From Antedon mediterranea (Eukaryota; Echinodermata; Crinoidea; Comatulida; Antedonidae): a stretch of DNA of 64,000 nucleotides. Each line of letters opens with the position of its first letter. Position 1 is the first letter of the stretch. Under the pieces are notes generated by a model. The model ran no database searches. It was given only the letters and a program-made list of their open reading frames with translations, and was not told the origin of the DNA. Location: contig NC_092670.1 of NCBI RefSeq assembly GCF_964355755.1, positions 19,095,201 to 19,159,200 of the forward strand, written 5' to 3'. The position numbers and the translations under genes were made by a program. Below, piece after piece: positions 1 through 64,000 of this stretch.

Positions 1-216
1 TGCCGTTTCCAATTTGGCGAAATTTGAAACATTTCGACTGACAACAGTCTGATTTCCCTTTGTTCAGATAAAGTACTCGACCTCTTTCAATTAAGCCCTG
101 TGTTTTTAATATCTTAGCCATTAATTTTTATGCATTCTAAAACTGTTTTAATCTTATAAAATTGTTTAATTTACTTTGCCTAAACAAAAATGTTGATAAT
201 TATTTTATTGGGGAAG

Positions 217-287
217 ATGACGGCCCTCTATTAAGAGATGTTCTTCTTGACAAAATTAAAGAAAACCGACTACAGATAAATGACTAG
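217..287 (+). CDS. STING-like gene, copy 1: last exon only
   Basis: Only the final coding exon of a STING (stimulator of interferon genes) paralogue is in the window; the rest lies to the left. The translation contains LLRDVLLDKIKENRLQIND followed by TAG at 285-287. It aligns with the last exon of the intact copy A (LLRDVLLNNINNDRVQID), so it is the C-terminal end of the ligand-binding domain. Copies A and B have a polypyrimidine tract plus AG directly before the codon for Gly; that AG is missing here. The next AG (215-216) keeps the phase but drops two residues, so I place the start at 217. No interferon-type C-terminal tail follows. The gene could be intact or decayed; the window cannot decide. 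Confidence 0.7.
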
Positions 288-1065
288 AATTGAAGCGAAT
301 GTCTAATAAATTTGTCACGATGGGCAGTATCATGAGTTTTTAATAGACTGTGGAGATTGTTAATATTAAAATGTTTATGTAGGCCTAGATTATTTTTGTT
401 TACAATTGAATAGATTCATTTATTGTGATTTTTTATTTTATTTAAATTCAATTTTGTATATAGTGTATGTATTATTATGAAACAATGTTTTAGGTGAATG
501 ACTACCAGTTTTTTTTAACTTTTTCATTTCATGGGTCAGTTAGTTCTAGTGAACATGACCATTTTCAGTATATTAAGTACATTGCTGCCACAGTGTATAA
601 ACTTTAAAAACAGACAGTATTGTATATATTTCATTTCATTCTTTAAGACTCAACCGTGACACAGGTCAAAGTTGTTAGATTGTTTTCATTTCCTGTAAAT
701 ATTTTACCAAATATTTGGAAACATAAATATAAGGAATGATTAAATGATAAACAAATTAGCTAAAATTTGAACTTTAACATTTATATTAATTACTAAATAT
801 AATGTTTAGTTTAGTTCTGCGTCTTTTATCATCTATTTGTAGTTATTGCATATTCATTTTTTTGAATAGAATAGCTAAATAAATATTCAAGAATTGTTGC
901 AATTTATGAGTGGTGTTTCAGGTCTGTAATGCCAATGTTTTATAATATAATAATATCAATTAACAAAATCTGAAAATGGAATCCTTAAAATGACTACCGG
1001 TATAGCCTACTGTATTATTTTTAAGGAGCCATACATTATTTTTTTTTAAACGTATTATATAATCC
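288..1065. other. 3' flank of STING copy 1
   Basis: AT-rich sequence after the stop codon of copy 1, with no further coding homology. A canonical AATAAA lies at 878-883 and could end the copy 1 transcript. The last five bases (1061-1065, AATCC) are the target-site duplication of the retrotransposon that follows. Confidence 0.5.
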
Positions 1066-1473
1066 TGTTAGTAACGCAACGCTTTATTTCTGCTATGTTA
1101 AACTGCACCTGACATAATATGTAAATTTCCCGTTCTTTTGTTTCTATTATTCCCTTTTACTGTGCTGCGCTTGTCGTTGTCGTTGTTCTTTTCATTTCGT
1201 GAGCGGTAATCCTATGCATACCTTTGCATTACACCAGACAGGCCAGTGATGTAAGTTCGTTATTTGCTTCCTTTGATTACTCTCTTTAGTTTAGTTTAGG
1301 CTTAATACCATTTCTACATTTTGCTAATTTAACCTGGATACATTGTAGTTCTTTATTGTATTATTTTGTTACATTTTCAGTTTGAACCACAATAAATCAA
1401 TTGTGAAGTGCAAAACCTGGTTGGAAGTTTTTTTTTTGTATACCGATTAACGTACGACGCTACGAGCGTTACA
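1066..1473 (+). repeat. 5' LTR of BEL/Pao element
   Basis: Starts TGTTAG and ends TTACA. It matches the 3' LTR over its full length with five internal substitutions plus one at the last base, and two short indels that I could count (a GTT unit and a TTTAG unit). It carries an AATAAA near its 3' end. The first pol-polyprotein ATG is only about 15 bp downstream, which leaves a very short leader. I could not assign the primer-binding site to a particular tRNA. Confidence 0.92.
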
Positions 1474-1487
1474 GTTCAAAATCAAGA

Positions 1488-4051
1488 ATGTCTCATACAG
1501 AATCTGAGGTTGCACGTATGAAGTCCAAGCGTGGATACGCTAGGGGAGCTGTTACCCGAATTATGGGTACCGTGCAAAAATTGATGGCAAGAAAGGAAAA
1601 CCTTTCCCAAGTCCATGAACGAATGGAGGAGGTGGAAACCTTGACGGAGGCGTTTGCAGCTGCACATGCAGACTATGTAATGTTGTTAAAGGATGAGGAG
1701 GCCAAGCAGGAAGCGGAGGTTTATCAGAGAGAATTTGTCACGAGAATAAACGACTTCTGTGATGATATCGGCACATGGATCGCCAGTGTTGAACACTCTG
1801 AGCAACATAAGTCTGTTTCGGAAGTTGGCAGCCGCTTTTCACTAATTTCAATCACATTGCCTTGGATGAAGCGAGAGCTAAGGCTAGGGCGGAGAAAGCT
1901 GCACTTAAAGCTGAAATACAAGGCTTGGTGGAGCAAAAATCTTTAGAACAAGAGCAATTCGAATTGAGACGAATAAAACCGGCGCGCCAGATGGAACTTG
2001 AAACCCAGCGTTTTCAGGCTGAGATGAAATTGGCGCTAGAAGATCATCACGCAATGATTGAGATGGGAAGACAAGAGTTGGAGCTCGATCATCGCCGTCG
2101 AGAGATGGAATTAAGTGCTAAAATGGCGAAAGCTGATGCAGTCCAGAAGGTCTACACCGAAGTTATTGAGACTGAAACTCAACCACGTTATCATTCTACA
2201 CCGGAGGATTTAGTCCTACCAACTATACACCTACCTTCATTTGATGGCCGACATCTCGATGCGTCAAGGTTTGAACGCAACCCATCTAAACCCACTGAAC
2301 CGATACTCCAAACACCTAAAGCAGACGATCCTTCAGTTAGAAAAAAGTCTGATTCACCAGCACTAAATACATTGCACCAACCGGAAGAATTGTCGAATAC
2401 CATATGCCAGATGTTAGCCGATTCTCGATTACACCAGCAATCTCTTGTGGAGGCTTTAAATCTACCGAAAAATGAGCTACCGATGTTTGATGGTAACCCG
2501 CTGCATTACTGGTCCTTTATTAGAGCATTTGACAATGCTATAGACAGAAAATCAACGGATGATGGAGCAAAGCTTATATTCCTGTTGCAGTTTTGTACCG
2601 GAAAGGCCAAAACCTTACTACAGTGCTGTCTAATGAAGGAACCAGCTGAAGGTTATCGTCTGGCAAAAAAATTGGAAAGATTTGGCAATAACGACAACAT
2701 AGCACAAGCCTGGATCGACAAAATAACAAAAAGAAAGAACTTTAGAGACGAACTTGACCTACAAGATTTCGCGGATGACATAAGATGTTGTCAGGAAACG
2801 TTAGAATCAATGGGATATTTAAGTGAGCTTGAAAACCGTAGAAGTCTTTGTACGATAGCGGAGAAGTTACCAAATTATTTAAAAACACGTTGGCTAAAGA
2901 AAAATTATGATATTAAAACTAAGATGAAACAAGCTCCAAATTTAGATGACATGGTAAAATTTATCACTGCTGCTGCTGAGGAAGCAAATGATCCGATCTT
3001 TGGCAAGTTGGTTCGCAAGGATCGACGTGATAAACAGAAGCAGAATACAAGCTACAGTGCGCAGTCCATACATATTCCTTCATCAAAAAAGCCCGAGGTA
3101 CCACCTGTAAACCCACCTAAAGAAGATGAACGCTGTGTATACTGTGGGCATAATCACTATGTTACGTTCTGCAAATCATTCAAAGCTCTGCGGGTTAAAG
3201 ACAGGCTAGCATTTGTTCAGTCGAAGCGGTTATGCGTTAATTGTTTCAAACCTGGGCACATAGGAAAGGAGTGTTTGCGTCAAATTACTTGCGACATAGA
3301 TGACTGTGGTAAGAAACACAGCAAATATTTGCATATTCCACGTTACGTAACCAATTCTCCACCTAATCCACCTAATCCACCTAACTCTTCACCTCATCCA
3401 CCTATCCCTACAGTGACTACAGCACCAACTACCACCGCCACTCCTCTGATGCAAGCGGCATTAGTTCAAGGAAACAGCAAGTTTATTCAAGCAAATCGTG
3501 AAAGGGTGGCGTTGCCGATTGTTGCCGTCCGTGTACGTGGCAAAGATCCGAATTCATATGTTGACACTTATGCTTTAATAGATACAGGCGGAACATTTAG
3601 TTACTGTACTGAGGAATTAGCTGACAGACTACAAGTGGTAAGGCAGAAGTGTACGGCGGAGCTTACTACAATTGAACAGAAAAATATTTTGATAAATACG
3701 GAGCTGATAAGCCTTAACCTGTCCAATTTAGAAAACACATACACTGCACGTATGCCACAAATAATAGTGAGACACTCTCTCAACCTAGGCCTAGATAATC
3801 TAGCATGCCATGAAGACTTGATAAAGTGGCCTCATCTTGCCGATATACAGTTACAACCAATTCTGGACGTAACAGAAGTTCAGCTTCTCATTGGCCAAGA
3901 TATGCCAGAACTATTGTGTCCACAAGAAGTGCGTAAAGGCTGGGCAATAAATGGCCCAATCAATAAAGATGTTAATCAGCCTCGATCAAGTCACCATGTG
4001 CAACTTAAAGCAACCTATGAACAGTCTCTGTTGGAAGCTGAATACAAGTAA
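1488..4051 (+). pseudogene. BEL/Pao gag-like region and aspartic protease (frameshifted)
   Basis: Two overlapping open segments. 1488-1946 encodes the N-terminal coiled-coil-like part. 1862-4051, in the -1 frame, continues it with a Lys/Glu/Ala-rich helix, a DUF1759-like domain (about residues 190-370 of the longer segment), two zinc knuckles (CVYCGHNHYVTFC and CVNCFKPGHIGKEC), a Pro-rich linker, and a retropepsin-like domain with IDTGG. Sequence similarity suggests a single ancestral reading frame broken by an indel between roughly 1.75 and 1.86 kb; a programmed -1 shift is possible, but I see no convincing slippery heptamer. The frame breaks again close to 4051, where pol homology continues in another frame. 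Confidence 0.85.
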
Positions 4052-5579
4052 TCCCAGCGCCGAAACTACCTTATCCATCAATGATCACAGGGTATTGCAT
4101 TTATGGGAAGACTCCATTAGTCTAAAAGATGACCACTATTCTATGAATATTCCATTCAAGCACAGACCACCAAACCTACCTGATAATCGTCAGATGGTAG
4201 ACCGTAGATTGTACCTGTTGGGTAAACGATTGACACGAGACCCAGTTTTGAAGAAAAAATACGAAACTGAAATTCATAAAGTACTTGCTGATTGACACGC
4301 AGAACTTGTTCCAGAAGAGGACCTCTGCAGAGCTGACGGTTGTGTATGGTACCTCCCGCATCACCCGGTGTTTAACCCCAAGAAGCCGGACAAATGCCGA
4401 ATCGTCTTTGATTGTGCTGCTAGGGCAAATGGCACCTCGTTAAATGATCAGGTACACCAAGGACCAGATTTGACCAATAAACTAATCGGCGTCCTCCTTC
4501 GTTTCCGACAAGAGGCTGTTGCGTTCACAGCCGATATCCAAGGCATGTTTCACCAAGTTGTTGTAAATCCCGCCGATCGTAACGCACTGCGGTTCCTATG
4601 GTGGAAAAATGATGACCCATACAACGTGCCTTTAGAGTATAGAATGACTGTTCATTTATTTGGAGGAGTTTGGAGCCCAAGTTGCGCCAATTATGCTGTT
4701 CATCGGACTGTCGAGGATAACGCAAGTGAATACAGCAATGCTGCAAGGCAGACAATATTAAGCGTAACTTTTACGTAGACGATTGCTTAAAGTCTGTAGC
4801 GTCTGTTGACGAAGCCATATATCTCGTACATGAAGTTAAAAGACTATTGCAGTAGTGTGGAGGGTTTCACCTCAACAAGTGGATGTCGAATAGCCGGGAG
4901 GTTATCTATTCTCTACCTCAAGATGAGTGGGCCACAGGATTAAAGAACATTAGTTTCGACAGCTTACCATGTGTGCGAGTCCTTGGAAGGCTTTGGAATA
5001 TTGAGCAAGACAAGTTCCAATACGATATTCAAGTTGCTGTTAAACCTATGACACGTCGCGGAGTGCTAAGTATACTCAACTCTGTGTACGATCCACTTGG
5101 TTATGCAGGACCCTATGTACTGCGAGGAAAGATGATATTTCAGCAACTATGCCGCTGCAAATACGACTGGGATGATCCCATACCAACTGAGAGTGCTGAT
5201 CAGTGGAATCGATGGCTCATTGACCTTCCTACTATAATGGATCTGAAGGTACCACGTTGTTTTAAGCCCATTGGGCTTCGCATCAAATCCAGCCAACTAC
5301 ATCATTTTGTCGACGCATCCGAAGCTGGATACGGGGTAGTAACGTATCTTAGAATGATAGATTCCTACGATAAAAGCCATTGTAGTATTCTGATGTCCAA
5401 ATCGAGACTTGCACCTTTGAAGACCACAACCATCCCAAGGTTGGAGTTGACCCCAGCCGTCGAAGCAATCAAGTTAGACAAGTTGTTGCCGCGTGAGCTA
5501 GAAATTCCGCTGTTGGAATCCACCTTTTGGTCGGACAGCATGATCGTTTTATGGTATATTAAAAATGATGAGCGTCGCT
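4052..5579 (+). pseudogene. BEL/Pao reverse transcriptase and RNase H N-part (broken)
   Basis: Reverse transcriptase homology runs from about 4050. The frame containing CRIVFDCAARANG is stopped by TGA at 4293-4295, before that motif. The conserved block ending in LRFLWW follows. The frame is lost near 4750, and the catalytic FYVDD (4769-4783) lies in the next frame. A TAG at 4853-4855 precedes the HLNKW segment, and 4883-5573 is open and covers the connection and RNase H start (HHFVDASEAGYG, with its catalytic Asp). The reading is cut at 5580 by the hAT element; the frame is continuous with 7179 onward if the insertion and one target duplication are discounted. At least four lesions make this copy non-coding. 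Confidence 0.88.
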
Positions 5580-7170
5580 CAGGGGTGGCGCCAGGATCTT
5601 CCCGACGCGGGGGCTACATTCCCCGACGAGGGGGCTATGCGAGCGAAGCGAGCATCACAAGGCTGGGGGCCAGGGGGCCGGCAAGGGCCCCCGGTGGGGG
5701 TCCAGGGGGCGAAGCCCCCGGAAGCAACGCGTTCTAGCGTCATTTGAGGTCATTTTAATCAGATTTAGGGTAGCCATTTTTTCCATTTTTTTATAATGCA
5801 TAAATAAAATACTGCGTGCAAAAAACGATGCGCGATGACTGTTTCAATCCATATTTTTCAATTTAAAAAATAAAAGTTCAAAGAAAATTTAGAAAAATAG
5901 AGTTGGAGGTCCTGGAAATTGGACTTATTATACTTCAAAACATGAAACAAAATATATAAGTCCCTATCATGGTTGTGACTGAGCTAAGAAATGTTTGAAA
6001 AATAGAGATGTTAGGTCCCGGAAAATGCACTTCTTGTACTTCGAAATATGACCAGCTTTATTGTTGGGGCTGAGCTAAGAAAATGTTTAAAACTAGAGCT
6101 GCAGGTCTTCAAAAAATTGCATTTTATACTTTGGAAACATCAGGCCCAGAGGCTTAAAAAACGCAAGCGTAGACCTTTTTCAGTCGGGGAAATAAGTTTA
6201 TTCCACCCAAGTGTATGCCTGCGTACCATCTGGACTTCCGAGTGGTGAGAAATTCATGACATACAGGACATTGAAAATTTAATAACTTAGCTATAATAAG
6301 ATGTTGGCTAAGCGAAAATGGCATGTTTTTTTGTTTAGTAATGAATGAAATATTTATTTTAGGTGCCCCACGGTACAGAAGGTTACTTGTAAATTAAAAA
6401 ATTGGTGAACATACGAACAATTAACATAATTCGTTTTTGCTGTAGTGTAGCGTACGTCGACACAGTACACGACGTAACCGTCTGTAAACTTCGCCTGGAA
6501 AATAACTACAGTACACATTTTGGTCCCTGGATAGAACATGATATCGCGACCCAACGTTGAACGATCGTACAAAGGGATACCACCAGACAAGTGCGTACCT
6601 ATAGCTATTGTTTAGTAGTAAGTTAGATCGCTGGCAATAATGAATGCATAAAGTGCATAATATCACTCTGACGTAGGCCTACTCTCACGGTCAATGAAAC
6701 GTCGAGGTTTTCTAGGCGCTGAAGCTACGAAGTGAACGCGAACGAATTATATTCCCCGACAAAAAGTACCCGAACCGTCGGTAAACTTCGCCTGGAAAAT
6801 AACTACATTACACATTTTGGTCCCTGGATGGAACTTGATATCACGCGTCTCGACCCAACGTTGAACGATTCGTACAAAAGGATACCGCCAGACAAGTGCG
6901 TACCTAGCTAATGTTTAGTAGTAAGTTAGATCGCTGGCAATAATGAATGCATATAGGCCTAAATTGTATAATAGCACTCTGACGTACTCTCACGGTCAAT
7001 GAGACGTCGCGGTTTTCTAGGCGCTGAAGCTACCAAGTGAACGCGAACGTTTTTTACTGTATATTATATTCCCCGACAAAAAGTACCCGTGTTCCCCGAC
7101 GGGGGTGCTAGGCTCCCCGACGAGGGGGCTAGAGCCCCCGTAGCCCCCCCCCCCGCTGGCGCCACCACTG
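5580..7170. mobile_element. Non-autonomous hAT element nested in BEL/Pao
   Basis: A 1591-bp insertion with terminal inverted repeats CAGGGGTGGCGCCAG (5580-5594) and its near-perfect complement (7156-7170, 14 of 15 bases). An exact 8-bp target duplication GCGTCGCT lies at 5572-5579 and 7171-7178. CAG-starting ends and 8-bp duplications are hAT hallmarks. Both subterminal regions carry repeated G- and C-runs around CCCCGACG. There is no transposase: the short open frames inside have no recognisable domain. The interior contains a tandem duplication (separate entry). It is younger than the host retrotransposon because it interrupts its RNase H domain. Confidence 0.92.
6476..7089. repeat. Approx. 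300-bp tandem duplication inside the hAT element
   Basis: Two adjacent copies (6476-6772 and 6773-7089) share the run from AAACTTCGCCTGGAAAATAA through TTTTGGTCCCTGG to CCCCGACAAAAAGTACCCG, with scattered substitutions and small indels. The second copy has an extra AT-rich segment near its end. The divergence suggests the duplication is older than this insertion and is part of the family structure. Confidence 0.85.
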
Positions 7171-7178
7171 GCGTCGCT

Positions 7179-8908
7179 CCCAGACTTACGTAGCAAACCG
7201 TGTTTCGGTAATCAGGGAACATAGTTTTCCGCACCAATGGCGATACATTGACACAAAGAGTAACCCTGGAGATGACGCATCCCGAGGTTTGACTGCAAGC
7301 AAGCTGGTTAATAACCGCAGATGGGTTAGCGGACCATCATACCTGTGGAAAAATGAAGAAAGATGGCCAACTCAACCACCCCTTATATGCGCAGAACTTG
7401 AAGCAAGGGCGGAAATTAAAAAATCGTCAAAAATCTACACAGTTGTGACAAATAATAACGCTACTGTCGACCAACTCTTAAAACGATACTCTTTCTGGTA
7501 CGGGCTAAAGCGAGCTGTGGCATGGATTATGCGCTTCAAAGCCTTTATGTTGAAACCTGCATGCCTAATTACTGGGAAACTAACGGTAAACGAGCTTAAG
7601 AAAGCAGAAGAATCCATCATCTGGTATATTCAAACAAATAGCCTGAAGCCTGAGCAGATTAATTCGCTTAAAAGGTTGAATCCTATCCTGATAGAAGACG
7701 GTCTGTGGCGTGTGGGAGGTAGATTAGAAAAGGCAAATGTATCATACCAAACCAAGCATCAAGTGTTGCTACCAGCAAATCACCATGTTACTAAGTTAAT
7801 TGTCGAACATCACCACTTGAGAACGGGTCACGCTGGAGCTGAACGCACTTTGGCTGAAACCAGACTAAAGTATTGGATTGTTCGAGGTCGCCCCACCGTG
7901 AAAGGTATCTTGTCCAAATGTATAACATGCAGGAAGTTGAGAGCAAGAACAGAAACACAAATGATGGGAAATCTTCCTGAAGCCCGGGTTAAATCAAATG
8001 AAACGCCGTTCAATAGAGTAGGTATCGACTACTTTGGACCGTTTATAATAAAAAGAGCCCGTAGCGAATTGAAAAGATACGGATGTATCTTCACTTGCCT
8101 CGCCACTCGAGCCATTCACTTAGAGGTTTCACACAGTTTGGACACCGACTCGTTCATCAATGCCTTACAACGCTTTATTACACGTCGGGGCGAGCCAGCC
8201 GAAATTCGCTCAGATAACGGCACGAACTTAGTAGGTGCTCAACTGCAATTAAAGCAAGCACTTAAAGGATGGAACCAACATAAGATAGGTGACTTCTTGC
8301 AACAAAAGGAAATTGAGTGGATATTTAATACTCCTACTGCGTCATATGGGTGGAGCCTGGGAGAGGCAAATTCGTACGGTGCGTTCCGTACTGTGCGTGG
8401 CGTATTGGGTCAGCAGAAACTGGATGATGAAGGATTATCAACACTGATGTGCATAGTAGAAAGCACAGTGAACAGTCGTCCCATAACTAAACTTTCCAGT
8501 GATCCAGGTGATCCAGATGATCCCTCGCCCCTTACACCTAACCACCTATTGCTTATGCGTGCTGGACCATCATTACCTCCTGGCATGTTCGTTAACCAAG
8601 ACTTGTATAAGCGTCGTTGGCGTCAAATTCAGTATATGGCGGACATCTTTTGGAAACGATGGTTAAGTGAATATCTTCCTGACCTACAACAGCGCCAGAA
8701 ATGGTTAAAACCAAGAAGAAATCTACGGCAAGGGGACCTGGTTCTAATGAAAGCAGAGAACACACCTCGTTACCAATGGCCTTTAGGATTGATCACCAAG
8801 ATTTACCCCGGCACCGACGGACGGGTTCGTTCTGTTGAAGTTAAAACCCAAACGGGTGTATATGATAGGCCAATTGTTAAAATTTGCTTACTAGAAGGAT
8901 GTATGTAA
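7179..8908 (+). CDS. BEL/Pao RNase H C-part and integrase (open segment)
   Basis: After the hAT insertion the pol frame is open to the stop at 8906-8908. First comes the end of RNase H (KSNPGDDASRG), then the integrase. The zinc-finger region holds HHHLRTGHAG and CITCRKLRA (HHCC type). The DDE core has Asp in GIDYFGP and Asp in RSDNGTNLVG. The third acidic residue probably lies in SYGWSLGEA, where the family usually has a GGVWE-like motif, so the catalytic neighbourhood looks altered. The C-terminal part has the GDLVLMKAENTPR strand typical of BEL/Pao integrases. This is the only long undamaged part of the polyprotein, and it lacks its own start. Confidence 0.88.
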
Positions 8909-9060
8909 TTAAATGTAGTTAGATTTAGAAAATCAGACAATTAATGATACACCATAATATTGATAAATTCTTAATTTGCAAATCCGTGCTAAAAACATGG
9001 CACTGGGTTACTTATTATTTATTACTTGATAGGAAGAATACATTATGTATACAATGTATT

Positions 9061-9070
9061 GGGGCCGGGG
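9061..9070 (+). promoter_or_regulatory. Polypurine tract of BEL/Pao element
   Basis: GGGGCCGGGG directly abuts the first TG of the 3' LTR. This is the expected place for the plus-strand primer. The two central pyrimidines make it imperfect. Confidence 0.6.
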
Positions 9071-9480
9071 TGTTAGTGACGCAACGCTTTATTTCTGCTA
9101 TGTTAAACTGCACCTGACATAATATGTAAATTTCCCGTTCTTTTGTTTCTATTATTCCCTTTTACTGTGCTGCGCTTGTCGTTGTCGTTCTTTTCATTTC
9201 GTGAGCGGTAATCCTATGCGTACCTTTGTATTACACCAGACAGGCCAGTGGTGTAAGTTCGTTATTTGCTTCCTTTGATTACTCTCTTTAGTTTAGTTTA
9301 GTTTAGGCTTAATACCATTTCTACATTTTGCTAATTTAACCTGGATACATTGTAGTTCTTTATTGTATTATTTTGTTACATTTTCAGTTTGAACCACAAT
9401 AAATCAATTGTGAAGTGCAAAACCTGGTTGGAAGTTTTTTTGTTGTATACCGATTAACGTACGACGCTACGAGCGTTACC
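9071..9480 (+). repeat. 3' LTR of BEL/Pao element
   Basis: Full-length partner of the 5' LTR, ending TTACC rather than TTACA and followed by the target duplication AATCC at 9481-9485. It ends 387 bp upstream of the start codon of STING copy A, so its own promoter or enhancer would fire toward that gene. Confidence 0.92.
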
Positions 9481-9817
9481 AATCCTATAAAGCATGGCCT
9501 ATTATAATTTGTATCAGCGTTTCACAATGTCATGTCCGCATGAAACATTATACTGACATTAACGATAAACTCGTGGAAAATCTAATTTTAGATACTACCG
9601 TATTGTATTGTTTGAAGAGATAGCCTTCAACTGTGTACGCGCCATTATAAACATCGATCGCCAAGAGAAAGTGACAGGCCTAGGTCCGTTTCTACTTTGG
9701 AAACCATTGTCAACATTTATCTTAGATTTGTTGTTCCTTGTATTTTTGTCATATATCATTTTTCAGTATTTCATTCTTCGGGATTTTTTTCTTTTTATCC
9801 TGCATAAGCCTACTGAG

Positions 9818-9826
9818 TATATAAAG
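9818..9826 (+). promoter_or_regulatory. TATA box of STING copy A
   Basis: TATATAAAG lies 42-50 bp upstream of the proposed ATG at 9868. With normal spacing it would start transcription near 9850 and give a very short 5' UTR. A possible IRF-type half-site (AAGAGAAAGTGA) sits about 150 bp further upstream. Regulation through it is inference. Confidence 0.55.
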
Positions 9827-9867
9827 TTACAGCATCCACATGCAGCAGTAGACCATTTACAACAACA

Positions 9868-12632
9868 ATGGCTGGGTAAGGTTTTTTCCTATTTTCTATA
9901 CTGATTGTAATGAAACTGTATAGCTACAGTATACGATTTTTTTAATTTTAGATCTAGTTAATTAACATATTAACATTTCAACTTGGACAGGAGTAGAATT
10001 TCATACCCAGGTGTATAAATGGGTACCCGGTTAGATCAAGACACAACTTTGCGCTGATTACTAGCTGCATTGTATGTTTCCATACGTGTTTGAGGCAGAA
10101 ATGAACGGGTAATAATGTTCAGCGCTTAGAGGTTTCACAACATTAGGCGCTATATAAATCCAGGATATTATTATTATTATTATTATTATTAAATGCTATT
10201 TGTTTCAACTAAAGGCGGAAAGAGATGAAGAATATTGGGTTACACAAATTAAACATGTATTATTTTTAATCGATTTGAGATATGGATGGATATGGAAAAA
10301 TTACAAAAATTATAAATTAAATTACGTTTACAGGACATTGAACAATAAACATTTATTAAGAGCACTAGTACATACTCACGTTTACTTTATTTTACAAAAT
10401 TTAAACAAAAAATTCATATAGAAAATTATCTGTCTGCAAACAAAATGTAAACATATACCGTAGACAATTTTTAACCAATTTTGTCTAGAAATTCTTGATA
10501 TTGAGGTTGAAAGGGGTAGGTGGTGTGAGGTTTTAAGGGGTAGGTGGTGTGAGGTTGAAAGGGGTAGGTGGTGTGAGGTTTTAAGAGAAAACAGAATATG
10601 TAAATTATGTCATAAGAATGAGATAGAAGATGAATATCACTTTCTGTTAATTTGTCCGTTCTATAATGAGTTACGTCAGGAGTTTTTATTACCAGTTACG
10701 TTTTATAATTTCCCTTCTGAAAGTAAGTTCATTATTTTAATGGCTTCAAGAAATATTACTTTATTTGAAAATATGTCTACATTAGTTTTATTTCATTATA
10801 GCCTAAGTGCTGTGCAAATAAATGCCCTAGACCAAGAGTCTAGGGAAAAAGAAGAAGTATTGGATATATGATATTGAGAATAGATTTTGATCACACTTTT
10901 TTTAACTGTCTTCATAGATATCCACCTTCAGACAATTTTGGCTTTGGAGAGTTGTCGAAAAAAAGAGGAGAATGGAAACGATACGCGGCATACTTTGCTA
11001 TTTTGGTATTCGTTGGTAATTTAGTTAGGATGGCGCCTAAAGTTCCACTTCAAAAGATAAAAGAAAGAAACTTTAATTTTAACAGGACAAATCTCAATCA
11101 AGAAGACTTATACATTGTCCGTAGTTACAACCATGTGTTTTCTCTGCCTATAATGTTTTGCAGTGTCATCTTGGGCAAATTGTGTATGTGCTTGTTTGTG
11201 CTCTTCGAGGAGTTCAAACACAAGAAAAGTCGCCATAATAACTCCTTCGTCCAGTTGCTTAAAAATTGTTTCCAAGTTTTTTTGACGATGAATTTCATCG
11301 TGGGATTTTTTATTTTATTGGGTGCCATATTCCTGATGAGAAGTGCCGATGTAGATCTTTTTACCATTCACTGGTCACACAACTGGCCGGATATAATAAC
11401 GTCAATTGGTGTTTCAATCATTGCGAACTACGCACTTGGTTTCAAGGTTTGTAACATTTTATTTATTTTTAGGTATGTAAATTACATCCAATATAGTGGT
11501 TAATAATTGATTTCGCACTTTTTTTTTTACATTTCATAGTCACTGTCAGTTGTTGAGCTGAGTGAAATTCATGAGTCTAGCAACATCAACGTTGCACAGG
11601 GCCTAGCATGGAGCTATTTCACAGGATATCTAGCAATTATTCTGAAAGGTTTGTGAATTAACAATTTTCTTTATAAAAAGAAATACAACAAAATAACAAT
11701 AAGAAAACAAAAATAATTAATACATATAAGCTAAAAAAAAAAAAAAAACAGCGCAAAAGAACAATTGTTTGAATATTTGTATTTTTCCTTAGATCTTAAG
11801 AAAACTATAGAGAAGGATGAAAGGTGGAAAGAAGAATTGAACAAGGGAAACCTACAGTGCAAGTTTTATGCTATTGTACCACTGAACTGTAAAATTCCTT
11901 CCAAACTCGGAGAGTGTCCAAAAAAACACAGAGGAATTACCTTTGAGGGCAAGCTACCAACTCTGTATGTCGATCGTGCAGGTGTGAAAGACAGGCCGTA
12001 TGTTAATTCAGTTTACAAAATTGACAATGGAAAAGGAGAAGTAAGTATTATTATAGATTAAGATGTTGGTGTCTACCAAATAATAACAAATCACCTCAGA
12101 GTTAATAGAAATTGCGGCAGTGCAGGGAATATTTTAGCTTTATATTGTAAACTTGCATAGTGTATCAATTATTTTTATTTCAGTCAAAGTTTGCCATTAG
12201 TGAATATGTGACCATCATTGATACACTGTTCCAGATGTCTCGGTGGACTGCTATTGAACAACACGTACGTGACGAGCAGTGTCACTTACTCGTTAGGAAA
12301 CTTCAGGAATTGATTGACGAAAATGAAGATTATCAAAATAAATGCGTAATCGTTACTTTATCAGGTATAAACATTCTAATCATAATTTGCTTTTTAGGAT
12401 TTTATGGATGGACAGCTATGTGAATATTAAAATGGCAATGGGGAGGGGGCGATGCCACAACATTCAAATCGAAGTCCAAATCCTACCATCTTTACCAGAA
12501 CAAATAAACAGCTAACATAGAATACAGTGTTAAACATAAATATTTTATTGCTTTTCAGGTGAAAATGATGGGAATCTTTTAAGAGACGTTCTTCTTAATA
12601 ATATCAATAACGATCGGGTGCAAATCGACTAG
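9868..12632 (+). CDS. STING1: STING-like cyclic-dinucleotide receptor, copy A (complete)
   Basis: Six exons with consistent phases: 9868-9875, 10918-11446, 11540-11648, 11793-12040, 12184-12364, 12559-12632; 382 aa (human STING has 379). Exon 1 encodes only MAG. Exon 2 holds four membrane segments (about residues 24-41, 75-99, 113-143, 161-178) and the STING signature EEFKHKKSRHNN. Exons 3-6 form the ligand-binding domain: NVAQGLAWSYFTGYL, VPLNCKIPSKL, DRAGVKDRPYVNSVYKID, EYVTIIDTLFQMS. Residues matching human S162, Y163, G166, Y167, R232, R238, Y240, E260 and T263 are all present (204, 205, 208, 209, 277, 283, 285, 305, 308). The protein ends at the domain boundary: there is no TBK1/IRF3-recruiting tail. 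In the family, this ER protein binds cGAMP or other cyclic dinucleotides and signals. AATAAA follows at 12806. Confidence 0.93.
10200..10870 (+). mobile_element. Relic of a non-LTR retrotransposon (LINE C-terminus) in STING-A intron 1
   Basis: The translation after 10590 reads ICKLCHKNEIEDEYHFLLIC, the C-terminal zinc-knuckle motif of LINE ORF2 proteins, and runs to a TGA at 10868-10870. The segment 10200-10421 reads as a matching upstream part. It is broken by frameshifts and a minisatellite. It fills most of the first intron and ends 47 bp before the exon 2 acceptor. Confidence 0.7.
10513..10583. repeat. Three-copy G-rich minisatellite
   Basis: Three head-to-tail copies of a 24-26-bp unit around GGGGTAGGTGGTGTGAGGTT inside the LINE relic. 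The expansion has interrupted the LINE coding sequence. Confidence 0.85.
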
Positions 12633-13600
12633 GCTCATGCAGACATTTCGAAGATTTCTTAATTCATTGAAAATACACTAAAATGATGTATATACAGTTT
12701 TAATATATTTAGGTTAATCCTTCTGGTTTACTATATTGTTAAATACCAAACTACATTCACTGCGATATTGCCCCTTGACAGTCTACTCTCGGGGTGGGGG
12801 AATTCAATAAACATCCCAAAACATTGGAATCTTGTATGCATGTCAGAAAGGTAAATTGTGTTGAATTCCATTCTAGATGAATTTGTATCAAACACTATTG
12901 ATTTTACGCCACATTTACACCATAAAATACGGGGTTACAATATTATAAACCTCTCTATTCTCTGAAAACACCATTTTTAGGGAAATTCACAAAGTTCCAT
13001 TTTAGATTCAGTTTGTAGGTTTATGATTTACATATGAAATAGCGGTAATATAATGTATGTACTGTACTCTGAACAACAACTCTATACAATTATTATATGT
13101 TCAAGAGCTAAAGGTTTATTACAGTAAGATAGCATTTTTAAAGATAATAAGGTTAGTTCATTCTTTATTGATAAAAAATATTGAAAATCTCGGTTCATGA
13201 TCAGCTTTTGAAATTTTCCTTTTTACTACTGTAGTTGTGATGTTATGTCTTTGTATACAACAATAATATAGTAAACGAAGACGATAGTTTGGTTGTAGTT
13301 TATTGTAGCTCAGAATAGCATTACATTGCATTGTATATAGACATTAGTAATCATTAATACGCCAGGTATGTGGTAATCATGGCTATGAGGATAGCTAGCC
13401 TAGATACCAGTAAGTACCTGTAAGTTCAATCACTTGTAAAATGTAATAGGCCTATAATAACACTAGTATCACTATTTCTATACTTTCACCTATCTTTCAA
13501 CAAATGTTTCTAGTAGGATCATTTCATTTTTCTTTCTGTTCATTCGAAATTGTTTATTATAATACTTTCAGATCCAGTAATAATATAGGCAGGTTTAACA
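12633..13600. other. Spacer between STING copies A and B
   Basis: Holds the 3' UTR of copy A with AATAAA at 12806-12811, then AT-rich sequence with no coding or repeat homology I can recognise. No clear TATA box precedes copy B, unlike copy A. Confidence 0.5.
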
Positions 13601-15641
13601 ATGTCGTCTCGGTAAGGTTTTTGTCTTTTTTGGTTACCCGGCCGGTAACGGATATTTATATTAAGGCAGTTGCGTCATTGACACGATTTATATTTCTAAA
13701 TATTAAGCATGTCGATATTTTATATTAAATCAACTGTAAGATTGTTCGGTTATTACATTGACATTTGCTTATTGTAGACTTAAAATACATTTTCAGAAGA
13801 ATATCTGTTCACTAATGAACTATAGTGTAGGCCTAGTATTTACGAAATAAACGAAAGAAAAAGGTATTTTATTTTGTCAATAGAAATTCAGTAGTAAAGC
13901 GTTTTGAAAGTGGCTTTGGAGAGGTACCAAAAAAGCGTGGAAAGAATAAGCAAATTGTAGCAACTTTTGTTAGTCTGGTATTCATGGCTTATTCATTTTT
14001 GGTGTGGATGGCAGTTCCACTGGAAACGCTGGTTGATGATGATTTATACTTGCTATGCATGTACAACTCTGTATTTGCTCTACCTATGGTGTTTTTCGGT
14101 GCCATAACTACAAAATTTGTTTTGTGCATTTTTGTGTTGGTCGAGGAATATAAGCACATACGAAGTCGTCACAATAACTCAATCCTCCTGCTGTTTAAGA
14201 ATTGTTTTCAAGTATTTTTGACGAAAACATTTGTCATGGGTTCTGTAGCCTTAATTGCTGTTGTGCTTTGGATGAGAAGTGACAATAAAGATCGTTTTGA
14301 TAATCACTGGTCGACCAATCGCCTGAACGTCATAACACCAGTCGGTGTGTCAATAATTACAAACTACATGTTTGACTTTAAGGTATGTATTTAAATTACT
14401 GGTTTCAGAATATTCTCTCTACAAAAGTCATCAAGTTAATAAGTTATTTGATTGATTGTGTTTATGAATTTCACAGACACTGTCAGTGGTTGAGGTCAGT
14501 GAAATCCATGAATCTAGTAACATCAATGTCACACAGGGTCTTGCATGGAGTTATTTTACTGGATTTTTGGAAATCATATTAAAAGGTTCACACATCATTT
14601 ATAGTACACTGTATTTTTTAAATATATTATGGTTCGGTCTTGGCTAATCTATTCATATTTCGAATTCCTGAATTAAGTGTAGCTTTTTATAGGCCAGCTA
14701 CTTTATTTTAAAAAATGTGTTAAATATTGTTTTATAGACGGGTTTACGATACTAGGGTTTCCATAATAAATAGTTATAACAATAATTTTATCAGATCTTA
14801 AAGGAACTATAGAGAAGGATGAAAGATGGAAACAAGAATTGGAAAATAAAAGGTTAAAATGCGTATTCAATTGTATTGTTCCTTTGAACTGCAAAGTGCC
14901 TTCTTTGCTTGGGGAGAGTGAAAGACATGAAGGCATTACATTTGAGAGTAACTTGCCGCCTGTGCTCAAAGATCGTGCTGGTGTTAAAAGAAAGTACACT
15001 ATTTCAGTCTACAAAATTGACGATGGAAAAGGAAGAGTAAGTATTCATACCTATTAGATTTTATATTATTGGATGTGCCCTCTCTTCGCATTCTCAAAAT
15101 CGTTCATTTTTCTATAACCTGTCACATAGACTTAATGTGCCCGACTTGTGATCCCGTCTCAGTACTGTAAGAAGTTCAAAGTTGATCATAATAATAATAT
15201 TATCTTTTTAAAGTCACGCTTTGTCATTTGTGAATATGTTCCAGATGTCTAAGTTTACTAATCTTGACAAAAAGAAACGTGAAGAGCAATGCCGCCTATT
15301 TGTCAGGAATCAGGAATTCAGGAATTAATTGATGACGAATATAAAGAAAAGTTTGTGATTGTAACTTTGTCAGGTGAGCTTAATATTGTTCTACCATAAG
15401 GATGGAAAAGGGGAAACCATCCACGGATGTTTGCCTGCCCGAGATCCGTAAATACGTCTTTTTAGCAATTTGACAAAAAACAAAAACGTGCACATTTTAT
15501 TCATTATTGATATTATCCTTTGAAATTTTATGATTGTCATTTTACTTTTTAGGTGAAGATGATCACCTTTTGAGAGATGCTGTTTTTGACAAATTTGGAG
15601 AAGATCGACTTCAAATTCCCAGTAGAGAAACAGATGTATGA
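13601..15641 (+). pseudogene. STING-like paralogue, copy B (truncated/decaying)
   Basis: Same six-exon plan as copy A: 13601-13611 (MSSR), 13884-14382, 14477-14585, 14795-15036, 15214-15373, 15553-15641. Exons 1-4 are open and in phase and give four membrane segments, EEYKHIRSRHNNS, NVTQGLAWSYFTGFL, VPLNCKVPSLL and DRAGVKRKYTISVYKID. The loop after the first membrane segment is shorter than in copy A, and the Tyr matching human Y167 is Phe. In exon 5 a 20-bp deletion (near 15238) removes the segment with the T263 equivalent and creates a TAA at 15250-15252. A 5-bp insertion about 70 bp later restores the frame, and a 6-bp deletion is in frame. The product would stop at about 299 aa. The exon 3 donor (GTTCAC) is also weak. 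A dominant-negative or membrane-only role is conceivable; decay is more likely. Confidence 0.88.
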
Positions 15642-16838
15642 TGACAGGTGTACTGCTGTGACTGATTCACTTAATTTACACTACAGTGGATACCTGACCA
15701 CAAAAACATCCTACAATTACTACAAGAAACTTTTGTTACACCGATGCAAAATTCTGAAACAAGTCACCTAAATGTTTTGAAGACTAGCTTGTGAAGATTA
15801 CATCGAAATAACAGGGTGTAACAAAAGTGCGATCTTCGGAATAAACTTGATATGTGTTTGAACTTTCCTTTTATGTTTTTTCTTATGTAATATATACCAA
15901 TAAATAAATATTAATTAACTTACGTAAAATACTTTATTTAAACTTAAATGGAAACTGCTCGACACAAAGTGTGATTGGTACCATAGCCGGACGACCTACC
16001 ACTGTATGATTTCTATCGTCTGCAATATACGTTTTAAATCTTAGCCATTAGCCGCTATAGAAAGGTGTACTGTACTATGCCTACGAATAATTTTCCATTG
16101 TTTAAATGCTTCCTTTCATCATGTATGAGTACAATTTGCATTTTTGAATAAATTAAATAATCTTTAAACTTGTTTCATTTACGTACATAATGTATAGTAT
16201 ACCAAACTAGTTGGGCCTTTAATTTACAGTAATTTATTTGTTTTAGGCCTATGTGTTATATAGTAAAAAGTGCCTGTTTGATCCGCCCATGGTTTGCATT
16301 ATGAGCTCATTTCCTACTGTACCGACGACATTATATGTGGACCACTGTGAACTGAAGAATATTTCAACGATTATTTGCAATTTTCATATAAATATCTAAT
16401 AAAATCCCACTAGTTAAAAGCCTCAGCTGTACTACTGGTATAGTGGTACTTTACCTATCAGAATTCAATAATCATTGAGTATTGTAGACTTTCATACAGA
16501 CGTACTGTGCCTGAAAAATCAACCATACTCAATCTGCCAATTTAGTCTATTTTATGTACCTGAAAAATGAGTTAATAAACGAAAACAAACACATTGTGCT
16601 CGAGATGTTGGTTAGGACGCCACCTGTCGGTAAATATAAATTTCTCAATTTCTGACGTACGACAAAATCGACGTAGCCAAAGGAGGTTCTTAACTTTTTT
16701 AATGAACGTGTTTTCTTCATTGCTAAAATTCTGTAACAACTCAGTTATAAAATTTATAAATTCGTAGACGTCATTCTTAGTGATGTTCTGTTCATTTGGA
16801 ACATACTCGTGATATTTGGTTATCTTTAAAGCAAAAAA
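15642..16838. other. Intergenic: STING-B to XPO6
   Basis: No coding homology seen. It contains the 3' flank of STING-B (AATAAA-type signals near 15900 and 16150) and the presumed XPO6 promoter just before 16839. No TATA box is evident near the proposed XPO6 start. Confidence 0.45.
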
Positions 16839-19800
16839 ATGGTAAGCAAAAATGTGTGTGTTCGACTGGGTGGTTTTTACATCACATGAGGAAGAGCATG
16901 GGTAGGAAGCTCGGAAAATGGGAGGAGCCGTTCATCCGTCCTGGCGAGCTAGCTTGGCCAACGTGCTTGTCAAGGATCCATTTCGGCCTGGCCTTGAGCA
17001 ATTGTCTACACTCCCTTCAACGACCAAGAAAGTAAAACTATTTGGCCCTTTAATTTACAGTAATTTATTTGTTTTATGTATTTATATTATAACAATGACG
17101 AGCAGATGAGACTTTCTGGGTTTTTTAATTAAGATAGACAACATAAAAATTAAAATGTGTATTTGATTTTTGAATGATTTGCACAATTTTAAAACCAAGA
17201 ATTTCAAGTTTAAATTGTGCAAGGAAAATCCATGTGCAATTTCAAATTGTAGAAATCGTTGAATTGTAATTGTATCCTATTCCTGTTTTATGCGCAATTT
17301 CCGCAATTAAATAATTTCCTTGCGCAAATTGTGTATTGATTCCCTTGTTGGACAATTTGAAATTGCACTGAGCATTTTGAATGCAAAATAACACGGAAAC
17401 ATAGTACGCATAAAAGGCGAAGCCCTGCCGTAGTGACATATTCCAGTTGCACAACCTCGGCATCGTTATGTTAGCTCATCACCTATTTTTAAAATTGTTC
17501 AAGTTTTACAATACATTTAAAATTATCGTGCTGGCGTTGGCCTGTGAATTTTATTCCGAGTCGGGCGCATTAACAGATAATATTATTGACTCTAATTTTG
17601 TTTAAAGTTCAATTTATAAATGTAGCATTATATAAAACAACAATAATAACCTAAACTAAATAGAATAATAATTAATACTTTTGTGTACACTACAGGCTAC
17701 AGACGCAGACTCATTGCTAGCTTTGGAAGGATTAATGAATGAATTCTTTGCACCAACTACAACGAACATAAGGAAACGTGAAATAGGTACAGTTAACCAT
17801 TAATATCCTTTAAAAAATCATAGTGGTACTATAGTTGTCTTTTTACCATAAAGAAATAATATGTCAATCAATGTACAGCACTTTATATTATTACACTGGT
17901 CATTGGCAATGACATTGGATCAAATACGTACAGAGCTCTCCATATAATTATGTAGCTATTAATCATCAGGTATCCATTTACAACTAGTTGGAGCGAGGCA
18001 AATGTAGGTAAAGTTTCTTTCTTAAGAACACAAGCAATACTGTAAGTCTAGCGTTGGTCGTAAACTCCTGTTTCCGCCATCAGAACGCCTAACGCACTCC
18101 ACTACATGCCCTTACAATACATTTTTAAATATTTTGATCTCTTCGCCCTGATTATAAATAGTATAGTAGTGAAATAAGTGAAATCCCAATTGTGGACAAG
18201 TCATAACTAACATCTTCTTTCATGGTACAGTAATTATATGAGGAGGAACAAGAGTTGCATAACTTTTTACTCCTAGATAAATAATGTAAATGTTGTACCG
18301 TACAGTATCATGTAAGTCTGCTGAACAAGTACCACTGCTAAGAAGTGTCTTTGTTCAAATATATTATTGTTATTAGTGTATAATGCTTCTTTTTGACAAA
18401 ATTATAACCTTTCTGTATTATTTTAAAACATATTCATTGTGTGGTTTTTTGTTTTGTTATGTTACTGTATTCAAATAAGGAAGTACTAGTAGGTATTGAA
18501 TATTACCAATCCAAATAAATATTTTAAATTTTGTTTCTTTTATAGAAGAGCTATTGAACAATTTCAGTGCTCAAACGGGAGCATGGCGTCATTGCTTTTA
18601 TTTCCTGACGCACTCACAAAACGAGTATGTAATGATGTATGCATTGAGTGTATTTGAGGTAAGCTTACTATGCTTAATAGAATAAATAAATGAATGGGGG
18701 AAAAACCCAATTGTTTGACTGTCATCCATTGTGGGTGCTATACATATCAATTTTAAAATATGGCCATTAAAACTTAGTTATTTAATCTCAATTTTTAATT
18801 AATTGTCGATATTGTTAATGCTGTCTACAGATACATTTCTTGAAACTATTAACCTGCTGTATGCATTATGATTCTGCCAAAATGTTTGAAGGAATTAAGA
18901 GAAAGAAGAGCATGTCTCAAAATGCACACACTGATTTGAATTAACAGTAACTACAGTCGACTCCACCCAAGTCAAATCTAATGGGACTGGTATAAAAATT
19001 TGAGTTATAATGCGAACTTCGACTTACAGATTTGTAAAAAAAATGCTAGGCCTAGATCTACTGTAGGGTTCACTCACTAGCCGCTCTACGGCTAGGCTAG
19101 TAGACCCTGTCGCGATCGCGGCCCACACTATGAGCCTTCTTGAATTGAGTTTGCTTAGCTAGCTAGGCCTAAAAAATGCTAAGCCTCCTTTATAGGCCGT
19201 AGCAATAAGAAAACGTAAAATTATAATAATTATTAGAAATCTGTCTAGCACAAAATGGGTACCCACAAAACGCCGCTCAAGTACTTAACGCTAAAACAAC
19301 TCACAGATATTATACTACTAACCTGCTTGAGAGAACCGATATGGTCCCACATTATAACCTCTGTCATTTGTTTATCAAATTTAGCGTGTTGTTGCCGCGT
19401 TTGTGACTTCGACTTATACGATATAAATCACTAAAGAATGTGTGTATTTGGACCGCAAAAAGACGTCGACTTAGACGAATTTCAACTTAGAAAAATTTGA
19501 CTTACAAATAAAAATTACACAGTAATGGATAGGAAAGAATTGGGACTTTCATAAAAATTTGACTTTCCCGATTTTTCGACTTATGCGAATTCGACTTAGG
19601 CGGAGTCGACTGTAGTTACTACCGGTAGGTCATTGCAAATCAACTGTTAGTGTACCACCACACCCAAATTGTAGAAGGACCTATGCTATTTTATTTAGTG
19701 TTAATGTACAGTACTTGTATAGTTTACTGTATTTTCCCTAGTAAATATTCTGTTTAAATTTGTCATGGTATTTCAAGAATTTCGATTTCCTTTAATGTCA

Positions 19801-22800
19801 TTAGTAAGTCCCTTGAAAGTTTAAAAACATTAAAGCTGTTTTGGAGTCAAATTACATTGTGTGTGGGTTGGAATTTATATATAATAATTAATTCAGAATT
19901 AAAATATTTATGCCGGTTATTTAACCTGATATTTTTATACAGTACTATTTTTGTAAAGATAATTAAAAATAACCCTTTTAAACTGTTGGAATGCAAAGTC
20001 ACAACATAATACATTTTTTATATTCTGACTTGATCTCCATATACAATTGTTAACAAAATGTGTATTTACATCTTGATCTACCCACTCTGTATGTGGTATG
20101 TTAATGGCACTCACTCGGATTTCATATTTTATAGCCAATATTATAAACAGGCTGCTTAATGGATTTTAATTTTATTATTAATATACAGTATTTTTATTAT
20201 ACTATTAACATAAATATGATTATGTAAATGAATACAAATATATATATGTATACTATGTATATATAACTAGTATACAATAAATAAATAAATAACTTTTAAT
20301 CAGGCTGAGCAATATAAAATCTTTTTTTACATTTTTCATAATGTTTGCAATTATTAATAATTTATTGAATTATATATTTTATTCCTGTAAACATACCCAT
20401 TTACTGTATCTGCCAAATTGTGCTGTAGAAATAATGATGGTATCATTAAATTCTATTATTAATATCTAAAGCAAATTTTCCCTACTTTTTTTTACATAGA
20501 AATGAATAAATGATTGTATGTATACAATAACCTTTTTCAGTAAGTCTTCCCTTAGTATGCCTGTCAATATATATATTTAGGTAAGCATTCATTGCAAGCA
20601 TAATAAACTACAGTTTAGAACTTTTTGTGATCCAACAAAATGTCCTCTTAATAAGGTGTCCACTAAATAGGAGTTGGCCATACAGTAGTGTTAACAATTA
20701 TATTTCCCCTCGTTTATTTCACAATTGTCCCCTTAATATGTGTCCCAAAGAAGGGATTCTTTATTTCTAGTTTACTTTTATAGTCTATTTTCTATTTCAC
20801 AATTTTTGTTCTCAGAATGTGATAAACCGTCAGTGGATTGGAATCCAAGGTGGAGACAAGATTCAGATACGAAATGGATTGTCCAAGTTTTTACTGTCGC
20901 ATCACAAAGTCATTCCGAGTTCCATCCGTAACAAATTGATCAAAGTTATTGTGTGCATTGCAAGGCTTGATTGGCCGCACTTTTATCCAGACTTCTTTAG
21001 TAATATCTTACAGGTTAGTGTTATAGTACTACTGCAATGTTGCATTTCGAGATTAAAAAATTACTGATGTACTGTAGATTACAAAGTGTTATAAAGTAGT
21101 TTTTCTCGCTCTATATAAATATTTTGTTAATAGTAGTGTATATCATGGAGATGAATCTAAGATAAGCTTATTATTGCTTCAATGTATCTGAGGCCTGTAC
21201 TGTACCAGCACACTTGGTAGCCCCTATTCTTCCAAAAGATGCACTGGACAAGACAAGAAAGAAAGATTTTATCAAAGAAGGCTTGGGGGAATGTCTTAAA
21301 CCCAACGTTATTGTTTTCTTGCAGTTGATTCAGCAATCACAAACAGCTGCTCTAGGCCTGATGCTTCTTCACACGACGTCAGAAGAATTGGCAGCTCCAA
21401 GGGAAGACTTAAGTGCCTCCAGGAAAGAGGAATTGAACAGATTACTACAGGATCAGGTTCCCACCGTATTGAACATCATTACACGTAAGTTACTATTGAA
21501 TTTAAATATTTTATTTATACTGGGCGTCCACAAAGACTGGTCTCCCAGAGAGCCCAGTTATGATCAGTGGCTGTGATGTACACCAGGGTAACCTCCTACT
21601 CGTCTCGAAAGATGTACTAGGTTCTTTAAAGTGCACATGAGCTGGATGTGTACACTGAACCTACGATTTATAGTCCTTATCCGAGAAGACTTGTTCTACC
21701 ACCAGAACCATGGAGCAAATGAGCCTTGAACCCTTGCCGTTGTTATGGCTATGTAATTACGGTCCCACTGTCTTGACCGCTCAGCCACTATCCATAGAGT
21801 AACTGATGCATGATATGAACCATATCCACCATTAAGTTGAGATAACGATAGTCATACTTTTATTTCTCAGATATACTCGAAAGTATTTTAGATAAACACA
21901 GGCAACTTGTTATAACAGCAACACCGCCCCCATCACCTACACACGGTGATGATGACAGTCAGGATGCATTCACGAATAACATAGCTTATGGCACATCACC
22001 TCTGCAATCAGGTAAATTTAATTTGCTCAAAAGTTCTTTCATATATTTTACAGTATCCGTGTAGAATAAATTTCTCATAAGGATGGTTGTGACGGTATTG
22101 TGCCCAATGAAAGATGTATGCTACTGTATAAGTGATTACCATAGGAAGTGCATCACAATAAATTATATACAATACTTTTATATATAAATAAACAGTTATT
22201 TAATAAATCAATTATTAATGTATCTTCTTCTTTCAGGGAGTTCATTAATTAGGAATATATTTAACTCGCCTCAAACAAGTAAACAAAACTTACAACCGCT
22301 GCCCCCACTTGATCAGGACAGTGAACATCTTAGTAACCTCGCCCTCCATTGTCTCGCACATCTATTCAGTTGGATCCCTCTATCATGCCACATCTCCACA
22401 CGACTCCTAACCACCATCTTCCACTTTGCAAACTTTGGCTGTGATATACAGTCGGTACAAAGTGGAACATCGTCGTTCCGTCTAAATGATAGTTTTAGCT
22501 CAAGTGGAAGTTCGTCACTTGGTGTTCTGGCCATGTGTTGTATTAATGAGATTATGTCTAAGAACTGCATTCCAGCGGACTTTGAAGAGTTTCTACTGAA
22601 GATGTTTCAGCAGTCTTTTCATTTATTACAAAGAATGACCAAAGATAACACTGCACAATCAGTAGGCAACAAGATTGAAGAATTAGATGAAAGGTATGAT
22701 TGAACTTTTGTTGACAATAGAGAGCTTTCAATTATGACCTAAAGTAGAACTTATGAGGTACTACTTTCATGTTGAATTCCATTTTCCAATTTTTGCCGAG

Positions 22801-25800
22801 TCATCTGTCCCAAATTGGTCATTTCTAGGTCCAGGTTTATCACAAACTACTGTAGGCATGTTGACCTTTTTGTGGTCGTCATTTTACAGAATTGGGTGAT
22901 AACTTTGACAAATTATTTGGTTCATTTACCCAATTCCTAGGTCTTTAAGGTCATTGCAAATCAAAAGCTCAGTAATGATAAAAGTGATGTAATTAAGATT
23001 TTAAGGAACAATTTGAAAATGCCTTACCCAAGGTTGCAACTGACTTACATTCATTAATTCAGTGCTGTATCCAGGAAGGGAGTGTTTTCAGGTTAAACTG
23101 AATTTACAGCAGGATTGCAAATCATTGGTGTGTCTCTGATCCTTGGTTTTGTGACTGGCATATTGTACTGTATGTATTATTTTTAATGTTAATTTTTATA
23201 CATTTCTTATTACAGTTATGTAGAGAAATTTACAGAATTCCTGCGACTGTTCGTTAGCATTCATTTAAGGAGATTTGAAGGAAATTCACATTTTCCAATT
23301 TTAGAGTTTTTGTCATTACTCTACAAATACACTTTTAAACAGGTAAGCTGTACTGTATATCTGTTCATGATTATTTTAACCCAGAACTGCCAAGATGCAC
23401 TTCAGTGACTCTACCCAAGCAAAAGTTGTGCTACCTATGTTACAGTGCAACTATCTCACTCACAGTGCCAAGCCTACTGTATTAACTAACATTAATATAA
23501 ATCCTTTTTTGTAGGCTAATAACGAAGGCCTCTTTGCCTGCCTTGACATCTGGAACGTTTTCTTAGATTATTTAATTACGAGGAGTCATGCGAGGGCGCC
23601 AGATGCAAATGAAGTTGTTAATAGCTACAGTGAAGCATTGGAATCTTTGATGGAAGCACTTTTATTCAAGATTCAATTTCGGTGTAACCAAGTGCAACTA
23701 GAAGAGCTTGATGATGAAGTTGTAGATGATGACGTAAGCCCAAATTTCTTCCACCTATTCTATAGTTCATTTTGTGCTCCACTAGCGCCTACGTTAAAAA
23801 AATGGTAATTTAAAGCAAAAAATGGTCAACTTGGCTGCCAGCCAATGGATTTTTGGTTGAATTTAACCATTTATTATGTTATTAAGAGAAAACATTTTTT
23901 TTTCTATGGAAGTGATTAAAACTACAAAATAACCTATTCAAAGTCTGATTTAAATATCTTCATTTTTCATGTTTTTTTTTAAATACTTCCTTCCAAAGAT
24001 ACTTTACTTTATTTCTTGAACTAAGTATGGTTTTTTTTTTTTGATGATTTATTGCAGGCTGAAACAGAGTGGCAACATTTCTTATGTAATTGTCTTGAAG
24101 TGGTTGCAAAGACAGCAGAATTACTTCCAAGGGTAGCATTCCAATACCTGGTAAGGGTTCATTTATGAGTATGTATCTTCATAAATGCTATCTGTGAAAA
24201 CGCACTCAACAATGAACCATGACCTTTTATTTCGGTTTTTAGTTTCAGATCTTTCAGGAGAATTTAGATGTATACCTTGGACTGGGTGGATTTATTATTG
24301 AATCTTCAGAAGGTAACGCAATTATTTTATTTATTTCTTAATTATCATTTTCCTTTTACTAGTTAACTTTAAAAATAACATAAATTTATTGTTGTTTGTA
24401 GGTCAGAAATTAAACATAACAGCTGAGAATGAGGTGAGACGATTGCATTGTAGTCTACGTGATTTATCAACCACGTTGCAAGCGTTAGGTAGGATGTCTG
24501 AACACTTTACAACCGAAAACTTCCACCCAAGGTTCGACAATGCTTTACAATTAGTTGAAAAGTAAGTTATTTTCAAGTTTATTTGTTGTGTATCGGGTGT
24601 TAGCTCCTTTTCGTCCCAACGCAATGATAAACAAAATGGATTACAACACGCAAAAGTTAAAATTAAACTAACCTTTTACAAGGTTTTTTGCTAATTTATG
24701 TAAATTAAAATGAGTAATTGTTGTTGCGTTTACAGATTCTGTGAGTTAAATAGTTTTAGTGGTAAAGCTCAATTATTCAAATTGAAAACTGCAATACCTA
24801 CAGTACTGAAACCAGAATTTATTCAAGTGTAAGTATAAAAAGCAAATGATCCAGTGCCCACATTGCAACCTTCCAACAGCTATCAGAATTGATGATATTA
24901 TGTTCAATTAGTGAAGTTCAAGTAAAGTAGTAGAACACGCCAAAAAATGTCCCCTTAAGACCATAGTGTTAAAACATTATATTTCCCCTCATTCATTTCA
25001 CAGGAAAGTGTCTTCTTAATAATGTCTCCTGAATAACAGTTTCCGCTGAATAGGCGTGTCCCAAGGGGGTGCTATTGTAAAAAAGAATATAGTATCGTAA
25101 TAGTTTAGGTATACATGAAATAGTGACATTAAATAATATATGGAATAATAGCTGAAAGATCCCAATGAAGCATTGCTAAAGACAATGCAGCAGAAGAAAT
25201 GTACACACGTAATGAGTGATGTAACTTTCTATTTATAGACATGCAGAGTGTCTTGGAGCATTGCAAGCCTTCAATCAATGGCTAGCTCAGTTTTATCTGG
25301 AAAGTAAACGCCAAGCAGGGGATAAATACCAACATCTATTCACACCCATAATTACCAAAACAATTGAATCTATTGTTCCACTGTTTACCAAACAGGTAAG
25401 ACAATTACAGTATTCTTTTAGCTTACTGCTTATTTATACTATTGCTTATTCATTGTCCTCTTCAGATTCCCTTAAGTAGAATATCATTCCTAAGGCACAC
25501 TTTTTAAACAGCATTTAGTATTTGTATTCATGCTAACAAAGTTTTTAAATTTCTTTACAGACACCGGAGAAGGTTCTCCTATCAGCATCGCATCTGTTTC
25601 TTTCAATTTCCAGTAGTGTCCGTCCACCATTCCTTGTTGAGTTACCGCTAGTGCAGAAGTTATTTACAGAAGTAAGCCAAGGTTTACTCAATGGAATGCC
25701 TATAGAGGTGAGACTTTTTCAGTCATTTGACATTCCTTTTTGTTCTCTTCTAGCCCACCTGTATAAGATATGATGTCATACCTCCATCTGCATTTTTGTT

Positions 25801-28800
25801 ATTATTTATTTAATTATACTGGCCAACCACTTCATGCAGTCAAGGACTGGTCTCCCAGAGGGCCCAGTTATGATCAGTGGCTGTGATGTACTAGTACACC
25901 GGGGTAACCCACTACTTGTCTCAAAAGATTTACTAGGTTCTTTAAAGTGCACATGAGCCAGATGTGTACCTTGGACCTACGGTTTATAGTCCTTATCAGA
26001 GAAGACTCATTCTACCACCAGAACCATGGAGCGAGTGAGCCTCGAACCCTAAGATTGACTTGTTCTTTGTTTATGTACAATCAGCGAATTTTGTTTCTTC
26101 TTAACATTGAATTTCCCAATTTATTCTTCTTTTTTTTTTTTTTTTTTTATTTCATCATATAATAAATTACAAAGGAAAAACATAATCAAATAAAAAATTA
26201 AAATAAAAAGCAACAAACAAAAACAACAAAGATATCCATCTAACAAATTAAATAAAGGTTCATAAAAATTATTCTACTCTCTAACCATTTCATATTTGAT
26301 TTATAAATTCTTCTAATTTTATCCATTTTCTATTAAAAATACTGTCCTCAAAATTCTGATGATAAATAAATTTTTCTGTTTCATAAAACCTTTTTAACTC
26401 GTTCATAACCATTTTGATAGTTGGCTTACATTTAACTAGTTTACATTTATGAATAAATGATTTTACAATTAGAATAATTGCATTAATGGCTTTTAAATTA
26501 AAAAACTGATGCGCATCTTGGTATCCGAAAATTATGCTCTCTTTACTAAAAATAAATTGCACTCCAGTTTTTTCTGAAATTTTTTCCTGGAGGAGGTTCC
26601 ATATCCTTTTTACTATTGGACAATTACAGAACAAATGCTGAATGGTTTCAATTTTACCATCTCCAAATGAGCACATTAAAGTTTCTTTTATATTCATTTT
26701 AAATAATTGTTCATTTGTTGCAATTATTCTATTTACAATTTTGTATTGAAAATATATTAAAGCAATATTCATTGTACACGTATGTGGAGCTAGGTAGATT
26801 GTTTTCCATTGTTCGTTATTGAATACAAATTTATTTTCTGCCCATTTCTTTTGTGCTTTCCATGATTTAAACATTGAGTTATTTAAAACATCATAAAAAA
26901 TACGACATCCCTTTCTTTGTTGAAAGAGTACTTTTATATGAAATGGAATATCTGGCAAAACTGTTTTTTTAATTTCACATATCATTAAATTGTTAAATTT
27001 ATTCTTTTTGATGTTTTGTCAGGTGGAGCTTCTTATTGTACGTGCCTTATCCAACATCCTGGTATTAGCATGGCCTAATGTGGCTGAAAATGCACAGAAT
27101 TGGGCATCGAGATCAGCAAACCATTCAGGCTTCATGAGAAGGATCACATCAGAATATTGCCAGATTAAAGATGTTCCCAATTTTGCCAAAGACAAAATGC
27201 TTCAGAACAGAGGTAATAGTGCAAATACAATTTGCAGGTTGACTAGGTATGAAGTCATTACATTTTTGTATAAAATGTTTTTGCACTAATAATACTAACT
27301 TGATTCTTGATAGTAGTGGGAAAAGGGGTAGGTAGATAGATAGAATATTTTTCGTGTTGCACACCAAGGAACAAAGATAACCCACTAAGTCATTCGCTTC
27401 AGGTTTGCCCTTGTCGTGAATTGGGCAGTACCGTGAGAGAAAATCCCTAGTACTGCGTTCTTAACGTGCCCTAGAGCCATGTTGCATGCAGGACCAACAG
27501 CTTAATGTCTCATTCGGAAGACTGTGCGCTATACATATATTTCAACACGATGATGTGGTAGACTAAAGAAAACCTACCTACCTTTCACGGTTCAGCACAC
27601 AACACAGTGACTTGCCACTAGTTTGCCCTTTAAAAACCCACATTGATCTCTTCCTAATACTGATCAAATAGTAAGTAGATACCTTATTGCCAGGTAGAGA
27701 ATTCCAGAAATTATTGATTCAAACTTTAAGCACCTTTAATGATGATTTGATTGTTTAGATAAAATGTGGAGTATTGTCTTTTGTATCAAATATACTGGAA
27801 TGATGTTTTTCTAAATACATTTCTTTCCAGCTAAACCATGTATGAAGAGGACTCTTCATCTGTTGGCAAACCATGTAGATTCTGTTTCTGGTGAAGTATC
27901 TAAGACAAAGCAGATTGTCTTCCAATCACTGAAAGAATGTATAGAAGTAACATTGGCATTATTCCCTGTCTACATTAGCCAAGCAGGTAAGATAAAAGAC
28001 ACCCACCCCTGAGCAGTTACGACCCCTCTTCCTTCCTCAAATTTTGATACCCCATGTGTATAGATGTGTGCAATCGGCAACAATTTACAACGAATGCTCT
28101 CTCTCTTTATAGTTATACAGTATTTATTTAAAACTTAATCATATCTACCTTAAAGCATGCATAGTTTACTTATTATCAATTTATTTTAAACTTAATAAAT
28201 ACAAAATGTAACCTTATTAATTTACATTTTTTTTAGATGTTGTTGATGAAATTATGAGTTTCTACCTTGCAATAATCCAAGGACTCAGAGTGCAGATGGG
28301 CGTGGCTAGTATCCAGTCAACCATAACCGTTTTCATGAACTTATTTACCAGGTAAATGAACCTTAAATGAATTTTTGATTGATTGATTTTTTAAATGATT
28401 ATAATTCTCTCTACCAAAATATGTTTTCAAAGCAAATGACATTTTTTTTCCTGCTCTTTTAGGGAACAATTGACTGCTATTATTCTGAATGAAGGCAGCT
28501 CAGGAGTACGAGTTGTAGAAAAGTAAGCATCACTATTATCTTAATTTAGCATGGCCACAATCGCCATTCTATGTTCCATATAAACACATATTTGAAAGCA
28601 ATTTAAGACTTTATGAGATGTGCCAATATATGGACATGATGATGTCATATCACTACGATATTTGGCTATATTACTACCATATTTGGGCACATCACACTTT
28701 TTTGTGAAATTAGTTTGATAGTGTAGACAGAGCTTTACAGAGAAACATTAATTTTTATTCTTAAATCTTTTTTTTTCTTCAAAGGTTTTTACAAATTTTG

Positions 28801-31007
28801 GAGTTGATCCTACAAGAACCAGGCTCAGCATTTAAAGGTTTCTTACCCACGATTATCAATATCAGTATGCATCAAATCTATCCTATCATAGCAGAGGTAA
28901 AATCATTTTTTTTTTACAAATGAGTGATAGTTCAATAGGATCTGGCTGGGGTGTGAGAAGGAACTAGCGTGACAACTACATGTTGGCTGTTGTGAGATTG
29001 TACAGTGCCATCAAATGTACATTAACATGCTCTCTTTAAATAGAGTATAATCACATACTTGAATATAATCCAACCCATAATTTACTCTAGATTTTGAAAT
29101 GAGAAAAGATTTTGACAAACACATAATGCCTTAAACATAATGTAGACACTTTTTTTGTAATGTTTTTGTTTTCGAGTTCGTGTTGTGTCCGTTGGATATT
29201 GTGCTCCGCCAACAGAGAAAACAGAATTTCTATGTTTTTGATAATGATAATAAATGATACTTGACTTGACTTGATATCCATCTATGTCCCCTGGGACTAT
29301 TTCTTCACATAATGCTTGAAATGAAATGAAATAAAATAAATATCAATATACTCTTGTCATATACAATAATCTACCTTCTAAACCTAATGCCTTAAACATA
29401 ATGTAGACACTTTTTTTGTAATGTTTTTGTTTTCGAGTTCGTGTTGTGTCCGTTGGATATTGTGCTCCGCCAACAGAGAAAACAGAATTTCTATGTTTTT
29501 GATAATGATAATAAATGATACTTGACTTGACTTGATATCCATCTATGTCCCCTGGGACTATTTCTTCACATAATGCTTGAAATGAAATGAAATAAAATAA
29601 ATATCAATATACTCTTGTCATATACAATAATCTACCTTCTAAACCTTCTAAAAAGAATATTATGATTAATTACAGAGGCAGTCACCTGATATCAAGTTAG
29701 TACTGTTCAGACTGCTTTTTGAGCTTCTACAAAACAAGTGGAGATATTTCTTCCCATCATCTATACTGACAAAGATGCAGTCAGACACAGAAGCTGTAGA
29801 TCACACTGATGAGTTTATTGTTATCATGCAGGTTGGTATCTTATGGGTTATGATGCCAGAGGTCCCAACTTGGGAAAGTCCATTCGCAGGAGATTTTGTC
29901 TTGAACCACATTCAATTCATCGGGGCGTTGAAAGTCAACGCGCGTGTGTCGTTTACGTCTCTTAATTAACTAAATATGTTACATATACAGTATATACAAT
30001 ATTTACACATAAGTTGGCTTAATTTTTACATAGGTTTATACATCAGTATTTTTACATTCTAATATTTTTTTTATGGACACATCCTCAGTACAAAAAATGT
30101 AAAAAATATATACTGTATTTTAACTCAAACTTAATTACATAATGTACAATAAACACATGATAGTATTGCCCAATAGAATTTACTCATTTTTTTATGATGC
30201 TTACAATTCAATCATGAAGATCGTTATTGTTTCTATGTACTACAAGTCATCTATCTATTGTTTGATATGTAATTGTTTTGCAGTCTTTCGGGCAATCTTT
30301 CTTACAACCTGACATAGCAGTCTTCCGACAAAACTTGGAGTGCTTGGAGAAGCTGAATGAGAAATTGAAATTGTACCACAAGGTAGGTAGCATTTACAAG
30401 ATCAGTATGCTGTGTGAAAAGTATCCTGACATATGACAGTATTTAACCTGCAGTCCTGGAAGTATTGTATCTTCAATCCACACTTACTTATCAAAACGTT
30501 TTAAAATCCTAATTCATTCTCTTGAAGCTATGTAGAGAAGGCTTGTTAGATTTCACCCTTTTCTTCCATTAGAAAATATTCCGTGAGATGATGTTAGTAC
30601 CATTCTTAAATGTACTTCTTCAAGTGCTACTCCACAAGTCACATGACCTTCTCCAAGAAGAGATTGGAATGACTATCTACAACATGGCTGCCGTGGACTT
30701 TGACAACTTCTATGTTGCATTCCTATGTCAGTTTTTAGAGGGCGCTGATGGGATCGACCCAAATCAGAGGTCGGTTCTTGATAGGAACTTCAAGAAAGAT
30801 AGGGTAAGGAAAATAAGTGGTGATTTTTAGGTTTATAGAAACAAAAACGTTTTTGTTACTCGAGCAGTTCAAGATTTTTACAAATTTTTCATCTTTTGTC
30901 TCCAGGATTATCCAACCTTTATACAAAACCTCCAGAGATTCGTGAATGATCTACGTTACTACAGACTCTGCAATAGCGCCCTGCCTGCTAATTCTGTGAA
31001 GCTTTGA
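16839..31007 (+). CDS. XPO6: Exportin-6 (actin-profilin nuclear export receptor)
   Basis: 24 exons, all in phase, 1149 aa (human 1125): 16839-16841, 17696-17786, 18546-18658, 20816-21013, 21325-21484, 21871-22011, 22237-22693, 23216-23342, 23515-23733, 24058-24150, 24243-24312, 24402-24561, 24736-24828, 25239-25395, 25561-25707, 27023-27212, 27831-27986, 28237-28351, 28463-28522, 28785-28896, 29676-29831, 30284-30382, 30573-30803, 30906-31007. Collinear with vertebrate exportin-6 throughout: RKREIEELLNNF, the importin-beta N-terminal region in exons 3-4, HCLAHLFSWIPLS, NITAENEVRRLHCSLRDLS, VHAECLGALQAFNQWLAQF, VLLHKSHDLLQEEIG and the C-terminal NDLRYYRLCN. The family exports actin-profilin complexes from the nucleus with RanGTP. 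Exon 1 is the least certain part: an ATG directly followed by GTAAGC, joined to GCTACAGAC in phase 0, gives an MA start as in human. An unrelated upstream exon remains possible. Confidence 0.96.
17234..17368. repeat. Fold-back repeat in XPO6 intron 1
   Basis: GTGCAATTTCAAATTGT at 17234-17250 recurs as its exact complement at 17352-17368, enclosing about 100 bp rich in related GCAATTT words. Probably a MITE remnant. Confidence 0.6.
18950..19616. mobile_element. Mariner-like TIR element in XPO6 intron 3
   Basis: Inverted ends ACTACAGTCGACTCC at 18950-18964 and the complement at 19602-19616, flanked by TA on both sides. The match extends inward (CACCCAAGTC against CGCCTAAGTC). The 667-bp interior has no transposase and contains degenerate copies of GACTTA-type words near both ends. 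A Tc1/mariner origin rests on the TA duplication only. Confidence 0.7.
20628..20760. repeat. Dispersed GGGACAC-family repeat, copy 1
   Basis: Contains GTCCACTAAATAGGAGTTGG, TTCCCCTCGTTTATTTCACA and GTCCCCTTAATATGTGTCCC. The same blocks recur at 24935-25085, 34650-34832 and 57590-57980, so this is an interspersed family. It abuts the intron 3 polypyrimidine stretch of XPO6. Confidence 0.6.
21508..21790 (-). mobile_element. tRNA-derived SINE, family A, copy 1
   Basis: Read on the minus strand it starts with a tRNA-like head (A-box-like GTGGCTGAGCGGTCAAGAC, B box GGTTCAAGGCTC), followed by a body with AAGAACCTAGTACATCTTTC, and ends in an AT-rich tail. Related copies are at 25797-26051 and 53251-53600. 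It lies in XPO6 intron 5. Confidence 0.75.
24935..25085. repeat. Dispersed GGGACAC-family repeat, copy 2
   Basis: Shares ATGTCCCCTTAA, TTTCCCCTCATTCATTTCAC and GTGTCCCAAG with the other copies; in XPO6 intron 13. Confidence 0.6.
25797..26051 (-). mobile_element. tRNA-derived SINE, family A, copy 2 (head truncated)
   Basis: The body matches the other two copies (GGTCTCCCAGAGGGCCCAGT, GTGCACATGAGCCAGATGTG), but the tRNA-like A-box part at the high-coordinate end is missing after the B box. XPO6 intron 15. Confidence 0.72.
26129..26995 (-). mobile_element. 5'-truncated LINE inserted at XPO6 exon 16 acceptor
   Basis: An antisense LINE 3' end of 867 bp. On the minus strand it encodes a 231-aa open C-terminal ORF2 fragment (26985-26290) with CSFGDGKIETIQHLFCNC, the zinc-knuckle motif after the reverse transcriptase, and ends in a poly(A) tail (poly-T at 26129-26148 on +). 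An 11-bp target duplication AATTTATTCTT is at 26118-26128 and 26996-27006. Its right end is 27 bp from the first base of XPO6 exon 16, inside the polypyrimidine tract; the duplicated copy supplies part of the present tract. Confidence 0.88.
28600..28738. mobile_element. Short palindromic MITE, copy 1 (left end degraded)
   Basis: Ends with AGTTTGATAGTGTAGACAG and AGCTTT, the right terminal repeat of the better preserved copy at 63339-63476. The left end is eroded. XPO6 intron 19. Confidence 0.65.
29124..29645. repeat. 261-bp perfect-looking tandem duplication
   Basis: Units 29124-29384 and 29385-29645 appear identical by eye. Each contains TTGTGCTCCGCCAACAGAG and a LINE/SINE-like tail ending in TACTTGACTTGACTTGA. 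The duplication ends 30 bp before XPO6 exon 21, so the same flanking run CTACCTTCTAAACC occurs twice. The lack of divergence implies a recent event or an assembly artefact. Confidence 0.9.
29857..30192. mobile_element. Small hAT-like insertion in XPO6 intron 21
   Basis: 336 bp starting CAGAGGTCCCAACTTGGG and flanked by an exact 8-bp duplication TATGATGC (29849-29856 and 30193-30200), as for hAT elements. Its whole length matches, in reverse, the end of the 1.5-kb element at 36593-38093. The right end is ATTTACTCATTTTTT and is not an inverted repeat of the left. It begins 26 bp downstream of the XPO6 exon 21 boundary. Confidence 0.75.
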
Positions 31008-33245
31008 AATGAAAGTACTCCAAAATGAAGGTCTATGCAAAGATGAAAGGTATTGGCAGTGGACGATGCGATATAACGTAGGTGTTGAGATTAAATTATT
31101 TCACACCTTGATGTTAAGTGCACTTACGTAGTCACAGTATAGGGGGCTTTTGATCGCAATATACCCAAGACTGAAAGCACTTGTGCATAATCTGCACAAA
31201 CCTTCTGCTGTTGCGAGTTTGCTGTATGTCAAAATAATGGAGCCAGTAAGGGTTGTGAGCATTACAATTGATTGCTTTAGCAAGTGCTCTCTAATTACAC
31301 AAATGAAGAATGCTATGTCCACATGTTTTGAAGAGCGGCCATTTGATTCTCATGTTTTGAAGAGAGGCCATTAAACATGTTGTTTTTTTGGATTGATATA
31401 ATTTTCATATACTCATTCCGTACAATAATTCCATGGTTACAAGTATATGAGATTGGTACATACAAAAGAAAAACAAATAGAATAAATAACATGTGTGAAA
31501 AGCGTGTGTTTTGTATGTATTCATGTATACAGTATTAACCCACCAAGCAAGGTTCACAAGTTAGATTATCCCACCAAGGGAGTCACAGTCGGCGGGTGGA
31601 ACATATCAGTGCAGGTATGTTACTTATTATTTCAGATGGATATTAAAAAAAAAAGTTACTAAGCCTATTTTCTGGTATTATACTCAAGGAGTACAAGTTA
31701 CTACTTTAAAATATAATACTGCTGTGATGCCAAATCAAAATCACATGACCAAATAATTATTTCTTTCACGCTATTTCCCTAATGGTATATATTTGAATAG
31801 ATAACATACTTCATATTTTTCTGTGATGAACAGTATAAACGTGAGTGATATTAATCTATTTAAATCATTCATGCGTATCAGATTTGCCATCTATAGATAG
31901 CAGCTTCCTTCAAGTAAGGAATATAACCTCGTGTCATTGGAATTTGATAAATTTTGATTTAATGTGAAGGCTTCCATTAAAATAGAAATAACTTGTTGAA
32001 AGATTGATTCGCAGCTTTCAGCGATTTTCATAGTTATGTTGTATATGGTTTTAATAATTGGATCAATATCCATATGACCAAAATAATAATTTAGTTAGTA
32101 TGTAAATTAATGTTCAAAATTTTGTATGTATTTAATTTGCTCAGTTTATTTACTTGTACAGAGGTTTATTTAGCCACTTAATGTTTAATAAAATATTTGT
32201 TCTTTTAACATCTCCACCAGAGTAAATTGTGTATTATTTGGAAAAAAAATAGATGAAAAGATATTTATTTTTATATAAAATCATATTTCTGTTTTGTTTA
32301 CTTATCAAACACTATTTTTAAACCAACATTCTAACAGAGTTATATATTATTACTAAAACCTCTAATCTTGTTAAATTTTCTTTCAAATGATTTATGTTTT
32401 CTGTATGTTTTTTTTATTTTAAAGAATATAATGTTCTATATGAGTTGTTTTTATATTTAAATAATCGTATTTATCAAGTTGTTTAGGAATGATACATAAC
32501 ACACTTTGTTGCAGCAGCAAATATAGCAATATTACTGCAAAATGTCAGTATTACTGCAGAGAAAATAGCAGTATTACTGTTGTAGAATAGCTTTCCTAAT
32601 AGAACAGAAGAGGGGGGATGGGGATATTAATTTGAGAAGTATTATTGAAGGAGATACAGTTAAACTTCAGTAAAATTAATGATAAAAACATAACTACATT
32701 TTAGTATGCAGCTTTTTGATTTATACATCTTAGTATGTATACATTTCTTGGATTTAGTATACTTGACAAATGTCTTACTTTTGGGAAAAGAATCAAATAC
32801 CCAGCTAAAGATGGACATAGTTGAGGGCTCCATTTTAACAAATTTGTTTTCATTTATTGCTTGGTTTGTTTCTGCATCTCAACCTGTTACTTCCATGTAT
32901 TTATTAGAACAAGGAAAATGTGTTATGTGTTAATAGGGGGAAATATGTAAATATTTGCAAGCACTTATATGCAATAAAATGTTTATCTCATCTAAATAAT
33001 TGTTTATTTTTGTGTTTTTGCACCTTTTTTTTGTAACTATATTAACCTGTACATGTAATAGACTCACTTAATAAGATTCTCTTCATCTTGATAATTTCTT
33101 GGTCACCAGAAACAGAGTGCTCTTGAGAGATCCAACAGGAATGATAGAACAGTTTGATAGAAGAATAATGCTATTAAAGTCTCTGAAAATATTGTGATAA
33201 GCAATATAACGTTTGTATATTTCTCAGATGTCAGAGAGTGAAAGT
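31008..33245. other. Tail-to-tail intergenic region, XPO6 / MEI1
   Basis: 3' UTRs of two convergent genes. AATAAA at 31481-31486 fits XPO6 on +. TTTATT at 33003-33008 (AATAAA on -) fits MEI1. The rest is AT-rich; short ORFs here have no homology. A stretch near 32515-32580 repeats TATTACTGCA-like words. Confidence 0.5.
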
Positions 33246-36200
33246 TTAGAATTTGTTAAAAGTCAAAGGATACATAAGTTTTGGTTTTATATCGTTGTTT
33301 CTCATTTGATCAATTTGTTCTTTAGATTTGTCTATAGTACTCTCTAAACGTTGCTTCTGATCATGGCTTAGGTAATCATAAATCTGAAAACAAACAATAA
33401 TACAGTTCATTTTTTTTCCATCTGTCGTGAATATTCAACAATTGTGTAATTTAAAAAAAAATTTTTTGTTTATATTTCATATGCATCCAACAGCGAGTAA
33501 CTCGCCAATTACAGGAAGGGAACTATTTATATAATTTATCATGCTTATAAACTAAGTTTCATTTGAGGCTTAGGGAATGGAGTTCAAAGAGTCATGAGTT
33601 ACAAACCTGGCAGGAATGAACCCTGGACCTTGTGATTGGAACGCAAGCATGTTAACCACAGCTGCAATGTACAAAACGTTGTTTTGTACATTAATTACTG
33701 TATGAAGTTATCAGTTGATTTCATTACCTTATTTATGATATGCAGTATCATATGATAAGCGTTGGTTGATATTTGTGACCATGCTTTAAATGCTGTAATC
33801 AGGCTGACAAACCCATTCAGTAGATGTTCAATCCAGAACTTGTAGGACATAAACTGTAAAAAAGAACAAATAAACCAGAACCTTGCGGGTACTTCAAAAT
33901 AAACTTCATTCATTCATAAACAGGTAATTGTAAAACAAATGGTGTTTACATAATTATGGTTGAAGTCACTGAAGTAGAAAGAACTGGCATCTGCTCTTTA
34001 GCAGTGAATTAGATTCAGCACATTCAATGTAATTTTTTTACCAAATTACTGCTTTATATAATAGATCCCAAAAACAAAACACTGATACTGAATACCAAAT
34101 TTATGAAATACCATATTGTAAAGTTGAATAAGAGTTGGCGATATAAACAATGGTGATTGGACTTGTAACAGCAGCCTCACAAGGGCTCCATTCCATGGCT
34201 GTCTTAGTAATATGTCACCTGAGATAGAATAAAATAATATTATTGGTTTCTGAACCTATTTTTGAGAGGGTTATTGTCTATTTAAAAGTTGCCTACCGTA
34301 GACAGAATACATACCTTGTTCATTGTCTTTGCTACGTACATAGTTCAGAAGGCTTGTATAACATTTAATGGCTAACAAACTTTCACTGCCAGAATCCTAA
34401 AAAAAAATGTTTATTATATATATATATAAACAAATCAGGCACAGAACATTAATTATAAACTGCCCGGTGATATACTGAAATTTAATTAATTTATTTGAAA
34501 CGATAAAGATGAGGAAATCTGTGAGAATGAGAAAAAGTCGCCCCAACCGAGACTCGAACTCGGACCGCCTGCTTGATATGCAGATGTCCTAACCATTAGA
34601 CCACTGGGGCTTTCATGGTATTGTTCAAACTCGATATTTATATATTTTTTAACAGTAGAAACCCACCTTTGGGACACTCCTACTAAGGGGACACTCCTAC
34701 TAAGGGGACACTCCTACTAAAGGGACACTCCTACTAAGGGGACACTTTCCTGTGAAACAAATGATTTCTATTAAGGGGAAACTTTGACACAATTAATTCC
34801 GAAGGCATCTCCTTAATAGGGTTCCACTGTACCATCATAATGATATTTTGTAGATGTATAATTAAAAGCCTCAAGTGATCTGTTTTAATGTGAAGGTTCA
34901 TATCTTTATCTTGTAAAAGCTCATGTTGTCTATCGCCCTCTCTCAGTCGAATAAAGTTGTCTGGTGAAAAGTTTGTCTTGAAGATTGTTGTCCAAAAGTT
35001 TAATGCTGTATCTAAAAATAGCACAAAGCATAATATGCCTTTAATAATAATTAGCACAAAAATAGAAACTATGATATTACAAGCTATCCGATTATTAATG
35101 TTTGATCTGCCTAATCATAATAAATATTTAAAAAAAAACACTTGCATCTCTGAAAGGATAACTTATTGGTAGACACCAAATCACTCAACCATTTGATATC
35201 TACTTCTATCTTCAAACATGCCTACAAATAAATAAATACATTTACTTACATCGTACATTTTAAAAAGTGTTGGTGTACTTCTTTTAAATTAATAATTTTT
35301 CTTTTCACACTTACCTTTTGTCGATGTTGGTGTTGAAGTTCAAGCAGTGAGCTTAGTAAACTCAATATCGAGCATTTAAGAGCTTCACTTTCTTCTTGTA
35401 ACAGATTCTCAAACAGTTGTAGTAATGTTTTGTTTGATAAAAGAATAGATAGAACTAAACGAAGAAAAAAATAAAATAAATGTACAATATCATTTATAGC
35501 TGAAATATAGCTAGTAAAATCAGGTTTGCATACACTGTGTGCTATCAAATGAAAATTGAGTAAAGTTGAGAATGTTTCGATCTTCTACAAAGCTATGTCT
35601 GTATTTTAATCTCTTTTAGTGTAGCTTTACGATTTAAGTTTCATGATCGAGAATAGTATAATCTATTTGCACACATTAGACTTATATATGGCAGAATCAT
35701 CATTGATTATGGGTACATTTATCGCTTTAAACCATCTTGGTTATAGATTGATATTGAGTCATTGGTTTGTTGGTTGTTGTATTGAGTCTTACCACTAGTG
35801 TCTTGGTTGTTTACAGTAGCAAATAGCAAGCAATGAAGATAGTTGACAATCACAGACTTGGTGTTTATAGAGTTAATTGATTTAGTCAACATGTTTGTCA
35901 CTGTGAAAACAAAAGTAAAATAAATCAGTAGTGGCTATAGCAGACATGTATGTATGAATGAAATAGGAATTTTTATTTGAAATTAAATACCGTAATAGAC
36001 AAGCTTCAACTCTACAGCAGATGTCGAGTCCTGTGACTTCAGGTTTATTTCAGTTAACAACTTCAATAGTGACGATATTTTTGTTTCTGGAGAAAAAAAA
36101 GATATTAAACAATCCCAATATTTGATAGTACTTTTTTTTCCTGTAACCATATACTTTTTTCAGTTTTATATTAAAGGTTGTTACGTCTTCTATTCTTACC

Positions 36201-39200
36201 TGTGTCTGCATGAACACGATCTTGTAGAAACATTTCAATAACTATTTGTGGAAGTCTCTCTTGTAGTAAATGTATCATGTCAGAATTTAGAGTATTGTTA
36301 TTTGGGTAGATTGTATCAGCTGAGTTGATGTTATTTGGGCATGAAATGTCGGAATCAAAATCAATCATGTTAGAGAATCTGGTATCAGATGAGGAATTGT
36401 TTGCAAATGAAGAGTCAGAAATTGGATTAATTTTGTTTGAGCATGTTGCGTCAGAAACAGGATCGGCAGCCATTGATGGGTAAATGATTGATTTAATGAA
36501 CAGAAGACAGCGATTCGTAACTGCTTCATCTTCATTTAGAATAACATCCTAAAAAGAAAATTCAGTTATACTTATTAAGTCATGTGTTAAGTCAGGGGTC
36601 CCAAGTCTACCGCTACTCGCGGTAGTCTACCGCTTTTAGTACCCATCTACCGCGCTACCGCTATCTCGACGTTTTCTACCGCATTTTGATTTTTTTACCG
36701 CATTTTCAAATTTCCCCATATTTTTGGCCAAATTGATTTACGGTTACACCCAGCCTCAGCCCAGGTCAACAATAGTCAATAACCAGACAAAAGTGAGGCA
36801 GGATGTTGAAACAATGTCTATTCATGCAGTCTCCGTGGTCTATTATTGTATTTTTATTTGTATGCACTGCCATGCACGCTACTACACGCAGGACGTAGAA
36901 AAAAAAGAAGCGTGCAACCAACCGTGAATCAATCACGTGCTAACCGGAATACGCGATTATCAATTTTGGGAGGATCCAAGTTTTAACTAAATAAACGCTT
37001 TGATTACAAAGTGGTTGAGACACGTTTTTAATAGTTATTACATTTTTAAACACCCTCATAATTAATGAACTCTACCAATGTTGATCCGCTGCAAAGAACA
37101 ACAGATCGCACATCGCACGAGGTTGTTGAGGCGGTGTTTTATTTGGTTTTACTGTACGATCCGATAATACGAACATGTTAAATGATTTAAAAGGCATGGA
37201 TTCGCCAAGCAAGTAGGCCTACGTTTAATAAAAATAAAAAAAAGATTTTCGTAAGCTCTTTTGTTCAAACTTGTTATTTATTATATAGCAATAAGCCAAT
37301 GGCTGCTGTTTTGTATGTGTTTTTAAACCTAAATAAATAAATAAATAAATAAAATAATCCACCCGTTCCGGCATGCACGCTAGGCCTCTAGCCTAGCTAG
37401 GCCTACTCCTCGATCGATCGATGTTGCTGGTGGGGAATTTCCCAGCGATAAGAAATCGGCGAAATAGCTCATAAACGGCCTACATTTTAATGTTATATCT
37501 TTAATGCCAGTGTAATTACGTATGGATAAAACAATATAAAACTCAATGTTTTTCATCTGAAATAATATGTTAACTCGCGTAATGTAGCATAAGACGGATT
37601 CGGAATAGTTATTTCGATTGTTTTGGGGTTTTAAAATGGTAGCTAGCTAGGGCCTAGCTAGAAGTAGAAGCCCTAGGCTAGGCCTGTGCCTAAAAAAAAT
37701 GAGTAAATTCTATTGGGCAATACTATCATGTGCTTATTGTACATTATGTAATTAAGTTAAATTATTTTATATACTGAATATTAGTTAAAATACAGTATAT
37801 ATTTTTTACATTTTTTGTACTGAGGATGTGTCCATAAAAAAAATATTAGAATGTAAAAATACTGATGTATAAACCTATGTAAAAATTAAGCCAACTTATG
37901 TGTAAATATTGTATATACTGTATATGTAACATATTTAGTTAATTAAGAGACGTAAACGACACGCGTGTTGATTTTCGATTCCCCGCGTGTTGATTTTCGA
38001 TTCCCCGCGCGTTGACTTTCGACGCCCCGATGAATTGAATGTGGTTCACGACAAAATCTCCTGCGAATAGACTTTCCCAAGTTGGGACCTCTGGTTAAGT
38101 TATCTATCTCAACTATGAGAGAGATACTGTAGATTGGGCTGGAGATCATGGAATTAAGAATCGACTGGAGAGAACATCTTGTAGCCTTATGGGACATTAG
38201 CGTAAAGAGGAAAGGTAAGGTAAAAGATGTTAACTGCTGAACTACAGTATATTTTATATTCATCGAATTTTAAAAGCGTTCATTGGTCATTGTACACCTT
38301 CAATTACGTCATTTAATCATCTTAACTGACAATAGACGTATAAATAAATGTTCTTTGTTTTTAAATGTCTAGTATAGTTTTAAATATATGTTGCACTTAC
38401 TAATATATCTTCAATTAATTTGCTTCTAGAAATTGAGTCAAGACGTGCCATACCCTTTCTAAACATTTTTAGTGCATTACTATCTGTTATTCTGTTTAAC
38501 TTATCTCCATCTTTACTACTTTCAGTGTGGCTTTCTTCTTCTTCTGTACCATTGTCATCTGGTATTGTAGGTAAATTTATTAGCCACTGTACAAGCTAGA
38601 ATAAATTTAGATAATTTCTTATTTATTTTTTCATTCAATATTTAGTGATTATTTATATATAAATGAGAAGTTAAGTAACTTACAAATCCTCTTCTAATAT
38701 TCTGGGGTACATCTTGTGTCATGTAGGCCCATTGAATCAGCAAAGGGTTTTCATTAAAAATAACGGAGTAATCCATCTTCTCCAATACTCGAATCAATGA
38801 GGCTGGAGCTATTAGATCAAGTGGACAGACAAAACCATTTTTTATTCTTGAGATAGAATTTAGGCTAACTTATTGTAGATATCTAATTATGATAAAACAC
38901 TATTCTAAAAATACCTTTTTCCTTTATTATACTGTGTTGTCCCAAAGTTGCACTGTTAAAGCCAGTTGTATACAGATACATGAATTTTTTTAGACTTGAT
39001 TGGTCTAGATCAGATATGAGGCAGTGTTCACTGCTAAGATACAAGTTGAGACCTTCAAATACATCAATATCATTCGCTAACCTTAAAAACAAGTTTTTAA
39101 AAATTAATGTTTCTGTTACATACACTTAGTGTATATAAGTTTATGTACATTACTCAATTGCCTTTCTCAATTGTTTTAGACTTTAAACATAAATTACATA

Positions 39201-42200
39201 GTTAATTTTTTACTTACGGATCTCCATATATTGCCGCAAGGTACATCAAAGTAAGGCATGTGGACTGTAGGTCCAAAGGAGGGACAGATGAAGGGAGGAA
39301 GTACATTGAAGACTGCCCACGAAGGATAGCACAAATGTCGTATACTGGGCCTAAGAAAATATTATGAAAGAATTATGTACAACATATACATATAAAAAGG
39401 TGGTCTGTTACAGTTGGTCGACTTACAATTGATATCACCAATTACAGACTCCATCTTAGCTAGGCAGCTCTTGTCATTATCAGGTAGCAGATTGTGACAG
39501 AGGTTCAGCAGGAAAGAGTCCACTCGCTCCTTAACATCACAGTTGGCTTGCTGGCTACAAAACTGATTCTTTACACTTAGTGAAAGTTGAATGAAAGATG
39601 ACGAAGCTGTCGAAAAGAAACCCCAGTTTATTTACAAACTGAACTCTAATAACTGTACAACCAACTTTACTTATGGCTACTATTGAGTTTACAAAACTTA
39701 AAATAGCTATTTGTATATCTACCTAATTTGCTTGAAAATGATTTAATATCTATCACAGTTGAAATGTCATAAACGTGACAGAGGATACTGAAGAAGCACC
39801 TGCACACTTCTGCATCATCCAAGTGCTTGTAGTTCACCTGTATGCAAATGATAATATTGAATGTGTAATGTTTGTTAATGTAATGAAAATTTAAAATCAA
39901 GCACTTTGATAGAAAGTTTACATTATTTAAATAAATGCATTATGTATGTACCATTACATGTGGAATACAAATTGTATCCAGCATTTTGAGTAGGAATTCT
40001 ATAAATTGTTCAACATCTATCATCTCTTCGTCATCTGTAAGCTGGGAGTGTGGAGCCTTAAAGATACTAGCACTGGCAGTTGGATCACGTTGGCATAAAA
40101 TAGACAACCTGAAAAATTATAGAAATATATGTTAGATGATACACCAAAGCATTAATTTTAATACTTTAAATGTCTATGTCTGTGATGCATATATTTTTAA
40201 TGCACCATCTTAAGATGTTAAGCTGTTGTACCTCTTGTAAAACACTTTTAATTGTTATAACATATATACAGTACCTGAAAGCCCTTTCCATGACTGACAA
40301 ACCAACAGCCAAGCACTGTTTATTCTCATCATATCTTTTGTTTTTGTTTTCTTCGCTGGTGAGGGAAGCGGTTGAGGATCTGCTTGTCTTGGTGAGGTTG
40401 CTAAGAGATCCAATGTCTTTCCAAGTGTCCATGATAGCTCTCAATGGCTGCTCTAGTGCGTTGAAATCTACTGGATTTTTTAAATGGTCTTTTCTAGAAG
40501 ATTTACAAAAACTATTGTGTATAAAGAATTTTGCATGAAAAAATGTAATTCTTTCTCTACTCCCATTGAGAATATGGCGTAGTACTTCTGTCCTTTAAAA
40601 ATGTTGCCTTGGACGGCAGTCGCTGCCTCTAACCACTTTATATACACAGTGTTATAAAACATTAATTTGAGAATACCTTAGTAATTCTTGTAGAGCACCA
40701 CCTGCAGAACAGACAATACTAATCTGAGAATGCCTTAGACATCTGCATAGGAGACTACTCATTGCTTTCAGGAGGGAGCTGCTGGTAATAAGGCTAACAT
40801 TTGTTGGTTGTCTAAATAATAGTATTGAATACATTGTCAGCATTGAAATAATAAACATAGTAATGCTTTAATTGAAACATCTAATATATTTGATAAAAAC
40901 TAGATAACATGAACCTGTACCTGTTGAGCATCTTCTTTATCAACTCTAGCCTAAAATTAAAAAAAAATATTTTACTAAGGTTATTGCCTGGTCCCAAGTC
41001 CAGGATGCGAAAGGAGGAGGGTTGAGCTCAGGGTTAGCTACCCGGTCTCGGAAAAAACCAGTGGCTACAGAAACAGTAACAAAAGAAACTAAAGTAGCTA
41101 TGAATACGAAAGTAGGAGAAGTTACGGAAAACACTCGGCACAGAGAAGAAAGCAGGCTCCATGGAGTATCAATGACGGGTGCTGATCAAAGCCGAAAGGA
41201 AGTCAACATCTTGAAAAGCTCGATTCTCTCTGCCAAACATCGAACTAAATTTGCCACATGGAATGTACGAATTCTGTTCCAGTGCGGGAAACTAGACCAA
41301 GTTCTCAAAGAATTTGAAATTTATGGCCTTGAAATACTAGGAATCAGTGAAATGAGATGGACAGGTAAAGGAAAGATGAGCAAGGATAATAAGACAATCC
41401 TCTACTCTGGCCGTGACACTTTACACACCCATGGTGTCGGCATCATTTTAAGTAGGGAAGCAAACAAAGCATTAATTGGATGGACACCAGTAGATCACAG
41501 AACGGTGGTAAGCGGAAACCAGGAAGACCAGCTCCTACATGGAAGAGAACAATGGCAAAAGATCTGGAGAAAATGGGCCTCAATTGGGAGGATGCCAAGA
41601 TACAAGCGCTAAACCGAGTGAAATGGAGATCAGATGTTGCTGCCCAATGTTCTTTAGAGAACAGGAGGAACTAAGTCTAAGTAAGTAAGTATTAAAAAAA
41701 GATATACTTAGCCTAATATAAATATTGTTATTTTTATATATTTCTTACCCTTGACATAAGATGTCCTTATTTTTTAATTTCATGGCATGGTTAGTTGCCC
41801 TGACAACTGAATCCATTCCATAAACAGCATGGCACTCGTGGAAAAAATTGAGTGAATCTGTTAGAACTAGGAGGCAGCAAAATATGGAGCTGTGGAAACA
41901 AGTTACTTTCTTTAGTCACAGTCAATTGGCCACACTGGAAATTAACTGCACAGTACCAAAGCTGAACAACTATAATACAGTAGGCGTAGTGTATCAAACG
42001 CATTCCCATGATGAAAACCCTTTAATGACTACTTGGGATGCCTTCATAAAACATTTTACTTATTTTTATACATGAAGATAGGCCTACCTCAGAAAAATGA
42101 ATACAGTAGGCAATGTAGTAAATACCCATATGATCAAAACCCTTTACTAAATATCTTCATCAGCACATTTTCCCTATATTTATACATGGAGATAGGCCTA

Positions 42201-45200
42201 CCTCAGAAGAATGTCATTTGTTGTGGCAAGACACTCAAATAGGAACTCTGCTATATCTGCAGACAGTAAAGATTCAGTAAAAGTTGTTTGCTTTAAACTC
42301 TTCTCTGCCAAAACCAGCTGGGTTAAACATTGGACTACTGTAATTTGGTGAATGCCATTTCTACTCAGAAGCACCTGAATTTACAGAAAAGTTAGTTAGA
42401 GCAAAGTTTTATCAAATAGTGGCCAAACTTGAAATAACACAATAATAATAAGCCTTCACATTATTACCCTAGTAATAGTCAATTGTTATGTATTTACAGG
42501 ATTGTTCTAATGGTTATACAGTTCAAAATTGCTGTACCTTTTTAAAAGCAGAAGATGCAAGTCCGTAGTTGTCTGTTGCCATAATTTCATGTACTGAGCA
42601 CTCATTCTCAACAACTTTTTTTAGAAGCCCTATAAATACAGATTCATGTTTTATATTATTTAATGATCAACCCATTTTATGTCAAATATGACAATTTAAC
42701 CAATCCAATAAGTATTTATATATATATACATATTTTTAAAAATCTTTCCCGAATTCTATAAATGTTAAACATTACCTAATGAGTTCATTGTCAGCTCAGA
42801 AGAACTAGCAGAAGCAATGATTGCCAGTAGGTTTTTGATGAGCTCTTTTACAAGAGGTTCCTTGCAAATGTTGCTCATGTGACCCCCAGCAAGGTGAAGG
42901 AGGATGTATGTGATCGCTGATTGGATATTCTCCTCTGGGTACTTCAGCCCTGTCAACAGGTAGTCTGTAAAGTGTCCTATTAAAAATAATGAAATAAACA
43001 AGAAGTGTTTCTTACAAAAAAAATCTGCTCAACTTTTTGACATACAGTTTGAATTATTGTTCTTTCTTCATTAAATTGTATATATTTGTTATAATAAATG
43101 TGATTATGTGAGGAAATTACTTACTGTAAGATTGTTGGAGTAAATCAGCTAACGGAGGAATAGATTGCAGCAAACGACCAATCAGAGTCAGCGAAGGAAG
43201 ACTTTTCTGGAAGCTTGAATCCTGAAGGCACTATACATAAAGCAACAAAGAAGAGGTAACTGATTTCTATAGATCAGATATCACAGGGCTTCATCACTAA
43301 ACAATTTAACCACTGTACAACGTATAAAGCTCTGTCTACACTATCAAATTTTAGGTGAAAAAATGTGATGTGTCCATATATGAACACGATGATGTCATAT
43401 CACTACCATATTTGGGCACATTATTATTTTTTTTTTCAAACTAGTTTGGTAGTGTACAGCTTTATAGTATGTGAAATAAAGTTCATTGAAAGTTGTTAAG
43501 TCAAGTATGAAGTAATTAATATGGTAGGTACGATCACATTTCAATAATGTCTAAGGATGATTTAACACTATGTCTCAAACACATTACATTACATACAAAA
43601 CATTACAGTGGTAATTATTGTTTATGTCTGGTAATGCTATGCCAACAATGCAAGACTGACTCAAATCTTATTTTATTTTTAAGGTCCGAAATGTCTGTGG
43701 ACTTTAATTTTCAAACTTTAATTTATTAATTTATATGTAAAGGCCTTTATTCCACAGCTTTTATATTGCGCAATTGTTATATTACAGTACATATAGTTAA
43801 ATTCAATTTGAAATTCAATTTATTTATTCAAATAAATTCGACTTATTTATTCAAATAAATTCAATTTATGTATTCAAATATATATTTAATTTATTTAATA
43901 CAAAAAAACAGAAATTCCTAGTTTAGTGTAGGCAGCACCAATTATACACCAATTAATGACATTTCATGAAAATGACAGCAATTAGAATGATAATAAATTA
44001 TTAATCACAATCTATTAACCTTAAAGACGATAATAATGATTGTTTTTTTATTATTTTAATGTCAAAATCAATGAACTTATAATTTATACGTCCATGTTTT
44101 AACTATAATCAACCAAACTTAACTATGGTATCTTAATTTCAATTATTCCCTAGAGTGTACATCTTTTGAGCATATCCCTACATTTACCATTTGAATGGCT
44201 AGTGTATAGGCCATTCGCAACGACCATATAAGGGCATAAGGTGGCTTGTGGCAGCACAGCCTATCAACTGATTTCTTGATGAGGATTCGCATGCCACAGG
44301 CAGTTTAATCAAATAACAGCCTGATGAAAACTCATCATCAATCACATGCTAGGAGCTAGGCTGCCTAGCGGGTGTTATTAGAATAGACAGTAGCGCAGTG
44401 GGATGTTTATAGCTTGGCTCGTGCCATACTTCAGGCTCTTATCTTGTCATCTACTTTACCAATGTTAAAGTTGGACAACAAAAATGATGCTGCGGGTGTT
44501 AGAGAAAAAAGAATGTATTGACTAATTACACAATTTAAATTTATTATTTTTGTTTATTACTGTATAAGATATATTGTCTGAAAAATAAATGTAAATTTTG
44601 TTGACCATTTTAATGTCACATAATATTTATTATCTGATAAAACCGTAATTTAGGAAGTCAGCAAGAAAAATTGTCTGTCTTAAAAACGTTGATTAGTTTT
44701 TTTATTTTTTATGAACTGAAGTCATTTTTGTTCTTTTTATTTTTTTTTCAAACGTGAATAATTAATAAAACTTTAAAATGGTATATTCAAAGTATAACTT
44801 TTACAAAGTACAATTTTCTATGTATTTGGGACAACATTAACTATTTAATATTAAAATCCAATCCAACAATAGAACTCTATGTTACTTTATCTTTACTTTT
44901 TTACTGGTGCATTGATTCAGGATTCAAAAACTACAAAATAAATTGCTTTTAAAGTAGATTTTGTCTGCAAATAAAAGTGGCAATTAATAGGCTGTCACAA
45001 CTGTGTGAAAATATTTATAATTAAATTAGCATTCTTGTACAAATATTTACAAAAGGAATTTATAAATTAGGAAGTTGAATTATAATTGTTTTACCAGAGA
45101 TGTCACTTGATTCACAAGACCATACACTAAATCTTCATTCCTCAGTTGACAACAAACTTCAACAATTACTAGAAATATATGAAAAAGAACATAAACTGTT

Positions 45201-48051
45201 TATGGGTAGAAAAAATGAAATAATGTTCAGTTTCAGAATGGGTAAAAGTAGTTTGAAGTATAGAACATTGGGTAAAATTTGTCACTTTTTGGATTTTTGT
45301 TTGCCCCTGGTTCCCACACTGTCTTTCCTGCACATTTATAACCTTTTACATATTGTTTATTTGTCACCACTAAGTACAGGTAAATTAGTAATTTAATTTC
45401 ACACATTTAAGAGCCCAGCTTATGCCTTCATTTCAATAATTAGTAGCCCATAGGATAATTTATATTAAATTATAAAACGGGCAAATTTTTTTTGATAGGG
45501 CTTACATTCGTCGTTAATAGTTACATTGAGCAGGAACCCAGGTGTGTCAAGTACATGACCTTGAGTAAACAATTAGGTATATACAACTGTTATATTAAAT
45601 TATTATGTTAGTCTCCTTCGGAATACACGTTAGGTGGCCAAGAAAGCGATAGCATAGCCAACACCAGGACCGTTATCACGATCCTGGTATTGCATGCTTG
45701 CATCGGTTTAGCCAAGTTACATATTTGTGGTATTGAGGCATTTCATTCAAGAAATATACCTCATTATAGTGTTCATTTGTAATAAGATAATCTGCAGATA
45801 CACATGGCTCACAAATATTAATAAAATGTTTGTGGTGAGTTGGTGGAGAGAGGATATTTTTTGAAATAAGTGATAAAAAGTGAATTCATAAGTGATAACA
45901 TTAAGCAACACACATGGGTGGATTCTAGGGGGTCCCACTCAGCCCTGGTCCACGCCCTGCCCCACCCCACTAAATTAAAAAACATAGCGCAAAATAAACA
46001 TACTATATACAAATTGTGCACATAATTTTACAATTTTTAGGCCTCCCTCCCGAAATTATTATAAATACTTTCAGTGACCCCGTAGGCCTATATAAACTAT
46101 TCCATACTGGTTGTATGAACGGCTGTTCCTAAAGTGAAAGTGTGATATTCTTAACACAGTAAAGTTTGCTATGTCTAATTAAGTGGGATCCAGCAACTGA
46201 ATGATATGTGTTTAGATTTCTGCTATCACAATCACAACACCTGCTCCTATGTGAGTTGAGTTTATACACCTCCCAATGCTTAAGCTAACAATCTGCTTGT
46301 CAAGCTGTCCTAAGCTGGGCTAAACTACTATACTCTATATTGCTAAAATGTCTGGCCAAACCCACTGTTCCTGAGTCAACCCTACAAACATGATACTCAT
46401 CGATAAACATAGTGATAATGACATAATGAGAGTAATAAATATGTTTATAAGTGTAATTAATATGCAAGTATTTAATTTGCATAATGGAAGTTTCTCTTGC
46501 CTTATAAGAAGGTTGCAATCTGTGATGATGGATACCCCCTGGTTTGTATCACAATGTTTTCTTAGGTAAAGTTCTAGGCCTACTGTATTAATATTAGAGG
46601 AAGAAATAGTTAGTACATAAGTTCGATCAAAATATATAAATGCTAAGATTAATATTATAAGTTTTCTTTAAAAGAATCATTTCACTTATTCTTAAAGCTA
46701 AGTTAAAAGTGTTATACGTCAATTAAACAAATTCTGCATTCCTTATCTAAAAAAATGATCAATGTTAAACTCCAATGTATTTTAAGAGCAAAATGCGCCT
46801 GATGTTACCACGGTTACAACATATGCAGTGCTAGAATTAACTGTTCTACTTGAATGTGATTTGTTGGTGCAACACTGCCTGTACTCCATATATGGTATGA
46901 TCAGCTGTTGTAAGGCATGTTGCCAAAGTCTGTGTATACAGTACAGTAGTCTAGTTTTGTTCTGTTCGGCATTCTGTATTATAATACAGATTCAAGAAAT
47001 GTTATTGGTCCACTTAAAATGGAAATTAATTTTGCTTGGCATAATTAAGACAATAAAAATACAAGAAAAAAACATAAAATTGCACAACCGCTATATGCCA
47101 ATGTTAAAATTACAGCTTTGGGACCTAACAATGTTCCTTCTTTCATAGGAATATCTCATGAATAAGGGTTGTGTTGAACTACGTGATTTCCCTTAAAACT
47201 AGCTTAATTGGCTTAATAAATTTATTTATTAAATTTATTATCATTCATTTTAATCTTACCTTCAATTGCTGATGCTATGATACCGTCATCTGATGAAGCA
47301 AAAAGAGCTACAAACAAAATTGAATGAAATAAAAAAACATCAAAATGTTTGCTAAAAAAAAAACAGCTTATTGATATGCTGTTTTAAAAATAAATATTTT
47401 CACTGTAATTTGTACAGCTTCATTCATCAAAAACAAATTGGTAAAGTAGAGGGCAGAGAATCTTTGTAAACATTTATACTGTATAGACAACATTTTATAT
47501 TATTATTGATGAGTAAAGGAAAAAATATAAACAGAGGAGAGGGAAGGAATAAGGTATGACAAGTTAGTGAAACAGTGTGGTAAAGTGAGACTCCGTTTCG
47601 GACTTTTTCTTGGTCAATTTGCTCTGTTTATTAGGGTTTTTCCTGGTTTATTTTTTATTCTTTTTACATTTTTGTTAACACCACATATAGATTATTTGTA
47701 TTTTGCACTATAACAATTTAAAACCATTAACCATTAAGAATGAAACAGGTATTGGAAGCTCAGTAGATACTCTCATCGCAACCTACCAATCAAAACGGAC
47801 ACAAGGTGTACAGACACCTGTGGTTCATCATCCAGAGTTCTAAGAAGTTCATGATCACTATCCACAACCACCTTTAACAACTCTGTCAACAGGAACTTTT
47901 TCTTTACAGGCGGTTTTCCTGGGTCCTCAAGCTGTTCAAGAGCACACGCCACACAAAATACAATGCCCTGATGGCCGCAGTTGAAGATCCAGCAATCATT
48001 GTGTGATGTGTGATTAGACGTTAGTAACATTAGTCCTGACATCCTGTTCAT
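33246..48051 (-). CDS. MEI1: MEI1-like meiotic double-strand-break protein
   Basis: About 28 exons, roughly 1300 aa (human 1274). In order: 48051-47787, 47307-47260, 45168-45095, 43230-43125, 42976-42776, 42629-42538, 42374-42202, 41889-41749, 40950-40921, 40811-40677, 40493-40275, 40108-39952, 39837-39723, 39606-39427, 39350-39218, 39081-38915, 38808-38684, 38595-38401, 36548-36200, 36086-35991, 35900-35793, 35454-35315, 35011-34833, 34396-34315, 34218-34112, 33853-33728, 33383-33246. All phases agree except one junction: 35454-35315 ends in phase 0, but 35011-34833 needs phase 1. An exon near 35221-35155 (ACLKIEVDIKWLSDLVS) probably fills it; its donor is unclear. Recognised from SADIAEFLFECL and FFHECHAVYGMDSVVRAT plus length; helical-repeat-like throughout. 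In mammals MEI1 is needed for meiotic break formation. The exon at 36548 carries an Asn/Ser/Asp-rich low-complexity insert. Confidence 0.88.
33480..33667 (-). mobile_element. tRNA-derived SINE, family B, copy 1
   Basis: On the minus strand: A-box-like TGTGGTTAACATGC, B box GGGTTCATTCC, then a body shared with 54893-55030 (GAGGCTTAGG, CGCCAATTACAGGA). In the MEI1 intron before the last exon. Confidence 0.65.
34539..34610 (-). tRNA. tRNA-Asp-like gene, anticodon AUC
   Basis: A 72-nt cloverleaf on the minus strand. The acceptor GCCCCAG pairs with TTGGGGC (one G-T), the discriminator is G, the D arm is GTCTAATGGTTAGGAC, the anticodon stem TCTGC pairs with GCAGG, and the loop ATATCAA has T33 and anticodon ATC at 34577-34575. 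The T arm has TTCGAGTC, and TTTTT starts four bases past the end as a Pol III terminator. All arms close. The body resembles eukaryotic tRNA-Asp/Glu, but the normal Asp anticodon is GUC; A34 in a two-codon box is avoided because inosine would also read Glu GAA. It may be a functional variant, a pseudogene or a SINE head. Confidence 0.75.
34650..34832. mobile_element. GGGACAC-family MITE with internal minisatellite, at a MEI1 splice donor
   Basis: Ends CAGTAGAAACCCACC (low side) and, on the opposite strand, CAGTGGAACCC (high side, next to TA). In between, GGGACACTCCTACTAA repeats about four times (34671-34747, 18-bp period). The high end abuts MEI1 exon 35011-34833, and the intron's GTACAG is G plus TA plus the element's CAG. 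Confidence 0.65.
36593..38093. mobile_element. hAT-like element, 1.5 kb, in a MEI1 intron
   Basis: Begins CAGGGGTCCCAAGTC and ends with the complement of CAGAGGTCCCAACTTGGG; GTTAAGT flanks both sides (36586-36592 and 38094-38100; an 8th base mismatches). The left subterminal region has repeated CTACCGC words. No intact transposase was found. The right 400 bp (37697-38093) is the reverse complement of the small insertion at 29857-30192, but with GTTGATTTTCGATTCCCC triplicated. The element starts 44 bp from the acceptor of MEI1 exon 36548-36200. Confidence 0.8.
37331..37357. repeat. (AAAT)n simple repeat
   Basis: About six AAAT units inside the hAT-like element. Confidence 0.85.
40980..41690 (+). 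mobile_element. Internally deleted LINE (endonuclease joined to C-terminus)
   Basis: The + strand frame 41022-41480 encodes an APE-type endonuclease start (FATWNVRILFQCGKLDQVLK, EILGISEMRWTGKGK). After VDHRTVV it switches frame to KRKPGRPAPTWKRTMAKDLE and LNRVKWRSDVAAQC, which is the extreme C-terminus of RTE/CFDP2-like ORF2 proteins. The whole reverse transcriptase is missing. It ends with TAAG-repeat tail units at about 41675-41688. It lies antisense in the MEI1 intron between exons 41889-41749 and 40950-40921. Confidence 0.85.
41974..42215. repeat. Tandem duplication spanning a MEI1 splice donor
   Basis: Two diverged units (about 41974-42098 and 42100-42215) both contain ATACAGTAGGC, AAAACCCTTTA and TTTTTATACATG-type words followed by GATAGGCCTACCTCAGAA. 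The last block is the 3' end of MEI1 exon 42374-42202 plus its donor on the minus strand, so a second donor-like copy lies at 42088. Confidence 0.7.
43231..47259. other. MEI1 introns 2-3
   Basis: Two large AT-rich introns separated by the small exon 45168-45095. Apart from the MITE at 43324 and low-complexity runs (for instance AATAAATTC-type repeats near 43840), I recognise nothing. The open frame on + at 45100-45396 is the antisense of the exon plus chance sequence. Confidence 0.5.
43324..43465. mobile_element. Short palindromic MITE, copy 2
   Basis: Starts AAAGCTCTGTCTACACTATC and ends with a diverged complement (TTGGTAGTGTACAGCTTTA). Same family as 28600-28738 and 63339-63476. Confidence 0.72.
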
Positions 48052-49429
48052 TTTTTCATTTTAAAAATACTATTAAAAAGAGAATAAGTTGACTACTATA
48101 CTACAATACCTTAATTTTACAGGTGCTAATGTTACCCTAACATTAAGTTAAAATAAAAAAGAAATAACATAGGCCTACTACTACTAAAAACAGGCTTCTA
48201 GACAGTACAAGCTGCCTTCCTAACTAGGCTTAGCCTAGCCCTAAAAAACTAATATTATTATTATAGGTCTAATAACATTTGTTATACTTATATAGGCTAG
48301 TAATACTTAGGCTAGGTCGAGTTATTTTGTCAGCCCTATCCTATAGTCGAGCTTTAGAATTTCCAGCCTTCATACAACACTATATGACCTACTACTTATA
48401 CTATGGCTCAATCCTGCAGGCCCACCTATCTCCCCTCCTACCTAGCGGAGAGAGAATGTGGTCCGCATCCTAGCTAGGCCTACTAGGCCTAGACACACAT
48501 GGAGTATAGCCTATAGGCCTAGGCCTAGGCTATACTCCATGGACCATGCATATCATGGTCCTAGGCCTAGGCCTAACTAGCTAGACCCTAGCTAGGCTTG
48601 GTCTATTGTGATTTTTTACACTAAAGCGATCTCTACATTTATGTAAGGATAACTAAAGTAATGTTTACTTCGCCTAATAATATAAATAGGTTAAGTTTAG
48701 CCCTAGTTTGTATAGGCTAGGCCTTCTTGTTGTACCCCACCAGAACACGACACGGGAGGAGCGGCGACCTCGATCGATTAATCAAAACTTAACTCTACAC
48801 GTCACCGACGCCTAATATTCAGTTTACGTTTCTCATTGGTCAATAGTTACTTTTGCCATTCCAGTTACTAATTTTTCTCCATACACAAAAATAGCGTGTT
48901 TCATTGCGTTCCGCTGTGATTTCTATCTTCATCTTGTATACAATAAACCATTTTATTGTTTTATTGGCCATATTAAGAACAGTTTAGAACACTTAATTCC
49001 TAGTATTGTAATAATGAAGTATGTTGCATCATGAACTACACATTAAAAGGTCCGAATAATAACTGATTTTGTCTTATTTTTCCTTAGTATACTTTGTAGG
49101 GTGTAATATTTAGGTTTAATTAACTAGGCCTATTCATCATTTAAGGAGGCAACGCAATACAATTTGCATTTTGACCCAATTATAAGTGTACCACCCTGCT
49201 AAATGTTGTAGTACGGTATTATTATTCAGGAACTTAGGAAGTCTAACTAACCATGATCAATAGGCCTATTATAGGCGATTGAATAAATTGGCCGCACGTG
49301 GCAATACGATAAGTGTGGTAGTTCTAGAAAATTGTTAGTGAAAGAAATATTAACTCTCTAGCCAATGGGAAAAGCTTTCACAATCCCAAGCAGACGATCT
49401 TTAACTCATTGAGAAATAATTATTGATTC
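48052..49429. other. Head-to-head intergenic region, MEI1 side
   Basis: Presumed 5' flank of MEI1. Rich in GGCCTA-type words and holding the palindrome at 48498-48541. No TATA box near the MEI1 start. A possible acceptor TTTTAATAG about 20 bp before the ATG allows a non-coding first exon further upstream. No coding homology. Confidence 0.45.
48498..48541. repeat. 44-bp palindrome
   Basis: ATGGAGTATAGCCTA at 48499-48513 is perfectly complemented by TAGGCTATACTCCAT at 48526-48540, around a core of GGCC/TAGG words. Confidence 0.9.
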
Positions 49430-49734
49430 AAGTATGCGTACACTACAGCACATTGTCGAACGATTGGTGGAGATTATCAATACCCTGGACACCTTCCCTT
49501 TTTCTGACTACAAACATTTCACTACTAAGACATTCTTATAGTTCTACAAATTCCTTTCACATACCAGAGGGCGGAAAAGTGACGTTGGAATATCAAATGA
49601 GCAGACGATAGCAAGGGAACCTCAAGCTGATTGGTTAATACACAAAGGGGCGGATACAAGCTCATTGACTGGCCAATAGTTGGGTTAGGCCCTCCCATTG
49701 AATAATCGCTATCTTTGTGGATTGTCTGTATCGC
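49430..49734 (+). promoter_or_regulatory. CCAAT-rich probable promoter of the myosin gene
   Basis: Several CCAAT boxes in either orientation (near 49460, 49632, 49672 and 49695) lie just upstream of a likely non-coding exon with a strong donor at 49823. Clustered, closely spaced CCAAT boxes suggest NF-Y-type promoter architecture. The assignment to the myosin gene is inferred from position; the region could also serve MEI1. Confidence 0.4.
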
Positions 49735-49822
49735 TTTGCATTGGTTGCATTTCTCGCAATCAAACGGCTGCTTGTTTTTAGGATCTTCTCGATCCTCTTC
49801 CCTTTCTTCTTCTGATCCGGAG
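49735..49822 (+). other. Putative non-coding exon 1 of the myosin gene
   Basis: A pyrimidine-rich stretch ending GATCCGGAG before GTAAGT (49823), a consensus donor with no coding exon attached. It would splice to the acceptor at 52431-52436. The start is unknown; the low end given is only the region boundary. Confidence 0.35.
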
Positions 49823-51169
49823 GTAAGTTTATTGTTGTACCAAAATAAGTTTTTTTTTGCGAGTTACCAAGTTCTTATTTGGATTTTATACAAGTGCACG
49901 AAGTTTTTCTGTCGGATATTTATAATCATCTTGTGCATTTTTATGTGTTGTATGTTGCTTATCATCGTCGTCGGTTTGCTGTTTTGAAGATTTTACTGTA
50001 AGAATGTTCTTTGTTTGTTATTATTTATTAGCTTAAAGGGGTATGAAATGATTTACGGTTTAAGCCATAAGTTTAACGTATACATTTTATTGATACATTA
50101 CCCCTTTTAAATAGACTGCAACGTCGTAGAGTAGGCCTACAGCTTTTTTTCAAAATAATTTTCTTTATGATAAGTTATACGGTAAGTTGTTTAAGTATGA
50201 CGTGTTTATCTATGATGCATTCGCTTGTCTATTCACCTCAATATCTGATTTGAATAGAAATAGTTAGACTATAGTGAGTGCAAAAAGTATTTTCTATCAC
50301 AAAATATGATAAATTGTAGATCTATCTACAAATTTAGGCCCTATATAGTCTAGGCGTGTGTCGTGTGTAATCTACTATTATTAGGTCCACACACGTGTGT
50401 AAATAATACATTTCTAGATATAGAATTAGTTGCAAAATGTTTATAAATCAAAATATTTGTGTTTACAATTACCAATAATAACCTAAATATAAAGTATATT
50501 AATATGAGGGACAAGCGCGTGTTTTTGCGTGTGTAGGGGCGGTGGGGAGGTGCATAAAATAGAAGATGCATAATAAAAACTTTGAACCAATCACCGAAGA
50601 CAATTCGGTTAATAAGTAGGCGTAATGAGAATTTTATAAAAGCTAACATTTATTATTAATTATATGTTTAATAGTATTCTTCTGTAGAAAATGCAGAATA
50701 TCAGATTAAGTAATTATTTTTTTTGATCAACTAGACTGTAAATTTAGTAGCTTTCTAATGATCTAAAAGAGGAAAATGTCCGACTGCGGTGGCGGGCTTT
50801 TAGAAGACAATTTTCATTGACAGCATGTGCAATTGAACATAGTTTTTTAAACAGCTGCTGTTTACATTTTATACCCTTGGGGTTTATAGACATAATATTA
50901 TACTATTCCAGAATAGAATATATTCACTCATGATAATGATATTGACCATCTTAAAAATTAAGGTATTTAATTACTGTAAGTGACTTTAGGCCTAGGCTAG
51001 GCCCTGCCTGAGTCAGTGTCACTCACATGGCAGTGTGGTAGGTCTGTGGGGCCTAGGGGTTCCCATGATTACCGCCATGCCGGTTTGCGGTAGGCCTAGC
51101 CTAGGTCTGTTGTATGTTTCATTTTCCTTTTCATCAACACTAAGGTAGGGATTGTGGTTTTTAAAAAAA

Positions 51170-51984
51170 CGCTGTGGCTAAAGATACGGTACCGTATTCT
51201 AACTTCTGTTTACTAAAGATACGGTAAAATTGCATTACGTCATAACCAGCCAATGGGGTGCTGGTACGTGTGTGACGTCATCGTATAAGGACTTTGTGGA
51301 TTTTTTTCATATCGCGAAAACCATGGAGGTATGGCGAAAACAGTGATCAACCGCATTTTCTTTATGCTTTATTTATCGCTATTATCGCCGTCGTGTGTGA
51401 CAAAAACTAAATGTAGCCTACGTCTGTTATTATTATTGAAAAGCCATGTTGATTTTAATTCTAGAATAGAGAAAACCGTTTTAAAAGAGGCCTAGGCCTA
51501 CTTACTACGTACTATGTATAACCTCATTATATGAGTTTGTTTGTGTAGGGAAAGCGATGCCAGGCTGTGGCCAGCTGCATATGTGTGCTGTGCGCTGATT
51601 TCTGTGACTCGTCAGCCCTGGGGCTACACTGCTGTCTAAATCATAGTATTTAAGGGCCCCTTTATTGTCCGCATTTGCTTGTTGTTTATGGTCACCATTG
51701 TAAACAAAGTTTTAAAAAAATATAGGCCTAAATAGGCCATTTTGAATAAAAAAAAAACCCTCATCTGCAGCGCACACACATCCACGCAGCCTGGCGCCGC
51801 CGATAGGAATTCTCTACATATATACAACCAACAACAGACGCGATATGAAAAAAAATCCAAAGTCCTTATACGATGACGTCACACACGTACCAGCACCCCA
51901 TTGGCTGATTATGACGTAATGCAATTTTACCGTACCTTTAGTAAACAGAAGTTAGAATACGGTACCGTATCTTTAGCCACGGCG
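51170..51984. mobile_element. Mutator-like MITE with 146-bp inverted repeats
   Basis: Terminal inverted repeats 51170-51316 and 51839-51984 begin CGCTGTGGCTAAAGATACGG (one mismatch between ends) and continue for about 146 bp. An exact 9-bp duplication TTAAAAAAA flanks the element (51161-51169 and 51985-51993). Long TIRs plus 9-bp duplications are typical of Mutator-like elements. No transposase inside. Each arm carries a TGACGTCA palindrome and a CCAAT box. It lies in the proposed 5' UTR intron of the myosin gene. Confidence 0.9.
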
Positions 51985-52436
51985 TTAAAAAAACGAAGCT
52001 CATGTTGGTTTTTCTATATTTATGCTTTGGCATGTATGAGATGACACAATATTTTGCGAATGGTCCTCACATTATTATAACAATCGCAATAAAGTATAAG
52101 ATAACGAATGATAAAAAAACCCGGCCTAATACTTGTCCTCAAGACAATGGTGAGTATACACAAAAAGGTTGTAAATGAAAACCATAACTCCCAGCTTTCT
52201 ATAACCTCATCACCATGCCAACCAGCCAGTAAGTGTGTTAATGCAAATTACATTTTTTATCTGACCAATGGGGGCTGGTTGGACACCCGTTCTTTACTCT
52301 CAGTTCTGTATCTGTTTGTAGTGTGTGTACTTCATTTATGGGACTAAACTTTAATCCATACAACAATGTAATGACAGAATCTTTTAGACTTTCAGTTCTT
52401 AAAAAGTTCAATAAACAAAAAATTCTCTTTCTTCAG

Positions 52437-52497
52437 ATTTCTGCTCTTTCGCTGTTCTTTTTTTGGAAGTCCGTAAGGAAATCAAAAAACAATCAAT
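52437..52497 (+). other. 5' UTR of the first coding myosin exon
   Basis: Follows a good acceptor (CTCTTTCTTCAG at 52425-52436) and ends ATCAAT directly before the ATG. Confidence 0.6.
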
Positions 52498-55400
52498 ATG
52501 GGTGATGATCCAGAACAATACTTGAGGCTTGACCCCAAGGCCCAGATGGAGGCTACAACTCAGGCTTTTGACAGTAAGAAGAACTGCTGGGTTCCTGATG
52601 AGAAAGAGGGCTTTGTAAAAGCTGAGGTCCTCTCCACAAAGGGAGACATGGTTACAGTAAAGACCGTTACTGGAAAGGTCAGTACTACTGTCACCTATCA
52701 TAGATGTATCTATGTATACATACTTTTATATTGGTTTAAACTTATATTCCATTCAATCTGTGTGATAAATAAAGCTAAAAAAGTCCATTTCTATATAATA
52801 TAAATATCTGTTTCTTCAACTTAAATCACAGCCAAGGGAAATAAATAAATGCTGTTTTATCTAGAGAGCATGGACTTACTCTAAAAGAAAATTTACAAAT
52901 GATGCAAATTATTAAGTCATCAAATAAACAATGCCTATATATCCTGTATATAAAAACATTTTCAAGATTAAGAAATAACAATTTTGTTTTATTTTTATAG
53001 CAAGTAACACTTAAAAAGGATGATACACAACAAATGAATCCTCCCAAGTTTGACAAAAGTGAGGATATGGCCAGTATGACCTTCTTGAACGAAGCTAGTG
53101 TACTCGGAAATCTCAGACAAAGATACCAATCCGGTCTCATCTACGTAAGTTACTTTATTTTTTTTATAATAGTGATGATGTAATATATGCAAAAATGTAT
53201 TGTGTGCGCCAATTCAAGCATTTTACATTGATGTAGATTGATTGAATTGATTGAAATTTATATTTATACTGGGTAACCTCTTCAATCAAAGACTGGTCTC
53301 CCAGAGGGCCCAGTTGGTGATCAGTGGCTGTGATGTACTAATACACCGGGGTAACCCCCTACTCGTCTCGAAAGATGTACTAGGTTCTTTTAAAGTGCAC
53401 ACGAGCTAGATGTGTACACTGGACCTACGGTTTATAGTCCTTATCCGAGAAGACTCGTTCTACCACCAGAACCATGGAGTGAGTGAGCCTCGAACCCCTG
53501 CCGATGTTATGGCTACGTAATTACGGTTCCACTGTCTTAACCGCTCGGCCACTCACTCACCCGCCACTCGCTCGGCCACTCACTGTAGCCACGAGAAATA
53601 AGGTAGTCCGGTTTTCGCAAGAAAAGAGAATAATCTCTGTTCAAGCCACTGTTGCCTCTGTGAAAAAGTAGTCGGGTTGAAAGCTTACCAACCATTCTGG
53701 TGGCTACGACCCTGTTTAAAAATAAAAAATAACCAGGTTAAAACAATTTAAATTAAGGATTTCAAATTAGTTTTAAATCAGTTTAAATTTGAAGATCTGA
53801 TTTTGAAGATTAGCTTAGAGCAGGTTCAGATATGGGAATCATCGACTTCCAATCTCTAAAAGATACAGTAATGAAGATGAAACCAAATGTACTTTATGTA
53901 ACCAAAACGCTACTGGAGATGAATACCACTATTTGTTCATTTTCCCCTTACTTTGCCCCATGCGCCAAATATACATTCAAAAGTATAATTATATCACCTG
54001 CCCAAATAGAACCAAAATGCACCAATTACTTAATACCAGATAAAAAAAAAAAAATCAAACTAAATTTATTCATGAAATTTTGTATTTGTTTTAGTTAGAT
54101 GTTGCTTTTCGATATATCATTTATGTATAAATAAGACCAAATATTTATGTCTGGAAGTGTTTATTTTTGTATTATATTGAAAGAATGTTCTTTCATACCC
54201 TGAAAAAGGGTCAATAAAGAAATAAAGAATCATTGTCATTGTCAGCAAAAATAAAATAGAATTTGTGAATGACTAGTTGTAAAACAACTTAAAATTAAAC
54301 TAGCCTAGTAATCTAGCAAATACAATTTCAAAATGTGCGCCTTGATTGACTAGTACAGTAGTGGAATAATAGGCCTACCTGGATAATGATTATAAATTTG
54401 AACTAGAATAATGATATCGTGAACGATATCAAATAAACTACAGCGAGAGGATAAAGAACACCTCCAAACAAATGACATAAATAAAATAGATCATGTAATA
54501 AATTAGCCCCTAGTTAAAGGGTTCATTCAGATATGTTGGAATGTCATATCTCGGCCATGTGGACAGAACAGCTGACATGGTGTTTCCTTATATGGAAAGG
54601 TCTGTATGTTGATGTGATGGTGTACTTCATTTGACCCTTTGACCTGAGCCCTGAACATGTGCTAATAGCTTCAATGTCCATCCTTATCAATATTGTTATA
54701 TATTTCATGTACTGCCATAACCATGCATAGATATTTAATATATATAACAATGTTGTACAGTAGTCCTACAGTATATGCAAAGAAGGTCAATGAATGATGC
54801 AGTTCAGCATACAGTAAACGCACAATGCCAGTACTGTACATCTTGGAAAGTTGAAAATAATATCGCTCAGTGTATTACTGAAATGTAATTTTGTAATTTT
54901 CAACACATCCAACAAACTTATTTTAACTCACCGATTACAGGATAAACTAAATGTTCGTATTAAACGGAAGTCTCATTTGAGACTTAGGAGGAGTAAAAAC
55001 AGGTCAGGTTTGAATACGGGACAGTTCTGCAGCATATGAAAAATCTATTGGATATGTTGGCATGGCAATAACATTACAATTAATCATGATCTATTTATCA
55101 GCATAGCAGACATTTTTAAACAAAAAGAATGATCAAAAAAAGAACTAAACTAAATTTCAAAGCATTTAGAACCCCGTTTCTACTAGAACCAGAAAGTAAA
55201 CGGCCATTTTAAAGGTCACTGTGTTTGATTTTAAACATTGTAGATAGTAAGTCTATAAATATGAACCCACTTCAAATGAAAAGCAAACACAATACATTGT
55301 AAACCCTCTTAAATAGAATAACTTAAGCTTCTTCTATGTCCGTCGTATTGCTCCCTCTGATAAATGCCAAGGGTACTTTTTTGATAAACTTAAATTTTCC

Positions 55401-58400
55401 TCATAAGGTTTTTGAAACAAATAAGAAAATGTTTTAACAGAACTTAAATAAATATTATTGTTTAGTCTTAATTATTATTATTATTGAAAGCCCTATTAAT
55501 ACATAATTACCCAGTTTTTGGTTCAATGTGCAGTGGCAAAAAATCAGTGCCCATAATTTTATTCCAAATTTATTTCAAGGAACAATAATCCATCCAATAC
55601 TTCATGCGGTGCCCCAGGTCTCAAATTTAGTAACAGCATTGTTTTTTAAATTTCCAAGCCACTATGACATTATCCATAATTATAATTTGTCAAATGTTTT
55701 AATAACCAAGTGTGGCTAATTTACTGTAGGGCTATGTAATTAAAATATTTCATCAAAACTCTACAAGATATGCACTAGGCATAATATCTTTTCATTTCTT
55801 AATTCACTGTTTTAAATAATTGTTTTGATACTGAAGAAAAAATACTATAAATGTATACTGCCTGTAATTAATGAAACCATAGTACAGTAACTAGCTATGC
55901 TGGTAAGTTTGATGGCCTACAGCCAATTGGTAGCCTATATTTGGGCAGGGAATTCCAAGCCTGTAGAATGCCTTGAATGTTTCTGTGAATGAAGAAGACA
56001 CACTTCTCATTATCTTATGCTACCAGCCAATCAGCAGCCTTCAATAAAAAACCAGGCAGCAGTAATTAAAACGGAAGAATAATTGCTAGCTCCTTAGATG
56101 TTTGTGATACTCTAGTGAATTTTTTGGCTTGATCATTTGTTGAAACTTATTCTCCTGAAATAATTTTATTCATTTATTTCGTTTATTCTTTATTTTATAT
56201 TCAAATGTACATATACAGCATTACAGATACAAAGCTCTTTAACTAATAAATTACATGGATTTAATTAGCAATAATAACTTTAATATTTTTTATTTGCATT
56301 ACACTACAGTATAGTCATTAATTAACAAAACAGAAAACAATATATCCTAATATTACAGTAAATATTATTACCATGTGATGCCAAACTAAATTTTAAATTC
56401 TTCACATTTTAAAATAAATTCTCATTTTGAAATCACTATTCATATGTTAATTATCTTTTTATATTTAAAGTAGCATATAAAATTCAAGATCTTTTGAAAC
56501 TCAGAAAAAAAAATATTTCTGCTCTTTCTGGAAATTTGTTTATCTCTCAACAACACAGAATGGTCAGAATTGTCTCAATTGGCTACAATATTAGTCCCAA
56601 GTATCAACTGTATGATTCCTTTAATTGGTTTAATTAATGGTTCTTGAGGTTAAAGGAGGCTTGGCAGGTGTTATGCTTAAGTGTGTACTTACTTTATTGT
56701 TATCCACCTGGGGCTGTTAAGTGAGGAGAAAATAAATGACAGTTTAACCATGGTTTAAATGCCCATAAATAGCAATTACTTCTATTGGTATGTGCTTTAC
56801 TGTATACCCATTGATGTACAGTACTTTGTATGCGTAATCCAGTATTCCAATCCTAAGCAGTTTAAAACAAATTCTAAATATACAGGCTTTTTGATTTGAA
56901 CGCAGTAAAAATTAAAATTTCATAAACTATCAAACCAATCGTTTTACACGTATTATTACACAAATACTTTACTGCGAAAGGGGAAAAAAACAACCAGTGA
57001 ACATAACTTTTTTTCAAAGTTTGATAAGCAATGGCTGTTTAATCTATCTGAAGTCTGAGCAAAAAGCATAGCTTTGTATTGCATTTTTTGTTAACAATGT
57101 TATGAATGTGTAGCAATATTGTCAGTTTTATGTAGCACATATTGCTATGCTACACCTGATGGACATTGTACAAGAAATTGTACAAAAAAGTTATTTAATG
57201 GAAATTTATGCCTGCTCCTCTGAAAATGTTAAGTTTTCACAAATCTATATCGTATATCTACTGTATACTGCACGTGTATTCGCATATATTGAGTTTATTA
57301 CAAAGTACAGTATATACTTAAAAGGTTAACTAAGTAGTTAGTGTAGAAACTTGAGAACTCATTAATTGAATCTTGATCTGGTTTCTAGTGTTTGTTGTTC
57401 ATAGAGTTGATTAAGTTTTGGTTGGAATGTTGGTGTTAATTTACTCCAATGATATCGGAGGTGAAAGGTTGACCTTCATTATGGTTGCCTATTTAACTGT
57501 TAAAACATACTCCCAATGTATTAATCGCTATCTTTTTAAAACATTTCTAAAAGAAGTGTATCCTGTTAATTTTCAAAGAATTCCATATTATTGTAGAATC
57601 TCTTTTAAGGGGACACCTTTATGACCCAACAATTAGTTAGTGTTGCCCGTTTTACTGCATATACTGTATTGGCTCCGAGTACAACTCCTGGAAAGTGTAT
57701 TAGGCAAACACAGCATATGCAGTAGAACTAAAACATCCAGAGATTACAAAGTGTACTATTAATAGTAGTGTCCTATAAACAGGTGTTGGCCATAATACTA
57801 GGACATATATTTCCCTTTATTCATTCGTTTCTCAGTGTCCCTTTATAGGGTTTCACTGTTATCTATTACAACATGGACTTATTGATTAGTAATATACATA
57901 AATTATATATTAAAACACATATACTGTATATCTCCTCTTCTAATAGGGATTTCCATTGAATAGTGGTGTCCCAAAGGTGAATTTGTACTGTATTCCAACA
58001 TGGGCTTATATTAAAAGATATATATATTAATTGTGGGCCGTAATATTTCTTACAGACCTACTCTGGATTGTTTTGCGTTGCTGTCAACCCATACCGCAGA
58101 CTTCCTATCTACAGCGACAAGGTAGTAGCTCTCTACCGTGGTAAACGACGTAATGAAATGCCACCTCACGTGTACGCCGTTGCTGACAACGCTTACTATG
58201 ACATGTTGCAAGGTAAAGATGAGATTATTAATATACAGATATGAGTTATTTATATTATAGATATAATAGTTCTATATTTATTAGTTATATACAGTATAGT
58301 GAATCTATTGGTAGAGAGAGAATGGTATTTTATGTAATGTTTTTAACCTTCTTATGCCCCTAGGGAAACATGTAAAATCAGTATTAAAAAACATCATCTG

Positions 58401-61400
58401 TAAAGCCTACTGTCTGTAGAGACCATTATACATCATAAAGGACTGTGTTTTGTTTGCGGATCCTAAAATAAATTTGAATTAAAGAAAAGTTAATAAGATG
58501 GTTTGTTTTCTTGTTTGATTTAACAAGGTTCCTTCTGATATGTTTACCGACGGTTTAATCTTTTGAAATATTAATATGAATATATAAAGATGGGAGGCAA
58601 TAGCAAACAAATTAAGAGAAAGTATTAACTCTGTCAGAAAAATAAAACAGGGAGTTGATATAGTACCAAGCCAACAAACAACACATTTAATAAGAGCCAC
58701 TGCATGCTTGATAACAATTTAGTACAATTAGTTTGGCCTAGCAGTATGTTATGAACTAAGGTATATAAAATTTGTTTAGTGTCTGCGAGCAGCTAACATA
58801 ATTTGGTCACTCATTCTTGCATAATTGCAAGTGGTGTAATTACATAGCTAGTTACTATTACAAAATATGTCTTGTGTTGCACCCTTGGAGGCTAATCTGA
58901 AATATCCTAAAGGGAATTTATGCCCATTAAGGCTTATTAGGAATCATTAAAGGTGAATTATGCTGGTATTACACACACTCTATGGGCCCGTTCGGACGGG
59001 ACTGAAACTACCGTGTACTTCCAACTGTGAGGTCGCGTGTGGCAATTAACTTACGCCTCTGGCTATAAAAAATTAGAAAACCATCTGGACGAAAAATCCA
59101 CCAACTTTACTGGTTATTTCAATCCCATTCCAATTACACGCTGCCTCGGGGTATAATTAATCAAGCGTTAACGGGATCATGTCAAATCGCGACCTCAAAT
59201 AAGCTTTCTGATTGTTTAACAATTATTGTTTAAAATGTTCTTTTTCGTTAATGCGAATGTATATCTATTGTTTTGTAAAATTATATATAAATAATCAACT
59301 CGTTGGTTTTTTTCCGGTGACCTGAACTTGCGAATCGGTGGCTTATAATGTACATGTAACGGCAGGGAGTTCTGTATTGTGGTAGCCTGGTGTCTGTGAA
59401 TTACCACATCAACCGTTCGGCTCGCACGATAAGAGGGGTACAGTGCGTGTTAAATGGAATTTTTACAACAATAGTTCGGCTCGCACGATGAATACACGTG
59501 GTGATTTTTACAAGAGGGGTACAGTGCGTGTACATTAAATGGAATTTCCACAACAATAGTTCGGCTCGCACGATAAATACACGTGGTGATTTTTACAAGA
59601 GGGGTACAGTGCGTGTACATTAAATGGAATTTCCACAACAATAGTTCGGCTCGCACGATAAATACACGTGGTCAACAAACAACATACGTTAGCAGGATTT
59701 TCGATCATTATTTATTTAAAAAGTAAATTGTATTCGATGTATTATAAATATATAGGTCTGGTTGTCGATTGAAAAATAATAATTGAACGATTCGCGCGCG
59801 AAACGACATGCAATATCCAGTTGAATTTGTCAACACGCCATGTCAATTGATATGGGTCGACGCACAGAGGGCGCTTTTTGACCTAAGAATTCCGATCTTA
59901 ATTGGTTTCGTGTCAGCTTACCGGTACTTTGTTTATTCGTACGAACGTCGTATGGGTTTTACCCCAAGGGTAAAAACCAAATAAACGTGTATTTCAATCG
60001 CCGTACGAACACGGTCTATGATTAAAGGGACAGTCTCTTTTGTCCCACGTTTTAACAATAGTTTTTTTATACTAGGATGGTACACATTTACCTTTAGTAT
60101 TTGAAAAATGATGTACCTTATTTAGGAGTAGGGGAGTCTCTCCATTTAAATAGTAATTCTTATTTTTTTTAATCATTATATTCTTTCCTCTGTTTTTGAT
60201 ATGTCGTCTTTTTAACTAATTATTGAACCAGTATTAAAGATTAGATATTTATAGAGAAATCAATACTATTGCTATAATTGACTTTCCCAACATATTGTAT
60301 AATAAATTTGCACTATATATAATGAACCATTTATTTTGGATGGGCTACTACTATTTATATCTGGCAGTATATGATTACATTATTAAATCTATCTAACATG
60401 CTTGAACGATTCGATGGAAGTTGTTGCCAAAGTCTCTTATTAATAGGCAATTTGTAACTAAGCTTCAACCTGCACATCCCATCTTCTAAACAGATTTCTG
60501 AATATCTTGCCTTATTTGGTCATCTTCTCAAAGCAGCACTGTTAATATTAAATGTGTAAACTCGATATATGGCTTAGTTGATAGAATACATTCTTAAAAA
60601 TACTTTATTCTTCTGGTCTTAGGTTTAAATCCTAGTCTATTCTCAAAATAACAAATACGTAATTCAAAATATTTTGTTTTTCCACAGACAATGAAAACCA
60701 GTCTATGCTGATTACGTAAGTTTAAAGATGCCTGATGGTGTGCTGGTGAAGTGTTTTTTACATTTTGTCTATTATATACATTCAAAGTTATCGGCAGACA
60801 CTATAAAGTTTAATCTGTTCTATGAATAGTTTCATAGTTTAAAAAAACAATAAATAGAAAAGCAGAAGTTCATTGAGAAGAAAGATTTATTTTGGGGTGA
60901 TGGAACAATAAGAAATCATTTATTTTGTTGTAATAATATTTATAGATGTTTATATGGACCCATTGTAACTATTAGAATAATTATTTTGGTCTGAAAGAAA
61001 ATGATAAATCAAACCTGTTTTTTCCCCGTGATTTTAGAAAATTGCTTTAATCAATATGATTAATATTGATTATGATGTTCTTTAATGATTTTTTTTTGCT
61101 TTTGTTGTTGGATTTTGTAACCATGTATATTTTTATTCTCAACAGGCGTCGTCAGCATATTTGCTGTTGGATTTTTCTATTATTGATAATTTTTATATTT
61201 TTCCTATTTTATTCATGGAAATACAGCTAATACAGCTATTTAAACAAAATATTGTTTTACTACCCTTTACATGGATTATTAAAATTAGTAATGAAACTAT
61301 ACTATATCTATATAAATATCACAATTATTGAAGCTGTAATATTTACTTTAAAATATTTTGTGATCTAAAATTTTTAATTTCTAAGATTTAGTTCAATTTA

Positions 61401-62014
61401 ACAAAATTAATGCTGTATTCCCATGTTTCATCTTCTCTGGGTAAACAAACAAACGCACATTGCATGCTTGCATGGTTGTTAGAACAGTGGAAATTGTATC
61501 AGTAAAACATCACAGATGTCATTTGATTGGATAAAAGTTTGGTTGACATCAATTGCTAATCTGTGATTGGTTGAAGATACACTTCTTCTGTTCTAACAAT
61601 GTAGAGTTATATAAAACAAGAACTAGAGTTCATTCATGAATTTAAGATTGAGATTTTCAAATTATTCAATCTATTAAACATTTAACTTAGAATTCAAAAC
61701 TCTTTAAAGAAGTACTCTATATATCAGAATTATAGTGTTCATTTCTGATTCTACAAAAATATATTATAGACAAATCATCAAAGAAATTTAAACAAATGAA
61801 AATTAATAATAGTTCTTGTTTATAAACTCTTCTATCTAACAATCAGCATGTGCCTGTAAATGCACTAGTTGAATGAATAGCCTTTATCAATCCATGCATT
61901 TCTCTCAGTGGTGAATCCGGTGCTGGAAAGACAGAAAACACGAAAAAAGTAATCCAGTATTTTGCCAGTATCGCTAGCTCAGCATCCAAAGAACCCCAGA
62001 CAGGAGAGAAGAAG
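52498..62014 (+). CDS. MYH: Muscle-type myosin II heavy chain, N-terminal exons (partial)
   Basis: Five coding exons: 52498-52677, 53001-53144, 58056-58212, 60688-60715, 61909-62014, all in phase. They encode about the first 205 residues of the motor: [16 protein letters not shown], the SH3-like N-terminal subdomain ([29 protein letters not shown]), [53 protein letters not shown], and the P-loop [19 protein letters not shown] split across 60715/61909. The loop after the P-loop ([17 protein letters not shown]) is loop 1. The 28-nt exon matches the small exon found at this place in many animal sarcomeric myosins. Later exons are beyond the window. Sarcomeric rather than non-muscle type is inferred from the N-terminus and loop 1. 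Confidence 0.95.
53251..53600 (-). mobile_element. tRNA-derived SINE, family A, copy 3
   Basis: The best preserved copy. On the minus strand the head is GTGGCCGAGCGGTTAAGAC (A box) and GGGGTTCGAGGCTC (B box), then the conserved body and an AT-rich end at 53251. The head is followed upstream by a partial second head (GTGGCCGAGCG near 53572). Myosin intron between 53144 and 58056. Confidence 0.78.
53830..54237 (+). mobile_element. LINE 3' end fragment
   Basis: Encodes [18 protein letters not shown], the same C-terminal LINE zinc-knuckle type as the relic in STING-A intron 1. Ends with AATAAAGAATCATTGTCATT, a short tandem-repeat tail. Confidence 0.7.
54893..55030 (-). mobile_element. tRNA-derived SINE, family B, copy 2 (degenerate)
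   Basis: Shares CACCGATTACAGGA, CATTTGAGACTTAGG and a weak B-box-like region with the copy at 33480-33667. Confidence 0.5.
56660..56775 (+). promoter_or_regulatory. Candidate muscle enhancer in a myosin intron
   Basis: Two E-boxes, CAGGTG (56665-56670) and CACCTG (56705-56710), and CCATAAATAG (56763-56772), which on the other strand fits a MEF2 site or near-CArG box with one mismatch. Clustering of E-box and MEF2/SRF-type sites is typical of muscle enhancers. This is a motif reading only. Confidence 0.35.
57590..57980. repeat. Dispersed GGGACAC-family repeat, copy 4
   Basis: Contains TTTAAGGGGACACC, CATATATTTCCCTTTATTCA, GTGTCCCTTTATAGGG and TAGTGGTGTCCCAAAGGTG, the blocks shared with 20628, 24935 and 34650. 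Appears to be two overlapping or tandem fragments. Myosin intron. Confidence 0.6.
59415..59672. repeat. 85-bp minisatellite, about three copies
   Basis: GTTCGGCTCGCACGAT recurs at 59415, 59474, 59559 and 59644. The last two full units are 85 bp and nearly identical; the first is shortened to 59 bp. The unit includes AGAGGGGTACAGTGCGTGT and AATACACGTGGT. Myosin intron between 58212 and 60688. Confidence 0.92.
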
Positions 62015-64000
62015 GTACAGTGTCAAGCGGTGGCTAAACATCTAGCATAACCTGGCAACCTTTCATCCTATAATGCAAATCCTACTTGAACTATTTTCAA
62101 AAATCCTAATTGTTTTTTCTTATTTAAAAATAATATTTAAAAAAGAGGGTTTTCTTTTTTAATCTTAGAACTCATTTATTATAAAAATGTTTATTTCTTT
62201 CCAATCCACAATTTATCTTTCTTCAATATCAGCGATTTTAATTGATTAAATTTGGTTGTTCCTCATTAATATTTCTAACCTCAAAATTTTAGATATGATT
62301 GTGTTTAAATATACCATAATTATATCTTAATATGAAGTACACAACTTAGAAAACATATCTACATTTAAACAAATTTACTCCTCTCCCCCCCCCCCCCCAC
62401 CCAACCCTAAAAAAGAAGTTAACGAAATAATTCTAATTGGCTTTGCATATTGGGCTGACCATTGGCAGATTACCAGGTTATGCTGGGGGTCATTCTGAAT
62501 GACCACTTGTTTATACCACACATTATGTACAATCTACCTTTTATCTATCAATGTACTTTACTCTGTATTCAAGTTATCTCGCTATAACTTTTGTTTTGTT
62601 TTGTTTGTTTCAATGTTGATTTTTAAATAAGAGTTTGGATTTTACTGAATTATAATACAGTAATTTAGGCTTATCGATATCTTCAAAAGTTATATTTTCT
62701 TACTCCCCTTAATAATTTATATTACGTTAATTAGTTTTGTTTGTTTTTAAGTGACCCACACCTTTAAATTGATTAAATTACAGTATTCAAGCCTTTTGTT
62801 TTATTTTGTTTGTAAACTTTTCATTAATTTTTGTTTGTTTATTTGTTCAAATTGTTCTTTCAAGAAAATTGTTGATATTTAAATATCAATTTCGATTATT
62901 CAAATTTTACTGTTATAAAATGTTACCCTACATTTATAATTTTAAAGTATAAAATATAATAATAATAAAATAATTTTAAATATTAATTCTTAGTTTTTTC
63001 TTCCCAATTTGAGATGATAACTTGTTTCGACAGAGTATGCATAGACTGGGGTTTTTTCTTCCTGAAATTCTTCAATGATGATATATATTATGTAGACATA
63101 TATTTTTTAAAACACAATATATAGTAGTAAAGTATATAAAGATAAAATTCCATTAGAACAGAAAGCATGAAATTATAATTCTGCAATGCATGTAGGCATA
63201 AATAAATATACACAATAATTAAAAACAGGGAGTAAATATAGTTATATTAGAAAAATCAATGGATCACGTAAATATTATTTACTACAGTTGCTTCAGTAAA
63301 TTGAATATGGACCTACTGCAACAGCTACTGAAATTAGCTAAGCTCTGTCTACACTATCAAACTAATTTGACAAAAAAAGTATGATGTGCCAAAAAATGGT
63401 AGTGATATGTCATAAATATATATAGGCACATCACATTTTTTTGACACATGAAGTTTGATAGTGTAGACAGAGCTTAAATGCAGAAAGTCTGTAAAAAACG
63501 TTTACCTACTTAGTAGGTACTGAAGCAAATGCTGTAAAATAATTCTTTCATGGTTCCTCAAGTAGTTTGTTGTAGAATTACTCTCTCACACTTTATCATT
63601 TGCATGAATACTACCTTAAATGCATATAGAATGGTCTAATAGCGGCAGTACCTCTTTAAGTAAATTATTGAATGAATTATACTATATTGTTAAAAAATAT
63701 ATTTTTTTCAATTATGGAATTTTATATATACCTATATACCTGTATATTAAATTTAGTACACAGGGTATATGGACCTATATATTTTTTTCGGGTTTATTCT
63801 GGTAAGTATTCATGCATGCAAAAAGAGAGAGAATAATTCTACAATTTAGCTTTTTATTGAAAGATATCATTAGAATTATTTTAGCCAAATGAAAGGCAGA
63901 ACATTACAAAGGAAATTTGATAGAAATGCAACTGGTGTAACTTGCATTTTACAGAGTCTTTGTACATTCTCATGTCCGGCTTTGGCCTGATTGAGACTAG
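62015..64000. other. Myosin intron running off the window
   Basis: Starts with donor GTACAG. AT-rich; contains a C homopolymer run (about 62384-62398) and the MITE at 63339. No next myosin exon was found before the window end. Confidence 0.6.
63339..63476. mobile_element. Short palindromic MITE, copy 3 (best preserved)
   Basis: 138 bp, starting TAAGCTCTGTCTACACTATC and ending in its near-perfect complement. The interior is also partly palindromic (GATGTGCC against GGCACATC). Family members at 28600-28738 and 43324-43465. Confidence 0.85.

Follow-up and report, generated by a model that had tools for sequence, protein, structure and literature searches.

Results

Nine STING units in one tandem array

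The window is the whole stretch of DNA that was analysed, 64,000 nucleotides of contig C1 (C1:19,095,201-19,159,200), from a crinoid echinoderm. For the array, the analysis was extended leftward from the window by 29.2 kb, and the searches covered the whole genome (354 Mb, 18 contigs). Gene models for STING were built from homology and splice motifs. Nine STING units form one array of 38.6 kb (C1:19,072,281-19,110,841), all on the forward strand (Table 1). S1, S3, S5, S6 and copy A are intact genes with six exons each and common intron phases, S2 is start-broken, copy B is frame-broken, and S4 and S7 are fragments. An earlier note on the window had proposed at least three STING units on the same strand with identical exon phases, in an array that might extend to the left, probably from an invertebrate deuterostome. 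All of this holds: six of the nine units (S1 to S6) lie in the added 29.2 kb, and the phases are 2,0,1,0,1 in every copy with a traceable frame. The left-edge copy, of which the note had recognized the last exon, is S7. Its exon 5, which contains a stop, is immediately outside the left edge of the window, and its exon 6 has TG as acceptor, not AG.

No N letters, which would mark an assembly gap, occur within the array, which lies on a single contig. Neither a whole-genome Pfam search for STING_LBD nor a genome search that used spliced copy A as the query found STING outside C1:19.072-19.111 Mb, and no further copies were seen in the two flanks of the array. The gene to the right of the array matches the exportin Xpo1 domain, and we read it as exportin-6. 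Near it, a minus-strand open reading frame with a match to zf-RVT (reverse transcriptase zinc-binding; window 26290-27018) is a retroelement relic. The window also holds a coding exon of a myosin heavy chain with a Myosin_N match (52477-52803). Within the array, a tandem repeat with a unit of about 26 bases, TCTTTGACTAATCTTTAATTTCTTAG, fills intron 3 of S3 (C1:19,081,690-19,082,540).

Table 1 STING units and neighbouring features (C1, contig of genome G000; window, position within the window)
Feature	Coordinates	Strand	Description
S1	C1:19,072,281-19,074,781	+	Intact
S2	C1:19,077,498-19,079,350	+	Exons 2-6 largely open; start codon out of frame with exons 2-6
S3	C1:19,080,731-19,083,578	+	Intact
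S4	C1:~19,084,627-19,085,851	+	Fragment; deletion fuses exons 2 and 3
S5	C1:19,087,462-19,090,976	+	Intact
S6	C1:19,092,379-19,094,549	+	Intact
S7	C1:~19,095,009-19,095,487	+	Fragment, exons 5-6 only; exon 6 at window 211-287
BEL/Pao-like LTR retrotransposon	window 1066-9479	+	LTRs 1066-1472 and 9071-9479
TATA-like stretch and first exon of copy A	window 9818-9875	+	8-nt coding first exon, ATGGCTGG
Copy A	window 9868-12632	+	Intact
Copy A exons	window 9868-9875, 10918-11446, 11540-11648, 11793-12040, 12184-12364, 12559-12632	+	Spliced model
Copy B	window 13601-15641	+	Damaged pseudogene, short-lid lineage
Copy B exons	window 13601-13611, 13884-14382, 14477-14585, 14795-15036, 15214-15373, 15553-15641	+	Frame lost in 15214-15373

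Copies A and B and the adjacent retrotransposon

Copy A: The earlier note had called this copy complete, and its spliced exons indeed give an uninterrupted protein of 382 amino acids with four transmembrane segments and a ligand-binding domain (LBD), without a C-terminal tail (CTT). The donor site of exon 1 was set by comparison with S3, S5 and S6, which have a similar layout of a TATA-like stretch and a short first exon.

Copy B: All six exons are present. The frame is lost in exon 5 (SRFVICEYVPDV*); hence, this copy is damaged, as the earlier note had stated.

BEL/Pao-like element: This retrotransposon sits between S7 and copy A and splits the STING array. Its LTRs are 96.8% identical, and a possible target duplication (ATCC) flanks it. 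The reading frames are fragmented, with matches to DUF1759, integrase zinc-binding and core domains, and DUF5641. The element is outside the receptor system. It ends about 390 bp upstream of the start codon of copy A, whose regulation it could affect.

Domains and conserved residues

The STING domain that the earlier note had expected in copy A is found by the family profiles PF15009/PF23417, with E-values of 5e-37 for STING_LBD and 4.4e-10 for STING_TM; in PDB, copy A matches human STING at 9.5e-36 (in both searches, the query was used without the first three residues). For STING_LBD, the Pfam scores are far above the cut-off of 27 bits in all intact copies (A 127.5, S1 136.2, S3 113.7, S5 107.4, S6 118.0). 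For STING_TM, A, S1 and S6 exceed the cut-off of 28.1 bits, whereas S3 (24.3) and S5 (21.3) remain below it at E < 0.001. Hydropathy analysis gives about four hydrophobic stretches. The top PDB matches are human STING and Nematostella STING (5cfp, which we take to be the Nematostella protein), the latter being the best match of S3.

Every intact copy shares S162, Y163, G166, Y167, R232, R238 and Y240 (human numbering) with human STING. These residues include the dinucleotide contacts Y167, R238 and Y240; the pseudogene B carries Y167F. The stop codon lies in exon 6, shortly after the LBD. Neither PxPLRT nor LxIS, the motifs of the vertebrate TBK1/IRF tail, occurs in any copy, and the absence of a CTT is expected for STINGs outside vertebrates (PMC6723221). 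No TIR domain was found by Pfam in the copies scanned.

Lid classes

Canonical lid (S1, S6 and A): The lid reads DRAGVKDRPYVNS, and the human counterpart is DRAGIKDRVYSNS. Within this class, the lid protein is almost invariant (dN 0.00-0.03), and over the whole gene, dN/dS is below 1 (A/S6 0.24/0.52; A/S1 0.26/0.76). Because S162, Y167, R232, R238, Y240 and T263 are kept, these copies are predicted to prefer 2'3'-linked dinucleotides.

Short lid (S3 and S5): The lid NRAGMK-REYTIP is one residue shorter and has the same protein sequence in both copies. Compared with the canonical lid, D237 is deleted and the substitutions V239E, N242I and E260G are clustered; S5 additionally carries T263A and has a different tail. 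Between the lid classes, dN is near dS (S1/S3 0.49/0.57; S3/S6 0.47/0.57) and dS is high; all dN/dS values here are pairwise NG86 estimates. Between S3 and S5, dN/dS is 0.19/0.22 and thus near 1, so both copies could be under relaxed constraint. In coral STING, the linkage preference is switched by changes at the positions equivalent to S162 and T263 (PMC9980059). The crinoid copies do not have the coral-type changes (S162N and T263S), and neither E260G nor the lid shortened by one residue has a direct counterpart in the STING literature compared. A changed ligand preference or affinity is predicted for S3 and S5, although this prediction is uncertain.

Other lids: S2 and S4 share PRAGVT-RRYINL, and copy B has DRAGVK-RKYTIS.

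From the lid classes, the pocket substitutions and the dN/dS contrasts, we infer functional diversification of the STING copies.

Phylogeny, probable gene conversion and duplication

In a tree of ligand-binding domains, the crinoid sequences form one clade (99/99) against the only two outgroups, human and Nematostella STING. S3 and S5 group together (100/99) and are joined by B (91/90). Exon by exon, the divergence between most copies is 10-45%; their intron lengths differ, and the introns are mostly unalignable.

The identity between A and S6 is patchy, from 69.7% in exon 2 to 89.5% in exon 4. In the lid, both genes share 87 bp of exact identity, which reaches the splice donor, and in the lid half of exon 4, dS is 0.04 compared with 0.52 for the whole gene. 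A run of 47 consecutive identical variable sites was not equalled in length in any of 5000 shuffles; the shuffle takes no account of differences in constraint along the gene, and the low dS is independent of protein constraint. The tract suggests gene conversion and, as judged from these alignments, is best read as an ectopic event. S3 and S5 share a similar identical run, but the case for conversion is weaker there because the two copies are closely related throughout.

Exons 4-6 of S2 and S4 show 97-99% identity. Across 1.64 kb with introns and flank, the identity is only 90%, and most of exons 1-3 is missing from S4; the pair is a recent partial duplication of 1.64 kb.

cGAS-like genes and other genes of the genome

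At least 44 Mab-21-domain matches occur in the genome. Twenty of the proteins were read. Nine of them carry a catalytic motif of the type GSS(Y/F)E..(D/E)EFD and, by this motif, look like canonical cGAS-like enzymes. The other 11 (L046-L056; about 440-715 amino acids, on several contigs) form a second type, which is longer and non-canonical and has the motif GS...D.D. Five canonical genes (L037, L039, L041, L042 and L043) cluster at C1:24,121,968-24,246,339, on the same contig as the STING array and about 5 Mb from it. Another of the nine, L045 (C2:2,079,261), joins a cGAS-like nucleotidyltransferase to ankyrin-like repeats in one open reading frame of 882 amino acids, which resembles fusions reported in coral. 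In genomes that have 3-10 STINGs, the cGLRs number more than 20 (PMC9980059), and the crinoid numbers of STING and Mab-21 genes match this pattern. Exons for IRF DNA-binding domains are present at two loci.

Two genes outside these families were also noted. Tektin-1 scores 415 bits with the 8snb chain, presumably from sea urchin, and 279 bits with mammalian chains. The only neurophysin gene found has an upstream exon with MQECCRILLVLFALVSLSTA-CFWRTCPVG-GKR, which is crinotocin. CFWRTCPVG has been published as crinotocin from a feather star, Antedon mediterranea; according to the crinotocin paper, its Trp-Arg motif sets three crinoid species apart from other echinoderms. Together with tektin-1, this peptide places the animal among the crinoids, possibly near Antedon.

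Discussion

We consider it likely that the locus is a crinoid-specific tandem expansion of STING with ongoing birth and death, in which the cyclic dinucleotide receptors have split into two lid classes; for these receptors, we infer expression, ligand and signalling output. The local birth and death that the earlier note had envisaged is visible in the mixture of intact, broken and fragmentary units. The five intact copies would be ordinary four-transmembrane STINGs without the vertebrate tail, each of which most likely dimerises in the ER membrane. They would bind cyclic dinucleotides from the expanded cGAS-like enzymes of the genome, or from bacteria, and may signal via tail-independent routes of the autophagy or NF-kB type. 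The copies would thus divide into S1, S6 and A with the canonical lid and S3 and S5 with the short lid, and gene conversion would hold the lids of A and S6 alike while their transmembrane parts diverge. Tentatively, we go one step further: S3 and S5 may recognise another cGLR product, or heterodimerise with canonical STINGs as modulators, which would give parallel cGLR-STING channels at one locus, with the lid exons homogenised within each class by gene conversion. This is possible, and we do not lean towards it.

The copies could instead be functionally equivalent receptors, retained because of expression level or tissue-specific promoters, with lid differences due to drift. The conserved pocket residues in all intact copies and the homogenised lids of A and S6 agree with such redundancy, as does the apparent promoter and first exon of its own for several copies. 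We nevertheless regard it as unlikely, as the lid classes differ by a deletion together with clustered substitutions, and as dN approaches dS between the classes while it is near zero within S1, S6 and A. It is similarly doubtful that decay is turning S3 and S5 into pseudogenes such as B. Their dN/dS close to 1, E260G, the T263A and altered tail of S5, and the already broken relative B would fit decay, but both copies have complete open reading frames and intact splice sites despite clear divergence (81.7% identity in exon 2), and their lid proteins are identical. An assembly artefact from uncollapsed haplotypes, to which only the near-identical exons 4-6 of S2 and S4 would point, is highly improbable, and haplotype duplication was rejected given the divergence of the copies, their intron differences, the ungapped contig and the truncated structure of S4, with its modest identity to S2.

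The expansion with two lid classes is our preferred reading, and multi-STING genomes are already known from coral and oyster. Of the animal genomes surveyed, 88% have one STING, while coral and oyster have several; the coral Stylophora pistillata has 7 STINGs with different ligand preferences and 42 cGLRs (PMC9980059). The crinoid resembles this coral in having several four-transmembrane STINGs, varying pocket residues among the copies and an expanded cGLR set. It belongs to another phylum, however, and Sp-STING3 alters the equivalents of S162 and T263 (to N and S), whereas the crinoid copies keep both except for T263A in S5 and change by the shortened lid with E260G. The oyster Crassostrea virginica is likewise an invertebrate of the 3-10 STING group (PMC9980059), but the TIR-STING fusion known from oyster is not seen in the crinoid copies scanned. 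Human STING shares the four transmembrane segments, the LBD and the conserved residues listed above, but it is a single copy with a CTT, and its P264 is Ile in the crinoid. Nematostella STING (PDB 5cfp/5cfl) lacks a CTT as well; unlike the short-lid copies, it has a full-length lid and keeps E260. In a literature search of incomplete coverage, we found no crinoid STING array, no short-lid STING class and no STING gene conversion.

At this one locus, natural paralogues separate changes of the lid from changes of the pocket floor, which makes the link between lid sequence and ligand choice directly testable. The most useful point is the contrast with the sea urchins. Crinoids are sister to all other extant echinoderms. 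According to a 2026 paper, cGAS and STING are missing from sea urchins (PMC13043383). That a crinoid has five intact STINGs and numerous cGAS-like genes suggests an echinoderm ancestor which already possessed the cGAS/STING pathway, so that its absence from urchins would be a loss and not the primitive state.
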